Source: Solibacillus sp. R5-41 (lineage in GTDB: Bacteria; Bacillota; Bacilli; Bacillales_A; Planococcaceae). From it: a stretch of DNA of 64,000 nt. A program made the position numbers and the translations under genes. The DNA is taken from positions 3,030,001 to 3,094,000 of the forward strand of contig NZ_CP024123.1 of the NCBI RefSeq assembly GCF_002736105.1, written 5' to 3'. Of this stretch, positions 1 through 64,000 are shown piece by piece. Within the stretch, counting starts at the first letter, position 1, and each line of letters opens with the position of its first letter. The notes under the pieces are model-generated. The model was given only the letters and a program-made list of their open reading frames with translations. It was not told the DNA's origin and did no database searches.

Positions 1-1528
1 CCTTCGCATCAAATTCCTGCGCTTTAATTTCTTTTTCAACCATTTCTTTCCCTTTAACGACACTTTCTTCACGCACATGCTTTTTAAAGAATTGTTTAAT
101 TTTATTTTTTGCTTGAGAACTTTGTGCAATTTTAATCCAGTCTCTGCTCGGACCGAATGATTGCTTCGATGTGAGTACTTCAATAATGTCGCCCGTTTTC
201 AGTGGCGTATCAAGTGGTACCATCTTCCCATTTACTTTTGCACCAATTGTTTTATTCCCTACTTCTGAATGGACGCGGTAAGCAAAATCTATCGGCACAG
301 AGCCTGCTGGTAGCTCGATTACATCCCCTTTTGGTGAAAATACATACACCATGTCCGAAAATAAATCGAATTTTAACGATTCCATAAATTCTGCGGCGTT
401 CGATGATTCATTTTGGAATTCTAAAATTTCACGGAACCATGTTAACTTTTGGTCAATATTTTCAGCCTTTTCAACAGTTTTACCTTCTTTGTATGCCCAG
501 TGTGCTGCGATACCGAATTCTGCAATTTTATGCATTTCCTTCGTACGAATCTGCACTTCAAGTGGATCACCATATGGACCAATGACAGTTGTATGAAGCG
601 ATTGATATAAATTTTGCTTTGGCATCGCAATATAATCTTTAAAGCGGCCAGGCATCGGTTTCCATAATGTATGAATAATTCCGATTACAGCATAACAATC
701 TTTAATGCTATCCACTAATATGCGAACGGCAAATAAATCATATATTTCATTGAACTGCTTTTTTTGCAACGTCATTTTTCGGTAAATGCTATTTAAATGC
801 TTTGGTCTGCCGTAAACGTCGGCTTCAATTTCTACTTCTTTCAGCTGTGAATTAATTTCATCCATTACATTATCTAAATAGGCTTCACGCTCATCACGCT
901 TTTTCTTCATTAAGCTGACAATGCGGTAATATTGTTGCGGATTTAAATAACGTAATGCTGTATCTTCCAGCTCCCATTTTACTTTTGAAATCCCTAAACG
1001 ATGGGCAAGCGGCGCGAAAATTTCGAGTGTTTCCTGTGAAATACGGCGTTGTTTTTCGGCTGGTAAATGCTTCAGCGTTCGCATATTGTGCATACGGTCT
1101 GCTAATTTAATTAAAATCACACGGATGTCCTGCGCCATTGCTACAAACATTTTCCGGTGATTTTCAGCCTGTTGTTCTTCTTTCGACAAATACTTAATTT
1201 TTCCAAGCTTCGTTACGCCATCGACAAGTTTCGCCACTTCTTCACTAAATGCATTCACTAAATCCGCGCGCGTCACATCCGTATCCTCAACAACATCATG
1301 TAAAAAACCTGCTGCTACAGTTTCCGGATCCATTTGAAGCTCAGCTAAAATTCCCGCTACTTGAACAGGATGTATAATATAAGGTTCCCCAGAGCTCCGG
1401 AACTGTTCTTTATGTGCTTCTTTCGCCACCTCGTACGCTTTTACGACAAAGGCAACATGTTCATCATTCATATAGGATTTGGCGAGCTCGAAAACATCTT
1501 CGGGCGCCAATATTTGTTCTTTCGCCAT
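1..1528 (-). CDS. relA: Bifunctional (p)ppGpp synthetase/hydrolase Rel (partial; C-terminus outside window)
   Basis: Long Rel/SpoT-family enzyme that makes and degrades the stringent-response alarmone (p)ppGpp. Translating the minus strand gives an N-terminal HD hydrolase domain (HDVVEDT; later [10 protein letters not shown]), then the synthetase domain ([14 protein letters not shown], then [11 protein letters not shown] and [11 protein letters not shown]) and the start of the TGS domain (VFSPKGD). The intact HD motif suggests a bifunctional enzyme. An AAGGTGG ribosome site supports the ATG at 1528; an in-frame ATG lies 21 nt upstream. The ACT and zinc-finger regions run off the left edge. 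It lies downstream of apt behind a terminator hairpin, so it probably has its own promoter. Confidence 0.95.
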
Positions 1529-1713
1529 TTTTTGTCCACCTTGTTCCATTTATTTTCACATTTGATATAAATTCAATTGTATAAAAAATAGGGAGGGTAT
1601 GTAAAGGTAGTAGGTCATTTAGTTTTGTAGAAACGTTAAATATGTGAATAATTAAAGTTTTAAGGACATAAAGTACGCTCCGCGAGACACGTTGATGGGC
1701 ATTTTTATCTAGC

Positions 1714-1750
1714 AAAAACCCCGTTTCAAGCTTTTGCCGAAACGGGGTTT
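1714..1750 (-). terminator. Rho-independent terminator after apt
   Basis: Perfect GC-rich stem AAACCCCGTTTC/GAAACGGGGTTT. On the minus strand it is followed by a T run, which fits termination of the recJ-apt transcript before relA. Confidence 0.85.
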
Positions 1751-1755
1751 AGAAA

Positions 1756-2268
1756 TTAATATTGAATTAATGTTTTGATTGGGTATTTTGCAATTTTTTG
1801 GCGGCCATTTAACTCTTCAAGCTCAATTAAAAACGCACAGCCAACAACAACTCCACCTAATTGCTCAATAAGTCGAATCGTTGCTTCTACTGTACCACCA
1901 GTAGCTAATAAATCATCACAAATCAATACTTTTTGACCTGGTTTTACAGCATCATGATGCATTGTTAATATATCTGTACCATATTCTAAACCATATTCTG
2001 CCGAAATCACTTCACGCGGTAATTTCCCAGGTTTACGAACCGGTGCAAATCCGATTTCAAGCGCATAGGCAACCGGACAGCCGATGATAAAACCGCGCGC
2101 CTCTGGACCTACAATAATTTCAGCGCCTACTTCTTTCGCATATTCAACAATTTGATCTGTTGCATATTTGTATGCTGGACCGTTATCCATAATCGTTGTA
2201 ATATCCTTGAAGCTAATACCTTCTTTCGGCCAGTTTTCCACCGTTGTCACAAATTGTTTTAAATCCAT
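1756..2268 (-). CDS. apt: Adenine phosphoribosyltransferase
   Basis: 170 aa, the usual length for Apt. It salvages adenine to AMP using PRPP in the cytoplasm. The PRPP-binding motif [13 protein letters not shown] is near residue 120 and [10 protein letters not shown] lies near residue 55. The start ATG has an upstream GAGGA-type ribosome site. It lies 14 nt downstream of recJ on the same strand, as in B. subtilis, so the two are probably co-transcribed; a terminator follows. Confidence 0.96.
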
Positions 2269-2282
2269 TCTTTATGTCCTCC

Positions 2283-4330
2283 TCAAGAACTCAGCCGTTC
2301 ATCAAACCATTGTTTTAACTCTTTATACGTGGCATATAATAGCTTTTGCTCTAATTCTATTTGTTGTGATCGTATTTTATAGGTCGATGCTTCTGATAAT
2401 GCCATTTTTGGTGCATTTTCATTCACAGTCGTCAGACCATTCTCTATTGTAACAAATCCTAGTTCAAAAAACACTTTTGTCATAAATTTAATTACATCGA
2501 CATTCAGTCCGATATGCTGTGATAATGGCTGAATATGAGCTTTCAAGTCGAATGACGGGCGTTTTTTAAGAAATGCATAATACCATTTAAAATGATCTCG
2601 CGTTGGCATTCCATTAAAATATTGAGAGTCCGCTGTATATAAATGCACATAAATTCGTTCCACTGCAATGGTTTTCAATAGCTTTTCTAAAACTGTTGTC
2701 TGACTCGGTAAATCAAGCAAGACGATATTTGACGTCAGTTCATGCAAGACACTTTCTTCCGTAATCCATACAATCGGCTTCGGAATTAACTGTTCAAAAT
2801 GTGCTTTCGTTTGTTCTGAAAAGGCAATGAAGTCTGTTGTTTCAAGTGGTATTTTTGCTAACCAATTCGCCGTTTGACTTTTGCCACGTATATCAAATAA
2901 TTGCCATTGGTTTACTTGAACATCTTGAATCATGAATTGCGGCTTTTTATTGCCTTGCCACTCATTGATTTGTAAATCGCCGACTAACGAAATCGGGATG
3001 CCATACGAAATTTCATCATGTAAATGACCTTTTCCAAAGCCAATGCTATCCAGGGTCCCGTAAGCATCCTCTAATTCCATTTTCAAATGATTTTCAGCAG
3101 AGCCAATTTTGCGCATCGATTTCACCTTCACATCACGGATTGCAAAGAGTGGTTTTGTAAATTCTGTCCCAAACGGAGCCAGTTTACGAATATCTTCAAT
3201 CGCCTCTACTGTAATTTCACTCAGTTCAATCGGCAAATCGATTTGTAAAGTTTGAACAAGCTTCTCTTCCGTTAATACGAGCTTAGCTTGTGCATTTAAA
3301 CGCTTTCTTAGTTCATCCACTTTTTCCATTGGAAGCTTCATCCCTGCTGCCATTGGATGTCCACCAAAATGCGGTAAAATTTCACGGTTTTTCGCTAACT
3401 CATTAAACAAATGGAAGCCTTCGATACTTCGTGCAGAGCCTTTTGCCATTCCTTTTTCTCGGTCAATCGATAAAACGATAGTAGGACGATAATATTTTTC
3501 AACTAATCGCGATGCTACAATGCCTACAACACCTGGATTCCATCCTTCTTGAGCAACAACTAATACAAGACTATCTTTAATCGTCGGATTCGTTTCAATC
3601 ATCGCAATCGCTTGCTCTGTCAGCTCTTCTACAATTTTTTTTCGCTCTGTATTTTTATCATTCAGCTGCTTGGCCAGCTGATTCGCTTGCTCTCGCGCTT
3701 CACTCATTAAAAATTGAACGCCTGGTGATGCATCGCCTAAACGACCAATTGCATTTAACCTAGGGCCAAAATAAAAGCCAACTGTTTCTTCATTAATTTC
3801 TTTTTGCACAGTACTACTTACTTCACAAAGTGCCGGTACCCAAGGATTAGGTGATTGACGTAATGCCTTTAATCCACGTTGAACTAAATAACGATTTTCC
3901 CCGACAAGAGGTACCAAGTCAGCTATCGTTCCAATTGCAACATACTCAAATAAATGGTCAGGTAGCTCACCATATAAAGCGTGCGCTAATTTAAAGGCTA
4001 CACCAACACCAGCAAGCTCACCAAATGGATAATGCCCCGCTGGTATGCGCGGATGCACAATGACATCAGCTATTGGCAATTCATCTCCCGGCTCATGGTG
4101 ATCCGTGACGATGACATCCATCCCTAGCTCTTTTGCGAGACGAATCGGTTCAATACCACTTATACCATTATCGACTGTTATAATAAGTTGTACGCCTTTT
4201 TCGTGTGCTTCACGAAACAACTCTTCATGCGGTCCATAGCCGTGAATAAAACGATTTGGAATGATAAAATCCACATCCGCTCCTAAATCGAGCAGTACAT
4301 TGAGTAAAACCGTTGTACTTGTAACACCAT
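2283..4330 (-). CDS. recJ: Single-stranded-DNA exonuclease RecJ, 3' exon
   Basis: Encodes all of RecJ after the first catalytic motif. It resumes in the middle of an Asp codon (G|AT) and reads GVTSTTVLLNVLLDLGAD, then the DHH motif VIVTDHHEPGD, a DHHA1 domain with GGHPMAAGM, and an OB-fold/C-terminal region. Joined to the 5' exon it makes 773 aa in one frame, close to the B. subtilis length (786). RecJ is a 5'-3' exonuclease in recombination and repair. Without splicing this segment has no own ribosome site and lacks the first metal-binding Asp residues. The intron ends at 4331. Confidence 0.9.
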
Positions 4331-4379
4331 ATAGTGATAGGTAAGTTTTTGATATAATCGCCAACTTTTCCCCCACTTC

Positions 4380-4413
4380 ACACCGTGCATGAGACTTTCA
4401 CCTCACACGGCGT
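4380..4413 (-). ncRNA. Group II intron domain V
   Basis: 34-nt hairpin with stem ACGCCGUG/CACGGUGU, an internal bulge, and upper stem UGAG-GUGAAAGU-CUCA. The catalytic-triad position reads CGC rather than the commoner AGC, as in some bacterial intron classes. It lies 49 nt from the 3' splice site, leaving room for domain VI. Confidence 0.85.
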
Positions 4414-5113
4414 TCCATCGAAAAGAATCAATCCTCCCGACTAGAGCCTGTCCCTCCACCGCTTATTATGGCAGCTTCAAAGGTACTGTGACTCCACTCT
4501 CACGGTTAGTAAATCAGTTTTAATTGGTCGCCCATTTATATACTGAACTGCTTCACAGATAGGTTACTATCTCCACATCAACCGCTTTCCACGTTCCGAT
4601 TTCCTTATCCTTGCATAGATCCTTAGGTTTCTCCTATAGTCCTGTATGCTGGAACTTGCCTGTAACAAGTTATGGGCTTTCATAACAGCGTATTTTTACT
4701 CCCCCACACATACAATGGCATCTGCCACCTGTTGCATTTCTACAACATTTACGTCTAGACCTGTACTTCCAGAGATTCGTCAGTGCCTTCATAGCACATT
4801 CTAACCATAGATATTTTATGGACTCCCGGCATATAGGACACACCATCTACCGCTAGACAGCTTTCGTTTTTTACAGTGTGAAAGGTTTGTTCACTTTGTA
4901 AAATGACGGTATCTCTCTGCCGACTTCACCGAGCTTCATACTTCGCTAGTTAACCTTAGTAAAAGCATGTCGGAGTATTAGAGTAGGCGTTTCAGGGCGT
5001 TCCTCCATCATTCCACCTATCAAGAAATCAGTTCTCCTAGGGAAAATCAATTACGCCTTAGCTTAATTGATTTTGGAGCCTTATCTTTATTCAGTAAGCG
5101 TTTTAGACGTCTA

Positions 5114-5298
5114 ATCAATTACGCCTCGGCGTAATTGCGTCCAGATTTTTTTCGAGCTCGCTCGAAAAGCTCCCCTGAAAAATCTGTGACATCCGCAGGG
5201 CATTAACTTGATTCAGCAGGGGTTTGAACCCACACTGAATAAATTTGCATATTTAGCATTCATCCCCTACTTTTTAAAAGTAGTGGACTTCTGCTGAA
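5114..5298 (-). repeat. Interspersed repeat family 1, copy A (inside the intron)
   Basis: About 185 nt, read on the minus strand from TTCAGCAGAAGTCC to GGCGTAATTGATT. It aligns with copies at 31942-32122 and 48621-48795. Predicted hairpins include ATTCAGTG.../...CTGAAT, a TTTTCGAGC/GCTCGAAAA stem and AATTACGCC/GGCGTAATT. It is bracketed by inverted CCTTATCTTTATTCA (5079-5093) and TGAATAAAGATAGG (5305-5318). Confidence 0.85.
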
Positions 5299-5363
5299 GC
5301 AAGTTGAATAAAGATAGGCGCATTCCCTAGTGTCTAAGCTTTTCACTTAGAAACGTGTCGCAC

Positions 5364-5637
5364 CCGCATCGTAATCCCCGTACACAACGATTTTCTCACC
5401 TTCATCAAGCGCTTGCTCAATACGTGCAACCGCCTCTTCCATACCCGCCATTAAAAATGGATCATGATATTGGCTGTCATCCACAGTTAATAATTGTTGT
5501 GCTTGTTCAACAGATTCGCACCCTTTAGCTAATAAAATTTTAGAAGCAATTGTTGAAATATTTAATGCTTCACTCATTTTTTTTACAGCCTGCTCATCTG
5601 GTTCATTTACTGTCCAAACTTTTTTCGATTGAATCAT
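5364..5637 (-). CDS. recJ: Single-stranded-DNA exonuclease RecJ, 5' exon
   Basis: Encodes RecJ residues 1-91 plus the first base of codon 92. The exon ends in VVYGDYDAD with the final Asp split by the intron; this is the first metal-binding motif of DHH-family phosphoesterases. The ATG at 5637 is chosen because GAGGAAGTG precedes it at good spacing; an upstream in-frame start would add 28 residues not typical of RecJ. The neighbouring divergent gene is lapA, the same arrangement as B. subtilis recJ-yrvD. Confidence 0.9.
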
Positions 5638-5797
5638 TTTTTTCACTTCCTCATGCAGTTTATTATACCGAAAAGTGGGCTTGTTTTGAAAAGAATTGTG
5701 TTTCGAAGAGAAATCCCCCATTGGTTTAATAAATACTTAATAAAGGAAATAAACTAAATAGATCAGCTTATTATTTGAAAGTGAGGAGTTAGATGCT

Positions 5798-6160
5798 ATG
5801 AAAATGCAGTGGGTTTTAGTAATCGGGCTTCTTTTTGCCATTGCTGTAGCCATTTTTGCCACGGTCAATGTAACAGAAGTACCCATCAATTATGTATTCG
5901 GTGAAACAAGATGGCCACTTGTTTTAGTCATCTTTGGTTCTGTATTCGCAGGTGTTGTCATCAGTCTTTGTTTTTCAATTTCCCGTATTTTTAGTAGCTA
6001 CCAGCGAGTGAAAAGCATACAGAAAGAATTGGAAGAAGCATGCACAATCATCAAAGAAAAGAAAAACGAAATTTCGCGCTTAAAAGAAGATTTAAACAAT
6101 CCTGCCTCCAACAATTTAAGCAATGGAGTAGCAGGGGATCGACAAATAAAAGTCGATTAA
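5798..6160 (+). CDS. LapA-domain (DUF1049) small membrane protein
   Basis: 120 aa with two N-terminal transmembrane segments (about residues 4-24 and 40-64), then a predicted coiled coil (about 70-105) facing the cytoplasm. The layout and conserved ATVNVTEVPINYVFG segment match the LapA/YrvD family found beside recJ in bacilli. The molecular function in Gram-positives is not known. GAGGAG precedes the ATG. It is transcribed divergently from recJ and converges on secDF at a shared terminator. Confidence 0.8.
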   Translation: MKMQWVLVIGLLFAIAVAIFATVNVTEVPINYVFGETRWPLVLVIFGSVFAGVVISLCFSISRIFSSYQRVKSIQKELEEACTIIKEKKNEISRLKEDLNNPASNNLSNGVAGDRQIKVD

Positions 6161-6176
6161 TTTTCTCCCAACAAAA

Positions 6177-6213
6177 AAACTAGCAAGAAGTCAAATTTAA
6201 CTTCTTGCTAGTT
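6177..6213. terminator. Bidirectional terminator between lapA and secDF
   Basis: Perfect stem AAACTAGCAAGAAG/CTTCTTGCTAGTTT with A-rich and T-rich flanks, placed between two converging genes. Confidence 0.85.
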
Positions 6214-6222
6214 TGTTATTTA

Positions 6223-8496
6223 TTATACTTGTGGCTCATCTGAACCCCATTGTTTTTTCTCTTTTTTCACAACAGCTGTACCTTTTTTGTCCATTTCACG
6301 TGATTTTAATGTGTACCACACTTGTGCTGCAATACAAATTGAAGAGTACATACCTGTTACTAAACCGATTAGTAATGCAATCGAGAAGTTTTGAATTGAA
6401 GGAGCACCTAAGAAAATAAGGGCTACAACAACAATAATTACAGTTAATACAGTATTTACAGAACGTCCCATCGTTTGACGAAGCGATTTGTTCACGATAT
6501 TTGCCAGCTCTGCTTTTGTAGTGATTTTTTCATGACGGTCAATATTTTCACGGATACGGTCAAACGTTACGATCGTATCATTGATAGAATAACCTACAAT
6601 CGTTAATACTGCTGCGATAAATGTAATATCCACTTCTAAACGTAAAACACTAAAAGCAACTACGATGAAGAATACATCATGTAGTAATGAAATAATCGCA
6701 CCGAGTCCCATGCGCCATTCAAAGCGGATTGCGACATAAATGATAATCCCCAATGCCGCTAATAATAATGCCTTGATTGCATTTTTGGCAAGCTCTTTAC
6801 CAACTGTTGCAGAAACGGTGCTTAAGCTTGGCTCATGACCATATTTTTCCGTAACTTGTGCCTTAAAATCAAGCACTTCTTTTTGAGAGAAGTCTTCTTT
6901 GTAGCGCATTACTGCCATTTTTTGTGCTTCTCCCGAAATGACAACATCGCTATTTTCGTAGCCGATTTCTTCTAAATAATCGATCACTTCTTGTTGTGAT
7001 AATTCAGTATCAGCTAAAATTTCAACGCGTGTACCACTTGAGAAGTCGATTCCTAAATTCAATTTGAACACAGCTAAAATTCCAATACCTACTGCTAAGA
7101 TGATCGTAGAAAGCATGTAGAATTTTTTGCGATTACCTACAAAGTCTAATTTATCGAATTTCGTCGTTAAATCAAGTGTTGTTATTCCATCTTCAACCTT
7201 ATATTGCTGTGATTTTTTTATACCAAACCATGCAGGATTGTTGAAGTATCCACTGTTTACAAGTAAAGCTTGTAGCATACGAGAACCCCAAACAGCCGTT
7301 ATGAATGATAGTAAAATCGAAATAATTAATGTTGTTGCGAAACCTTTTACTGAACTTGTACCATAGTAGAATAGAACACCAGCAGCCAGTAATGTTGTTA
7401 ATTGTGCATCAATAATAGCAGATAACGATTGTTTAGAGCCTAGCTTAAAGGCATCCTTCACCGAATGTCCAACACGTAGCTCTTCACGAATACGCTCTGC
7501 CGTTAAAATATTCGCATCAACGGCCATACCGATACCTAATACGATCGCTGCGATACCTGGTAATGTAAGCACGGCATTAATCCCGTTAAAGACGATTAAT
7601 ACTAAATATGTGAATACTGATAATGTAATAATCGAAACGAAACCTGGTAGGCGGTAGTATAGTAGCATAAAGACAAAGATTATTAAAACACCGATAATCC
7701 CTGCAAATACCGTATCATTTAACGCATCCTCACCAAATTGTGCGCCGACTGATGTCGAGTAAATTTCTGTTAATTTAACTGGTAAAGAACCAGCATTTAA
7801 TACAGATGCAAAGTGCTTTGTTTCTTCTACAGTGAAGTTACCAGAAATCATTACATCTGTTGTATTTAATACTTGCGTTACAGATGCTGCTGATTCATAT
7901 TTTTGATCTGCAGGTGGCTTTTGTGACTCTGCTGCGTATGAGTCTACCCCTTCTTCAAAGTCTAACCATACAACTAAAAGATTGCGTCCTGGACCCATGT
8001 TCTTTACTTTTTCAGTTACTTCGGCAAATTTCGCTGCATCTTTTAATGTTAATGTAACGATTGGTTGGTTTTGCTGGTCAAACGAGCCTTTTGCGCCACC
8101 TTCTTTTAAATCCGTACCATCTAACAATAGATTGTCATCTACATCACGGAAAGATAAATTTGCCGTGCTCGATAATAGCTCACGTGCTGAAGCTTGGTCT
8201 TCTAAACCAGCAAGCTGAACACGAATGCGATTTTCCCCTTCAATATCAATACTTGGCTCACTTACACCAAATGCATTAATACGTTTATCTAAAGCAGAAG
8301 TAGTGTCCGCTAAAACGGCTTGAGTTATTTTTTGTCCATCCACAAGTGATTCCACTTCATAAAGAACTTCGAATCCCCCTTGTAAATCGAGACCGAGCTT
8401 AACGTCATTTAAAACTTTTTCTACCGTTGTGCCCATTCCAGTAAATAGCAAGGCTACGACTAGAACAAACGTAATAATACGGTTTGCTAATTTCAT
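6223..8496 (-). CDS. secDF: Protein translocase subunit SecDF (fused)
   Basis: 757 aa, the fused SecD-SecF form common in bacilli. It is a membrane protein that uses the proton motive force to assist late steps of Sec export. The SecD half has an N-terminal membrane anchor, the GLDLQGG motif near residue 35, a periplasm-side domain and GMAVDANIL in the membrane bundle. The SecF half begins near residue 430 with its own anchor, then GIDFSSGTRVEI and GYSINDTIVTFDRIREN. About twelve membrane segments are visible. An AGGAGG site precedes the ATG. The 5' leader contains a CGTGCA/TGCACG hairpin at 8517-8534. Confidence 0.96.
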   Translation of the reverse strand: MKLANRIITFVLVVALLFTGMGTTVEKVLNDVKLGLDLQGGFEVLYEVESLVDGQKITQAVLADTTSALDKRINAFGVSEPSIDIEGENRIRVQLAGLEDQASARELLSSTANLSFRDVDDNLLLDGTDLKEGGAKGSFDQQNQPIVTLTLKDAAKFAEVTEKVKNMGPGRNLLVVWLDFEEGVDSYAAESQKPPADQKYESAASVTQVLNTTDVMISGNFTVEETKHFASVLNAGSLPVKLTEIYSTSVGAQFGEDALNDTVFAGIIGVLIIFVFMLLYYRLPGFVSIITLSVFTYLVLIVFNGINAVLTLPGIAAIVLGIGMAVDANILTAERIREELRVGHSVKDAFKLGSKQSLSAIIDAQLTTLLAAGVLFYYGTSSVKGFATTLIISILLSFITAVWGSRMLQALLVNSGYFNNPAWFGIKKSQQYKVEDGITTLDLTTKFDKLDFVGNRKKFYMLSTIILAVGIGILAVFKLNLGIDFSSGTRVEILADTELSQQEVIDYLEEIGYENSDVVISGEAQKMAVMRYKEDFSQKEVLDFKAQVTEKYGHEPSLSTVSATVGKELAKNAIKALLLAALGIIIYVAIRFEWRMGLGAIISLLHDVFFIVVAFSVLRLEVDITFIAAVLTIVGYSINDTIVTFDRIRENIDRHEKITTKAELANIVNKSLRQTMGRSVNTVLTVIIVVVALIFLGAPSIQNFSIALLIGLVTGMYSSICIAAQVWYTLKSREMDKKGTAVVKKEKKQWGSDEPQV

Positions 8497-8700
8497 TTAA
8501 AAATCCTCCTCATTTTCGTGCACATTCATGCACGATGGAAAAGCAAATGCACCTTCCAAAACTATGTACCTATAATATCAAATATATTTCTTTGCTTTTT
8601 GAAAAAGAAAATTCCAAAACTTCAAAAAGCATAACACTATCATTATGAAACAGGATGTGTTACCTGTCAAATTATCACGAAATAATTCATCTTAATTTCC

Positions 8701-9027
8701 TCATGATTCTTCCGTGTCATTCGTTAGTTTTTTATGAAATAAATGATTCATTTCCTCGGCCGTAATTTCTATTTGAAATGAATTTTCTTTTAAGCCTTTC
8801 ACTTGTGCATAATTAATCAATTCTGATGAAGTAACTGTAAAAATAGTGGCTACTACTTCATGTAATCTTAATGTATCGATTTCTTTTTTGCGCCACTTTT
8901 TTTCTACGCAGTAATTCCATAAGTCTTCTTTCGTAATGGCATTATACCCGAAGTATTGAAATTCCTCCATTTTATTATTAATCACTATTTGAACTTTTTG
9001 GTATAAACTTTCGTATGGAATCGCCAT
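8701..9027 (-). CDS. comN: Post-transcriptional regulator ComN
   Basis: 108 aa cytoplasmic protein with a ComN/YrzD-like N-terminus (AIPYESLYQKVQIVINNKM) and a compact helical region with Trp residues. In B. subtilis ComN affects comE mRNA for competence; that role is transferred by homology and position between secDF and spoVB. The ATG at 9027 is preferred: the GTG nine nt upstream lies inside the AGGAG ribosome site. It is divergent from spoVB. Confidence 0.8.
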   Translation of the reverse strand: MAIPYESLYQKVQIVINNKMEEFQYFGYNAITKEDLWNYCVEKKWRKKEIDTLRLHEVVATIFTVTSSELINYAQVKGLKENSFQIEITAEEMNHLFHKKLTNDTEES

Positions 9028-9120
9028 TATTGTCACTCCTCGTTCAAAGTTTTAACTACAGTTGTTCATGCATATAGATATTGTATACGAATCAATTTGA
9101 AATGAGAAGGGATAAGATAA

Positions 9121-10626
9121 TTGGGATCATTCATGAAAGGGACATTATTCTTAATGTTCGTTATTTTGATTTCGAAGCTTTTTGGCTTTGTTTACAGAAT
9201 GCAATTTATGCGAATTGCGGGTGAAGAAGCAGTCGGTTTATATATGACTTCCTACCCTACCTTTATATTTTTCATATCACTTATCCAATTAGGCATTCCG
9301 ATTGCCGTTACAAAAATTGTTGCTGAGTATTATGCCAAAAATAAAGACGAGCATATTCAATCCGTCATGAAAACCGCAATTAAAATTTCGTTTTTTTCCA
9401 TCCTACTATTCTTCCCAATAGTCGCATTTAGCATTCCTTTTATTGCAAAAACACTCTTACATAATGAAGAAATTGTTTTTACTCTTTATATCGGACTTTG
9501 TACTATTCCTCTTGTTATTTTTTCCAGTTTAATTAAAGCCTATTTACAAGGAATCACGAAAATCGCACCGACAGCATGGGCACAACTTTTTGAGCAAGGT
9601 GTCCGAATTGCTCTCATCGTATTATTACTTCCTTTGTTTGTGACGCCTCATGATCCAGCTAAAACAGCTGCGTTCGCGATGGCGATTACGGGACTCGGTG
9701 AAGTATTTTCTTTTTTATTTTTAGCCTTTTATTATTGGAAAACGAAGCGTCAAATGAAAAAACAGACGACGAAAAAGTATCCAGTGAATCCAATTTTTAA
9801 AATCGCCCTTCCTTCAGCGGGAAGTAAATTATTTGGGACGTTTACTTGGTTTTTAGAACCGATTATTTTCTTAAAAGCTTTGACTGTCTCGGGGATAACG
9901 GCTTCGGCAGCTACGACGTTATACGGAATTATTTCGGGCGTGCATATCCCGTTACTTTTGTTTCCAGCCTTCATTCCAAGTGCGCTTGCCATCGTATTAA
10001 TTCCGGCGGTTAGTGGTGCCCTTGCAAAGCAAAATTGGAAGTTGCTCAATAAGCGCATTGCGATGTCACTGAGGGTTTCCTCACTCGTTGGTTGTCTTGC
10101 GGCTACGTATTTTTTTCTACACGGGGATGAATTAGCCGTGCGCTTGTTCCACCTCGAAGAGAACCGAGGTTATATGAAAATTTTAGCACCCATTTTTTAT
10201 TTTTATTATATTCAAAGCCCTCTTCATGCTATTTTACAAGCGGCGGATGAAGCGCGCGCTGCCATGATGAACTCCATCTATGGCGGGGTTGGTAAGCTCT
10301 TTCTTTTATTTATTTTAGCTTCCCAGCAAACAATTCAAGAGCACGGTGCCATTATCGCAATCGGCTTTGGTGTACTTATTACGTCTTTTTTACACATTGC
10401 TTCCATTCGACAACACAAAAAAATCGCCATTGGTTTTCAAATATTTTTAGTGCCTTATGTGTTATTTATTATTACATGTTTCATCCAACCATTCTTTGCA
10501 CAAGGGCTACCTTTCGTAGAATCTAGCTTAATGACCATTGCGATTATCCTCGGATTGCTACTGCTCACAAGACAAGTTCGCTTAGAGGATTTAAAATATA
10601 TTCGTACTATTTTTTCTCGTTCGTAA
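9121..10626 (+). CDS. spoVB: Stage V sporulation protein B (MATE/MOP-type flippase)
   Basis: 501 aa polytopic protein with about 14 membrane segments, of the polysaccharide-flippase family. The N-terminus carries KGTLFLMFVILISKLFGF and IAGEEAVGLYMTSYPTF, matching SpoVB, which is needed for spore cortex synthesis, probably as a lipid-linked precursor flippase. The TTG at 9121 with upstream GAAGGG is favoured because it gives the usual spacing to KGTL; the ATG four codons later is the alternative. Its 3' end overlaps the convergent DUF421 gene by 36 bp. Confidence 0.9.
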   Translation: MGSFMKGTLFLMFVILISKLFGFVYRMQFMRIAGEEAVGLYMTSYPTFIFFISLIQLGIPIAVTKIVAEYYAKNKDEHIQSVMKTAIKISFFSILLFFPIVAFSIPFIAKTLLHNEEIVFTLYIGLCTIPLVIFSSLIKAYLQGITKIAPTAWAQLFEQGVRIALIVLLLPLFVTPHDPAKTAAFAMAITGLGEVFSFLFLAFYYWKTKRQMKKQTTKKYPVNPIFKIALPSAGSKLFGTFTWFLEPIIFLKALTVSGITASAATTLYGIISGVHIPLLLFPAFIPSALAIVLIPAVSGALAKQNWKLLNKRIAMSLRVSSLVGCLAATYFFLHGDELAVRLFHLEENRGYMKILAPIFYFYYIQSPLHAILQAADEARAAMMNSIYGGVGKLFLLFILASQQTIQEHGAIIAIGFGVLITSFLHIASIRQHKKIAIGFQIFLVPYVLFIITCFIQPFFAQGLPFVESSLMTIAIILGLLLLTRQVRLEDLKYIRTIFSRS

Positions 10627-11247
10627 TTGAACAAATAATTTTTCATTTTCGTAGCTGCAATAAAAAATATCCTTCATGTTTGTATAGCCTAGCACCATCA
10701 ATTCATGCTCGAGCCATTCCTGGTCCTTATTGATGAGTCTTAAATGCCTTTTATCAACATAGCCGTCTAGTACGAGGGGCATAATTAACGGCGGCTCGTC
10801 TTTTTTGTAAATCGATAATTTTCCTGACTGCTCTAAAAAAGCATACGAGACATCTTGAATCGACCCAACACCTTGTTCTCGTAGTTGCTGCAGTAAGTCA
10901 TCCAAATTATAGCGTTGCTTTTTCATTTCGATTTCAACAATCCACCCATCTCTTATAATCATTGATGGGTCTCCTTCTATAAAATCTCGTAAACGCTTAT
11001 TTTTTAAAAGGAGAAGTGAATTCACATATTGAATAACGAATAGAATTCCAACCGGTAAAATGTCTTTAATAAATGGATTATGTATATCCGCGAGTGCGAG
11101 CGCAGCGACCTCGGCAATTAATACAAAAATCGCTAAATCCACAATACTTAATTCGCCGATTTCTCGTTTACCCATCAAACGGAAAACAAGGAGCAAAATA
11201 AAATAGAGTGTGACGGTTTTCCCTATAATTAGCACATAATCATTCAT
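10591..11247 (-). CDS. DUF421 (YetF/YrbG-type) membrane protein
   Basis: 218 aa with three N-terminal membrane segments, including the conserved LMGKREIGELSIVDLAIF stretch, followed by a cytoplasmic DUF421 domain with EGDPSMIIRDGWI near residue 90. Position beside spoVB matches B. subtilis yrbG. Related YetF-type proteins affect spore germination in some bacilli, but no function can be fixed here. It overlaps the end of spoVB tail-to-tail. Confidence 0.85.
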   Translation of the reverse strand: MNDYVLIIGKTVTLYFILLLVFRLMGKREIGELSIVDLAIFVLIAEVAALALADIHNPFIKDILPVGILFVIQYVNSLLLLKNKRLRDFIEGDPSMIIRDGWIVEIEMKKQRYNLDDLLQQLREQGVGSIQDVSYAFLEQSGKLSIYKKDEPPLIMPLVLDGYVDKRHLRLINKDQEWLEHELMVLGYTNMKDIFYCSYENEKLFVQLRTRKNSTNIF

Positions 11248-11301
11248 CCAAAAACACCTCTTTTTACAATTAAGCGTTTGCCATTTTGCCTTTTCCTATA
11301 C

Positions 11302-11341
11302 AAAAAAGCTTGCGGAAAATAAATTTCCGCAAGCTTTTTTT
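11302..11341 (-). terminator. Terminator after yajC
   Basis: Strong inverted repeat AAAAAAGCTTGCGGAAA/TTTCCGCAAGCTTTTTT directly after the yajC stop. It ends the queA-tgt-yajC block on the minus strand. Confidence 0.9.
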
Positions 11342-11348
11342 ATTACGA

Positions 11349-11609
11349 TTAAACTGCTTCAACGCGTCCAATTGCTTGGCGCTCAAATTTTAAACGTGTG
11401 CCGTCGTCTACTTTTATATAAACAACTGTATCTTCAATTGCATCGACTTCACCGTGTAATCCACCAACCGTTACAACGCGATCACCGCGCTTCAAATCGT
11501 TTTGCATTGCTACCGTCGCTTTTTGACGCTTTTGTGCTGGACGAATTAAAATAAACCACATTGCTACGAACATAATGATAATAGGTAAAAATTGTAATAA
11601 ACCTTCCAT
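11349..11609 (-). CDS. yajC: Preprotein translocase accessory subunit YajC
   Basis: 86 aa with one N-terminal membrane segment (about residues 5-22) followed by IRPAQKRQKATVAMQ and a small charged domain with GDRVVTVGGLHGEV, the classic YajC signature. It associates with SecDF in the Sec system. It lies downstream of tgt, the usual order. Confidence 0.95.
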   Translation of the reverse strand: MEGLLQFLPIIIMFVAMWFILIRPAQKRQKATVAMQNDLKRGDRVVTVGGLHGEVDAIEDTVVYIKVDDGTRLKFERQAIGRVEAV

Positions 11610-11760
11610 GTTTCATTTCCCCCTTTCTATATATCACTTACTTAGTATAGTATAAAATCGCTATTTTTTCGCAAAAAAACTCTAAAATTTCATTTAAAAG
11701 GTAGATTTTTTTAAGTTTTTGTTCCACTTAATATGAGAGTCTTTTGCAGAACGAATAAAA

Positions 11761-12936
<1,176 letters not shown>

Positions 12937-13008
12937 CTAAAGTAAAAACAGTACTTTGTTTATTTGCGCAGCCCTAAAATGGCGGACGTAATTTGGATTA
13001 TTACGATT

Positions 13009-14052
13009 TTATTTTTTTGGACGAATGAACATCGCGTCGCCAAAGCTAAAGAAGCGATATTGTTCTTCCACTGCTGTTTCATACGCATGTAAAATCGTTT
13101 CTTTGCTTGCTAACGCGCTTACGAGCATGACAAGCGTCGATTTTGGTAAATGGAAGTTTGTAATTAACCCATCAATTGCTTTATATTCATAGCCTGGATA
13201 AATAAAGATGCTTGTCCAACCTTGTTCCGCAACGATTTTCCCATCATTTTTTGAGGCAACCGTTTCTAACGTACGCGTAGATGTTGTACCAACAGAAATA
13301 ATGTTGCCTCCATTTGCTTTTACACGATTAATCGTAGCAGCAGCTTCCTCAGTCACGCTGTAAAACTCAGAGTGCATATCATGGTTTTCGATCGAGTCTA
13401 CACTTACCGGACGGAATGTACCAAGACCTACATGAAGTGTAACAAATACTACTTCAACACCTTTTGCACGAATTGCATCAAGTAATGGCTCTGTAAAATG
13501 AAGTCCTGCTGTTGGAGCTGCAGCTGAACCGCGCTCTTTTGCATAAACCGTTTGATAACGGTCCTGGTCATCCAACTTTTCTCGAATGTATGGTGGCAAT
13601 GGCATCTCGCCTAGTTGCTCCAAAATCTCATAAAAAATGCCGTCATAGTCAAATTTAAATAGACGACCGCCATGCTCAAGCTCCCCTGTACATGTTGCCG
13701 TAAGTAAACCTTCGCCAAACGTAACGACTGTCCCGACTTTAATACGTTTCGCAGGCTTCACGAGCGTTTCCCATTCGTCATCATTCGTTTGCTTTAATAA
13801 TAATACTTCAATATTTGCCCCTGTATCCGGTTTTACACCCATTAAACGCGCTGGTAAAACACGCGTATCATTTAATACGAGGCAATCTCCTGCTTGGAAT
13901 TCATCTAAAATTTTGGCAAATGTATGATGTTCCAAGTCTAATGAGTTTGGATTAACAACCATTAGTCGACTTGCTGTGCGATCAAGTAATGGAGTTTGTG
14001 CAATTAATTCTTCAGGTAATTGAAAATCAAAATCTTCTACTTTCAAATTCAA
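13009..14052 (-). CDS. queA: S-adenosylmethionine:tRNA ribosyltransferase-isomerase
   Basis: 347 aa, standard length. It transfers and isomerises the ribosyl group of SAM onto preQ1-modified tRNA to give epoxyqueuosine. Hallmarks are [13 protein letters not shown] at the N-terminus, [12 protein letters not shown] near the middle and [18 protein letters not shown] near the C-terminus. It is flanked by ruvB (9-nt gap) and tgt. Confidence 0.97.
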
Positions 14053-14061
14053 AACTTCCTT

Positions 14062-15066
14062 CTATTCTTTTTGTGCTGGCGGATAGCCAAAATGATTATA
14101 GCAAAGGTCCGTTGCAATACGCCCTCTTGGAGACCTTTGGATAAAACCGATTTGTAATAAATACGGTTCATACACATCTTCTATTGTAATGCGCTCCTCT
14201 CCAATTGAAGCAGCTAGCGCATCCAAGCCAACCGGTCCTCCACCAAAACGCTCAATCATGGACTGAATCAATTTATGGTCGATATGATCAAGCCCTCTCG
14301 GATCCACCTGTAATAATTCTAACGCCTGGGCCGCAAGCTCTGGTGAAATAACTCCATTTGCTAATACTTGTGCATAATCACGCACCCGTTTTAACAAGCG
14401 GTTGGCAATACGTGGTGTACCTCGCGACCGCCGTGCAATTTCAGCAGCAGCATGTTGACCAATCTCGACACCGAATAATGCACCTGAACGAATAACAATT
14501 TCAGCTAATGCTTCTTCATCATAGTATTCAAGACGCGTGAGAACGCCAAAACGATCTCGCAGTGGTGCAGATAAAGCACCTGCTCGCGTTGTTGCACCTA
14601 TTAAAGTAAATGGTGGTAAGTCGAGCCGGATCGAGCGCGCTTCTGGACCTTTACCAACAACAATATCTAGGCAAAAGTCTTCCATTGCAGAATAAAGTAC
14701 TTCTTCAATCGCTCGAGGCAAACGATGAATTTCATCAATGAATAGCACATCACCTGGCTCAAGCGAACTTAAAATCGCCGCTAAATCACCGGGACGTTCA
14801 ATGGCTGGACCACTTGTCATTTTCACCTGAACTTCCATTTCATTGGCTATAACAATCGCTAATGTCGTTTTTCCTAAACCAGGCGGACCATAAAGGAGTA
14901 CGTGGTCAAGACTTTCCTGACGAAGTTTTGCAGCTTCAATGAATATCTTTAAGTTTTCCTTTACTTTATGCTGCCCTATGTATTGTACAAGTCGCTGCGG
15001 ACGTAAAGAAAGCTCAAGTTGTTGTTCTGCTTCAGATGCTTCACTTGAAAGTACACGGTCTGACAT
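14062..15066 (-). CDS. ruvB: Holliday junction branch-migration ATPase RuvB
   Basis: 334 aa AAA+ motor that drives branch migration with RuvA. Walker A is [12 protein letters not shown], Walker B is LFIDEIHRL, sensor region [21 protein letters not shown], and the C-terminal winged helix ends in [21 protein letters not shown] supports the ATG at 15066; a GTG nine nt upstream overlaps that site. It is 15 nt downstream of ruvA. Confidence 0.97.
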
Positions 15067-15081
15067 GGTTCTCACTCCTTA

Positions 15082-15702
15082 TCACTTCATTTTCAATAAT
15101 AATTTCAACGCTTGTTTCATATAGCCATCTGTTGTCGACAGTTTTTCATCGTCCTCAAGCAACGGTTTGATTTTTGCCAACTCTTTTTCAGAGTAGCCTA
15201 AAGCAGTCAATGCGAGCATCGCTTCCTCAAGTTCATGCTGATTCGGATTAACACCAAATAACGGCAGTTCCTCATCTGTACTTGGCAGCTCAAATGAATC
15301 CAGTAATGCGCTAAGCTTTCCTTTTAAATCCAATATCATTTGGCGGGCTGTTTTCTTTCCGACACCAGGAAAACGAATTAAAAAAGCTTCATCTTCCATT
15401 TCAATCGCTTGAATAACTTGTGTTGGATTGCCACTAGCTAAAATCGCAAGCGCGCCCTTTGGACCAATGCCCGATACTTGAATTAACTTTTTAAACAATT
15501 CACGTTGCTCTAAGTTATTAAATCCATATAATAGCTGGGCATCTTCACGAACTTGCATCGAAACATATATTTGCTGCTCACTCGCAGATTGTCTAAATAC
15601 AAAAGGATTGGGTGTAAATAATCGCCAACCAATTCCTTGCTGCTCCAACACAATAAATTCTGGTGTAATTCTTGTTACTTGTCCTTTTAAATAATCATAC
15701 AT
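15082..15702 (-). CDS. ruvA: Holliday junction DNA-binding subunit RuvA
   Basis: 206 aa. N-terminal OB fold (MYDYLKGQVTRITPEFIVL), a helix-hairpin-helix region (VSGIGPKGALAIL and FPGVGKKTARQMILDLKGK) and a C-terminal three-helix domain that contacts RuvB (ALTALGYSEKEL). First gene of the ruvAB pair. Confidence 0.96.
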   Translation of the reverse strand: MYDYLKGQVTRITPEFIVLEQQGIGWRLFTPNPFVFRQSASEQQIYVSMQVREDAQLLYGFNNLEQRELFKKLIQVSGIGPKGALAILASGNPTQVIQAIEMEDEAFLIRFPGVGKKTARQMILDLKGKLSALLDSFELPSTDEELPLFGVNPNQHELEEAMLALTALGYSEKELAKIKPLLEDDEKLSTTDGYMKQALKLLLKMK

Positions 15703-15783
15703 GTCCTATCCCTCACATTCATGCCTTTATTATAACATACTGTTCCACTCAAACCGAACGTACGTTGCATTTCACATGAAGAA

Positions 15784-15808
15784 AGACTGCCTAAAATTGA
15801 GACAGTCT
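15784..15808 (-). terminator. Probable terminator after the coat-kinase-like gene
   Basis: Stem AGACTGTC/GGCAGTCT (one wobble) followed by TTTCTTC on the minus strand. It separates the safA pair from ruvAB. Confidence 0.6.
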
Positions 15809-15876
15809 ACACTATTTTAGCATATCAATTCATGAAGTAACACTGATATACTTCTATCATTTCATAACAATCTCAT

Positions 15877-16716
15877 TTATGCTAATTCCAAAACCATTTG
15901 CGTTAATTTTTTTTCATGACGAAGCACATCGCCCGCAAATTTTTTAATAAATGGATAGCAGCCTTGTTTTTGACGTGGTAATAATTTCAAATAAAATAAT
16001 GACTCTCTCATTATTTCATTTGGATAGAGTAAATAATGTACTTTTTGCCTAACATGTTGTAAATAGGGATGTTCCCGCATTAAGCTTTTCAAATCATAGT
16101 CAACATTTGGTAAGACGCGGTGGACCCATAAAATGAGTTCATCTGTCTTTTTCCCCATTGCCGCTAAGTCGAAATCAACGAGCTTTACATCATCTTTTCC
16201 AAACATGAAGTTATGATGAACAACATCCCCATGCAGTAGCGTTCGTTCTTCTAATTCCGTACTAATTCCATCGATTTGATTTAATGCATTTGAAGCCATC
16301 GTGACAATTTTTTTATAATCATCACGCAATAAAATTTTCAATTCATGCTCATGTTCAATGAACCTTTCAAACCGACGATACCATTTTTCCCTCAACTCAT
16401 AGTAAGGTAATAAATCGATTTCCTGCCAATAAATTTGTTCATTTGTTTCATGTAAAGCTTGCAGCGCCTCCAAGGATTTTTGTTGATCTGAAAGCTTACT
16501 AAAATCCGCACTTCTTCCTTCATACCAGCTTTGCTTCAAAATATGGGTATCCCCATTTTTTTCAACGTTCAAATGATATGGAAATTGAATACTTTTTAGC
16601 TTTTTATGAATTGTTTTTACTTTTTGCGCGATGTACACATCTTCATAATACTTCATAAAAAAATCGCCTTTAGCTGACTCCCACTTCCAACAATTTTCTT
16701 TAATGACTAATGACAT
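15877..16716 (-). CDS. APH/CotS-like kinase-fold protein coupled to safA
   Basis: 279 aa from the ATG at 16716. An aminoglycoside-phosphotransferase-like fold is indicated by LLHGDVVHHNFMF (catalytic loop) and KLVDFDLAAMGKKTDEL (metal-binding motif). The general length, the Tyr-rich helical middle and linkage to SafA resemble CotS/YsxE spore-coat proteins rather than a drug-resistance enzyme. The start codon overlaps the last codons of safA by 10 nt, suggesting translational coupling. A longer in-frame extension exists, but it merely reads through the safA repeat region and looks non-coding. Substrate unknown. Confidence 0.75.
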   Translation of the reverse strand: MSLVIKENCWKWESAKGDFFMKYYEDVYIAQKVKTIHKKLKSIQFPYHLNVEKNGDTHILKQSWYEGRSADFSKLSDQQKSLEALQALHETNEQIYWQEIDLLPYYELREKWYRRFERFIEHEHELKILLRDDYKKIVTMASNALNQIDGISTELEERTLLHGDVVHHNFMFGKDDVKLVDFDLAAMGKKTDELILWVHRVLPNVDYDLKSLMREHPYLQHVRQKVHYLLYPNEIMRESLFYLKLLPRQKQGCYPFIKKFAGDVLRHEKKLTQMVLELA

Positions 16717-17720
16717 GACTTCGGTGGATGTGGCATCGGATTCATTTGCGGATGCATCTGTGGCATCATGTACATTGGCATTGGGTATGGAGTTGGATAT
16801 GGCATCATCGGCGGTTGTTGGCAGCCACATGAATTTTGCATTGGCATCATCGGCGATTCTTGACAGCCACATGAATTCGGCATCGGCATCGGCATTGGCA
16901 TTGGCATCAGATTCATATTTTGCATTTCATTATAGTAATGTCGAACTTGCTGATCCCTGTCGTGACCATGATCCATCTGCGCAATTGGCGATTCTTCCTG
17001 ATACATCGGCATAAATGCTGGGGAATCTTCCATTCTTATGCCATGACAGTTTTGACAAATCGGCATTGGCATCGGTTGCATGCAATGGTGTTGCATTGGT
17101 GGCATGAAATGTGGCATACAATGATGTTGCATCGGTGGCATGAAGTGTGGCATACAATGATGTTGCATTGGCGGCATACAATGGTGCTGTATCGGTGGCT
17201 GAATAAAAATCGGTGGTTGTGGTTGTGGTTGCGGTTGTGGCATAACAGGCGGTGGTATTGGCATTGGAGTAGGTGTTGGCGGAACTGGCAGCGGTTGTGG
17301 TGTAGGTGTCATGATTGGGGCTTCAATAGTTGGTTGAAAATGGACATGTGTTTGTTGCCAATTCGGGATTTGTACGGGTACTGCAGGGGGCTGGTAATAA
17401 AAATCCCCTTGCCACAAAGGTCTTGGCTGAACAGGTAGTGGAACTGGTACTGGAGTTGGTGTTGGAACTGGTGTTGGGACTATCGGTTTTTCCTTCACAA
17501 TCGGTTTTACTGGTTTTTCCTGCTCTTTCACAATAGCCTTGTGCATTACTTCTTTTTCCTTCTTTGTTCCTCCATCAGGTAAGATAATTTCCATCCCCGG
17601 AACAATATAATCAGGATTTGCTAAATGAGCATTTAATCGCTTTAAATCTTCAAAGCCAATGGAATATTGCTTGGCAATTTTCCATAATGTATCACCTTTT
17701 TGAACAATATGAACTCGCAC
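16707..17720 (-). CDS. safA: Spore coat morphogenetic protein SafA (LysM)
   Basis: 337 aa. An N-terminal LysM domain (residues 2-48, starting VHIVQKGDTLWKIAKQYSI) is followed by a Lys/Glu/Val/Pro linker and a long low-complexity tail rich in Pro, Met, His and Cys. SafA binds the cortex-coat interface and recruits inner-coat proteins; the safA-niaR neighbourhood agrees with B. subtilis. The tail contains 12-residue repeats of the form MQHHCMPHFMPP, a CQNCHG motif and two SCGCQ motifs. These suggest metal binding or cysteine cross-linking, which is inference. The next gene starts within its last codons. Confidence 0.88.
   Translation of the reverse strand: MRVHIVQKGDTLWKIAKQYSIGFEDLKRLNAHLANPDYIVPGMEIILPDGGTKKEKEVMHKAIVKEQEKPVKPIVKEKPIVPTPVPTPTPVPVPLPVQPRPLWQGDFYYQPPAVPVQIPNWQQTHVHFQPTIEAPIMTPTPQPLPVPPTPTPMPIPPPVMPQPQPQPQPPIFIQPPIQHHCMPPMQHHCMPHFMPPMQHHCMPHFMPPMQHHCMQPMPMPICQNCHGIRMEDSPAFMPMYQEESPIAQMDHGHDRDQQVRHYYNEMQNMNLMPMPMPMPMPNSCGCQESPMMPMQNSCGCQQPPMMPYPTPYPMPMYMMPQMHPQMNPMPHPPKSCH
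17080..17200 (-). repeat. 36-bp in-frame tandem repeats in safA
   Basis: About three imperfect copies of a 36-bp unit encoding HHCMPHFMPPMQ. The reading frame is kept in all copies, so repeat number could vary without disrupting the protein. Confidence 0.8.
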
Positions 17721-17922
17721 GTATTTCCCCCTTTTCTCGTAATAGCATATGCGCTAATTGCTCAGTTGCCACAATATTTCATCTACAATATGGTTTTTAA
17801 CCGTGACCAAAGAGAATACATTTCAGTAAAGCGTTTTAGCCCAACTCGTAGTGATGCCCCAACAATTTGCGCTATATGTTACACTATGATTACAATGTTT
17901 GTCTTTAGAAGAGGTGAAAGTA

Positions 17923-18450
17923 ATGAAAAAAATGTTAGGTGAAGAGCGACGTCATGAGCTGCTCGCCCTATTAAAAAATGCGACACAACCATTAACTGGC
18001 ACAGATTTAGCAAAGCATACAAATGTGTCACGTCAAGTAATCGTCAATGATATGAACTTATTAAAAGCACGAAATGAACCAATTGTTTCAACGAGCCAAG
18101 GCTATATTTACATGCACAATATGCTACAGACGCGATTTGAGCGTAAAATTGTTTGCATGCATACCGCAAAGCAGGCAAAGGAAGAGCTATTTGTGTTAGT
18201 CGATTGCGGTGTAACAGTTGAAAGTGTCATTGTTGAGCATCCGGTTTATGGAGAATTAACTGCGTCTATCCGCGTTTCAAACCGTTTAGAAGTAGAACAT
18301 TTTATGAAGCGAGTTCAAGAAACAAATGCACAATTTCTTTCCGCTTTAACAGATGGTACCCATTTACATGTGATAAGTGCCACAGCTGAGGAAAACTTAA
18401 ATTTAGCAGAGGCAAAACTAAGAGCGCTCGGTATATTAGTGGAAAATTAA
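17923..18450 (+). CDS. niaR: NAD-biosynthesis transcriptional repressor NiaR
   Basis: 175 aa. N-terminal winged helix (GEERRHELLALLKNATQPL, then VSRQVIVNDMNLLKA) and a C-terminal 3H ligand domain with conserved His residues (VEHPVYGELTA and THLHVISA), the YrxA/NiaR layout that senses nicotinic acid. GAGGTG supports the ATG at 17923 over an upstream TTG. Divergent from safA. The nad genes that neighbour it in B. subtilis are not in this window. Confidence 0.9.
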   Translation: MKKMLGEERRHELLALLKNATQPLTGTDLAKHTNVSRQVIVNDMNLLKARNEPIVSTSQGYIYMHNMLQTRFERKIVCMHTAKQAKEELFVLVDCGVTVESVIVEHPVYGELTASIRVSNRLEVEHFMKRVQETNAQFLSALTDGTHLHVISATAEENLNLAEAKLRALGILVEN

Positions 18451-18497
18451 AAAGCTATCCGAAAAGTCAGGTAAATTGACTTTTTGGATAGCTTTTT
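18449..18497. terminator. Bidirectional terminator overlapping the 3' coding end of the FtsW-like gene
   Basis: Stem AAAAAGCTATCCGAAAAGTCA/TGACTTTTTGGATAGCTTTTT. It begins at the niaR stop codon. On the minus strand its stem also encodes the last residues (SYPKSQFT) and the stop of the convergent gene. Confidence 0.88.
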
Positions 18498-19741
18498 CTT
18501 CTATATACACTCAAAATTATACCAATAACAAACGCGTTTATGGTAACAGGCACCATCCCATAACTAATGAATGGAATTGGGATTGCGATAATCGGAACAA
18601 GCCCGAGCACGATTAAAATTGCATACATGAATTGACTACTATACAGTGTCACACCACCAATAATTAACATTTTACCAAACGGATTTTGTATGAAGCGTGC
18701 GATCCATATACTTCGAATTGCTACTAACAGTAGGATACTAGCAACGAGAAGCCCCACGGCAAGCCCGTAAACATGGACAATTTGGACAAATGCAAAATCA
18801 GTATGACTATCAGGTATTAATAAAACCTCATTCGCCCCGAACCATCCGCCTTCACTTAAAGCTCGTTCCAATAACAAATAATAGTAACCTGAACCATCTG
18901 CGTTTTTTTCTGGTGAGATAAAACCATTAAGGCGATCTAATTGATACGGCATTGCTTGAGAAATCGAAAAGCCAAGTAAACTTCCTCCTACTAAAAAGAA
19001 ACTACTAAGTAGGACGATTTTTTGTTTCTTCGTATAATGACTACATAAAAATAAAACAGCAACGACAATGATGTAAATTAATAACGCTGCCAAACTAGGA
19101 TTGGCTAGTATCGGGTAACATGAAATGAAAAATAACGTGAGTAGCTGCCATAATTTCCATTGCCTTCTCGTAAAAAAGCCTGCCCATGCGACTAGTAAAA
19201 ATGGTAATGCCACCCATACTTGCACAACAATCGGCCCCATTACGAAAATTGCTTGACCATTTACAAATTGATTTGGAAACAATTCAAGGAACAGTAAAAT
19301 AGCCATTCCCGTAGCATAAAAATACAGGTCAAAGCGCAGTAGCTTTCTGTAATCAATCAACATAAAACTGAAAATTAAAAAAAATCCAATTAAAATATGA
19401 AACACTTTCTTTTCAATTAATATTGAACTATTATATTGTCCTAGTCCTTCTGGTAAAGCAAGTAGCGGTAAGAAGCTTAAAAGAAAAATAACCGCCATTA
19501 AACTGATTAACAGCCAATCCCATTTTGGTTTGTGAATTTTATTGAGTGATTTTCCTAACTGGCTTGCACTGCCCATTTCCGCAATGGCCTTTTGCTCCGC
19601 TTCTGACTCTGTATAGCCTTTTTGTAGCCACGCCTTTTTGGCATTCTCTATATGCTGCTTTAATTCTTGTCGCACATGTACTTTCGCTTCTTTTGAGCGA
19701 ATATAGCTTGTAACGGCATGTAAAAAATCAGAAATGTTCAT
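18467..19741 (-). CDS. FtsW/RodA-family protein with HAAS-like N-terminal domain
   Basis: 424 aa. Residues 1-70 form a soluble helical domain with ESEAEQKAIAEMGSASQLGKSLN, resembling the HAAS/permease-prefix domains that pair with PadR regulators. About ten membrane segments of the SEDS (FtsW/RodA/SpoVE) family follow, ending in ISYGMVPVTINAFVIGIILSVYRR. SEDS proteins are peptidoglycan glycosyltransferases. The characteristic C-terminal segment is present, but activity cannot be confirmed by eye. It overlaps the PadR-like gene by 14 nt and forms an operon with it and the sigma factor. This cluster is absent at this position in B. subtilis. Confidence 0.8.
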   Translation of the reverse strand: MNISDFLHAVTSYIRSKEAKVHVRQELKQHIENAKKAWLQKGYTESEAEQKAIAEMGSASQLGKSLNKIHKPKWDWLLISLMAVIFLLSFLPLLALPEGLGQYNSSILIEKKVFHILIGFFLIFSFMLIDYRKLLRFDLYFYATGMAILLFLELFPNQFVNGQAIFVMGPIVVQVWVALPFLLVAWAGFFTRRQWKLWQLLTLFFISCYPILANPSLAALLIYIIVVAVLFLCSHYTKKQKIVLLSSFFLVGGSLLGFSISQAMPYQLDRLNGFISPEKNADGSGYYYLLLERALSEGGWFGANEVLLIPDSHTDFAFVQIVHVYGLAVGLLVASILLLVAIRSIWIARFIQNPFGKMLIIGGVTLYSSQFMYAILIVLGLVPIIAIPIPFISYGMVPVTINAFVIGIILSVYRRKSYPKSQFT

Positions 19742-20138
19742 TCAGTCGCACCTCCAACAATCGGTGTTTGATTTTAAAGTGGGTCTTTGATTCTCGATTT
19801 TGAGAACGCAGCCATTTCAATCCACTGTTCGTCAGTTGATAGTATTTCCCCCCTGTGTCATCCCACTGTGAGATAATGCGTCCCTTATTTTCTTGCTCAT
19901 GTAAAATCGAATAAATAATGCCTTCATTATTAAAAATCTCCCGTACACCTCGTGCATGTAAAAGCTGTGCTAATTCAATTCCAGATTTTTTATCCACGAG
20001 CAGTGACAAAATATGTTGTTCTACTTGTGATTCATTCAACTGTTGCTGTACACGTTCTCGGTGAGTAGCTGTAAATTCTACCTGGGAAAAAATAGATTCA
20101 TTCATCGCTTTTTTTAAGTTTTTTAATCGGTCATCCAT
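19728..20138 (-). CDS. PadR-like winged-helix regulator with N-terminal extension
   Basis: 136 aa. Residues about 38-115 form a PadR-type winged helix (VEQHILSLLVDKKSGIEL, then GIIYSILHEQENKG and YYQLTNSGLKWL). The first ~35 residues are an extra charged helix absent from ordinary PadR proteins. GGAGGGTG supports the ATG at 20138. The gene overlaps the sigma gene upstream by 8 nt and the FtsW-like gene downstream. It could be a classical PadR partner of the HAAS-like domain, or act on the sigma factor. Confidence 0.75.
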   Translation of the reverse strand: MDDRLKNLKKAMNESIFSQVEFTATHRERVQQQLNESQVEQHILSLLVDKKSGIELAQLLHARGVREIFNNEGIIYSILHEQENKGRIISQWDDTGGKYYQLTNSGLKWLRSQNRESKTHFKIKHRLLEVRLNEHF

Positions 20139-20676
20139 TGAACTCACCCTCCAACTGTTTCTTTAGTAGTCGTTTGCCTTTACGCAATCTAGTTTTGATG
20201 GTATTCTCATTCACTTGTAAAACGTCGGCGATTTCCTTCATCGTTTGCTCCTCGTAATAACATAAATAAATGACTTCCCGGTACTTGATCGGTAATTGCA
20301 TGACAGCATTGACGAGCGCATAATCTTCATCTCGTTGTATAACGATCGTTTCCACCGTTTGATGGCTCGTCTGTTCCTGTAAATAAGTTTGTTCAATTAA
20401 ATCAACTTTTTTGAAATACCAGCATTTTAAATAATCCTTCGTATGATTAATTGCGATACGCCAAAGCCATGTTTTTATCGAAGATTGCTGCTGAAAGGTC
20501 GGAAGTGCTTTGTAGCATTTTATAAAAATTTCCTGTGTTAAATCTTCGGCGATTGTCACGTTATGTACGTATTGCACAACAAGTTGCAATACATCTTGAC
20601 CATATGTGTTCATTAATTCATCGATGATTTCTTCATTCGTTTGTGTTGTTGTCGTTTGCATTAGGTAGCTATCCAT
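20131..20676 (-). CDS. ECF-type RNA polymerase sigma factor
   Basis: 181 aa with region 2 (DLTQEIFIKCYKALPTF and SIKTWLWRIAINHTKDYL) and region 4 (LPIKYREVIYLCYYEEQT, then EIADVLQVNENTIKTRLRKG). No domain 3, as expected for ECF factors. An AAAGGAGG site supports the ATG at 20676. An ECF-like promoter just upstream suggests autoregulation. No ordinary transmembrane anti-sigma gene follows; the PadR-like and HAAS-FtsW genes take that position. Confidence 0.88.
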   Translation of the reverse strand: MDSYLMQTTTTQTNEEIIDELMNTYGQDVLQLVVQYVHNVTIAEDLTQEIFIKCYKALPTFQQQSSIKTWLWRIAINHTKDYLKCWYFKKVDLIEQTYLQEQTSHQTVETIVIQRDEDYALVNAVMQLPIKYREVIYLCYYEEQTMKEIADVLQVNENTIKTRLRKGKRLLKKQLEGEFNG

Positions 20677-20701
20677 TGTTTTCCTCCTTTCCTGTAAATT
20701 A

Positions 20702-20729
20702 GACGAGGCATGTTCACGAATAGTTTTCA
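20702..20729 (-). promoter_or_regulatory. Candidate autoregulated ECF promoter
   Basis: TGAAAAC, 17-nt spacer, then CGTC on the minus strand, close to the TGAAAC/CGTC type used by extracytoplasmic sigma factors. Transcription would begin a short distance before the sigma ribosome site. Confidence 0.5.
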
Positions 20730-20738
20730 TGTCACACA

Positions 20739-20776
20739 AAAAAGGTTGCTTCCTTGGTATGAGGATGCAACCTTTT
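20739..20776 (-). terminator. Terminator after the DCC-family gene
   Basis: Stem AAAAGGTTGC/GCAACCTTTT with a T run on the minus strand. It separates pheA-DCC from the sigma operon. Confidence 0.85.
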
Positions 20777-20780
20777 CACT

Positions 20781-21170
20781 TTATAAGAAGCGTTTTCTCT
20801 GTTCATTCGTTGGCAAGAGACACGCTTCTTTTTTTCCAAACCATTTGTATCGATTATTGGCCAGTATATTATACGCACGATTACGAATCGCTGGTGGTAT
20901 CAACATTGCGCCATAACACCATTTCCACAAGCCGTCTAAGTTTTTGGCGATTTTTAAAGCAGCTGTGGATTGGATATACGCCTTCCCTTGATCAATAAGC
21001 ACTAAACTATTGGTCGCTGGTGGAATGTCGTATTGCTTTAATAAGGATTGCCCGATTTCACTTTGTAACGAGGCAAATTGAAAATAGCCTTGCGCATCAT
21101 GTTTTAAAATAAACTGGACGCTTGCATCACAAACATTACATTCACCATCAAAAAGCACAATGCTTTTCAA
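20781..21170 (-). CDS. DCC-family (DUF393, YuxK-like) thiol protein
   Basis: About 129 aa. The defining motif VLFDGECNVCDASVQFIL lies at the N-terminus; the CxxC-like pair suggests redox chemistry, unproven for most members. GAGGTG followed by AAAAAA supports the TTG at 21170; an ATG at 21197 inside the pheA end is an alternative. It follows pheA closely and may be co-transcribed. Confidence 0.8.
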   Translation of the reverse strand: MKSIVLFDGECNVCDASVQFILKHDAQGYFQFASLQSEIGQSLLKQYDIPPATNSLVLIDQGKAYIQSTAALKIAKNLDGLWKWCYGAMLIPPAIRNRAYNILANNRYKWFGKKEACLLPTNEQRKRFL

Positions 21171-21180
21171 TTTTTTCACC

Positions 21181-22053
21181 TCATTCCGGTGTAGCATAAG
21201 TGAAGTATGTACCGAGCGATTTCACCTCGCAACCGAGCGCATGAAGCTCCTCGACTGCACCCTTCATCATTGGTTCCTCTTCATCTGCTAGTATATCAAT
21301 AATGAAGAAATAATTCCCTAGACCTGTCTTTAAAGGACGTGATTCAATTTTACTTAAATTGAGTTTGCGCCATGCAAAAACGGATAATACTTGATGCAAT
21401 GCCCCAGAAATATCTGTCGGCAATGTTACCATAAATGACGTTTTTGGCTGCGCTTGCAACGGGACAATGGCGTGTCTTGTATTTTGCTTTGACAGGACAA
21501 AAAATCGTGTATGGTTAAAATGAAAATCATGAATATTTTTTTGGACGATATGTAATCCATATTTTTCTGCAGCAGATTCATTGGCAATCGCCGCAATACA
21601 ACGGTCCTCTGTTTGAGAAACAAGTGCTGCTGCCGCCGCTGTTGAAGAATACGGTGTTTGTTCAACGAGTGCATGATTATAATATAAATACTTATGACAT
21701 TGCGCGAGTGCATGTGGATGCGAATAAATTTCTTCTAGCGCTTTCCAATCTCCTGCATATTTTTTATTAACAAGTAAATGCTGCTGAATTTTTGACATGA
21801 CCTCTGCGGTTACATACAAACTAGCCTCGTGAAATAAATAGTCAACCGTTAAAGGAACAGAGCCTTCTAACGCATTTTCCACTGGTACAACAGCTAAATC
21901 TACTTTCCCTTCTGTAACAGCTTCAATACAGTCCGGAATCGATGCATAAGGTATATGCCATTCATTCGGGAATAAACCTTTCGTTGCCAAATAGGTAAAG
22001 GATGCTTCTGGACCTAAATAAGCAATGCGTTTTCCCCAATTTTGTTCTGACAT
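21181..22053 (-). CDS. pheA: Prephenate dehydratase
   Basis: 290 aa. Converts prephenate to phenylpyruvate in phenylalanine synthesis. The catalytic domain begins AYLGPEASFTYLATKG and includes VVPVENALEGSV and the YSSTAAAAALVS region. A C-terminal ACT domain carries LSKIESRPLKTGLGNYFF, the phenylalanine-binding ESRP motif, so end-product inhibition is expected. GGAGGG precedes the ATG. pheB and obg lie upstream; a family 3 repeat separates pheB from pheA. Confidence 0.96.
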   Translation of the reverse strand: MSEQNWGKRIAYLGPEASFTYLATKGLFPNEWHIPYASIPDCIEAVTEGKVDLAVVPVENALEGSVPLTVDYLFHEASLYVTAEVMSKIQQHLLVNKKYAGDWKALEEIYSHPHALAQCHKYLYYNHALVEQTPYSSTAAAAALVSQTEDRCIAAIANESAAEKYGLHIVQKNIHDFHFNHTRFFVLSKQNTRHAIVPLQAQPKTSFMVTLPTDISGALHQVLSVFAWRKLNLSKIESRPLKTGLGNYFFIIDILADEEEPMMKGAVEELHALGCEVKSLGTYFTYATPE

Positions 22054-22120
22054 GTTGGACCCTCCTTTTATATATAAGTTGAATTAAAGAATTCCTCCTG
22101 TTAGATATTTTTCATAACAG

Positions 22121-22268
22121 GGGGATTGATTTCCATTCCGGTCCGGACGCTTTCCGCGGGCACGGCTCCAACTAACTTGCTTCGAGATGCATCTCGAAAC
22201 AAGTGGATTTTCCGCCCGTGCTGTTCCCGCTGGAGTCGCCTCCCCTTCATTCCAATCAACTTGCATTC
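22121..22268 (-). repeat. Family 3 Bacillaceae-type long palindromic repeat, copy 1
   Basis: About 148 nt aligning as the reverse complement of 62188-62314. Shared arms include CAATCAAC, GGCGACTCC, CGGGAACAGCACG, CCGCGGAAAGCG and GGAAATC. The central hairpin here is CTTGTTTCGAGATGCATCTC and its complement, different from the other copy. It lies between pheB and pheA. Confidence 0.85.
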
Positions 22269-22377
22269 TTTTAAAATGTTGTCAGATAAACTAGTGGAGT
22301 TTTTCCCCATTAAAAAGCAGGATTCATATGTTCAGGTTATACAGTTCTAAATTTTCAGTATTCTTTACCTAAATAAG

Positions 22378-22401
22378 AAAGGGCGTAACATGACGCCCTT
22401 C
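22378..22401 (-). terminator. Terminator after pheB
   Basis: Stem AAGGGCGT/ACGCCCTT with TTCTTATTT on the minus strand. Confidence 0.75.
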
Positions 22402-22466
22402 TCTTAATTCGTGAATATAGAAAGTACATGAACACATGGTTTTAGCATGTGTTCTGCCTTTCTTCA

Positions 22467-22922
22467 TTATAGTGCACCTGAGCTAATCACTTCAGCAGAC
22501 TCGATAAATTCAAGTTGCTTTAAGCTACGAACGAGGTCATCTAACTCATAGGACATGCTTGTCACATCCAATGAAAGTGTTACATTGGCACGGCCTTGAA
22601 TCGGAATTGTTTGATGAATCGTCAACACATTACAATGTGCCTCTGAAACCGTTTCAAGTAATTTCGCAAGCGTGCCTTTACGGTCTTGTAGCTGAATAAA
22701 GATTGTTAAAATTCGTTCCTGAACAATCGAGTGAAAAGGAAAAACGGCATCACGATACTTATAAAAAGCGCTTCGAGACAAATCGACCTCTTTTACAGCA
22801 TCCCAGATGGAAGCAACCGTGCCATTTTGCAACAGCTGTTTCGCCTCTAAAGTTTTTTGCATCGCGTCAGTTAATACGTCTTCACGCACTAAATAATATC
22901 GTTGATTTGCAACGTTTTTCAT
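22467..22922 (-). CDS. pheB: ACT-domain protein PheB
   Basis: 151 aa. An N-terminal helical segment (YYLVREDVLTDAMQKTLEAK) with an HTH-like part (VKEVDLSRSAFYKYRDAVF) and a C-terminal ACT domain (LQDRKGTLAKLLETVSEA). Length and position after obg match the B. subtilis PheB family, a small ACT regulator of uncertain biochemical role. It lies 17 nt downstream of obg. Confidence 0.85.
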   Translation of the reverse strand: MKNVANQRYYLVREDVLTDAMQKTLEAKQLLQNGTVASIWDAVKEVDLSRSAFYKYRDAVFPFHSIVQERILTIFIQLQDRKGTLAKLLETVSEAHCNVLTIHQTIPIQGRANVTLSLDVTSMSYELDDLVRSLKQLEFIESAEVISSGAL

Positions 22923-22939
22923 AGTTTTCCCCCTAATTC

Positions 22940-24229
22940 TTAATCGACAAAGTCAAATTCAAATTCCATTAAACGTACTGTATTACCGTTTTCTGCGCCA
23001 CGTTTACGTAACTCTTCGTCAACACCCATCGCACGTAACTGACGAGCAAATCGACGAATTCCATCTTCACGACTAAAGTCTGTCATTTTAAATAGACGTT
23101 CAATTGTATATCCAGAAAGGACAAATGCACCATCATCGTCACGTGTAATTTCGAAGTCTCCACCTGATCCTTCATGCTTATAAAGCACCGTTGCATCCGA
23201 TTCTTCATCTTCAATTTCATGCAGTAAAAATTCTGGTGTTACGTCGATTAAGTCAGCCGCTTCAAATAATAACGGCTTTAATCCTTGACGAGAAACCGCT
23301 GAAACTGGGAATATTTTCACATCTTCGCTAATTTTCTTCTTAAATGCTTCTAAGTTTTCTTCTGCATTTGGCATGTCCATTTTATTGGCAACGATTATTT
23401 GTGGACGTTCTAATAAGCGTAAGTTGTATTGTTCTAATTCTTTATTAATTGTGACATAGTCATCATATGGATCGCGCCCTTCCATACCAGACATATCAAT
23501 CACATGGACGATAACACGTGTGCGTTCAATATGACGAAGGAATTGCATACCTAGACCAACACCTTGGTGTGCGCCTTCGATTAATCCTGGTAAATCAGCC
23601 ATTGCAAATGAGCGACCATCATCTGTTTCAACCATCCCTAAGTTCGGTACAATTGTAGTGAAGTGGTACGCACCAATTTTTGGCTTAGCTGAAGAGACAA
23701 CCGATAATAGTGTTGATTTCCCAACCGATGGGAAGCCAACTAAACCAACGTCTGCTAATACTTTTAATTCTAAAATAACATCTAACTCTTGTCCTGGTTC
23801 ACCTTTTTCTGCTAACTCAGGTGCAGGGTTTGCAGGTGTCGCAAAACGACAGTTCCCACGACCTCCACGACCAGCCTTTGCAATAACCGCCTGTTGACCA
23901 TGCTCGACTAAGTCCGCAATGACCACTTTCGTTTCCGCGTTCATAACGACTGTACCAGGTGGCACTTTAATAATCATGTCTTTCGATTTACGACCGTGCA
24001 TCCCTTTACTCATACCGTGTTCTCCGCGCTCTGCCGCAAAGTGACGCTTATATCGGAAGTCCATTAATGTACGTAAGCCTTCTTCTACCTCAAATACTAC
24101 GTTACCACCGTGACCGCCATCTCCACCAGCTGGTCCACCATTTGGTACATATTTTTCACGACGGAATGCAACCATTCCATCTCCGCCGTCTCCACCTCTA
24201 ACATAAACCTTTACGTGATCGACAAACAT
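22940..24229 (-). CDS. obg: Obg-family GTPase
   Basis: 429 aa. Glycine-rich Obg domain (residues 1-158: [30 protein letters not shown]), G domain ([14 protein letters not shown], then [18 protein letters not shown] and SAVS) and a C-terminal OCT domain. Essential GTPase in ribosome assembly, stress signalling and sporulation entry. It follows spo0B by 5 nt, the classical spo0B-obg operon. Confidence 0.97.
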
Positions 24230-24234
24230 TTATT

Positions 24235-24768
24235 TCACTCCTCATATATGCTCAAAACATATTTCCACGATGTATCCGTTTGTTCATATGTTTTCACATT
24301 TAAAATATTCTGTTCTGTATGGAATAGCGCATGCTGCCACTTGCCCGTCAAATGAAATGTAATATGACATTGTTTTTCATTTGATTCGATGCTTAATTGT
24401 AGCTGCTGCTGTTCATACGGATCTAAACTTTCATATACATGAATAATTGTATTTTCCAAGTATTGAACGATTGCTTCATCGTACTTGCTATTTACTTGTG
24501 CCGCTACATGACTAGACAGGCACATTTGTATGGCAGGATAACACCAACTAACGGTTTGAAGCCATTCTACGGTTTTCGGTAACTTGAGTTGATTAATGTT
24601 AGAAAGCATTTTACAATGTTCAGATAATTGTGCAATAGTTTCTTTCGCTTCATTTACTCGCTGTAAATCTAAATTCATTTGAATTAAATGAAGATGGTTT
24701 AAAAAATCATGATTTGCAAAACGCAATGCTTCATTTACTGTTAAAGATTTTACGGTCACTTTTTTCAC
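24235..24768 (-). CDS. spo0B: Sporulation phosphotransferase Spo0B
   Basis: 177 aa. The phosphoacceptor His lies in ALRFANHDFLNHLHLI near residue 20, in the four-helix dimerisation region. The C-terminal domain is a degenerate ATPase-like fold. It moves phosphate from Spo0F to Spo0A in the sporulation phosphorelay. The frame starts with GTG at 24768; a second GTG at 24759 has a better spaced CGGAGTG site and may be the true start. Confidence 0.88.
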   Translation of the reverse strand: MKKVTVKSLTVNEALRFANHDFLNHLHLIQMNLDLQRVNEAKETIAQLSEHCKMLSNINQLKLPKTVEWLQTVSWCYPAIQMCLSSHVAAQVNSKYDEAIVQYLENTIIHVYESLDPYEQQQLQLSIESNEKQCHITFHLTGKWQHALFHTEQNILNVKTYEQTDTSWKYVLSIYEE

Positions 24769-24901
24769 TCCGTTTACAGTTTCGTTATTAGTATAGCAAG
24801 TTTGTCGACATTTTTCCTAAAAAAACAATAACAATGTCTTTGTCCTCGTTCTACGCAAAATACTTTAGGAAAATTTCAATTATCCATTCATTAGAAAAAT
24901 A

Positions 24902-24929
24902 CAATTCGCTCCAAATCGAGAGCGAATTG
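24902..24929 (-). other. Perfect hairpin upstream of spo0B
   Basis: Perfect inverted repeat CAATTCGCTC/GAGCGAATTG, followed by TATTTTTC on the minus strand. It could be a second terminator for the rplU-rpmA transcript. Confidence 0.5.
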
Positions 24930-24969
24930 ATTCTTGTTTCTATGCAAATAATAATACTTACTGATTTAA

Positions 24970-24999
24970 AAAAAAGGACTGCAATAAATGCAGCCCTTT
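24970..24999 (-). terminator. Terminator after rpmA
   Basis: Stem AAGGGCTGCA/TGCAGTCCTT with a long T run on the minus strand. Confidence 0.85.
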
Positions 25000-25038
25000 A
25001 ATTGGCAGATACCAAAATTAAATTTATTATCTGCATAA

Positions 25039-25072
25039 GCATGATCTCCTACTATGTTGTAGGAGGGCATGC
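25039..25072 (-). other. Strong hairpin just after rpmA
   Basis: Inverted repeat GCATG..CTCCTAC/GTAGGAG..CATGC immediately after the rpmA stop, with no T run. It could stabilise the rplU-prp-rpmA mRNA 3' end. Confidence 0.5.
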
Positions 25073-25081
25073 TAACAAGAA

Positions 25082-25378
25082 TTATGCTTCTTGAGCTGTT
25101 GGGTATACAGATACTTTTTTCTTATCGCGGCCCATGCGTTCGAATTTTACAACGCCATCAACTGTTGCGAATAGTGTATCGTCACCACCACGTCCTACGT
25201 TTGTACCTGGGTAAATTTTTGTACCGCGTTGACGGTAAAGAATTGAACCACCAGTTACGAATTGACCGTCAGCACGTTTAGCGCCTAAACGTTTTGACTC
25301 AGAGTCACGTCCGTTTTTAGTAGAACCTACACCTTTTTTAGATGCGAAGAATTGTAGATCTAAAGTTAATAATAACAT
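25082..25378 (-). CDS. rpmA: 50S ribosomal protein L27 (with cleavable N-terminus)
   Basis: 98 aa. The N-terminal extension [11 protein letters not shown] precedes [15 protein letters not shown], the conserved L27 start. In Firmicutes this extension is removed by the protease Prp, encoded just upstream. The rest ([16 protein letters not shown]) is standard L27, near the peptidyl-transferase centre. A GGAGG site precedes the ATG. Confidence 0.97.
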
Positions 25379-25391
25379 TATGTTCCACCTC

Positions 25392-25730
25392 CTAGACTAT
25401 TTTATATTTCAATTCGATAAATTCTGAATAGCTCGCCGTCATTGTATAAAACTGCGTAACCATTGTGTTCAGAATCACCTGAAGTTTGTCGTCTGTTTCA
25501 GTATCTAAGTCTGTTGGTAACGTTACCTTTAAGTAACCACCTTCTGCGCCTTGCTCAATGTCTGGTGTAATGCCTGTAAGATGTGCAATTGCATTCACTG
25601 CTCCGAAAGAAACAGCAGAAGCACCAGCACAAACTAAGTCACGTCCATAAACATCTGACAATGCATGACCTGATATTTCAAATCCATACGATTTACGATT
25701 TGCATCGCTGTTAATTGTAACTGTAATCAT
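25392..25730 (-). CDS. prp: Ribosomal-processing cysteine protease Prp
   Basis: 112 aa. Catalytic His in [15 protein letters not shown] (about residue 22) and catalytic Cys in [17 protein letters not shown] (about residue 34). It cleaves the L27 N-terminal extension. It sits between rplU and rpmA, the invariant order. GAGGTGG precedes the ATG. Confidence 0.95.
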
Positions 25731-25751
25731 AGTCCAGCCACCTCACTTAAA

Positions 25752-26060
25752 TTAAGCGTTGATAGTTTCAACTACTAATTTAGTGTACGGTTGACGGTGA
25801 CCTTGCTTACGACGGTAGTTCTTTTTCGCTTTCATTTTGAAAACAGTAATTTTCTTTTGCTTACCTTCTTTAACAACTTTCGCTGTTACAGTAGCACCAG
25901 CAACTGTTGGAGCTCCAACTTTAACTGTTTCTCCACCTACGAATAAAACTTTGTCGAAAGTTACGATTTCGTCAGCAGCCACACCTAGTTTTTCAACATA
26001 GATTTCTTGACCTGCTTCAACTTTAATTTGTTTACCACCAGTTTCGATAATTGCGTACAT
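25752..26060 (-). CDS. rplU: 50S ribosomal protein L21
   Basis: 102 aa from the ATG at 26060, which has a GAGGAGGTG site. [18 protein letters not shown] is the standard start, and [19 protein letters not shown] near the C-terminus is the L21 signature. First gene of rplU-prp-rpmA. Confidence 0.97.
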
Positions 26061-26074
26061 TCCAATGCACCTCC

Positions 26075-26200
26075 TCATATATACTAAGACTCGCCTGTTA
26101 TTACATTCAAGGTGATCGCATGCGATACTTTTGGAACCCTGTCAGCGCGGTTGTAGCGGGTGCTACAAACAATAACATTAAAATACTACCATACCAAACT
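26075..26200 (-). ncRNA. L21 leader (autoregulatory ribosomal protein leader)
   Basis: The minus-strand leader of rplU contains GCACCCGCTACAACCGCG, CTGACAGGGTTCC and ATCGCATGCGAT, resembling the Firmicute L21 leader, which is thought to let L21 control its own operon. Boundaries are approximate. Confidence 0.65.
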
Positions 26201-26202
26201 TA

Positions 26203-26814
26203 TCAAGTCAACCGCTTCATTACAAGTTTTTCAAATGCTGATCGGTATTTTCTCGTTTTCCATTCACCTATTACTTTGCTCAATAAAAAAAGACTTAGTA
26301 TCGTGAGTGAAATAGATTCTGGTAGCATGATTAATGATACTAAAACGAGCACCGTAAGTAAACCAATTGAGAGCGATAAATACGTTTCAAAAATAACCGA
26401 CTTTGGAAAATAATGCAACAAACCGTAGCAAACAATCTTCCCTCCATCTAATGGCCAAATCGGCAGTAAATTAATTGAAAGTAAAATTAATTGTGCATTT
26501 ATAAATCCTTCTCGTAAAATGGTGGGCAACGTCAATGCGATTAAAATCCCTAAAACGGTTGCAATGGGCCCTCCAAGTGCGATAATCGTTAATTTTTTGT
26601 ATGAAAGTTGATGTTCATTTTTTAATGTCATTTCTCCGCCATACGGTACAATGATACAGCGTTCTATCCGTGCGCCAACTAATTTCGCAGCAATAAAGTG
26701 ACCGAGTTCATGAAGAAATAATGACATGAGAATCACACTATACAATGCAATATTCCCTGATAGGACAAACAACAGAAGTAGCAACAAAAAAAGTGGGTGA
26801 ATAGCGATTTTCAT
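26203..26814 (-). CDS. spoIVFB: Stage IV sporulation protein FB (intramembrane metalloprotease), CBS-less
   Basis: 203 aa site-2-protease family member that activates pro-SigmaK in the mother cell. The zinc motif HELGHFIAAKLVG is near residue 35 and the second ligand motif WPLDGGKIVCY near 130. About six membrane segments fill the protein, which ends at residue 203. B. subtilis SpoIVFB is about 288 aa with a C-terminal CBS domain; here the L21 leader begins at once, so that domain is absent. It lies one nt after spoIVFA. Confidence 0.88.
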   Translation of the reverse strand: MKIAIHPLFLLLLLLFVLSGNIALYSVILMSLFLHELGHFIAAKLVGARIERCIIVPYGGEMTLKNEHQLSYKKLTIIALGGPIATVLGILIALTLPTILREGFINAQLILLSINLLPIWPLDGGKIVCYGLLHYFPKSVIFETYLSLSIGLLTVLVLVSLIMLPESISLTILSLFLLSKVIGEWKTRKYRSAFEKLVMKRLT

Positions 26815-26815
26815 A

Positions 26816-27361
26816 TTATGTATGTTGTTCTTTCAGCCACTTTGTTGTTTGTTCTAAATTATATACTTCTCCACCTTTTTCAATTTGAATATAAAGTTTC
26901 CCTTTTTCTTTTACCGCAATCACTTCTCCCTTGGAAACGGTCATATAAGGCAATACCGAAAATTGATCAACATACCCAAATGTAACTGTTGTACCATTCT
27001 CATATATAATGGAAATCGTTTTCCCGTTATATTTTGTATGTCCCGTAAAAACAATTAGTCCGTCATATAGCGCTTTCAATAACAGTGGTTCTTCATATGA
27101 CAATAAAAATCCTTCGTTATAACGTTCAATCATCGCATAAGCTAACAGCTGCTCAATCGATTCATCGGGTGTCGCATTCACTGTCACTTGTTTATCTTTT
27201 GGAAAAGCGATATCCGACAATACCGAGCGCATAACTATTAAGTCCTCAGAGCTGTATACGACCCTCTTGATTGTTCGTTTAACAGTTATGTCACCGAATG
27301 TGTTAAAACTCAGTATCGTAAAAAATAGGATACTTGCGATTACCCATTGCCACTTTTTCAA
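26816..27361 (-). CDS. spoIVFA: Stage IV sporulation protein FA
   Basis: 181 aa, shorter than B. subtilis SpoIVFA (about 264). One N-terminal membrane segment (residues 4-22), then an extracytoplasmic region ending in a degenerate M23/LytM-like domain (LIVFTGHTKYNGKTISIIY, then VTFGYVDQFSVLPY) lacking the catalytic His set. SpoIVFA holds SpoIVFB inactive until the forespore signal arrives. Identification leans on position between minD and spoIVFB. Confidence 0.8.
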   Translation of the reverse strand: MKKWQWVIASILFFTILSFNTFGDITVKRTIKRVVYSSEDLIVMRSVLSDIAFPKDKQVTVNATPDESIEQLLAYAMIERYNEGFLLSYEEPLLLKALYDGLIVFTGHTKYNGKTISIIYENGTTVTFGYVDQFSVLPYMTVSKGEVIAVKEKGKLYIQIEKGGEVYNLEQTTKWLKEQHT

Positions 27362-27611
27362 GCACTCACCCCACCTTTTTGTCTAGTATATGATTCATCC
27401 AAAAATCCGATTCATAACGAAGGGGTGAAAGGGCAAACACGATGTTGGTCACCAAGGCGTTGTCACAGGTCATCGCGATATTAGCCTTTGTTTCTTTTTT
27501 TCTGAATATTTATTGTTGTTCCTTTGTCGCTGGAGTCGGTATCAACTTGTATTGGTATATAAGTTCCACTTTCCCTATTTGTACGTTGACTTGTTTTTAT
27601 CCCAAAAAAAT

Positions 27612-27640
27612 AAAGTTGCCGATAATAATCGACAACTTTT
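27612..27640 (-). terminator. Terminator after minD
   Basis: Stem AAAGTTGTCG/CGGCAACTTT (one wobble) followed by ATTTTTTT on the minus strand. Confidence 0.8.
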
Positions 27641-27648
27641 CGCTACTC

Positions 27649-28533
27649 TTATTTAAAGATGGCCTTTAATTTTGCAAACATCCCTTTTGGTTGCTCATCG
27701 TCGAGCGTCATTAACGGAACAGAGTCACCTAAAATACGACGTGCAATATTACGATAGCCAACTGACGCCTTATTGTTTGGATTCATGACAATCGGCTCTC
27801 CCTTATTTGAAGAGCTAATGACATCCTCACTATCTACAATAATTCCTAATAAATCAATGGATAGATGCGTCGTCACATCTGTAATATCCATTGCATCACC
27901 ACTATTCATTAAATGTTTACGGATTCGGTTAATAATGAGTTTGGGTGGTGTAATTTGTTCTTGTTCTAATAGGCCAATAATACGATCCGCATCACGAACA
28001 GCTGAAATTTCAGGTGTTGTCACAACGATCGCATGGTCAGCGCCTGCAATAGCATTTCGATAACCTTGCTCAATCCCAGCAGGACAATCTATTAATACAT
28101 AATCAAATTCACGCTTCAATTCATCTATTAACACTTTCATTTGTTCTGGTACTACAGCATTTTTATCGGTATTTTGTGCTGCTGGAAGTAAAAATAGTTT
28201 ATCATCAACGCGCTTGTCCTTCACAAGTGCTTGATGCGTTTTACAACGACCTTCAATCACATCCACCAAATCATAAATAATTCGGTTTTCCAGCCCTAAA
28301 ATTACATCTAAATTACGCAGTCCGATATCTGTATCTACTAAACAAACTTTCTTCCCTTGCAATGCTAATGCAGTGCCTAAATTTGCAGACGTAGTCGTTT
28401 TACCTACTCCGCCTTTTCCAGAAGTTATAACGATTGCCTCTCCCACATTAGCAGCCCCTTTCTTATGTAAGGTAGCATTTTGAGCTATTGCTTCATCTAT
28501 ATTTTCAGCAAATAGGACATCTTCTTCACTCAT
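27649..28533 (-). CDS. minD: Septum site-determining ATPase MinD
   Basis: The P-loop core starts GEAIVITSGKGGVGKTTT (deviant Walker A), with LVDTDIGLRNLDVILGLE and a C-terminal amphipathic helix (GMFAKLKAIFK) for membrane binding. With MinC it blocks polar division. Two starts are possible: ATG 28533, overlapping the minC stop behind a strong GAGGAGG site (294 aa, 29-residue extension), or GTG 28446 behind AAAGGGG (265 aa), matching the B. subtilis N-terminus. A terminator follows. Confidence 0.93.
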   Translation of the reverse strand: MSEEDVLFAENIDEAIAQNATLHKKGAANVGEAIVITSGKGGVGKTTTSANLGTALALQGKKVCLVDTDIGLRNLDVILGLENRIIYDLVDVIEGRCKTHQALVKDKRVDDKLFLLPAAQNTDKNAVVPEQMKVLIDELKREFDYVLIDCPAGIEQGYRNAIAGADHAIVVTTPEISAVRDADRIIGLLEQEQITPPKLIINRIRKHLMNSGDAMDITDVTTHLSIDLLGIIVDSEDVISSSNKGEPIVMNPNNKASVGYRNIARRILGDSVPLMTLDDEQPKGMFAKLKAIFK

Positions 28534-29202
28534 TTAGCTTCCTCCTCGATATGTCGACAAATTCGGTCGTATATTTCTTGCTTCTTGTATTCTATCGTAA
28601 CAGATTTCTCCGTTCGAACCAATATAAGCACATAATTGTTCCGTATGATCTAAAATGAATTGTCTTTCATTTGTCATTACTTCCACCTGGTTCGCAATTA
28701 ATACATGTGTTGGCTCGAAATGAGATGCAGAAATAATCGCATCTTCATTGCCTTGGGAACCTGCATGCGCAATCCCCTTTAGCTTGCCCATCACATAAAT
28801 ACTACCGCCCGCTTCGATGCGTCCATTTGGATTGACATCTCCTAGTACGATGATATCACCAGGCGCTCTTAATATTTGACCAGAGCGAACAATTCCAACA
28901 TATTTCTCTGAGCGATTCACTTCAAGTAAATGCTTACTTTCCTCAATCGACATTACATCGCTTTGCACTTTAGAAACACGCAGATTTTGCTGTTGCTCTA
29001 CGGCTTTTATTAATTGCTGTTTTTGTTCGGGTGTACAATAGCGCTTCCCCAAATGTAATTGCACATCTATTTTACCATCAAGATGGCCATCTGTAACTTT
29101 ATTTCCTAGTTCTTCAATTAACTCCGCGTAGGAACATTGATCGTCTAGTCGAAGTGCTAACCCTTCTTTTGTCCCCTTAATATGGACAAGTTGTTTTTTC
29201 AT
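28534..29202 (-). CDS. minC: Septum site-determining protein MinC
   Basis: 222 aa. The C-terminal beta-helix domain includes RSGQILRAPGDIIVLGDVNPNGRI and KLKGIAHAGSQGN, the MinD/FtsZ-interacting fold. The N-terminal domain starts MKKQLVHIKGTKEG. Start at 29202 chosen by length and homology; GAGGTG lies 12 nt upstream. Followed directly by minD. Confidence 0.92.
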   Translation of the reverse strand: MKKQLVHIKGTKEGLALRLDDQCSYAELIEELGNKVTDGHLDGKIDVQLHLGKRYCTPEQKQQLIKAVEQQQNLRVSKVQSDVMSIEESKHLLEVNRSEKYVGIVRSGQILRAPGDIIVLGDVNPNGRIEAGGSIYVMGKLKGIAHAGSQGNEDAIISASHFEPTHVLIANQVEVMTNERQFILDHTEQLCAYIGSNGEICYDRIQEARNIRPNLSTYRGGS

Positions 29203-29233
29203 AACTATACATGTCACCTCACGCTTCGTTGTA

Positions 29234-29761
29234 TTAAGAATGCTGCTGTGCACGCTGAAGCACACGAGCGCTAATCAAATATTTGAATGCCCAACCTAGT
29301 ATCATTAAAAATAAAGAATTCGCTAAAATGGTTGGCACAAGTCGATTGTACAAGAAAGGCTGTAATGCCATCGAAGTAAATTGAATAACATAGAAAAATT
29401 CATAAATAGCAAATTCTAATAAACTCATTAGTGTAATGGCAATTAAAATAGAAACTGCGAGATGTGGGTGAATTCTTTTCACACTCCAAGCAGCAAGGAA
29501 ACAAACAGCGGGATATAAAAATGTATAGAGCCCAATAATATTAATGTAAAAAACATCAAAGCAGAGCCCGAAAATAAGTCCGTAAATCATCGCTTTTTTG
29601 CGACTATAATAAATGGCTAAAAAGATTAAATATAGAATTAAAAAGCGCGGAACTAAAATAATGGTTGCGCCTTTTAATTCGATTGGGGAGTACATCGCAA
29701 ATTTAGATTCTAGTAAAAATAAGAGCACCGCGACAGCTGGAATTAGAAACCGAACGAGCAT
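29234..29761 (-). CDS. mreD: Rod shape-determining membrane protein MreD
   Basis: 175 aa with about five membrane segments and the family layout LVRFLIPAVAVLLFLLESK, then AMIYGLIFGLCFDVFY. Part of the elongasome with MreB, MreC and RodA. Its start overlaps the mreC stop by one base. Confidence 0.9.
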   Translation of the reverse strand: MLVRFLIPAVAVLLFLLESKFAMYSPIELKGATIILVPRFLILYLIFLAIYYSRKKAMIYGLIFGLCFDVFYINIIGLYTFLYPAVCFLAAWSVKRIHPHLAVSILIAITLMSLLEFAIYEFFYVIQFTSMALQPFLYNRLVPTILANSLFLMILGWAFKYLISARVLQRAQQHS

Positions 29762-30681
29762 TATTCCTCCCCCTCTTCTTCCTCTGCAACCGGTCCATTT
29801 GTTAAATCACCATTTGTTGCGTTACCGTCAGACCCATCAATAGTAATCGTTTTACGTTTAGCAATGATCACATTTTCTAGCATAGAGAAATCTGCAGCAG
29901 GTTTCACGTACGCCATTTTTGTCAAACCAAAGTCATCTGTTGTCACTTCTGTCACTTCTCCGATTAAAATTCCTTTCGGGAAAATTCCACCTAAACCAGA
30001 AGTTTGGACTTTTTCGCCCACCTTTAATTTTAAACTCGAATCGATTCGCTTTAATAATAATTCGTTGCGCTCTTCATCATAACCTTCTATTAAACCATGA
30101 ATTTCTTTATTATTTTCTCCCAGTACAATTGCAGATACACGATAATTTTCATTATTAGTATAAAGAAGTTCAACTTCTGAAGTGAACGGCGTCGCAATTA
30201 CAATTTTGCCAATTAGGCCACGTGCAGTCATAACAGCCATATTCTTTTCAACGCCATCTGCTGTACCTTTGTTTAAAATAATCTTTTCTTCCCATTGATC
30301 AGGGTTTCTCGCAATGACCGTCGCCTGAATCGGGTCGAAATCACGCAAACTCTCCTCGATCGAAGTTAGTTCACGTAATGAAGCATTTTCTGCTTTTAAG
30401 ACACCGACTTCTGCCTGTAATGCAGCAAAGTCCTCAAGGCGCATTTTTAAGCGGATATTTTCTTCATACGTATTTAACAGCGATTCAATATTGCTAAAAA
30501 TACCTGTTATGTAATTTGTTGGCTTTGCAATAATAGATTGTGCAAAGCCAACTGTATCTTTAATAATTTGCTCGGGTAATGTTGCGTTATGACGATCACG
30601 TAGAGAGAAACCAATCAATGCCACAAGGAAAATTACGCTTATTAATAGAACGATTAATTTTTTATTTGTAAAATGTGGCAC
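29761..30681 (-). CDS. mreC: Cell shape-determining protein MreC
   Basis: 306 aa. One N-terminal membrane anchor (about residues 9-27), a coiled coil (about 65-105), then the beta-barrel domain (VIARNPDQWEEKIILNKG, then GLGGIFPKGILIGEV). A Glu-rich acidic tail ends the protein. It links MreB to the wall-synthesis enzymes outside. Confidence 0.93.
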   Translation of the reverse strand: MPHFTNKKLIVLLISVIFLVALIGFSLRDRHNATLPEQIIKDTVGFAQSIIAKPTNYITGIFSNIESLLNTYEENIRLKMRLEDFAALQAEVGVLKAENASLRELTSIEESLRDFDPIQATVIARNPDQWEEKIILNKGTADGVEKNMAVMTARGLIGKIVIATPFTSEVELLYTNNENYRVSAIVLGENNKEIHGLIEGYDEERNELLLKRIDSSLKLKVGEKVQTSGLGGIFPKGILIGEVTEVTTDDFGLTKMAYVKPAADFSMLENVIIAKRKTITIDGSDGNATNGDLTNGPVAEEEEGEE

Positions 30682-30693
30682 TGCCAGTCCTCC

Positions 30694-31710
30694 TTATCTT
30701 AGTTGTTGCGCACGAATCAATGCAATATTATCTAAAGCTTTACCTGTCCCGATTGCCACACAATCTAATGGGCTTTCTGCGATAAATACAGGCATGTTCG
30801 TTTCATCACTAATTACTTTATCTAAATTACGTAACAAAGCTCCACCGCCTGTTAAAACAATTCCGCGTTCCATTACGTCAGCAGATAATTCTGGTGGTGT
30901 TTGTTCTAATGTTTTTTTCACACCGTCTAAAATTGCAACAATTGCTTCGTGTAATGATTTCGAAATTTCTTCTGAAGTAATTTCAATTGTTTTTGGTAAA
31001 CCTGTCACTAAGTCACGACCGCGAATTTCCATCGTTTCTGTTGGTCCTTCTGAACGTGCTGTACCAATTTCCACTTTTATTGATTCCGCTGTACGCTCAC
31101 CGATTGTTAAGTTATACGTTTTACGAATGTATGCAATAATCGAATGATCCATTGCGTCACCGCCAACACGTACTGATTCACTAGTTACAATACCGCCAAG
31201 TGAAATAACGGCTACTTCTGTCGTACCACCACCGATGTCAACTACCATTGAACCAGTAGGCTCCCATACAGGTAAGTTTGCACCGATTGCAGCTGCAAAC
31301 GGCTCTTCAATTGTAAATGCTTCCTTTGCACCGGCTTGACGTGAAGCATCAATTACCGCACGTTGTTCTACTGAAGTAATGCCATAAGGTACACAAATCA
31401 TAACATTCGGCTTTTTCCAGTTTGAACCCGAAGCTTTCAATGCCTCTTTTAAATAATATTGAATCATCGCTGTTGTAATCTCGAAATCTGCAATAACGCC
31501 ATCTTTCATTGGACGAATTGCGACAATCGAACCTGGTGTACGTCCGATCATATTTTTCGCATCATTACCTACTGCAACGATATCCCCTGTTTTTGTATTT
31601 TTCGCTACCACTGAAGGTTCGCGTAAAACAATCCCTTTTCCTTTAATAAATACAAGTGTATTCGCTGTGCCAAGATCAATCCCGACATCTTTATTTCCTA
31701 ATCCAAACAA
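30694..31710 (-). CDS. mreB: Rod shape-determining actin homologue MreB
   Basis: 338 aa actin-fold protein. Phosphate 1 motif [14 protein letters not shown], phosphate 2 [14 protein letters not shown] and adenosine motif [14 protein letters not shown] are present. The start is TTG at 31710 behind AAAGGGAG. First gene of the mreBCD-minCD cluster. A TATAAT-like element lies at 31776-31781 but no clear -35 was found. Confidence 0.97.
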
Positions 31711-31941
31711 ATTAAGTACTCCCTTTCTATTTAGGCCATTATCTCTTCGATGAAATTATTAAAATCATACCCTTTATTATAGCGGATAGAATCGAAAAAT
31801 TATAGTGTTCTAAGCACTGAATCTCGACTTTTGTCGAATGTTTTTTCTCGTACGCTACTTTTCTATTGTATTTCTATTTTCTCAACGAAACAATTAATTT
31901 TTACTATGTAAGATTTAACAATCCCACGATGCAAATTACTA
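31711..31941. other. mreB upstream intergenic stretch
   Basis: AT-rich, no convincing reading frame. Only a TATAAT-like element (31776-31781, minus) stands out before repeat copy B begins. Confidence 0.4.
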
Positions 31942-32122
31942 CAGCAGAAGTCCACCATTGCTATAAGTATGGGATGAATGTCAAGTATAGCCTTTATTAC
32001 GTAGGGGTTCTAACCCCAGCTGAATCAAATTGAAGCCCCGGCGGATGTCACAGTTTTTTAGAGGAGTTTTCGATCAAGCTCGAAAAAAATCTGGACACAA
32101 TTACGCTAGGGCGTAATTGATC
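31942..32122 (+). repeat. Interspersed repeat family 1, copy B
   Basis: About 181 nt between mreB and radC, plus orientation. CAGCAGAAGTCC, GGGATGAATG, CCCCAGCTGAATC, GGCGGATGTCACAG, the TTTCGA...TCGAAA hairpin, ATCTGGACACAATTACG and GGCGTAATTGATC all align with copies A and C. Confidence 0.85.
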
Positions 32123-32227
32123 AACTCAATTGACGAATTGTATCCGTATAAGTTGCACGGAATTTTTGAAATTGTTAACAAACCTTCAAACTATGTAATT
32201 TGAACTAAAGAATTCCTACTACCAATA

Positions 32228-32408
32228 CGTTCTATTATGGATTCTGATAAAGTTTGTACTTTTTTGACTGGCTAAGCACATGAATCACACTTCTTTGTTG
32301 TCACAAATCTGTACGACTCATCTTTGTGCAGGTCAGCCATTTTGTAAGTTTTCCCTACTCATACTTTCTGATCGTTGGCGCCGCTAATGTAGGAGGCGAC
32401 GATCATCT
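32228..32408 (+). repeat. Interspersed repeat family 2, copy 1
   Basis: Shares ordered blocks with 45853-46006: GGATTCT, CTGGCTAAGCAC, TTTCTG, a GCCGCT...GGCG hairpin and CTTATTCAGATTT. The middle is less conserved. No protein is encoded. Confidence 0.7.
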
Positions 32409-32476
32409 TATTCAGATTTCCATTCTAATATAAAGTTACTTTCAATTGTTCAAATTAATATGTTTTTTACACCAAA

Positions 32477-32513
32477 AAATTGCCATTTTGATTGATTACC
32501 AAAATGACAATTT
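32477..32513 (-). terminator. Terminator after radC
   Basis: Stem AAATTGTCATTTTG/CAAAATGGCAATTT followed by TTTGG on the minus strand. Confidence 0.8.
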
Positions 32514-32518
32514 CTATT

Positions 32519-33217
32519 TTAAAAATAGCCTTTTTCTTTCATACTAATAAATTGATGATCCCCAATAATGATGTGGTCGAGCAAGTCTACACCAATAATT
32601 TGACCCGCCTCGTGCAAGCGATTTGTAACTTCAATATCTTCAGGACTTGGTGTGGGCACGCCACTCGGGTGGTTATGTGAACAAATAATCGCTGCTGCTG
32701 AACGCTTTACTGCTTCACGGAAAATCTCTCGCGGATGCACGATACTCGCATTTAAGCTACCTACAAAAATCGTTTGCTTATGTAGCACTTGATTTTTTAC
32801 GTTCAAAAACAAGCAGACAAAATGCTCCTGCTGCAACGAGGTCATATCCTGCATTAAATACGATGCGGCATCTTCGGGGGAACGGATTGTATAGCGCTCC
32901 TCTAATTCTTTCGATGCTAATCGACGCCCTAGCTCTATCGACGCAAGTAATAACACCGCTTTTGCTTCTCCAATCCCTTTTATATCCTTCATTTCCTCTA
33001 ATGTTGCATGCTTTAAATTATGCAGCTTTTCAAAGTTTAATAACACACGATTCGCCACCGCTAAGACCGATTCATTTTTCGTACCTGTCCCGAGTAAAAT
33101 CGCAATAAGCTCTTGGTTGGATAAACTTTTTGCCCCTTGACGGATTAGTCTTTCTCGCGGTCGGTCTGCTTCATGGACGTCTCTTATTTTAATATTATCA
33201 ATCGGCGTTACTGACAT
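32519..33217 (-). CDS. radC: RadC/JAB-domain protein
   Basis: 232 aa. N-terminal helix-hairpin-helix part (LSNQELIAILLGTG, DIKGIGEAKAVLLLASIELG) and a C-terminal JAB/MPN domain with the metal motif SHNHPSGVPTPSPEDIEVT. Usually called a DNA-repair protein, though its role is poorly defined. It sits between mreB and maf as in B. subtilis. ATG with upstream AGGAGG. Confidence 0.93.
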   Translation of the reverse strand: MSVTPIDNIKIRDVHEADRPRERLIRQGAKSLSNQELIAILLGTGTKNESVLAVANRVLLNFEKLHNLKHATLEEMKDIKGIGEAKAVLLLASIELGRRLASKELEERYTIRSPEDAASYLMQDMTSLQQEHFVCLFLNVKNQVLHKQTIFVGSLNASIVHPREIFREAVKRSAAAIICSHNHPSGVPTPSPEDIEVTNRLHEAGQIIGVDLLDHIIIGDHQFISMKEKGYF

Positions 33218-33227
33218 TTACATCCTC

Positions 33228-33821
33228 CTAAAAAGAAATTTTTAGTAGTTGTAAAGTAAGCAAAGTTTCTACTAATGTTGCGATTGGTAAACCGACAACA
33301 TTATTATAATCTCCTTCGATTCGATCGACGAGTAACGCACCACTTGTTTGAATACCGTAGCCACCAGCTTTATCAAAAGGATCCCCTGTTTGAACATAAG
33401 CCTCAATCAATGCATTCGAAACATCTTTAAATACAACCGTTGTTTCTTCAATAAAAGTTGTTTCTGTACCATCAGGCTGAATGATTGCTACTGCGGTCAT
33501 TACTTGATGTCGATTACTTGCCAATTTCTTCAAATGATGAACCGCTTCTTCATGAGATTTTGGCTTGTGTAAAATTTGTTGTTCGTAAATGACGATTGTA
33601 TCAGCACCTATAATTAATTGCCCAGGATGATTGGCCGCAACATCCCTCGTTTTTAATAGTGCCACTTCTTTCACATATTGCTGTGCTGTATTTGCTTGTA
33701 CACTTGTTTCCTCAACATTGCTTGTTTGGACAACAAAAGGAACGCCAAGCATCCCCAATAATTCTTTTCTTCTTGGAGATGCAGATGCTAAAACAATTTG
33801 ATTATTCGTAGTAAAATTCAT
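33228..33821 (-). CDS. maf: Maf-family nucleotide pyrophosphatase
   Basis: 197 aa. VLASASPRRKELLGML at the N-terminus and IIGADTIVIYEQQILHKP mark the Maf family, which hydrolyses non-canonical nucleoside triphosphates and affects septum formation. The ATG at 33821 has AGGAGG at good spacing; two upstream in-frame starts are less likely. It is 10 nt before radC. Confidence 0.93.
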   Translation of the reverse strand: MNFTTNNQIVLASASPRRKELLGMLGVPFVVQTSNVEETSVQANTAQQYVKEVALLKTRDVAANHPGQLIIGADTIVIYEQQILHKPKSHEEAVHHLKKLASNRHQVMTAVAIIQPDGTETTFIEETTVVFKDVSNALIEAYVQTGDPFDKAGGYGIQTSGALLVDRIEGDYNNVVGLPIATLVETLLTLQLLKISF

Positions 33822-33915
33822 TTCCATTCCTCCTACCGTCAATAGTAAACGACAATTGGAATTTTGAAAAATAACTGTTTTTTACGATTTATGAAATATG
33901 ACGGCTTTCTCACCG

Positions 33916-34533
33916 CTAAAAGTCAATTTTCAAGCAATCTAAGCGTTCATAATAATTTATTAATGCATGTAAACGGATGACACTCGTATTTCCAGATAAC
34001 TTTTGAATTTCCGGAAGTATGACACTCCAATCTTCTGGTAAATTCACTTGTTGCTCACTCGTTACACTGTCAAGCATTAAGTTTTTCGTATCCATTAACG
34101 TTTTCGGCAACTGATTTTCCGCATGATTCGGACAGCTACTCGACAAAGTAATGGATTTATAAAAGGAACTCGGCACCGTTTGAGTCGCCCCCTCCACTTT
34201 CTCAATATCGATTTTAGACCAAATAAAAAATTGATCACCGACACGAACAATTGATGCTTTATTTAACGTTGGGAAGGATGCTAAAAATTGTGCTGCGCTA
34301 TCGAAACTAGAATATACGCCATGCTGCAATGCGAAAAACTGTTGCTTGACCGGACCCTTTTCATTCACTTCAGTTGGCTGCTGCGAAGTACTAATGACTT
34401 CCCCTTGTTCGATTGGCTCTTTAGGTAATTGTAATATAATAACAAATGCAATGACGCCTATTAATCCGGTTAAAGCTCCATAAACGACAGCTTGTACAAC
34501 GGCATTTTTTTTAAATGTTCGATAAATTGGCAT
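33916..34533 (-). CDS. SpoIIB-like sporulation membrane protein (by position)
   Basis: 205 aa. Short cytoplasmic N-terminus, one membrane segment (about residues 14-35), then an extracytoplasmic part with a possible SPOR-like unit (QQFFALQHGVYSSFDSAAQF). It sits between maf and folC, where B. subtilis has spoIIB, whose product localises to the septum in sporulation. Sequence similarity by eye is weak, so the name is tentative. Confidence 0.55.
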   Translation of the reverse strand: MPIYRTFKKNAVVQAVVYGALTGLIGVIAFVIILQLPKEPIEQGEVISTSQQPTEVNEKGPVKQQFFALQHGVYSSFDSAAQFLASFPTLNKASIVRVGDQFFIWSKIDIEKVEGATQTVPSSFYKSITLSSSCPNHAENQLPKTLMDTKNLMLDSVTSEQQVNLPEDWSVILPEIQKLSGNTSVIRLHALINYYERLDCLKIDF

Positions 34534-34586
34534 ATGCTCACCTCTTTTTATTGCTTACAGTACCAAAGTAAGCGCAAAAAAGGACA

Positions 34587-34600
34587 AGACTATTGTCGTC
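34587..34600 (+). other. Candidate left attachment site of a decayed integrative element
   Basis: AGACTATTGTCGTC, an exact 14-bp direct repeat of 38535-38548. It lies just upstream of the SpoIIB-like gene, where the accessory region begins. Confidence 0.6.
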
Positions 34601-34722
34601 TACTTTGGAAGGCAATATAATTTATTAACTTAAATATATGCTAGATTGTTGAGGTTTATTCGATAGTCAATTTAGATACTTAACGTAAAGATTTAATATT
34701 TTGTTACCAAAAACGTAACCAC

Positions 34723-34753
34723 AGACCACCCATTACGGAGTGGTCTTTTTCTT
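34723..34753 (+). terminator. Orphan plus-strand terminator
   Basis: GACCAC/GTGGTC stem followed by TTTTTCTT reading rightward. No plus-strand gene precedes it, so it may be a relic or end a small RNA. Confidence 0.55.
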
Positions 34754-34754
34754 A

Positions 34755-35036
34755 TTAAACTGCCTCACCAACCACGCGCAATATATCCAAACATAAAAGT
34801 GAAAACTGAATAAGTACATAACCTAAACCGGCATTCATTATCATGCCCCAAAACTTTTCTGGATTACCTATCAAAAAGAAGAAACACACCCCAATCATAA
34901 TCAAACTCGCAATTGGAAATGAGATGGCCTCTAAAATAGAGATAACTGGATCTAAAATGGTCGCTAGCATTTCCAATGATTTATCTAAAATTAAACCTGT
35001 TAGTGCTGGAACGTTAAATGCTACTGTTGTTTTCAA
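34755..35036 (-). CDS. Small two-segment membrane protein, possibly conjugation pilin-like
   Basis: 93 aa: a short N-terminus, then two hydrophobic helices (about residues 35-60 and 66-88). The layout, with MIMNAGLGYVLIQFSLLCL in the second helix, recalls VirB2/TrbC-type proteins of conjugation systems. Lying inside the element bounded by the 14-bp repeats supports this but is not proof; a holin-like role is an alternative. Confidence 0.4.
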   Translation of the reverse strand: MKTTVAFNVPALTGLILDKSLEMLATILDPVISILEAISFPIASLIMIGVCFFFLIGNPEKFWGMIMNAGLGYVLIQFSLLCLDILRVVGEAV

Positions 35037-35146
35037 TAGGAATTTTGACGGCTATTTTAAAGACTGCCTCTAAAAAAAAACAGTATACGTAAAAATTTTT
35101 GGCTAATAATAAAGTGAAATAAAAATTTCTTAAAAGAGGTGAATAC

Positions 35147-35293
35147 ATGAAAAAATTAATAATAGGTGCTTTTACAACAATACTTTCTATTGGAATATTA
35201 TCTGGATGTGGAACAGCAAATGATGAACAGGAGCCAGATCCAACTGAAGAACCTTCTGAACAACGAGAAGATAAGCAAGACGATGACTATTAA
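35147..35293 (+). CDS. Small acidic lipoprotein
   Basis: 48 aa. N-terminus MKKLIIGAFTTILSIGILSG then Cys forms a signal peptide with lipobox LSGC. The mature part is very acidic and rich in Glu, Asp, Pro and Gln. AAGAGGTG precedes the ATG at good spacing. Function unknown; it lies within the decayed element. Confidence 0.75.
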   Translation: MKKLIIGAFTTILSIGILSGCGTANDEQEPDPTEEPSEQREDKQDDDY

Positions 35294-35364
35294 ATTTAGA
35301 TTTTTTTCTTTTTAATGTAAAACAAAAACGTGTAGTTGCAGCATTTTTAACTAGAATATTTGTG

Positions 35365-35392
35365 GACCAAGATAGAAATACCTATCTTGGTC
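35365..35392 (+). terminator. Hairpin after the small lipoprotein gene
   Basis: Perfect GACCAAGATAG/CTATCTTGGTC stem, followed by a weak TATTGTT tract. Confidence 0.6.
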
Positions 35393-35448
35393 TATTGTTA
35401 ATTTTGATGTGATTAGAACGGCAAATGTTAGATGTAGAAGGAAGTAGC

Positions 35449-35788
35449 TTATACTATTAAGTAAAGGTTTGTGCGCTCAGGTTCAGCTTGAACTAGACTG
35501 CAAACAGCTGAATTGATGAAATTACTTTTACCGTATCACATAGCGCCACCAAGGACTAGGTGTGGTATCTTTTCAAAGTCATTGTACTTAAATTCGTTCA
35601 TGGCTCTATTTACTCCTACAGATACTTTCCAACCATCTCCTGGTACATATGACACTTCCCTTGCCAATTGTTTGTCGTTTTATCAAATAAAAATCGTGAT
35701 GCTTACCGACGATTTCCCCTATCTCTAATAATTGTGGATGGCAACTATTTATATATGAAACTTCATCATCATAAAATCTAGTTTTCAC
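35449..35788 (-). pseudogene. Remnant of FtsK/SpoIIIE-type conjugation ATPase
   Basis: Minus-strand fragments in two frames. One reads SYINSCHPQLLEIGEIVGKH. After a frameshift the other reads SYVPGDGWKVSVGVNRAM, then IPHLVLGGAM, a stop, YGKSNFINSAV and ERTNLYLI. GGAM-(G to stop)-YGKS is a Walker A motif broken by a nonsense change, and IPHLVLGG plus LYLI are typical of FtsK-like transfer ATPases of integrative conjugative elements. Confidence 0.75.
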
Positions 35789-35908
35789 GTTATCACCTTA
35801 CATAAATCCATTATTACGGATGCTCATTGGCGTAATCATTAATCAAATATGTTTGTTTGACCTGCTAATTCCATGATTTTAAAATACGTCTTTTCACCAT
35901 CTCTCCTT

Positions 35909-36115
35909 TCACCATTCAAGCCAGTTTTCTAATGTTGTAAAGTTAGCAACCTGTGGATGACTCTCACGCTCATTTAACCAAACATAAAACGGCACTGGAC
36001 GTTCCTTTTGTGGAGTTTCTTCTATTCCACACTGTGACCTTTATAGCGAGGTGCTAACGTAGTATACCCTTTTTCCTCTAAAGATCGACCTAGCATACGC
36101 ACTCCCAAACTTTGA
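35909..36115 (-). pseudogene. Remnant of an unidentified mobile-element gene
   Basis: Two minus-strand frames join at a frameshift: SLGVRMLGRSLEEKGYTTL then TPQKERPVPFYVWLNERES and a C-terminal TTLENWLEW, stop. No intact start. Family unresolved; placement next to the FtsK-like remnant suggests the same element. Confidence 0.5.
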
Positions 36116-36150
36116 AAAAACACACTACATTAACAAAAACTCCATAATCT

Positions 36151-36178
36151 TTTACATCCATTTAATAGCAACTACACA
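36151..36178 (+). promoter_or_regulatory. Candidate Pho box upstream of alkaline phosphatase
   Basis: TTTACA, TTAATA and TACACA at exact 11-bp spacing (36151, 36162, 36173), resembling the TT(A/T/C)ACA direct repeats bound by PhoP. It lies about 50 bp upstream of a phosphatase gene, which makes phosphate control plausible. Confidence 0.4.
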
Positions 36179-36224
36179 TTTCTCAGTTACACTTACATAG
36201 ATTTCAATTATGAGGAGGAAAACC

Positions 36225-37880
36225 ATGAAGTTTTCAAAAAAATGGAGTTCATTATTTTTAGCAAGCGCAATCACTTTATCATCGGTTAGTATTGCACAAC
36301 CAGAGGTAAAAGCAGCGGAAGTAAAAAAACCAACAAACGTTATCATGCTTGTGATGGACGGTAGCAGTAATAACGCCGTCACTCTTTCTCGTTGGTATAA
36401 AGGTGGAAACCTAGCAATGGACGAAATTTTATCAGGAGCGATGCGTACTTACTCTGCAGATTCTGCTATTACTGACTCTGCGCCTGCCGCAACAGCATTA
36501 GCGACTGGACACAAATCAAACGATAAATATGTCGGTGTTTTACCTTCTGTCGTTAATTCTCCAGGGCTTGAACAAATCGCAACAGAGGATGCCTTCAAAC
36601 CTGTAGCAAATGTTTTAGAGGGTGCTAAAAAAGAAGGTAAGGCAACGGGCATTATTTCAACTTCAGAAATCCAACATGCAACACCAGCAGGTTTTTCTGC
36701 TCATGTAAAAAATAGAAGTCAGTACGGTGATATCGCGGAGCAACAGGTTTACCAAAACATTGATGTTGTTTTAGGTGGCGGACTAGAATCGTTAACACCA
36801 GGCACAACAAAAAACGCTCGTAAAGATGGGGAAAATTTAATTTCTGTTCTTGAAGATCAGCAGTACGATCTTGTGAAAACACGGGATGAATTATTAAAGA
36901 CCGACGCCGATAGAATTTGGGGAAGCTTTGCACCAAGTGCACTTGCTTATGATTTTGACCGTAAAGCTACAAATATCGATGAACCAACACTTGCTGAAAT
37001 GACAGACAAAGCTATCGATACACTAAAAAAAGATGAGGACGGCTTCTTCTTATTCGTTGAAGGTAGTAAAGTAGACTGGGCAGCACACGCTAACGATACG
37101 ATTGGTATCATCAGTGATATTTTATCGTTTGATGATGCTGTAAAAGAAGCGGTTGAATTCGCAAAAGAAGACGGAAATACAATGGTTATTGCTGTAACAG
37201 ACCATGGTAACTCTGGAATAACGATGGGTAATGCTAATACAACAAGTACATACTCAAGTATCCCTGTATCCGCTTATATTGATCCATTGAAAAAAGCAAC
37301 GATGACTATTGAGGGTGCACTTAGCCAATTAAAAGAGGACAAATCAAATATTGTTGAGGTAGCTACTCTTTACGGTTTAGATAATTTAACAGAGGAAGAG
37401 CTTGCAACATTAACATCTGCTAAAGATTTAGGCAGTGAAATGGCAAAAATGCTTGCCAACCGTGCTAACATTGGCTTTACAACCGGAGGGCATACAGGTG
37501 AGGATGTGTTCCTATACTCTTATGGTCCTTCTAAAGTGACAGGACTTGTGGAAAATACAGATTTAGCACTTACGATGGCTAAATTTATGAACTTTGATTT
37601 AGGTGAATTGACGGATGAATTGTATGTGCCTGCATCAGAAGCATTAACAAAAAAAGGCTTCACGACTAAAATTGATGTATCCGATAAAGAAAATCCTATA
37701 TTCATCGCACAAAAGGATAATCACACATATTCGATTCCTGTTAACAAAAACATTGTCAATTATGAGAAGACATTAGAAAATGGTGATTCGGTAACTGACA
37801 CTTTTACATTCAATACGATCAATGTTTATAATGGTACTGATTTCTACGTTTCACAAGAAGCATTAAATTCTATTAAATAG
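36225..37880 (+). CDS. Secreted alkaline phosphatase (PhoA-type)
   Basis: 551 aa. Signal peptide (about residues 1-31, ending VKA|AE), then the alkaline phosphatase fold: NVIMLVMDGSSNNAV (metal site), nucleophile Ser region AITDSAPAATALATGH, DGFFLFVEGSKVDWAAHAND, VTDHGNSGI and FTTGGHTGEDVFLYSYGP. The C-terminal ~100 residues are an extra small domain of unknown role. It releases phosphate from organic esters outside the cell. Start ATG 36225 follows GAGGAGG. It lies between degraded mobile genes, within the 14-bp repeats, so it may be cargo. Confidence 0.93.
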   Translation: MKFSKKWSSLFLASAITLSSVSIAQPEVKAAEVKKPTNVIMLVMDGSSNNAVTLSRWYKGGNLAMDEILSGAMRTYSADSAITDSAPAATALATGHKSNDKYVGVLPSVVNSPGLEQIATEDAFKPVANVLEGAKKEGKATGIISTSEIQHATPAGFSAHVKNRSQYGDIAEQQVYQNIDVVLGGGLESLTPGTTKNARKDGENLISVLEDQQYDLVKTRDELLKTDADRIWGSFAPSALAYDFDRKATNIDEPTLAEMTDKAIDTLKKDEDGFFLFVEGSKVDWAAHANDTIGIISDILSFDDAVKEAVEFAKEDGNTMVIAVTDHGNSGITMGNANTTSTYSSIPVSAYIDPLKKATMTIEGALSQLKEDKSNIVEVATLYGLDNLTEEELATLTSAKDLGSEMAKMLANRANIGFTTGGHTGEDVFLYSYGPSKVTGLVENTDLALTMAKFMNFDLGELTDELYVPASEALTKKGFTTKIDVSDKENPIFIAQKDNHTYSIPVNKNIVNYEKTLENGDSVTDTFTFNTINVYNGTDFYVSQEALNSIK

Positions 37881-37885
37881 AAATC

Positions 37886-37934
37886 CGGGCGAGTCAGAGT
37901 TGAATAATCAGCTTTTGACATCGCCCGTTTTTTC
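37886..37934 (+). terminator. Terminator after alkaline phosphatase
   Basis: Stem CGGGCGA...TCGCCCG with inner GTCA/TGAC pairing, followed by TTTTTT. Confidence 0.8.
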
Positions 37935-38144
37935 TATGTAAAAATTGATTCATTACCAAAAGTAAATGTCGCCATTTTGATGAAGCCAAGTCGGAACGAA
38001 GTAAGCCCGAAATATAAAAAAATATAATAATTCATCCTACATTCTCTTTTCGTTACTCAACAATTTCTTTCGCTCACAACCAACCTAATTCTTGAGCTGT
38101 TTTATCCAATAACTACATACTATTCAACTAGAGAAAATCCTAAA

Positions 38145-38462
38145 ATGAACTACATTGTATTTGGTTTTGGTAAAATTACAAGTGCTATCTCTTCAACAGG
38201 ATTAAGAGCAAGGTATGAAAAGTACGTGAAAACTGCACATGTGAAACAAATTAGAATTTAGAATTTCCGGCACTCACATTCGAGTTATTTAATTAACAAT
38301 GGTGCAATACCATCCATAGTTGCGAAAAGACTTGGTCATTCTAATGTAGCCACTACACTAAACACATATTCACATTTATTTCCTTCCACAGAAGAAGAAG
38401 CCGTATTCCAGATGGAACACGACTTCAAACCTGCTCAAATTTTAGAATTTAAACAAAAATAA
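38145..38462 (+). pseudogene. C-terminal remnant of a tyrosine integrase
   Basis: Plus-strand frame reads LRARYEKYVKTAHVKQIRI, stop, then NFRHSHSSYLINNGAIPS, VAKRLGHSNVATTLNTYSHL and a tail ending EFKQK. RHSH, GHS and the terminal Tyr are catalytic motifs of the phage/ICE integrase family. The N-terminal part is missing and HDFRHSH has mutated to stop-NFRHSH. It lies 72 bp from a candidate attachment repeat, the usual place for int. Confidence 0.85.
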
Positions 38463-38534
38463 TATTAAACGGTATCCAAATGTTACCACGCTTTTGTAAT
38501 CTCCGTTAATTCAACACTTTAAGATAGTTTGACT

Positions 38535-38548
38535 AGACTATTGTCGTC
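38535..38548 (+). other. Candidate right attachment site
   Basis: AGACTATTGTCGTC in the same orientation as 34587-34600, directly after the integrase remnant and before folC. Confidence 0.6.
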
Positions 38549-38660
38549 ATGTCGAAAAAAACTTTCCCCCTAATTTCCGATACTATTTGCTGGGCGCTCT
38601 TGAAATAAAGCCTTATGAATGTATCCATTCCCTTGGAACTTATTTTTAGAACTCGCGATT

Positions 38661-39908
38661 TTATTTTAACTTCAGACGAATTTCACTTAATAAATAGAGT
38701 GATCCCGTTACAAATCGGATTGTTTGTTGCGGTATTTTTTCTCGTAAGAACGATTGCTCATCTGCTATAATTTCTTTTTCTTTCGCACGACTCAATTGTA
38801 AAATATATGCTGCCTTCATCGCGCGCTCATTTTCAAGATTTACAAAATAAAAAGCATCCCCCACTTCCTCCAAAATCCGAAGTACCGCCTCTACATCTTT
38901 ATCCGCCAAAATACCGAGTACAAATTCAATGCGCTTCCCTGGAAATTGCTGTTTAATCGTATCGACAAGCATTCGAATACTTGCAGGATTATGTGCACCG
39001 TCAAAATATAGGTTCGGTAAAACTTGCTCAAAGCGTCCAGGAACCGTTGCATTTTGTACCCCTGCTTGCACTTTATTTAGCACAGGTGACACATTCAAAG
39101 CTTTCGCCACTTCAAAAAAAGCGGTAATAGCCAAAGCCATATTTTGTGCCTGATGCTGACCAGGTAGCTGACGTTGCAGTGCTGGAATGACTAAATGTTG
39201 CACAGCATTTTCATACACCTCACCTTGTTCCGCTTCGTAAACGTCAAAGTCCCGCCCTAATTTTAAGAGTTTTGCTTGTTGTTGCAGTGCTTCGGCAATA
39301 ATAACTTGCTCGGCTTCTTCTGGTAAACCCCCAATAATTACGGGCTTATTTGCTTTAATAATGCCTGCTTTATGAGTGGCAATGCTCATCAAAGTTGTCC
39401 CTAAAAAATTCGTATGCTCCAGCGCAATACTTGGGATAATCGAAACGATGGGCTCTACAACATTTGTACTATCTTCACGACCGCCCATACCCGCCTCTAA
39501 CAACACTAAATCGACGTTTTGTTGTTTAAAATAAAGAAATGCAATGACGGTTAATAGTTCAAAATCGGTTAGCTTCCCACTTAAACCAGCCTTTTCCAAT
39601 TGTTGAAATAGCCCGTCCAACTGCTCACTCTCAATGGGATGTCCATTTATTTGAATTTGATCATGAATATCCACTATACATGGCGACATGAACTTCCCAA
39701 CAGTTAACCCATGCTGCCTTGCAATTTGTTCTACAAAAGTAAGGGTAGAACCTTTTCCATTTGTCCCTGCAAAATGAACAACTGAAAGGGCATTTTGCGG
39801 ATTATTTAATCTTTCGAGCGCCTGCTTAATCGCAGCTAAACCCGGCTTGATTACTCGCTCGCTTTGCACATGCCACCGTTCTTTATAATACTCAAGAAGT
39901 GGAATCAA
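38661..39908 (-). CDS. folC: Folylpolyglutamate/dihydrofolate synthase paralogue (second of tandem pair)
   Basis: 415 aa Mur-ligase family enzyme that adds glutamate to folates. P-loop VVHFAGTNGKGSTLTFV near residue 45, LEAGMGGREDSTNVV, and YFDGAHNPASIRML in the C-terminal domain. It begins immediately after the stop of another folC-like gene; the two differ strongly in sequence, so this is an old duplication. Which copy is the main FolC cannot be told. Confidence 0.88.
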   Translation of the reverse strand: MIPLLEYYKERWHVQSERVIKPGLAAIKQALERLNNPQNALSVVHFAGTNGKGSTLTFVEQIARQHGLTVGKFMSPCIVDIHDQIQINGHPIESEQLDGLFQQLEKAGLSGKLTDFELLTVIAFLYFKQQNVDLVLLEAGMGGREDSTNVVEPIVSIIPSIALEHTNFLGTTLMSIATHKAGIIKANKPVIIGGLPEEAEQVIIAEALQQQAKLLKLGRDFDVYEAEQGEVYENAVQHLVIPALQRQLPGQHQAQNMALAITAFFEVAKALNVSPVLNKVQAGVQNATVPGRFEQVLPNLYFDGAHNPASIRMLVDTIKQQFPGKRIEFVLGILADKDVEAVLRILEEVGDAFYFVNLENERAMKAAYILQLSRAKEKEIIADEQSFLREKIPQQTIRFVTGSLYLLSEIRLKLK

Positions 39909-41177
39909 TTAAATCAACCCTTTCTTCACAAATTCACCGCGCACCTCTGCTATAAAATAAAGGGACCCTGTAATAATTAATAATTCATCTTGTTTTAGCT
40001 CATGCATTTGCTGTTCAATTAGTTGCTGCCAATTTTCATGTGCAAACTTTTGTGCATGCTCACTTTGGCTCGCTAGCTGCTGTGCTTTTGCTGCGCGCGG
40101 TAAATCAATTTGTGTGAAATACATGGCGGATGCTATATTGTCCATTAATCGGATGCTTACTTCATGGTCCTTATCTTGCAATGCCGCATAAATAAATTTG
40201 TATTTTTTATGCGGTTCAACGTGCTTAAGTGTTTCAATAAGCGAAATTGTTCCTTCTGAATTATGTGCACCATCTAAAATGATCGTTGTCCCAACACGCT
40301 CAAATCGTCCTGCCCATTTCGCCTGCTTCATCGCTTTCTTTACTTTTTCAGAATCAAGCATGTTCAAAAAAAGCTGAGCTGCTGTTATCGCAAGCGCCGC
40401 ATTATTCACCTGGTGTTCACCAACCATCGCAAGCTCAATTTTTTCAATCGAAGCGTATCCCTTATAATCAAAAATACCGACGTCGTGGCTTTCAACAGTA
40501 AACTGCTCTCCTAAAACAAATATCGGGGCCTTTTGTTCAAGTGCAACTTGCTTAATTGTTGTCAGTGCTTCGCTATTTTTCACACCAATCACAACAGGTT
40601 TGCCACACTTAATGATCCCTGCCTTTTCAGACGCGATTTGTGCATATGTATCCCCTAGCATGTCTGTATGCTCTAGTGAAATCGTTGTAATAACCGAAAT
40701 TTCTGGTGTGATGACATTTGTAGAGTCTAATTTTCCACCAATCCCAACTTCTAATAACGCGACATCGATCCGCTGTTCTGAAAAATATTGAAGCGCAATG
40801 AGTGTCATGAATTCAAAGAAACTCGGAAACTGCCCATTTAGCTTTTCATCGATAATACCCGTTATTCGATTCGCAATTCTTAAAAAAGCTTCATCCGAAA
40901 TTTGCTTTTTATTAATTGTAATACGCTCATTCGCACGTTCAAAATGTGGTGAAATAAAGGCACCTACTGTTAAACGATGTTCCATTAACAGTTCTCGTGT
41001 TGCATTTAATGTTGAGCCTTTGCCATTAGAACCTGCAAAATGAATAAATTTCGTTTTTTGCTCTGGACTCCCTAACTGCTCTAAAATGATCTTCGCAGAT
41101 TGCAATGGTTCCCCTTTATACTGACTCGCCTTTAGCGTAAATATAAAATCCGTACACTGCTGTATAGTTTGAAACAT
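39909..41177 (-). CDS. folC: Folylpolyglutamate/dihydrofolate synthase (first of tandem pair)
   Basis: 422 aa. P-loop FIHFAGSNGKGSTLNATR, ALLEVGIGGKLDSTNVI, SLEHTDMLGDTYAQIASEKAGI, and IILDGAHNSEGTISLIETL. It has the same fold and substrate class as its neighbour. It lies downstream of valS after a terminator; the ATG has an upstream AGAGGGA site. Confidence 0.9.
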   Translation of the reverse strand: MFQTIQQCTDFIFTLKASQYKGEPLQSAKIILEQLGSPEQKTKFIHFAGSNGKGSTLNATRELLMEHRLTVGAFISPHFERANERITINKKQISDEAFLRIANRITGIIDEKLNGQFPSFFEFMTLIALQYFSEQRIDVALLEVGIGGKLDSTNVITPEISVITTISLEHTDMLGDTYAQIASEKAGIIKCGKPVVIGVKNSEALTTIKQVALEQKAPIFVLGEQFTVESHDVGIFDYKGYASIEKIELAMVGEHQVNNAALAITAAQLFLNMLDSEKVKKAMKQAKWAGRFERVGTTIILDGAHNSEGTISLIETLKHVEPHKKYKFIYAALQDKDHEVSIRLMDNIASAMYFTQIDLPRAAKAQQLASQSEHAQKFAHENWQQLIEQQMHELKQDELLIITGSLYFIAEVRGEFVKKGLI

Positions 41178-41194
41178 CTTAATCCCTCTCTTCT

Positions 41195-41233
41195 ATCAAT
41201 TACGCATCGGCATTTTCTGCTGAATGAAGATAA
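41195..41233. repeat. Family 1 remnant with only the two ends
   Basis: ATCAATTACGCATCGGC is joined almost directly to TTCTGCTGAATGAAGATAAG, that is, both ends of the family 1 element with the middle lost. Confidence 0.5.
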
Positions 41234-41235
41234 GT

Positions 41236-41268
41236 AAAGAGGTGCCGAAGAATAACGGCACCTCTTTA
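41236..41268 (-). terminator. Terminator after valS
   Basis: Stem AAAGAGGTGCCG/CGGCACCTCTTT on the minus strand, next to the valS stop. Confidence 0.85.
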
Positions 41269-41274
41269 TAGAAC

Positions 41275-43917
41275 TTACATATTCTTCAATTCTGCAATAC
41301 GTTTTTCAACTGTTGCAAATTTTGCTTCATAGTCCGCTAGCTTTTCACGTTCTACCGCTACTAACGCTTCTGGTGCTTTTGAAACGAAACGCTCATTTGA
41401 TAGCTTCCCTGAAACTAATTTTACTTCCTTCGCCCATTTCTCAAGCTCTTTTTCTAATCGAATAATTTCTTCGTCAATATTAATTAAGCCTGCAAGTGGC
41501 ATGAAGATTTCTGCTCCAGATACAACCGCTGACATTGCTTGAGTAGGTGCCTCTATGCTTGCGCCAATTGTTAAGCCATCTGGGTTACAGAATTTTTCGA
41601 TATAGCCTTTGTTCGCCTCTAAAATACTTGCAATTGACGCATCTTTTGCTGAAATTGTCATCGCTACTTTTTTGCTCATTGGCGTATTTACTTCTGCACG
41701 AATGTTACGAACAGCGCGAATAATATCCATTAATAACTGCATTTCCACCGCTTCATCTTTAAAGTTGTAAGCAGCGTTTACAGTTGGCCAAGCCGCTACT
41801 GTAATCGACTCACCTTCATGCGGAAGGTGCTGCCAAATTTCTTCTGTTACGAATGGCATTAATGGGTGTAATAAACGCATCGTATTGTCTAAAACATACG
41901 CTAATACTGAACGTGTTGTTAATTTTGCTGATTCGTCTTCACCGTATAATGGTAATTTCGCCATTTCAATGTACCAAGAACAGAAATCATCCCAGATAAA
42001 GTTATAAAGCTCACGCCCTACTTCACCGAACTCATATTTATCCGATAATGTCGTAACACGTTCTATCGTTTCATTTAATCGCGTTAAAATCCATTTATCT
42101 GCAGTTGAAAGGTCGCCTGTTAAATCGATTTGCTCGAATGTTAAGCCTTCCATGTTCATTAATGCAAAACGTGAAGCATTCCAAATTTTATTAACGAAGT
42201 TCCACGTTGACTCTACTTTTTCCGTAGAATAACGTAAATCTTGCCCTGGTGAAGACCCTGTCGCTAAGAAATAACGTAAAGAGTCAGCACCATACTGCTC
42301 GATTACTTCCATAGGATCTACTCCGTTACCAAGGGATTTACTCATTTTGCGCCCTTCTGAATCACGTACTAATCCGTGAATTAACACATCTTTAAATGGA
42401 CGTTGCCCTGTAAATTCCTTCCCTTGGAAAATCATGCGGCTTACCCAGAAGAAAATAATATCATAGCCCGTTACGAGCGTGCTTGTTGGATAATAACGTT
42501 TGAATAATTCACTTTCCTTATTTGGCCAATCCATCGTAGAAAACGGCCATAAAGCAGATGAGAACCATGTATCGAGTACATCTTCATCTTGCGTCCAGTT
42601 TTCAGCGTCTGCTGGCGCATCTTTACCTACATATACTTCGCCTGTTTCCTTATGGTACCAAGCCGGAATTTGATGCCCCCACCATAATTGACGTGAAATA
42701 CACCAGTCATGAATGTTTTCCATCCAACGGTTATACGTATTTTCAAATCGATTTGGCACGAAGTTTACTTTTTCGTCCTCACTCACTTGCATCGCTAACG
42801 CATCTTCTGCTAATGGACCCATCTTCACGAACCATTGCTTCGATAAATAAGGCTCTACTACAGCATTTGTACGCTCTGAGTGACCTACTTGGTGGACATG
42901 CGTTTCGATTTCTACTAATACGCCCGCTTCTTGTAAGTCCGCTACGATTTGCTTACGGCATTCAAAACGATCCATACCATTATATTTACCAGCACGCTCA
43001 TTCATCGTGCCGTCCTCATGCATAACTAAAATTCGCTCTAAGTTATGACGGTTACCTACTTCAAAGTCATTTGGGTCATGGGCTGGTGTCATTTTAACAA
43101 CGCCTGTTCCGAAATCTTTATCTACATAATCATCTGCAACAATTGGAATTTCGCGTCCAACGATTGGCAGGATAACTGTTTTCCCTACTAAATGTGCATA
43201 GCGCTCATCTTCAGGGTGAACCGCGATACCCGAGTCACCAAGCATCGTTTCTGGTCGAGTCGTCGCAACACGTAATACGCCAGAACCATCTGCTAATGGG
43301 TATTCCATATGGTAAAATGCGCCTTCTACTTCTTTGTGAATTACTTCGATGTCAGATAACGCTGTTTTAGCAGCTGGATCCCAGTTAATAATACGCTCAC
43401 CGCGATAAATTAAGCCTTTTTCGTATAATGTTACGAATACTTCATTAACAGCTACGTTTAAGCCCTCATCTAATGTGAAGCGTTCTTTTGAATAATCTAA
43501 ACCAAGACCTAGTTTTGACCATTGCGCACGGATATGAGAAGCGTATTCCTCTTTCCATTCCCATGTTTTTTCTAGAAACTTTTCACGGCCAAGATCATAA
43601 CGTGTGATGCCTTCTCCGCGCAGTTTTTCTTCTACTTTCGCTTGAGTTGCAATCCCTGCGTGGTCCATCCCTGGTAACCATAGTGCATCATAGCCTTGCA
43701 TGCGCTTCATACGAGTTAAAATATCTTGTAACGTTGTATCCCATGCGTGACCAAGGTGTAATTTCCCCGTTACGTTTGGCGGTGGAATAACAATTGAGTA
43801 TGGTTCCTTATCGCTTGTTGGATCTGCTTCGAAAAATTTACCTTTTAACCACCATTCATAGCGGCCTGCTTCTGTGGACTGCGGATCATACTTTGTAGGC
43901 ATTGAAATTTCAGTCAT
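41275..43917 (-). CDS. valS: Valyl-tRNA synthetase
   Basis: 880 aa class I synthetase. HIGH motif [14 protein letters not shown], an editing domain ([20 protein letters not shown]), KMSKS motif [15 protein letters not shown] and a C-terminal coiled coil ([17 protein letters not shown]). It charges tRNA-Val. Expression is set by the upstream T-box. AGGAGAG precedes the ATG. Confidence 0.98.
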
Positions 43918-43942
43918 TGTACTCTCTCCTTTAGAAAATGAT

Positions 43943-43979
43943 AATCGATTGCGTCTCGACGTAATTACGTCCAGATTTT
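43943..43979 (-). repeat. Family 1 fragment upstream of valS
   Basis: AATCGATTGCGTCTCGACGT then AATTACGTCCAGATTTT, matching the right end of family 1 in the copy A orientation. It lies between the T-box terminator and the valS ribosome site. Confidence 0.55.
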
Positions 43980-43990
43980 GAACAAACAGA

Positions 43991-44390
43991 AAACTCCCTC
44001 ATCACTAAAAGGACGAGGGAGTTGTTTCGCGGTACCACCTTTATTTCCAATGGCTTGAGTCAAGCGTTCGCATTCTGCGTCACTCCTCATTCAGCAATCC
44101 TCATGAACCTTAAGTTCACTGCGGTTGCTTCATTTCGTCGTTCCTTGACTGACAAACGCTTTCTTTCAAGCCATTTATTCGTCAATTTACGCTTTGTGAA
44201 ACACTTTTTATAAAGCCAATTGGCACTTCATTCGATAACGGTGTTAAACCGGACATTAGCTACTCTTTGTTCACTAAGTCAACTCCTAGGCTACCTTCTG
44301 CTTGTGCAATGTAGAAACTTTTCAGCTACCGTTTCCTCTCTAACCATCACGTTCAAGCATACTCTTCCTACTCTACGTTTCAATTATATA
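43991..44390 (-). promoter_or_regulatory. T-box riboswitch leader of valS
   Basis: On the minus strand the T-box core AAAGGTGGTACCGCG (plus 44028-44042) is followed by terminator stem AACTCCCTCGTCC/GGACGAGGGAGTT-type (43991-44022). The long upstream leader fits stem I and II/III. Uncharged tRNA-Val would favour antitermination. The specifier codon and 5' end were not resolved; a TTGACG lies further upstream. Confidence 0.88.
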
Positions 44391-44460
44391 ATTGAATATA
44401 TTTTAAGCTCTTTTCGTCAAAATTTCAAGTATTAGGGATGGTTTCCATCGCAAAATAATA

Positions 44461-44489
44461 CAGCTCAAACAAAATTCTTTGTTCAGCTG
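44461..44489 (-). terminator. Probable terminator after chrA
   Basis: Imperfect stem CAGCTgAACAAAG/TTTGTTTgAGCTG followed by TATTATTTT on the minus strand. Confidence 0.6.
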
Positions 44490-44492
44490 ATT

Positions 44493-45641
44493 TTATCGAT
44501 AAAACGTAAAGCCAATTAAAACGCCAATGAGAACAATATTCCATGGCTTTATTTTAAACTTTACAAGTAAAACAAATAAAACGATTGCCCAAAATGCATC
44601 CATTACATCATAGATCGTTGACGTGATGATTGGCGAAATAAAAGCAGCGATTAAAATCCCTATTACCGCAACATTCATTCCAGCCACAGCCCCGCGCAAC
44701 GCTTGATGACTACTAATACTTGACCAAAATGGATACGCCCCAACAATTAATAAAAATGCCGGTAAAAAGATAGCCACTGTCGCAAGTATAGCAATCGGAA
44801 TTCCACCAATCACCATCCCTAAGTAACTAGCAAACGTAAACAATGGACCTGGGACAGCTTGTGTTAAGCCGTAGCCTGCTAAAAAATCTTCTGCTGTCAC
44901 GTAAGAACCAACGAACTGAGATTCTAGTAACGGCAAAACAACATGGCCACCACCAAAAACAAGCGACCCCGCTAAATAAAACTTTTCAAATAGCACAAGC
45001 CATTCCCATTTTAATGTTTGGGCAGCAATAGGCAAGCCGAGTAATAAAACAAAAAATGCGGATAAAAATACGGCTCCCCATTTTTTTGAAAAAACGACAC
45101 TTGGAATCACTTGGCCTGGCTGTTTAAAAAACAAATAACCAATCATTGCACTTCCGATAAGAACACCAATTTGTGAATAAATAGATGTAGCGTACAGTAA
45201 TAAAATCGCAACTAAAACTAACAGCGCATACTGCATAGGGGTTTTTAGTATTTTTTTACCCATATCCAAAATGGCTTGGGCAACAATCGCAACCGCAACA
45301 ATTTTCAAACCTTGTAGCCAGCCAATACTAAATTGAAAGCGTTCCATTATGTAAACAAATATAATGAGCATCATCACTGACGGTAATGTAAATCCGATAA
45401 ACGCTGCAATACTACCAGTGATACCACCTTTTCGAAGCCCAATCCCCATACCTACCTGACTGGAGGCGGGTCCGGGTAAAAACTGACTTAATGCCAATAA
45501 ATCTAAATATTGTTCATCTGTCAGCCACTTTTTTTGTTTTACATATATTTGCTGGAAATAACCTAAATGTGCAGCGGGTCCTCCAAATGATGTGAATCCT
45601 AGTTTCAACGATGTCCAAAAAATAACCCATAAATTCCGCAA
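44493..45641 (-). CDS. chrA: Chromate transporter ChrA (two-domain)
   Basis: 382 aa with about ten membrane segments in two CHR domains. Domain 1 has SLKLGFTSFGGPAAHLGYF and LSQFLPGPASSQVGMGIG; domain 2 has FGGGHVVLPLLES and GLTQAVPGPLFTFASYLG. CHR proteins export chromate or related anions. Not part of the conserved hem/valS block of B. subtilis. Confidence 0.9.
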   Translation of the reverse strand: MRNLWVIFWTSLKLGFTSFGGPAAHLGYFQQIYVKQKKWLTDEQYLDLLALSQFLPGPASSQVGMGIGLRKGGITGSIAAFIGFTLPSVMMLIIFVYIMERFQFSIGWLQGLKIVAVAIVAQAILDMGKKILKTPMQYALLVLVAILLLYATSIYSQIGVLIGSAMIGYLFFKQPGQVIPSVVFSKKWGAVFLSAFFVLLLGLPIAAQTLKWEWLVLFEKFYLAGSLVFGGGHVVLPLLESQFVGSYVTAEDFLAGYGLTQAVPGPLFTFASYLGMVIGGIPIAILATVAIFLPAFLLIVGAYPFWSSISSHQALRGAVAGMNVAVIGILIAAFISPIITSTIYDVMDAFWAIVLFVLLVKFKIKPWNIVLIGVLIGFTFYR

Positions 45642-45852
45642 TATTTCACTCCTAAAAAAGAACTTGCCCTAACTTTACTAAATGTTCCACGTTCCTAAAA
45701 GGACAATTACAAAACAATAATTATTTTTACAATAACTTCACATTTTAGCATTCCCCTGTGCTGTTTCAAATGATGTTTTAACTTTCAATATGTCTATCCA
45801 CCTTCAATAAATTCCCACACCAAAGGACAGCCTATACTAATTAGAATTACTA
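45642..45852. other. chrA upstream stretch
   Basis: AT-rich, no convincing reading frame or hairpin seen before the family 2 repeat begins. Confidence 0.3.
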
Positions 45853-46006
45853 TTAAGGATTCTTATTTGCTAGTGGATATTCTGCTGGCTAAGCACGTGG
45901 CGGTTTTAGCCTGAGTCCCACTATTATAGTTTAGGATTCTGAAGCTTTCTGCATTGAATACGCCGCTTCCAATGAGAGGCGGCGATTTCTTATTTAGATT
46001 TGCCTA
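45853..46006 (+). repeat. Interspersed repeat family 2, copy 2
   Basis: Blocks GGATTCT, CTGGCTAAGCACGTG, TTTCTG, GCCGCTTCC...GAGAGGCGGC and CTTATTTAGATTT align in order with 32228-32408, same orientation. The end hairpin is well formed here. Confidence 0.7.
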
Positions 46007-46114
46007 ATGAATCATCACAGTATTTTAGGATTGCTTCAAACTTTAATTGTGTCTATTCCCCTCCAAATAAATCACAATCACTTTCAGTAGATGAATACCT
46101 TGAGGCAGTTTCTT

Positions 46115-46903
46115 TTAAAATTCATCCATCCTTTTTCTCAACTTCCTTTGAAATTTAAAAAAAATTCTATTAGTATAGATATCGTTTTTCGCCAATAATT
46201 TATATGCATCAAGCTGGCTTGAAGTTCGTATCACAATGTAGATACCAATTGCAATTAATCCAATACAGATTGGATAATAAGGTAATAAAAATTCAGTAGT
46301 AAAAAACCTTCTTTCGATTCCTAAAGTTAATATTCCAGAGATAAATAAACCGGAACCCGCTAGATTAATAACGAAATATCTTTTCTTTAAATTTTTGTAT
46401 CTATTAGTCAACTCTTTAAGGTAATTTTCATCAAATAGCAAGGGTTCTGTTTTTAATACTTTATATTGATTTTCTTCAATAAATGATGTTGATACAAACA
46501 TCCCGATACCAAATGTAGCTAAAACAATGGTTGGGATTATATATATTGCTGGGTCTTGATTAAATATGAAATAGGGAATACAGGATAAGGCGATTAAGAA
46601 AAAACCTAACGCTAAATATTTTGAAACCCTATTTGCAGACAATAAATATCCTTCTGCCATTTCTTTGCTAACATAATATCCGGCTTTTTTATCATTGCTT
46701 GGCTCAACAGAATCCTTTAATAAATAGTCGATAGTTACCTCAAAAACATTTCCAATCATAAGAAGCCTTTCTGTCTCTGGGTATCCTTGGCCATTTTCCC
46801 ATTTACTAATTGCTTGCCTTGTTGTGTTTAGTTTTTCCGCTAATGCTTCTTGAGACAGTCCTTTTTCTTTTCTTAATTTAAAAAGTTTTTCACCAAATGT
46901 CAT
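46115..46903 (-). CDS. XRE-family HTH regulator with membrane domain
   Basis: 262 aa. Residues 1-62 are an XRE helix-turn-helix (LFKLRKEKGLSQEALAEKLN, ISKWENGQGYPETERLLMI). Four hydrophobic segments follow at about 90-110, 113-133, 175-195 and 202-225. Such membrane-tethered XRE proteins often sense envelope stress, but the ligand is unknown. ATG is preceded by AAAGGAG. Confidence 0.85.
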   Translation of the reverse strand: MTFGEKLFKLRKEKGLSQEALAEKLNTTRQAISKWENGQGYPETERLLMIGNVFEVTIDYLLKDSVEPSNDKKAGYYVSKEMAEGYLLSANRVSKYLALGFFLIALSCIPYFIFNQDPAIYIIPTIVLATFGIGMFVSTSFIEENQYKVLKTEPLLFDENYLKELTNRYKNLKKRYFVINLAGSGLFISGILTLGIERRFFTTEFLLPYYPICIGLIAIGIYIVIRTSSQLDAYKLLAKNDIYTNRIFFKFQRKLRKRMDEF

Positions 46904-47046
46904 TTGTATGAACTCCTTTAAATATAGGTTTATATATATTGTAACAAATTCCCTTTACGTATTAGCAAAATGAATACACTAAATATTCTGTCATTAAAAG
47001 ATAAATAATTAATTATTCGCTCAGTTTTTTTACAGCCCAATTTCCC

Positions 47047-47232
47047 CTACTTGTTACTACTCATCTTCTTTAATTTGGACACAACAAATATAATGGTAGC
47101 AATGACTACACCTAGAAAAACGACGATATTTGATATTGACTCGCTAATTCTTGGTATTGAATTCAGGTAAATTTTCAAAAAGACTAATAATCCCAACGTT
47201 AAAATAACTCCTGCAACCTTCATTTTGACCAT
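47047..47232 (-). CDS. Small two-helix membrane protein
   Basis: 61 aa from the ATG at 47232 behind GGAGGG. Two membrane helices (about residues 5-22 and 31-51) and a basic C-terminus. Possibly co-regulated with the XRE gene downstream on the same strand. Function unknown. Confidence 0.55.
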   Translation of the reverse strand: MVKMKVAGVILTLGLLVFLKIYLNSIPRISESISNIVVFLGVVIATIIFVVSKLKKMSSNK

Positions 47233-47423
47233 GATTTTTCCCTCCATTAATAAATTTCACTTCACTATTTACTTTAGAAATAAAGGGCATACAGTTCTAC
47301 CATCTTGGAGTTGCACTTTGACAACTTACGGTTGCATTTATGTAATACCGTACAATTTTATATAGGAATTCGTGTCAATCGTATTAATTTTTCCTGTCAA
47401 CTTAACCCGATGTTGTTTTAAAT

Positions 47424-47474
47424 AAAATGAAAAGACATAGCCCGCTTGATCGCTAAGCCATGCCTTTTCATTTT
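47424..47474. other. Large palindrome between two small genes
   Basis: AAAATGAAAAG-CAT-G.../...CATG-CTTTTCATTTT with short mismatches. T runs on both sides would allow termination in either direction. Confidence 0.55.
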
Positions 47475-47546
47475 CAAAATCCGATGCATCAATTTTTCAC
47501 TTCATGACCTAGTCTTGCATATACTAACAAAAAGGAGATGATGAAC

Positions 47547-47738
47547 GTGCGGAAAGGTTATAATCCATACTTACTTCCACCTTGGTTACGGAAAACTCGT
47601 TTTTATATTAAACACTGCATCATCCCCATAACGATTTTCCAAGCTATCCGAACAATATTTTTCCCGACAACAGGCGATATTATTTTACTCGTTCTTTTAA
47701 TTGGACTTAGTTATTTATTTACTTGTGATTATCTCTAG
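47547..47738 (+). CDS. Small hypothetical membrane protein
   Basis: 63 aa from the GTG at 47547, spaced 9 nt from AAAGGAG; two ATGs lie closer to the ribosome site. Basic Pro/Arg-rich N-terminus (RKGYNPYLLPPWLRKTRFY), then two hydrophobic stretches. Its end overlaps the convergent SpoVID-like gene by 20 bp. Function unknown. Confidence 0.6.
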   Translation: MRKGYNPYLLPPWLRKTRFYIKHCIIPITIFQAIRTIFFPTTGDIILLVLLIGLSYLFTCDYL

Positions 47739-48459
47739 CTTTTGGAATGACAATTTGATGTACTTTATACGCTTCAGACAGTTCGTGATAAAAGTCATCT
47801 GAAGGTACGGTATACATCAATTGTTCTTCCAGTTGCTTTGGAGATTCAGCGACTTCATTCACTACATTAAGCACGACCGTTTCTTTTACTTCAGCAATCT
47901 CCGGAACTTTATTTACTTCAGGTGTTTCATGAATTACATTTGCTTCATACGTTTCTTGAATGGCACTTGCTTCAAGCGTTTCTGAAAGGGTATTTATTTT
48001 TAATTCAAGTTCGTCATTTTCGTCCTTAAATACCAATATTTCTTGATTGTCGATTTTCTCTACGACATTATCTTCATATTGACACCGAACATTCCACTTT
48101 ACCTGACAGCCTCCATCAAATACCGCACTTTGCTCTCCCTCAATTATGACTTTCACACCGTCAAGCTGCTTAGCCGTATCTGGTAAATCAATACCAAATG
48201 GTAAGGCATATTCAAAATAGCCAACGTTATCACTAAAATCTAATTCTTCAATATAGGCGCCTTTTTGTAATGTCGCTTCCGCCGTATTATTGAAAGCAAC
48301 TTCTACAGCAAAATGATAAATACCATTTAGTCGCATCGAATTGTCGAGTTCCACCGGCACCCATTGTGGTGAAATTTTTAACGATTGTACTTCTGCTACA
48401 GAACCCAAATGGTTTGGAAAAAAGAAGTACTCATCCATTTCCCAGGAAATATCCTTCAT
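47719..48459 (-). CDS. SpoVID-like spore coat morphogenetic protein lacking LysM
   Basis: 246 aa. The N-terminal ~130 residues are a beta-rich domain starting MKDISWEMDEYFFFPNHLG, similar in layout to the SpoVID N-terminus. An acidic linker of repeated E-T/V-E-V units follows, and a C-terminal YHELSEAYKVHQIVIPK segment. B. subtilis spoVID lies upstream of hemL at this place but is over twice as long and ends in LysM, which is missing here. Identification is by position and the N-terminal domain. Confidence 0.65.
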   Translation of the reverse strand: MKDISWEMDEYFFFPNHLGSVAEVQSLKISPQWVPVELDNSMRLNGIYHFAVEVAFNNTAEATLQKGAYIEELDFSDNVGYFEYALPFGIDLPDTAKQLDGVKVIIEGEQSAVFDGGCQVKWNVRCQYEDNVVEKIDNQEILVFKDENDELELKINTLSETLEASAIQETYEANVIHETPEVNKVPEIAEVKETVVLNVVNEVAESPKQLEEQLMYTVPSDDFYHELSEAYKVHQIVIPKARDNHK

Positions 48460-48578
48460 CTGATCCCCCCTCGAATAACTCTATGTGCAATCTATTCTCT
48501 TTATGAAAAACTTTATGATATCGACACATTACGTGCTTTAATAGACAATTTACCAAACCGTATGTACATAATAAATGC

Positions 48579-48617
48579 AAAAATGACATTTCGACCCGTA
48601 GGCAAAATGTCATTTTA
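48579..48617 (-). terminator. Hairpin at the 3' side of the hem operon
   Basis: AAAATGACATTT/AAAATGTCATTTT stem beyond the repeat that follows hemL. It could act as the hem operon terminator. Confidence 0.5.
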
Positions 48618-48620
48618 TTA

Positions 48621-48795
48621 TTCAGTAGATAACTCCCACCTCTACAGATGGTAAGATGAATGCTATTTCAGTCTTTTTTCAGTGGATATTCAAACGCCCA
48701 CTGAATGAAAATAATGCCTCCGGCGGATGTCACAGACTTTGAATTGTGCGAGCACAATTCAAAATCTGGACGCAATTACGCCAAGGCGAAATTGA
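48621..48795 (+). repeat. Interspersed repeat family 1, copy C
   Basis: About 175 nt just downstream of hemL. CTCCCACCTCTACAGATGG, TTCAGTGG...CCCACTGAA, GCCTCCGGCGGATGTCACAG, a TTTGAATTGTGC/GCACAATTCAAA hairpin, AATCTGGACGCAATTACGCC. The third hairpin differs in sequence from copy A but remains palindromic. Confidence 0.85.
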
Positions 48796-48805
48796 ACAAT
48801 TGTTA

Positions 48806-50095
48806 TTAACGAGCTAATTTTTCAAACACCTTATGGAATGCTTGTACCGTTTTTTCGATATGCGCTTCTGTATGTGCTGTCGAAATAAAGAGACCTTCGA
48901 ATTGAGATGGTGGTAAGAAAATGCCTTCTTCCGCCATTAATTTAAAGTACTCCGCAAATAATGCTAAATCAGAAGTTTTTGCCGATTCAAAATCAATAAC
49001 ATCTTCATTCGTGAAGAAAAAGCCTATCATCGAACCCGCACGATTTACAGTATGTGGAATATTGTATTTTGATGCCGCTTCACGGAAACCAGCTTCTAAT
49101 TGGTCACCAAGCTTGCGGAAATATGTGTATGTTTCTTTGTTTAAACGTGATAATGTTTCAAAACCTGCCGTCATTGCAAGTGGATTTCCTGATAACGTAC
49201 CCGCTTGATAAATCGGACCTGCTGGCGCAATATTTTCCATTATTTCACGTTTCCCGCCGAATGCACCTACTGGTAAGCCACCACCAATTACTTTCCCAAG
49301 ACAAGTAAGATCTGGTTGGATGCCAAAATATTCTTGTGCGCAACCATAATCGACACGGAAGCCTGTCATGACTTCATCAAATATTAACACCGTACCATTT
49401 TCTTCTGTTAGCTTGCGTAAGCCTTCTAAAAAGCCTGGTTGTGGTGGAACAACGCCCATATTTCCTGCAACAGGCTCTAAAATAACAGCGGCTAATTCTT
49501 GACCATATTTTTCGAATACTAATTTTGCTGATTCCAAATCATTGTACGCAACCGTTAACGTATTTTTTGCAACAGCCACAGGTACACCTGGAGAATCTGG
49601 TAAACCTAATGTCGCAACACCTGAACCCGCTTTAATTAGTAATGAATCCCCGTGCCCATGATAAGAACCTTCGAATTTTAAGATTTTGTCGCGTCCTGTA
49701 TATCCGCGCGCTAAACGAAGAGCTGACATCGTTGCTTCCGTTCCTGAAGAAACAAAGCGAATCATTTCGACAGACGGTAAGCGATCTAATACTAATTTCG
49801 CTAATTTATTTTCAGATAATGTTGGCGCGCCAAATGAAGCACCTTTTGCCGCTTGTTCTTGAATAGCTGTGACAACTTCTGGATGCGTATGTCCTAAAAT
49901 AAGCGGTCCCCATGATAAAACATAGTCAATATATTCATTGCCATCAATGTCTTTAATAACGGCACCTGAACCAGACTCCATAAAAATCGGCTCTAGGTTA
50001 ACCGATTTAAATGCTCGTACGGGTGAATTTACACCACCAGGCATTAAATCAATTGCTTCTGTAAATGCTGCTTTAGAATTTTCATAAGTACGCAT
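48806..50095 (-). CDS. hemL: Glutamate-1-semialdehyde 2,1-aminomutase
   Basis: 429 aa PLP enzyme giving 5-aminolevulinate. [34 protein letters not shown] and the PLP Lys in [18 protein letters not shown], followed by [17 protein letters not shown]. Last gene of hemAXCDBL, one base after hemB. A GAGGAGAAAT site precedes the ATG. Confidence 0.97.
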
Positions 50096-50096
50096 A

Positions 50097-51077
50097 TTAT
50101 TTCTCCTCCAACCAACGACACACGTCTTTTGCGTGGTACGTAATAATTAAATCGGATCCTGCACGTTTCATGCCAAGCAATGTTTCCAAAACAACCGCTT
50201 TTTCATTAATCCAACCATTCCCGGCAGCGGCTTTGACCATTGAATATTCACCCGACACATTGTAAGCAACAACTGGAACTGGGAAGCTATTTTTCACATC
50301 CCGGATAATATCCATATAAGCAAGCGCTGGCTTCACAATTAAGAAATCGGCACCTTCATCAATATCTGAAGTCGCTTCACGAATCGCTTCCATACGATTG
50401 GACGGATCCATTTGATACGTTTTACGATCACCAAATTTCGGTGCACCATCCGCAGCTTCACGGAAAGGTCCATAATAGCTCGATGCGTATTTCACAGCGT
50501 AAGACATAATCGGAATATGCTCAAAGCCTGCTGCGTCTAAACCTGCACGAATCGCCGACACGAAGCCGTCCATCATGTTCGATGGTGCGATAATGTCCGC
50601 GCCTGCCTGTGCTTGTGAAACAGCTGTACGCGCTAAAACATCAAGTGAAGGGTCATTTAAAATTTGATTGCCTTCTACGACACCACAGTGTCCGTGATCT
50701 GTAAATTCACATAAGCACGTATCTGCAATGACTAATAGCTCCGGATGACGTGCCTTAATAAGACGAGTTGCCTCTTGTACAATTCCGTGATTATGGAACG
50801 CACCAGTACCAACAGCATCTTTTTCAGCTGGAATACCGAATAATAATACCGCACGAATACCTAAAGTAACAATTTCATCTACTTCTGTCGCCAAATTATC
50901 TAAAGAAAGCTGAAATACACCTGGCATTGAGCTTACTTCATTTTTAATGTTTTCGCCTTCAATAATAAATAATGGATAAATTAAATCCTCTTTGTTTAAG
51001 TATGTTTCCTTTACTAATGCACGCATACCTGCACTTTGACGTAGGCGGCGATGACGTTGGAAAAATAGTTCAGTCAT
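50097..51077 (-). CDS. hemB: Porphobilinogen synthase
   Basis: 326 aa. Condenses two 5-aminolevulinates. Zinc-site cysteines in [15 protein letters not shown] and active-site Lys regions [16 protein letters not shown] and [14 protein letters not shown]. The ATG at 51077 overlaps the hemD stop by 4 nt (ATGA) and has GGAGG upstream; longer in-frame starts only read back into hemD. Confidence 0.97.
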
Positions 51078-51817
51078 AATTTTGTTTCCTCCAAAATAAG
51101 TTGTTCGATAACGGCCTTCATCGTATATTGTTGCGGTTGGACAATCGGTGTAATCCCATATTTCGCTAAAGCTTGTGTCGTAACATGACCAATCGTTGCA
51201 AATTTGACGAATCTCCAATCAAGCATCGGGACTAGCTCCTGTGCATAAATTTCAACAGCAGACGGACTAGCAAAAATGACAATCGGTTCTGGTTCGCCAA
51301 TTAAAGTTTCATGAAGCGCTTGAATATACTTGATAGATGGCACCGTTTCATAAAGCGTCCATTCATCTGCGCCAATACCGTCCGCAATTGTCGACTTCGC
51401 AAGACTACCACGTAAAAATAGTGCACTGCCTTCATAGTCGAATTCTTGTACAAAAACGTCCGCACTATACACAGTTGGCATAAAATGATACGCCAAACCA
51501 TGTTGTTGTAGGCTTTCGGCTGTTCGCTCACCAACAACCGCAATTTTACATTGAATTGTAGATGCCGAAATCCCAAACCGCGTTAGTTTCGCTACAAATG
51601 CACTGACCGCATTTTGACTCGTAAAAATGAGCCAATCATAGTCATTACATTGTGTGAGACGCATTTCATCTTTATCCGACACCAATTCCTGTACTTCAAT
51701 GAGCGGAAACGTTTTCACGCGCCCACCACTTGCTTTAATAAAAGGTACAATCGATTGTATTTTGTTCGAACCGGTCAAAATAATCGTTTTACCTGCTAGC
51801 GGCAATTTACTCGGCAT
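51074..51817 (-). CDS. hemD: Uroporphyrinogen-III synthase
   Basis: 247 aa, two-lobed HemD fold with low sequence conservation: [51 protein letters not shown] and [19 protein letters not shown]. It closes hydroxymethylbilane into uroporphyrinogen III. It overlaps hemC by 11 nt and hemB by 4 nt, so translation is coupled. Confidence 0.93.
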
Positions 51818-52739
51818 CAAGCTCAGCCTTCACCTTTTGAATTAAGTCAAATGCTCCTTGCTCCGTCAATAATCGAGCAACTTCTTTTCCGACAGCATCT
51901 GCATTTGTACCTGTTATAGACTCCTTAAAGAAAATAGAGGCGTCTGGTGCTGCAACTAAACCTGTTAATGTAATCGATTCCCCGTCCACTGTCGCATAAC
52001 CTGCGATTGGTACTTGACATCCGCCATCCATCGCCGCTAAAAATGAGCGTTCGGCATGAGCTGCTTGCCAAGTCAGTGCATCTGTCAATTTCGCTAATTG
52101 CTCTAATAATTCCGCATCATCGGCACGACACTCAATTCCAAGTGACCCTTGTGCGACAGCAGGTAGACAAATATCGATATCTAAATACTCCGTTACAACT
52201 TCATCACTCCAGCCAAGACGTTTTAAGCCAGCAGCCGCTAAAATAATCGCATCGTACTCTTCTGTTTCTAATTTATTTAAACGAGTATCTACATTTCCAC
52301 GAATCCATTTAATTTCTAGGTCCGGTCGCACTTGTAAAAGCTGTGCACTACGGCGTAATGAGCTTGTCCCAACGACTGCTCCTTGTGGCAAATCTGCAAA
52401 TTTCACATGACCTTTTGAAATAAAGGCATCACGCGCATCTTCACGTGGTGGAATACAGCCAATTACAAGACCGTCTGGCAATACAGCAGGCATATCTTTC
52501 ATAGAATGCACGGCAAAATCTATTTCTTTATCATACAGTGCTTGCTCGATTTCTTTTACGAAAAGCCCTTTACCACCAACTTTTGATAATTGGACATCTA
52601 AAATACGGTCACCCTTCGTCACGATTTCTTGTATTTCAAAATCAAATGGGACACCCGCAGCTTTTAACTCATTAATAAACCAATTTGTTTGTGTTAAAGC
52701 TAATTTACTTTTTCGTGAACCGACAATAATTTTTCTCAA
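51807..52739 (-). CDS. hemC: Hydroxymethylbilane synthase
   Basis: 310 aa. [19 protein letters not shown] at the N-terminus, [15 protein letters not shown], and the dipyrromethane-binding Cys in [15 protein letters not shown]. Polymerises four porphobilinogens. Between hemX and hemD. Confidence 0.97.
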
Positions 52740-52757
52740 AATACTCCGACCTTTCTG

Positions 52758-53585
52758 TTAAACCCATAAATGGAAATTCGATAGTTTGCTGCCAAGGAAA
52801 AAATTAATAACAACAAGTAAAAATAAATAAACTTGTACCCAGGCAAATGTTACACCAACTAATTTACCTTGGCGATGTAATAATAAAATAAGTAAATAGA
52901 CAACAGATACGATAAATGAACTAATAATTTTCACATCGAAAACCGAAAGCCCTTCTAATGTCATATAGGCCCATTCTAACCCTAAAATTAGGCTAATAAG
53001 GAGCAATGGAACACCTACTATATTCGAATAACTTATCCATTTACTCATCTGTTGAAGACTTGGTAGCCTGGACCATAAATTATTAAGCTTCTTTTGTTTT
53101 AATATACGATATAAAATTAAATACAAAATCGAAAAAACAAAGGATAATGAAAAAGCTGCATAAGAAACAATAGCAAAGCTAATATGAATAAACAGCATTT
53201 CTGAAACAAGTGATTCTCCCACAATTTGAGTTGTCGTATTAGGTGCAAACATGTGGATCGTAACAAAAATGAAGCTTAATACATTAATAAAAAATACAGG
53301 TAAATCTACGCGGGCAATACAATGTAAAATGATGGATAGTGTTGTTAAAAGCCACGCATAAAAAAATACCCCTTCATATAAGGACAGTACTGGGAATCGT
53401 TTTGTTTCGACTATAAACAAGACGATGAATACTATTTGCATGATCCAAACAATGGATACAAACCAAAAAGCCACCCTTCTTGCTTTTAAGTTTTTATATA
53501 AATAATCAATAAAATACAGAACGATACTAAGCGCATAAAGAATAATCATGAGCTCATATAATCTAGTCATCGCTACTTCTGTCAT
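52758..53585 (-). CDS. hemX: HemX/CcsA-type membrane protein
   Basis: 275 aa with about eight membrane segments. It belongs to the cytochrome c assembly (CcsA-like) family, and HemX in B. subtilis limits glutamyl-tRNA reductase. The ATG at 53585 follows AGGAGAAGG; an upstream TTG is less likely. A gap of 245 nt with a family 1 fragment separates it from hemA. Confidence 0.9.
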   Translation of the reverse strand: MTEVAMTRLYELMIILYALSIVLYFIDYLYKNLKARRVAFWFVSIVWIMQIVFIVLFIVETKRFPVLSLYEGVFFYAWLLTTLSIILHCIARVDLPVFFINVLSFIFVTIHMFAPNTTTQIVGESLVSEMLFIHISFAIVSYAAFSLSFVFSILYLILYRILKQKKLNNLWSRLPSLQQMSKWISYSNIVGVPLLLISLILGLEWAYMTLEGLSVFDVKIISSFIVSVVYLLILLLHRQGKLVGVTFAWVQVYLFLLVVINFFLGSKLSNFHLWV

Positions 53586-53694
53586 ACGCAACCTTCTCCT
53601 AAAAAACTTCTCTATAGTTAAAATAATGTCAAAAAAGCGTCTTCACTATCTATAATTTTACCATATAGATACGAAAACGCTCCTGTTAATCTTC

Positions 53695-53785
53695 GTTCAG
53701 CAGAAGACCCCCACCTCTATGGGTGGTGAGATAAAAGCGGTGTTAGTATTTTTTTATGTGTTCAAACACGCACTGAACATCGCCC
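53695..53785 (+). repeat. Family 1 partial copy between hemA and hemX
   Basis: TTCAGCAGAAGACCCCCACC, TCTATGGGTGGTGAGATAAA and a TGTTCAAACA...CACTGAACA hairpin match the left half of family 1; the GGATGTCACAG half is missing. Being inside the hem operon, it would be transcribed in antisense orientation to its plus reading. Confidence 0.7.
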
Positions 53786-53830
53786 CATTGGTTAATAACG
53801 CGACGAACTTAAGCCAACTACTCCTCCTGC

Positions 53831-55189
53831 TTAATAAGATAAGCCTGGATTCACAGCTGTTTCATTTGTATTTTTGCGTGCATTGCTTTGCTCCTGTTGC
53901 TGAGCGCGCACTTCTTGCTGTACTTCCTCTTCAATTCCAAAAATTTGTTGGAATAACGCGAGTTGCTCACTTGCTTGAGTCGAATTCGCCATTTCCTTCA
54001 CTTGTAAAATCGGATTTTTTAGAAGTTGATTAATAATCGATTTCGTATGCTTACTTAAAATTTTTCGCTCACGGTCTGTTAACTCGGGCATTTTATTTTC
54101 AATACTAAGCATCGTTTCTTCTTGAATAGAAGCAGCCTTTTTACGCAGCGCCGAAATGACTGGGACTACACCAAGCGTATTAAACCAATCTTTAAATTGG
54201 ACAAGCTCTTCTTGAATCATCGCTGTAATTTCAGTAGCCGCACGTTCACGCTCTGCTAAGTTCGCTTGTACAATTCCTTGTAAATCATCAATATCATATA
54301 AGAAGATGTTCGGAATATCACCAATTTTTGGATCTAAATCACGTGGAACCGCAATGTCGACCATAAATAATGGATCAGCTTTACGGAGCTTTGCGACATC
54401 CTTCATCAAACCATGATCAATTACATAACTAGTTGCACCTGTCGAGCTTATTAAAATATCCGCTTCAAGCAATGTGCATTGTAACTCGTCCATTGATTTC
54501 GCATTGCCTTCAAACTTCGACGCTAAATGTTGCGCTTTTTCAAATGTACGATTAATAACTGTTACTTTTCCTACACCATTACCATACAAGTTTTGAATCG
54601 CTAGTTCACCCATTTTACCAGCACCTAATATCGCCACATGCTTGTTTTGTAAAGAACCAAATATTTTCTTTGCTAATTCAACTGCTGCATATGATACCGA
54701 AACAGCATTTTCTCCAATTGCTGTTTCATTATGCGCACGTTTGGCAAATGTAACCGCTTGCTTAAAGAGCTGATTATACACTGTTCCTGTTGTGCCCATT
54801 TCTTGACCTTGTAGGAAGCTCTTTTTTACTTGTCCTAAAATTTGCGTTTCGCCTAACACCATTGAGTCAATTCCAGCAATTACTCGGAATAAATGATTGA
54901 ACGTCTCATCTTCCTCGCGAATAAATAAATGGTCCTCAAACTGATCCATTGGAATTTTGAACCAATTAGCTAAAAAGTTTTTTACATAATAGCGTCCTGT
55001 GTGCAACTGATCAACAACCGCATATATTTCTGTACGGTTACACGTTGAAACGATTACATTTTCTAAGACACTTTTTTCCTGTTGTAGCGCTGCCATTGCA
55101 TTAGGTATATCCTGTTCAATGAAGGATAACTTTTCGCGAATTTCGACAGGCGCCGTTTTATAATTCAAGCCTACTACTAATGTATGCAT
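53831..55189 (-). CDS. hemA: Glutamyl-tRNA reductase
   Basis: 452 aa. Catalytic Cys in [32 protein letters not shown](P) motif [14 protein letters not shown], and a C-terminal dimerisation helix. First enzyme of C5 haem synthesis. First gene of hemAXCDBL. Confidence 0.97.
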
Positions 55190-55375
55190 GAACCCTCACA
55201 CCTCACACGTTTCATTCATGGTTTCTATTTTATCATAAAGAACATAATTTTCACTTTCATTTTGTGAACAAGCTATGAAAAGTATTTTTAATTAATAATG
55301 ATTCTAAAAGAAGTGTAACAAAGTTCCCGTTTCTTTTCAATGAACTTAGTCTATAGTTTGTCCGCTATGAATGAA

Positions 55376-55412
55376 AAAAAGGCATGTTGATTAAAACAAA
55401 CATGCCTTTTTA
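55376..55412 (-). terminator. Terminator after the SLH-vWA gene
   Basis: Stem AAAAAGGCATGTT/AACATGCCTTTTT on the minus strand, downstream of the SLH-vWA stop. Confidence 0.85.
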
Positions 55413-55440
55413 AATAGATGCGAATTTATACCACTATAAT

Positions 55441-58410
55441 TTATTGAATTTTAACTGATTTCGCAGCAATTAATTTGCCTGCTTGATCAAATGCTTGGAA
55501 TTCGACGTCATTGTATAAATTGAATGGTTTAAATTCATTTACATAGCGTGTTAATCTAAAAATCGATGCACCTCGACTTTGTAAATCATACGTGACGCTT
55601 CCTCCAGAGGCTGTAAAAATAACCGATACAGCAGACACATTCGTACAATTTTGATTAATACGTGCATTTAAAATCACATTTGTACGTGAAATATTAACAG
55701 AAGCTTCGTTAAACAATGTATCTCCTACTGCGCAGCTATTATCTACCACTTCTTTATTACATAAAATTGAATTTATAATCGCCTGGAATGAACCATGGAT
55801 ATTATAAATAGTTTCAGAATTAAAGTACGCGCCACCTGTATCTGTTGAAAGGGTTTTTAATAGCGTTTCATTAATTGTATTATACTTCCCAATCGCAACT
55901 GTATACACTTTCACATTTTTGTCTTTTGCTAATTGTGTAATCTTGTCAATTTTTGATTTCGACGTTTTACCATCTGTTACGAGTACAAGCGCTTTTGCCG
56001 TCTGCTGATTGTTTGAGAATTTGTTAATCGCAATATCCACCGCATCTGCAATATTTGTTGCATTGCTTTCGTATTGATATTCTAGTAAACTCGGAATTTT
56101 TGTCACATCACTTGCCGTGCCTGATTTCTCATGGTAAGGCTTACGGTTAAAGTGATACACATGATTTGTATCTTGAGCTAGCTGATTAATTACTTGTTTT
56201 ACTTTTTTCGCTGTGTCGTTATTTGGATCGTTTTTGCGAACTGAGCCCGAGTGATCCACAACAAATGCTACCTCTGCTTTGCCTTTACAAATATTTTTCT
56301 CAAACTTAGGATTGGCGAAAATTTCACTTGTTGCCGTTTTATTATCAAGTCCTTGCAATGCTTTCGCATAACGTGGGTCTTTGTCGACGAGTTTCGCTGT
56401 TACAGGTGATTTTCCGTAAACGATATCATCAAAATACACGACCGCAGATCCGGCATAACCTGTCCCTGTATTATAGTCCTTTGTATTCGTATCAAAAGCA
56501 ACAGTTCTTGACGTACCATTAAATGTTACCTCGACTGTTCCCCGGTAATCCGTAATAACGACACCACTTGGCGCGACGACATTCACAATGACCTTCGTAT
56601 AACGGTCCATACCTTCAGGACGTTCCTCTAGCTCTTGTCCCTTTTTCAAAACTTCAATTTTCGACAATGCCCCTTCAAGCTTACCAATCGCTTGCGCAAA
56701 TCCTTTTTGTAAAATATTTTTATCAATTTGACTAAGTTTGTCGTACAGCGCTTTAATCGCAAGGACACTTTCTTCATGCGCTAACGTAATATCATCTGCT
56801 TTTGGTAAAAAGTTGATTAAATAAATGATCGCTGCATGTAATGTCGAATCAAATTGAGACGTATGTTCTTCACTCATAACACCTTGCAAGTCGTATGTTG
56901 CTCGACCTTCTTTATTAAGCGTATACATCACTTTCGCTGAGCCAACTCCGCCCCAGCCATTTGGATTCTTTTCATTGCCATAAATCATATACTCTAAAAT
57001 TTGTTCAAATAACCATACTGAAATAACTTGACCTTCTAATTTTAGTTCTGCATTGCCATACTGAATTTCTTTAGAAGTAATTTCACCTTGTATTGGTTTC
57101 CCTGTTGTCGGATGGTTATATGTTTCGTATTTAGAACCTGTCATCAGTTTTAAATCTTCATCATAATCTGAAACCGTAATGACACCATTCACAGAAAATG
57201 GTACCGTTTTCCCGTCAATAACGCCTTCTGGTAATGCTGGTAATGGCTTCACGCCTGGGTCAACATTCCCACCTGTCCAGTCCGGTTGATCTGGATCAAA
57301 CACTTCATACGAAATACGTAATTCCGCTTCCGGAACATAGCGAACCGATGCCTCAATTACTTGATTTTTATACGTATAATATTTTGGATCATCATTGTTC
57401 ACTAATTCAAATCGAATTTTATCGACATATGATTTCGTCAAAGCTGGTGCGGTCACAAATACATTGAGCTCCGGTCCATCCGTATACACAACTTTTGCTT
57501 TACCACTTGTGCTTGAATCCGTTGCAGAGAAAGATGCACCTGCTTCAGAAGTCACTTTAAATGCTAATGATTCATCATATGGGATTGGATTTCCATAGCT
57601 ATCTTTTAATTGAATCGTAATTAATGTTGAATCGACACCATTTGCAATTAATTTTTCAGAAGCTACATTAATGCTTTCTACTGCTTTATAAACACTTGGA
57701 CGATTTACTTTATCATCCGTATTTTCTCCTGGCTTTGGCTTCAATATAACCGAGCCATCTGCATTTTCGATAAAGTCCGCTGGTAATGTAATTTTATGAT
57801 CGTCCTTACCTGTTGCTTTACTCGTTAACCCTTCTAATGCAATCTTTCCTTGTTGATTCATGCGGTACATAAATACAGCTAAATCGCCGCGGTTAAGATT
57901 GCTCGTAGGTTTGTAATCTTCAAACGTACGTTTACCTGTCGTTCCTGTCGTAATTTCACTCATATATAAATATTGAATCGCTTGCTTTTCTGATAAATCT
58001 AAGCCATTCATCGCAGCAAAAATTCGTGCAAAATGACTTCTCGAAATAGTCGCGTTTTGTTTTGATACAATACCAACTCCATATAATGGAATATTCAATT
58101 CTCCATAATACGAGTAAATCATATCTTTTTCATAGCTTTTAAACTGATAATTCCCATCTAGTTTTGCAATCATTTGCAATACTTCCCACTCTTTTACGGG
58201 CGTATCTGGTTGGAATTTACCACCTGGAAAAAGTTGAAAATAATTATTGTCAACTGCCCATTTTGCAGGCTTGTACTTTGCATTTGTCGTACTAATATCT
58301 TTAATCTGATTCGTCGCTGCATCTACTTCGATTGGGTTCATAGGTAATACGCTTGAAAATACAATCAGACAAGATAAAAATACCGCTATTAGCTTCTTAA
58401 AATTTGTCAC
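55441..58410 (-). CDS. S-layer-homology protein with von Willebrand A domain
   Basis: 989 aa exported protein. Signal peptide (about 1-32), SLH repeats (about 36-200; NNYFQLFPGGKFQPDTPVKE), an invasin/Big-1-like Ig domain (about 245-345; NVASEKLIANGVDSTLITIQ), a large middle region, and a vWA domain (about 710-880) with MIDAS residues DHSGS and VTDGK. Four Cys residues lie after the vWA domain. Such proteins attach to secondary wall polysaccharide and often mediate adhesion. It lies 15 nt below the second SLH gene. Confidence 0.85.
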   Translation of the reverse strand: MTNFKKLIAVFLSCLIVFSSVLPMNPIEVDAATNQIKDISTTNAKYKPAKWAVDNNYFQLFPGGKFQPDTPVKEWEVLQMIAKLDGNYQFKSYEKDMIYSYYGELNIPLYGVGIVSKQNATISRSHFARIFAAMNGLDLSEKQAIQYLYMSEITTGTTGKRTFEDYKPTSNLNRGDLAVFMYRMNQQGKIALEGLTSKATGKDDHKITLPADFIENADGSVILKPKPGENTDDKVNRPSVYKAVESINVASEKLIANGVDSTLITIQLKDSYGNPIPYDESLAFKVTSEAGASFSATDSSTSGKAKVVYTDGPELNVFVTAPALTKSYVDKIRFELVNNDDPKYYTYKNQVIEASVRYVPEAELRISYEVFDPDQPDWTGGNVDPGVKPLPALPEGVIDGKTVPFSVNGVITVSDYDEDLKLMTGSKYETYNHPTTGKPIQGEITSKEIQYGNAELKLEGQVISVWLFEQILEYMIYGNEKNPNGWGGVGSAKVMYTLNKEGRATYDLQGVMSEEHTSQFDSTLHAAIIYLINFLPKADDITLAHEESVLAIKALYDKLSQIDKNILQKGFAQAIGKLEGALSKIEVLKKGQELEERPEGMDRYTKVIVNVVAPSGVVITDYRGTVEVTFNGTSRTVAFDTNTKDYNTGTGYAGSAVVYFDDIVYGKSPVTAKLVDKDPRYAKALQGLDNKTATSEIFANPKFEKNICKGKAEVAFVVDHSGSVRKNDPNNDTAKKVKQVINQLAQDTNHVYHFNRKPYHEKSGTASDVTKIPSLLEYQYESNATNIADAVDIAINKFSNNQQTAKALVLVTDGKTSKSKIDKITQLAKDKNVKVYTVAIGKYNTINETLLKTLSTDTGGAYFNSETIYNIHGSFQAIINSILCNKEVVDNSCAVGDTLFNEASVNISRTNVILNARINQNCTNVSAVSVIFTASGGSVTYDLQSRGASIFRLTRYVNEFKPFNLYNDVEFQAFDQAGKLIAAKSVKIQ

Positions 58411-58424
58411 AAGAACTCACTCCC

Positions 58425-59873
58425 TTATTCAAAGAACAAAATATCATCGCGATAATTTTGCTTTAAGTCATTCTCTAAATATTTTAAATAACGTTCAATA
58501 ATTGATGAAGCTTCGGCACGTGTCAAAATGCCTTTCGGGTTGAATTTACCCCCACTGCCTTTCATCAATCCCAGCTCTGATGCTACATAAACAGAATCTC
58601 GTGCATAATCTGATATTTTGTTATCATCCACATATGACGTTGTATAGCCTGGATCTGGCGCTTTGCCTTCAAGCCCTAATGCACGCACTAAAATAGTTGC
58701 TGCTTGTTGTCGTGATAAATAGCCATCCGGTTCAAAATTTGTAGCCGTCATCCCCTGAATAACCCCTTTATTAACAGAAGCGACTAAATAGTTATAATCT
58801 TTTGTTGTGCGTTTCACATCTCTAAAAATGCTTGTAGGTGGTGTTTTTTTCTTTTTCGAAGTATCCTCTAATACACGTAAATCAACTGCTTTACCGATTG
58901 CAATCGCAAAATCATAGCGTAACATCGGTGTATTTGGTGAGAAGAAATTGGATTGGTCATCTAAAATTCCTAAAGAATATAGTTTTTCAATACTTCCACG
59001 TGCCCAGTGCGATGAAAGATCACGGAATTTTGGAATTTTTAACATTTCAACTTTTGGCATATAGTCGTTATCTAATGCGATTTTACCCTTCGTTTTAGGC
59101 AGTTCATAAACATATTCTGAAAGTGTATCAGCCGAACTAATTGCTTTGTAAGTGCCATTAAAGCTTGCTAAAGACGACATACTTTCATCATACTCTAACT
59201 CGCGTGATTTCGTTGTAGATACCCGATTTTCTACTGTACCAATTGAGCCATCTGCATAAATCATTTCAAACTCTGTAATTTGAGTTTCTGTAGCTCCCCA
59301 GAAGTTTTCATACCCTACATGACGACTATCAGCATTTACGGTAATTTCTTGTACCTTTTCATTGCGCCCACTACCGCTACTATATGTGTAAGTTTTTCTC
59401 GCAATGGCATTACCTGTATAGTAATCCGATGCTGGTCGCTTATCCGTCACAGCGCTTTTAGATAATTGATAATCCACTAACGTATATTTATCCTTGCCAA
59501 TCGTTATTGTTTCGGTAAATTTCGTTACTTCTCCATCCGCTGTACTTTGACCGATTTGATCATAATTTGTCACATCATATGTATATACAAAATTACGTGC
59601 TAGTTTTTCGCTATTTGGTCCAGTTAATGTAAATTTATACGTTTCCGTTAGCTTGCCTTTATTTTCTTTGACTGTTACTGTCACATTTTTACTTGTACCT
59701 GTAAATTTAATCGGCTTCCCTGTAATGAACACATATTCTTCATATATATACTCATTTTTTATGCCACCATTTAAGTCAATGGATTGAGCTGAAGTTCGTG
59801 CTGGTAAACTAACTATCATACTTAGGAAAACGGTAAATGCTATAAAGAAAAGAACATTTTTTTTCATTCCCAC
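58425..59873 (-). CDS. SLH-domain surface protein
   Basis: About 482 aa. Signal peptide MKKNVLFFIAFTVFLSMI..., a beta-rich N-terminal domain, and three C-terminal SLH repeats (LSSHWARGSIEKLYSLGILD; VNKGVIQGMTATNFEPDGYL; VASELGLMKGSGGKFNPKGI). GTG 59873, spaced from GAGGG, is the likely start; ATG 59867 is close. Same orientation as the two flanking exported genes. Confidence 0.85.
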   Translation of the reverse strand: MGMKKNVLFFIAFTVFLSMIVSLPARTSAQSIDLNGGIKNEYIYEEYVFITGKPIKFTGTSKNVTVTVKENKGKLTETYKFTLTGPNSEKLARNFVYTYDVTNYDQIGQSTADGEVTKFTETITIGKDKYTLVDYQLSKSAVTDKRPASDYYTGNAIARKTYTYSSGSGRNEKVQEITVNADSRHVGYENFWGATETQITEFEMIYADGSIGTVENRVSTTKSRELEYDESMSSLASFNGTYKAISSADTLSEYVYELPKTKGKIALDNDYMPKVEMLKIPKFRDLSSHWARGSIEKLYSLGILDDQSNFFSPNTPMLRYDFAIAIGKAVDLRVLEDTSKKKKTPPTSIFRDVKRTTKDYNYLVASVNKGVIQGMTATNFEPDGYLSRQQAATILVRALGLEGKAPDPGYTTSYVDDNKISDYARDSVYVASELGLMKGSGGKFNPKGILTRAEASSIIERYLKYLENDLKQNYRDDILFFE

Positions 59874-59935
59874 AACAATTATCCCTCTTTTCGTTTTTAA
59901 TTTGTGCAATGAAAGCACCTTTGTAAAGATGAGAC

Positions 59936-59963
59936 GGCATGTAGGCGTAAAATCCTACATGCC
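59936..59963 (-). other. Hairpin between two exported-protein genes
   Basis: Perfect GGCATGTAGG/CCTACATGCC stem just after the upstream gene's stop, without a T run. It could be a processing or attenuation site. Confidence 0.5.
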
Positions 59964-59969
59964 CTCCAT

Positions 59970-61613
59970 TTATTCGTTTACCATTACTACATGTGTTACG
60001 AGATTTTCGTCCATTAATAATACGACGCGATCAGAAGGTTTTAATTCGCTTGCTTTAATCGCTTTTCCGTTTTTAATAATGACTACCTTATTCAAGTCTA
60101 CTTTCGTTTCTCCGAAGTATGACCATTCCCCGCCATTTACCCACTGGCTAACATCTTTAACCGAAATGGAGTTTGTCCCGATGCTATTCACGCGACCCGT
60201 TGCTGTAATGACAGAACGTGCTCCATTTTTGATAAAGTGAATCGCTTGAATATGGCCGTCCTTCACATAGAAGTATCCGTACTGCCCTTCATATAAGAAC
60301 AATTCAGTTTCTGGAATAATTTTGTATTTCGTATCGCCATCTAACTCCGTAACCGCTGTTGAATTACTAAATGAGAAGATCGATTCAGAATTGAATTTCG
60401 TCCAGAAGTTATTTTTAAAGTACTCCATGCCCGAAAGTTCGACTTTATAAGCATCTAAATCAGCTACGTCTAAACGACCAAAATAGAGCTGATGCGACGA
60501 TAAGTTTGGTGATGTGAAGCTGTCGTTCGTAACATTCACCACATGGGCATATTTATCACTCGTCGTGCCATCCGTAATGACATAGGCTGTCCCATTCGCA
60601 GCAAGCGTATCAGGTTCTACTAAGCGACCGTTACGAACTAAAATAGAACCATCATGGTAAAATAATCTACCCACTTTAGATAACGCAAAGTAACCATATT
60701 TCGAATTCACTTCAGATAATGATTGGTAATACGAGCGTTCATTTTTAGCTAATACTACAATTTTTTCAACGACCTCTTTACTAAATTGCTTTGTCGTTAC
60801 AAAATACAAGTCGCTATTTTTATAGTTTTTCAATTGATTTTCCGAGATTTTTTCATTGCCCGCATAAATCGTTGTGTTACTTGTAAATTCAAATGTATTT
60901 TTATCCATCTTTTCATTTTCACCGAATAACCAGTTCGTAAATGGATGCGCATTATGTACGGTAAACGTATTTTTACTTGTGTTTACTGTATTTAATTTGG
61001 CCTTGTATAAATTTTCTACCATAACACCAGTAGTGATAATATTAATTTCCGATACCGCTGAAGTATCTGCTGAAGCAAATTTTAGCTTCACACGATCCCC
61101 TTCATATAGTGCACTTAAATCAACCGTTGACTTGCCTTTTATTATCGTCGTGCTATTTTTCACGTAATACGATTTCGTTCCAGCATTATCTAATTTCACT
61201 GTAATAAATAAGCCATTCGGGTCAATCTTTGTGACAACACCCGCACTTTGCTTACTATTTGGAACAATAGCACCATCTTCTATATTTGTTGTACCACGCA
61301 TTTCCGTTACTTTTCTTAAATTTACTTTTACCGTAACATCCATACCTGCCTTAAAACCATCAATCGTAGTTAAGGTATTATTTATGTACAGCCTTGCCGT
61401 TTTATCGATATTAAAAGTTGCTGTTTTTCCAGCACTATTTTCTAAAGTGACCTTGCTTAACGTACGATTAACCGTACCATCCTTATTTTCTGTTTCATCA
61501 TATTTCACGTTGACAAATTTATATGTCGTAGCTGCTTCAGTCTGTTGCCCAAATGGCAGTGCTGCTAAAGCAAAAATAATCGCCAATAAAATTGTTGCCA
61601 TTTTTTTCAGCAA
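59970..61613 (-). CDS. Exported beta-rich protein of unknown function
   Basis: 547 aa. The TTG at 61613 (AAGGAGG site) gives a signal peptide starting MLKKMATILLAIIFALAALP, cleaved near EAA. The mature protein has several repeated OB/SH3-like beta units, each with motifs of the type IDGFKAGMDVTVKVN, SALYEGDRVKLKF and ELKPSDRVVLLMD. Likely cell-wall or S-layer associated; no enzymatic motif seen. First gene of the three-gene surface cluster. Confidence 0.75.
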   Translation of the reverse strand: MLKKMATILLAIIFALAALPFGQQTEAATTYKFVNVKYDETENKDGTVNRTLSKVTLENSAGKTATFNIDKTARLYINNTLTTIDGFKAGMDVTVKVNLRKVTEMRGTTNIEDGAIVPNSKQSAGVVTKIDPNGLFITVKLDNAGTKSYYVKNSTTIIKGKSTVDLSALYEGDRVKLKFASADTSAVSEINIITTGVMVENLYKAKLNTVNTSKNTFTVHNAHPFTNWLFGENEKMDKNTFEFTSNTTIYAGNEKISENQLKNYKNSDLYFVTTKQFSKEVVEKIVVLAKNERSYYQSLSEVNSKYGYFALSKVGRLFYHDGSILVRNGRLVEPDTLAANGTAYVITDGTTSDKYAHVVNVTNDSFTSPNLSSHQLYFGRLDVADLDAYKVELSGMEYFKNNFWTKFNSESIFSFSNSTAVTELDGDTKYKIIPETELFLYEGQYGYFYVKDGHIQAIHFIKNGARSVITATGRVNSIGTNSISVKDVSQWVNGGEWSYFGETKVDLNKVVIIKNGKAIKASELKPSDRVVLLMDENLVTHVVMVNE

Positions 61614-61648
61614 TTGTTCCGCCTCCTTTTTCTTACTTTCTCCTAGCA

Positions 61649-61657
61649 ATTATATCA
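61649..61657 (-). promoter_or_regulatory. Extended -10 promoter of the surface-protein cluster
   Basis: TGATATAAT on the minus strand, 36 nt upstream of the first start codon. No good -35 hexamer, as is common for extended -10 promoters. Confidence 0.5.
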
Positions 61658-61865
61658 AAATATAAGACAAAAATGTTTATATGTAATGATTTGGATAATT
61701 ACCGTAATTAAATTGAACTCTATTACGGTATGGACACTTTTCTCATACACGTCCTTAACCTGCATTACAAAAATTCCATATTTTATGTAAGTACACCTAT
61801 TATTTCGCGAGCTTCACCACGGATGAAAGTTTCCTTTGATCGCTATATTTCACCAAAGTTAGATT

Positions 61866-61901
61866 AAAGTGGCACATAAAAAATCTTGTGCCGCTTTTTT
61901 T
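61866..61901 (-). terminator. Terminator after the YjfB-like gene
   Basis: Stem AAAGCGGCACA/TGTGCCACTTT (one wobble) overlapping the last bases of the gene region. Confidence 0.75.
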
Positions 61902-62073
61902 AAACCGAAACATCAATCGAGTGACCCGATGTTGGGTGTGGTGCATCTAGAAGTTCAATAACTTGTTCTGTACTTTGCTGTTGAAATTCCATCGCTTGTT
62001 TTGTGACAGCCAATGAAACATTTTGCATTAATTGTGCTTGCTTCATTGACATTGCTAAAGCGGCAATATCCAT
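61900..62073 (-). CDS. YjfB-family small protein
   Basis: 57 aa from the ATG at 62073 behind GGAGGTG. MDIAALAMSMKQAQLMQNVS is the YjfB/putative motility-protein signature: an Ala/Gln/Met-rich helix with a polar tail. Cytoplasmic; role unknown. A terminator overlaps its end. Confidence 0.75.
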   Translation of the reverse strand: MDIAALAMSMKQAQLMQNVSLAVTKQAMEFQQQSTEQVIELLDAPHPTSGHSIDVSV

Positions 62074-62187
62074 ATGTAGCACCTCCTAAAAGGTTTATCG
62101 GCAAATGACGCGCGACATCAAGGAATTCATTAAAATTCGTGAAATAAAATTGTGGTCGATACTCAATGATGCGCTTGACTATATAGA

Positions 62188-62314
62188 AATGCATGTTGAT
62201 TGGGAGGGAAGGCGACTCCTGCGGGAACAGCACGATGCCTGAGACTACAGGCTCAGGACGTGTCCGCGGAAAGCGACCGTACAGAAATGGAAATCCCCCC
62301 GGTTATGATGAGGA
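62188..62314 (+). repeat. Family 3 Bacillaceae-type long palindromic repeat, copy 2
   Basis: GTTGATTGGGAGGGAAGGCG, ACTCCTGCGGGAACAGCACG, central CCTGAGCCTGTAGTCTCAGG-type hairpin, then CGTGTCCGCGGAAAGCG and GGAAATCCCCC. Arms match copy 1 at 22121-22268 in inverse orientation. Confidence 0.85.
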
Positions 62315-62392
62315 ACCGATTTCTATGGTAACAATACAATCTTTGCACATAATCGATGCTTATCTGTAACGACAAGATCATGTTGAAAGCGC

Positions 62393-62433
62393 AAAAAATC
62401 ATCCTCCTGGTTAGACCAAAAGGATGATTTTTT
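62393..62433 (-). terminator. Terminator after engB
   Basis: Stem AAAAAATCATCCT/AGGATGATTTTTT on the minus strand. Confidence 0.88.
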
Positions 62434-62458
62434 AATTGATGGATGTTGTTGTTTTTCC

Positions 62459-63040
62459 TTACATACGTGCTTCAATTTCAGCCCATGCTTCGTCGAAACC
62501 AAGGCCTTTTTCTGAAGAGAACACGAATAAAGGATCTTGTTTATCCATTTGTAATGTTTCACGTACGATTTTTTTATGCTTATCCCATTTACCTTTTGGA
62601 ATTTTATCCGCTTTTGTTGATACAACGATAACAGGAATATTATAGTGCTTTAAAAAATCATACATCATGCAGTCATCATTAGTTGGTGGATGACGTAAAT
62701 CAACAATTAAAACGACTGCTTTTAGTTGCTCGCGTCCCATGAAGTATTGTTCAATCATTTTACCCCATGCTGCGCGCTCTGATTTTGAAACTTTTGCATA
62801 ACCGTACCCTGGTACATCAACAAAGAAAAACTGATCTTCAATTTTATAGAAGTTTAATTGCTGTGTTTTTCCTGGCTTTGACGAAATTCGCGCCATCGCT
62901 TTACGACCAATCATACGGTTAATGAAAGATGATTTCCCAACATTTGAGCGCCCTGCTAAGGCAAACTCTGGGTAACCGTCTTCTGGAAATTGTTCTGGTC
63001 GGACAAAACTACCGATCATTTCAACGTTATGGACTTTCAT
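62459..63040 (-). CDS. engB: Ribosome-assembly GTPase EngB (YsxC)
   Basis: 193 aa. G1 [17 protein letters not shown]3 [16 protein letters not shown] and G4 [12 protein letters not shown]. Essential GTPase in 50S assembly. Two nt downstream of lon, the usual lon-engB pair. Confidence 0.97.
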
Positions 63041-63042
63041 TA

Positions 63043-64000
63043 CTACTTAAAACCTCCGTCTAGTGCAATAGCCAGAACTTCTTCTGCCTGTGACACTAGT
63101 TTAAATATGAGCTGCTCACGAACTGTTTCTGGAATATCATCAATATCACGTTCATTATCTTTTGGAATAATGATTGTCGTTAATCCTGCTCGGTGTGCGC
63201 TTAATGATTTCTCTTTTAAGCCCCCGATTGGTAATACACGACCACGAAGCGTAATTTCGCCTGTCATGCCGACTTCACGTTTAATCGCTTTTCCAGTAAT
63301 TGCTGACACAATCGCAGTGGCCATCGTAATACCTGCCGATGGACCGTCTTTTGGTACAGCGCCTTCTGGAACATGGACGTGAATATCATGTTGATCGAAA
63401 TAATCCGCATCCAAATCAAGCTGATGCGTCAATGTTCGTACATAAGATAATGCAATATGTGCTGATTCCTTCATCACATCGCCAAGCTTCCCTGTTAATT
63501 GAAGTTTCCCTTTTCCTGGTGTTAATGAAACTTCAATTTGTAGTGTATCACCACCGACCGTTGTATACGCTAAACCAGTCGCAACACCTACTTGATTTTC
63601 TATTTCTGCTTGTCCGTATCGGTAGCGGTGTTTCCCTAGCATATCAACTAATACTTTCGAATTCACCGTTACTTTTTTCTTTTCACCTGAAACTATGATT
63701 TTTGCTGCTTTACGACAAACGGTTGCCACTTGTCGTTCTAAACCACGCACACCCGCTTCACGTGTATAGTAACGAATTAAATCTAAAATGGCTTCATCTT
63801 TAATTAAAAGCTGTGCCTTTTTTAACCCGTGTTCTTTCATTTGCTTAGGAACGAGGTGATTTTTTGTAATTTCATTTTTCTCAAATTCCGTATAACCTGC
63901 AATCGTTATAACTTCCATACGATCTAATAAAGGCCCTGGAATTGTACTTAAATCATTGGCAGTTGCGACAAATAATACATCCTGCAGATTGTAAGGTTCT
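63043..64000 (-). CDS. lon: ATP-dependent protease Lon (partial; N-terminus outside window)
   Basis: 319 C-terminal residues of Lon. Sensor region [21 protein letters not shown], helical subdomain [19 protein letters not shown], then the protease domain with catalytic Ser in [19 protein letters not shown] and the Lys region [18 protein letters not shown]. The frame is open to the right edge; the AAA+ Walker motifs lie beyond it. Confidence 0.96.

Follow-up and report, generated by a model that had tools for sequence, protein, structure and literature searches.

An ORF-less group II intron in an active-site codon of recJ in Solibacillus sp. R5-41 and its relatives

The recJ gene of Solibacillus sp. 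R5-41 is interrupted on the minus strand, at 5364|5363 and 4331|4330, by a group II intron that carries no maturase gene. Splicing of this intron, which a first-pass annotation made from the DNA letters had rated likely, is supported by the kept pairing of its RNA and by the purifying selection that acts on RecJ, and we consider it probable that the intron splices and that RecJ depends on it. The case is unusual in the active-site codon that is split, in the six genomes in which no maturase was found, and in the repeated loss of the intron ORF. Positions refer to the window, the whole stretch of 64,000 nt that was analysed, which lies in a genome (G000) assembled as one contig of 4.28 Mb that is 99.99% complete.

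The split recJ gene

The first-pass annotation placed an intron of 1,033 nt at 5363-4331 on the minus strand, in sense orientation in recJ, and these limits are exact, the 5' end reading GTGCGACACG and the 3' end CTATCACTAT (Table 1). The ends of the RNA are those of a group II intron, with GUGCG at the 5' side and CUAU at the 3' side, in agreement with the GUGYG/AY rule. Joining of the exons gives GAT TAC GAT GCG G|AT GGT GTT ACA AGT and thereby restores GDYDADGVTS in a single open RecJ frame, with the last Asp codon split in the way that had been described. The first Asp residues of GDYDAD (motif I) are active-site residues of the DHH phosphoesterases. In the unspliced transcript the frame of the 5' exon reaches a stop codon at intron nucleotides 15-17 (ORF end 5347), so that unspliced RNA cannot join the two halves of RecJ. 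An intact second recJ, with the split copy inactive, had been named as a finding that would tell against this picture; the protein of the 3' exon has a single match in the genome (E<=1e-20), and no such second gene was found.

Table 1. Features of the split recJ gene and its intron, in window coordinates
Feature	Position	Strand	Remarks
recJ 5' exon, ends GAT TAC GAT GCG G	5364..5637	-	ATG at 5637-5635 chosen as start; another ATG at 5721
candidate IBS1 AUGCGG	5364..5369	-	weak
ORF-less group II intron, 1,033 nt	4331..5363	-	without sense-strand frame >=100 aa
~278-nt insertion, apical loop of domain I hairpin	5046..5323	-	intron 41-318; 9 nt there in relative G034
copy of ~187-nt dispersed repeat, inside the 278-nt insertion	5114..5298	-	repeat matches in G000
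domain I core	4815..5036	-	RF02004, 173.4 bits, E 2.6e-39, whole model covered
candidate EBS2 GUAAAU	4747..4752	-	weak; 5/6 pairs with exon -13..-8, hand-counted
candidate EBS1 UUGUAU	4710..4715	-	weak; faces exon -6..-1 AUGCGG; UCGUAU or near form in most relatives
domain IV remnant, 16 nt	4422..4437	-	~2,040 nt in relatives with maturase ORF
domain V, 34 nt, ACGCCGUGUGAGGUGAAAGUCUCAUGCACGGUGU	4380..4413	-	within RF00029 match
domain VI	4333..4377	-	candidate branch-point A at 4338, unpaired, 8 nt from 3' end
recJ 3' exon, AT GGT GTT ACA AGT ... stop	2283..4330	-	frame continues RecJ

Ribozyme structure and pairing

Both the group II identity of the intron and its ORF-less state, as proposed at first sight, are borne out by the Rfam domain matches, the 34-nt domain V and the lack of a frame of at least 100 aa. 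Domains V-VI match RF00029 (59.1 bits, E 4.7e-9, 4415-4331), and this Rfam match ends exactly at 4331, which places the 3' end of the intron independently. The domain V that had been recognised before the 3' end is indeed present at 4413-4380; its catalytic triad is CGC, where the Rfam consensus has AGC.

Pairing of the ribozyme has been kept through compensatory changes. A consensus structure of 214 pairs was derived from 13 introns longer than 2 kb, namely ten family members with a whole ORF, one with a split ORF (G048) and two from outside the family (L090 and L107, see below). The Solibacillus intron forms 207 of 213 consensus pairs over domains I-III and V-VI. Values for the other maturase-free copies are 208/212 in G080, 209/212 in G229 and 211/214 each in G089 and G010; the copy in G024, also without a maturase, is clearly eroded, with 159/182 pairs formed and 32 more gapped. 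When the substitutions of the Solibacillus copy were shuffled 2,000 times, 17.4 broken pairs were expected (minimum 11) as compared to the six seen, and 0.87 two-sided compensations (maximum 5) as compared to the six seen, in a test that disregards relatedness and uses the majority base as the ancestral one. The same shuffle is weak for G080 (4 broken vs 8.3, minimum 2) and for G229 (3 vs 8.3, minimum 3). Left out of the pairing test were L103 (core-cutting motif absent), L097 (no 3' end) and G063 (3' part on another contig).

The candidate EBS and IBS elements of Table 1 come from complementarity and from a column scan, and rival windows remain in both. Candidate EBS1 and EBS2 stand in the usual order, EBS2 first, and each is fully paired in 9 of 20 introns, with other windows equal or better. 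The EBS1-IBS1 candidate of the Solibacillus copy includes three G-U among its six pairs, and a stretch of domain V pairs better by chance in the scan.

The same codon in relatives

The intron core without exons was searched against 261 genomes of the family and matched in 85, the matches listed being mostly short ones to domains V-VI. Thirty loci were fetched. In the Solibacillus locus and the next 20 (L034-L053, 74-88% identity), the match to the recJ 5' exon ends at one and the same residue, by which chance is excluded for the site; the nine weaker loci (L054-L062) have no RecJ match. The 3' junction lies at the same codon in 19 out of 19 of these relatives in which it was read. A search pattern composed of exon end and intron start occurs in 21 of the 261 family genomes, representing 7 of 19 genera, and the reversed control pattern in none of the 261; the order-level search covers the same 261 genomes. 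The named genomes gave the pattern in 26 stretches, 20 of them with a RecJ match, and L089, L095, L099, L100, L105 and L106 were dropped for having none. RecJ 5' exons are present in L083, L097 and L098, with no intron 3' end found in the DNA that was searched. The dropped stretch L099 carries at 88-110 (minus strand) an intron start identical to that of L098 from the same assembly, perhaps marking another site to which a related intron homes.

Outside the family, two Bacillaceae recJ genes harbor introns of 2.79 kb with frames of 640 and 639 aa (L090, L107), and shorter recJ introns are found, of 778 nt in Pisciglobus halotolerans (L103), of 668 nt in Firmicutes bacterium M10-2 (L102) and of 627 nt in an Erysipelotrichaceae bacterium (L108). 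In each of these five loci, joining of the exons gives a RecJ frame that stays open, for 461 to 820 codons. In Bacillota, the last Asp codon of the GDYDAD motif in recJ is thus a recurrent home of group II introns.

The ORF-bearing recJ introns of relatives (L064, L066, L072 and others) use the identical codon and have ends identical to those of the Solibacillus intron, and the ribozyme of the latter is 86-89% identical to the three that were compared (G022, G034 and G228). They are 2.77-2.80 kb long and encode a reverse transcriptase (RT) of 637-639 aa in domain IV, whereas the Solibacillus copy lacks the RT and contains a repeat. The intron-encoded protein (IEP) of L064 (637 aa) shows an RVT_1 match and a sub-threshold HNH match. 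The tentative assignment of the intron to class B is based on its 5' end and on the abundance of class B introns in Firmicutes, as stated in a passage of PMC3919590.

Loss of the maturase gene

Eleven of the 21 family introns keep the domain IV ORF of 637-639 aa and one (G048) has it split in two, which leaves nine without it (G000, G010, G021, G024, G038, G052, G080, G089 and G229). Mapped on full-length relatives, these nine represent at least eight different deletions. The number of separate losses may be lower than that of deletions, since the G052 deletion is contained within that of G038, and since G000 and G024 have both lost nearly all of domain IV with indistinguishable end points (16 and 9 nt are left, of dissimilar sequence). 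The deletions of G080 and G229 are not nested, which indicates that the ORF was lost separately in these two.

The first-pass annotation reported no maturase in the window, and this extends to the whole single-contig genome, in which no group II maturase was found. The search for a related group II RT that it had called for was run and returned a single RT, with 448 bits to Drt2 and 48 bits to the group II maturase model (cut-off 300). Its ORF is matched once by RVT_1, at 46 bits, and by TIGR04416 in two pieces of 48 and 26 bits, against a cut-off of 300. This protein (G000:C1:3571789) was considered as a maturase acting in trans and rejected as being Drt2, an anti-phage defence RT. The gene stands beside a PDC-S14-like gene and an HNH gene (L004, G000:C1:3570544-3574392) in what is likely a defence island. 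Two weak domain-I matches, L002 (1501-1644, 39.1 bits) and L003 (33 bits), were rejected as further intron copies, as the core matches the genome once; an isolated weak domain V piece of 30.6 bits lies at G000:C1:2040402 on the minus strand.

Among the relatives, TIGR04416 gave no match at E<=1e-10 in the genomes of G010 (assembly 90% complete), G024, G080 and G229. An RT in G089 with 55 bits to TIGR04416 was rejected as a group II maturase, being retron-like with a protease-like tail as judged by eye. In all, no group II maturase was found in six of the 21 intron-bearing genomes (G000, G010, G024, G080, G229 and G089) by TIGR04416 and RVT_1 searches, which could miss a very odd maturase and which in the relatives were limited to matches at E<=1e-10. 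The other three ORF-less recJ introns (G021, G038 and G052) occur in genomes with other group II maturase genes elsewhere.

Since no group II maturase was found in its genome, the Solibacillus intron would splice either unaided by protein or with the help of general host factors, of which RNA chaperones and DEAD-box helicases are examples, and on balance the sequence data favor splicing that is independent of a maturase. The reading that a maturase is nevertheless supplied in trans, be it an unrecognised protein, the Drt2 RT, or one from a plasmid that was lost or escaped assembly, appears unlikely to us. It would agree with the statement, in a section of PMC4424553, that bacterial ORF-less introns nearly always occur beside related IEP-bearing ones, and G038, G052 and G021 fit it, but the nearly complete one-contig Solibacillus assembly has Drt2 as its single RT found, and G080, G229, G024 and G010 lack a TIGR04416 match at E<=1e-10, where G089 has one to an RT that by eye is of non-group-II type.

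Horizontal spread and uptake of a dispersed repeat

The ribozyme cores are far more alike than the recJ exons that surround them. Identities of core and exon are 96.8% vs 59.5% for G089/G228, 93.3% vs 59.1% for G080/G229, 92.9% vs 60.9% for G010/G022 and 89.0% vs 61.3% for G000/G022. The intron tree, which is mostly unresolved and for which the bootstrap had not settled, groups G010 with G022 (97/87) and places G089 within the g17 introns (100/97), unlike the RecJ tree, in which G089 groups with G080 (100/100). The branch of the Solibacillus intron is long (0.16 vs a median end branch of 0.067), and recJ is uninterrupted in the other 15 genomes of its genus. As judged from these comparisons, the intron has spread horizontally between genera: the similarity of the cores, the conflict of the trees and the intronless congeners together argue for horizontal homing followed by repeated ORF loss, and strict vertical descent fails to explain them.

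The insertion in domain I of the Solibacillus copy occupies a loop whose length differs among relatives. When the first 334 nt of the intron are folded, the stem CUAGGGA/UCCCUAG is retained and carries the inserted segment as a closed rod, with a z of -7.7 over the full 334 nt. The ~187-nt repeat within it has strong internal hairpins and occurs in at least 39 further places in the genome (40 of 266 candidates scored, own included), one of which is at window 31939-32121. The closest copies among the candidates scored are 89-90% identical over nearly the full length and up to 92% over shorter parts; sequence comparison suggests that the insertion is old. G160 and G151 have the repeat in abundance; it is weaker in the congener G158, as in two genomes of another genus (G034 and G038), and was not found in G022 or G010, which are near relatives by intron. 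Because of this abundance in the genus and the absence from the G022 and G010 searches, the segment was probably taken up after the intron arrived in this lineage.

Selection on RecJ

The joined RecJ frame is open in Solibacillus and in 19 of 20 relatives, the exception being G063, which is not joinable with its 3' part on another contig; in G010 the frame is open until the contig end (392 codons). Between the Solibacillus RecJ and that of the intronless sister G160, dN is 0.032 and dS 0.537 (YN00), corresponding to a dN/dS of about 0.06. The dN to the outgroup G151 (NG86) is 0.158 for Solibacillus and 0.161 for the sister, and the amino-acid changes that can be assigned to a branch number 4 and 12, respectively. 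Other pairs give dN 0.058 and dS 0.914 (G080 vs G089, neither with a maturase), 0.029 and 0.409 (G229 vs G228, YN00), and 0.152 and 1.802 (G024 vs G022, NG86), NG86 being quoted instead of YN00 for some distant pairs. By these estimates RecJ stays open under purifying selection. Since recJ carries no intron in any of the 15 other congeneric genomes, part of the selected Solibacillus branch may pre-date the insertion.

It could be argued that the intron is inactive, splicing having failed after loss of the maturase, and that recJ became a pseudogene too recently for decay to show. The long branch of the intron, its six broken pairs, the weak EBS1 pairing and the 278-nt insertion in domain I, together with a selected branch that may partly pre-date the intron, would be in line with this, but we regard such a state as quite unlikely, and slightly more so than help in trans. 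The RecJ frame is intact at the low dN/dS given above and with no excess of changes relative to the sister, the joined frame is open in each of the six maturase-free genomes (in G010 to the contig end), the paired positions of the ribozyme change in a pair-keeping manner far beyond the shuffles, and the insertion is self-closing and sits in a length-variable loop. Production of RecJ from the 3' exon alone, for which a GTG-start ORF exists (4376-2283, starting in domain VI), or as two separate pieces is highly improbable. The first Asp residues of GDYDAD would be missing from the GTG-start ORF, and the stop at intron nucleotides 15-17 keeps unspliced RNA from joining the halves.

Discussion

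A splicing-dependent recJ can be pictured as follows. A group II intron of the class B kind has its home site in recJ, at the final Asp codon of GDYDAD, and would have arrived by horizontal transfer while its RT/maturase was still encoded. Then the whole domain-IV ORF would have been lost and the repeat-bearing segment gained in a peripheral loop of domain I; both changes are visible in the sequence, and their order is the one we propose. What remains would be a splicing-only ribozyme. Domain V and the pairing of IBS with EBS would guide its two transesterifications, the bulged A of domain VI would serve as the branch point, and G|AT would be rejoined to yield normal RecJ. The activity of RecJ would then hang on splicing of the intron.

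It is about an even question whether this extends to the wider view that, in at least six species, a DNA-repair enzyme depends on a maturase-free group II ribozyme, that the repeated loss at a single codon is a 'domestication', and that the rod or the efficiency of splicing could tune the level of RecJ. If true, bacteria would repeat at one site a step that is thought to precede organellar and spliceosomal introns. A single site here provides six species in which no maturase was found, and it lies in a conserved gene, where failure of splicing should come at the cost of RecJ. With the ORF-bearing relatives at the same codon, these species form a natural series in which to ask how group II introns of bacteria come to dispense with their protein. 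Gene finders may annotate an intron-split recJ as a pseudogene.

A literature search in openly licensed papers found no paper on an intron in recJ. Chee and Takami reportedly described, in 2005, a group II intron in recA of Geobacillus kaustophilus; both introns split a housekeeping gene of DNA repair, but the genes differ. For C.te.I1 of Clostridium tetani, the relevant part of PMC3919590 gives in vivo splicing with no IEP in the genome. Similar to the recJ intron, it is described there as ORF-less and class B-related, with 5' GUGCG and no IEP found in the genome; the Solibacillus intron is likewise of this type, as it encodes no IEP itself and none turned up in its genome. According to the same text, C.te.I1 lies in a surface-layer gene, its 5' splice site is shifted and its 3' end has four alternatives, unlike the recJ intron, which is a single insertion with canonical ends in a conserved repair gene, occurs in 7 of 19 genera of the family and shares its codon with relatives that bear an IEP. 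Organellar ORF-less group II introns are splicing-only elements fixed in housekeeping genes after loss of the IEP; as summarised in a section of the 2015 review PMC4424553, they rely on nuclear-encoded splicing factors, whereas none is known for the recJ intron. For bacteria, that review names one ORF-less intron without a cognate maturase. In a 2022 survey, 281 of 2,381 introns of representative genomes are given as being without an IEP, a figure that counts introns and not maturase-free genomes (PMC8919778), from which ORF-less copies appear less rare than the 2015 review held.

Elsewhere in the Solibacillus genome, the locus L155 (G000:C1:548000-566500, plus strand) contains five domain V-VI motifs at 4477, 9083, 11572, 13073 and 14710, with 30-38 bits at an Rfam cut-off of 40. 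They lie downstream of an SLH S-layer gene and a surface protein with a signal peptide, and four of the five shortly precede reading frames without a signal peptide. The frames, named by eye, are a short S-layer-like tail, a peptidase-like, a leucine-rich and a 5'-nucleotidase-like one. The layout resembles the alternatively spliced surface-layer locus of C. tetani, in a genome in which no maturase was found; a passage in PMC3919590 speculates that such remnants in other Firmicutes are inactivated. Three further RNAs on the minus strand of the window score above their Rfam cut-offs: a T-box leader at 44006-44384, an L21 leader at 26077-26162 and a Bacillaceae-1 RNA at 27434-27500.
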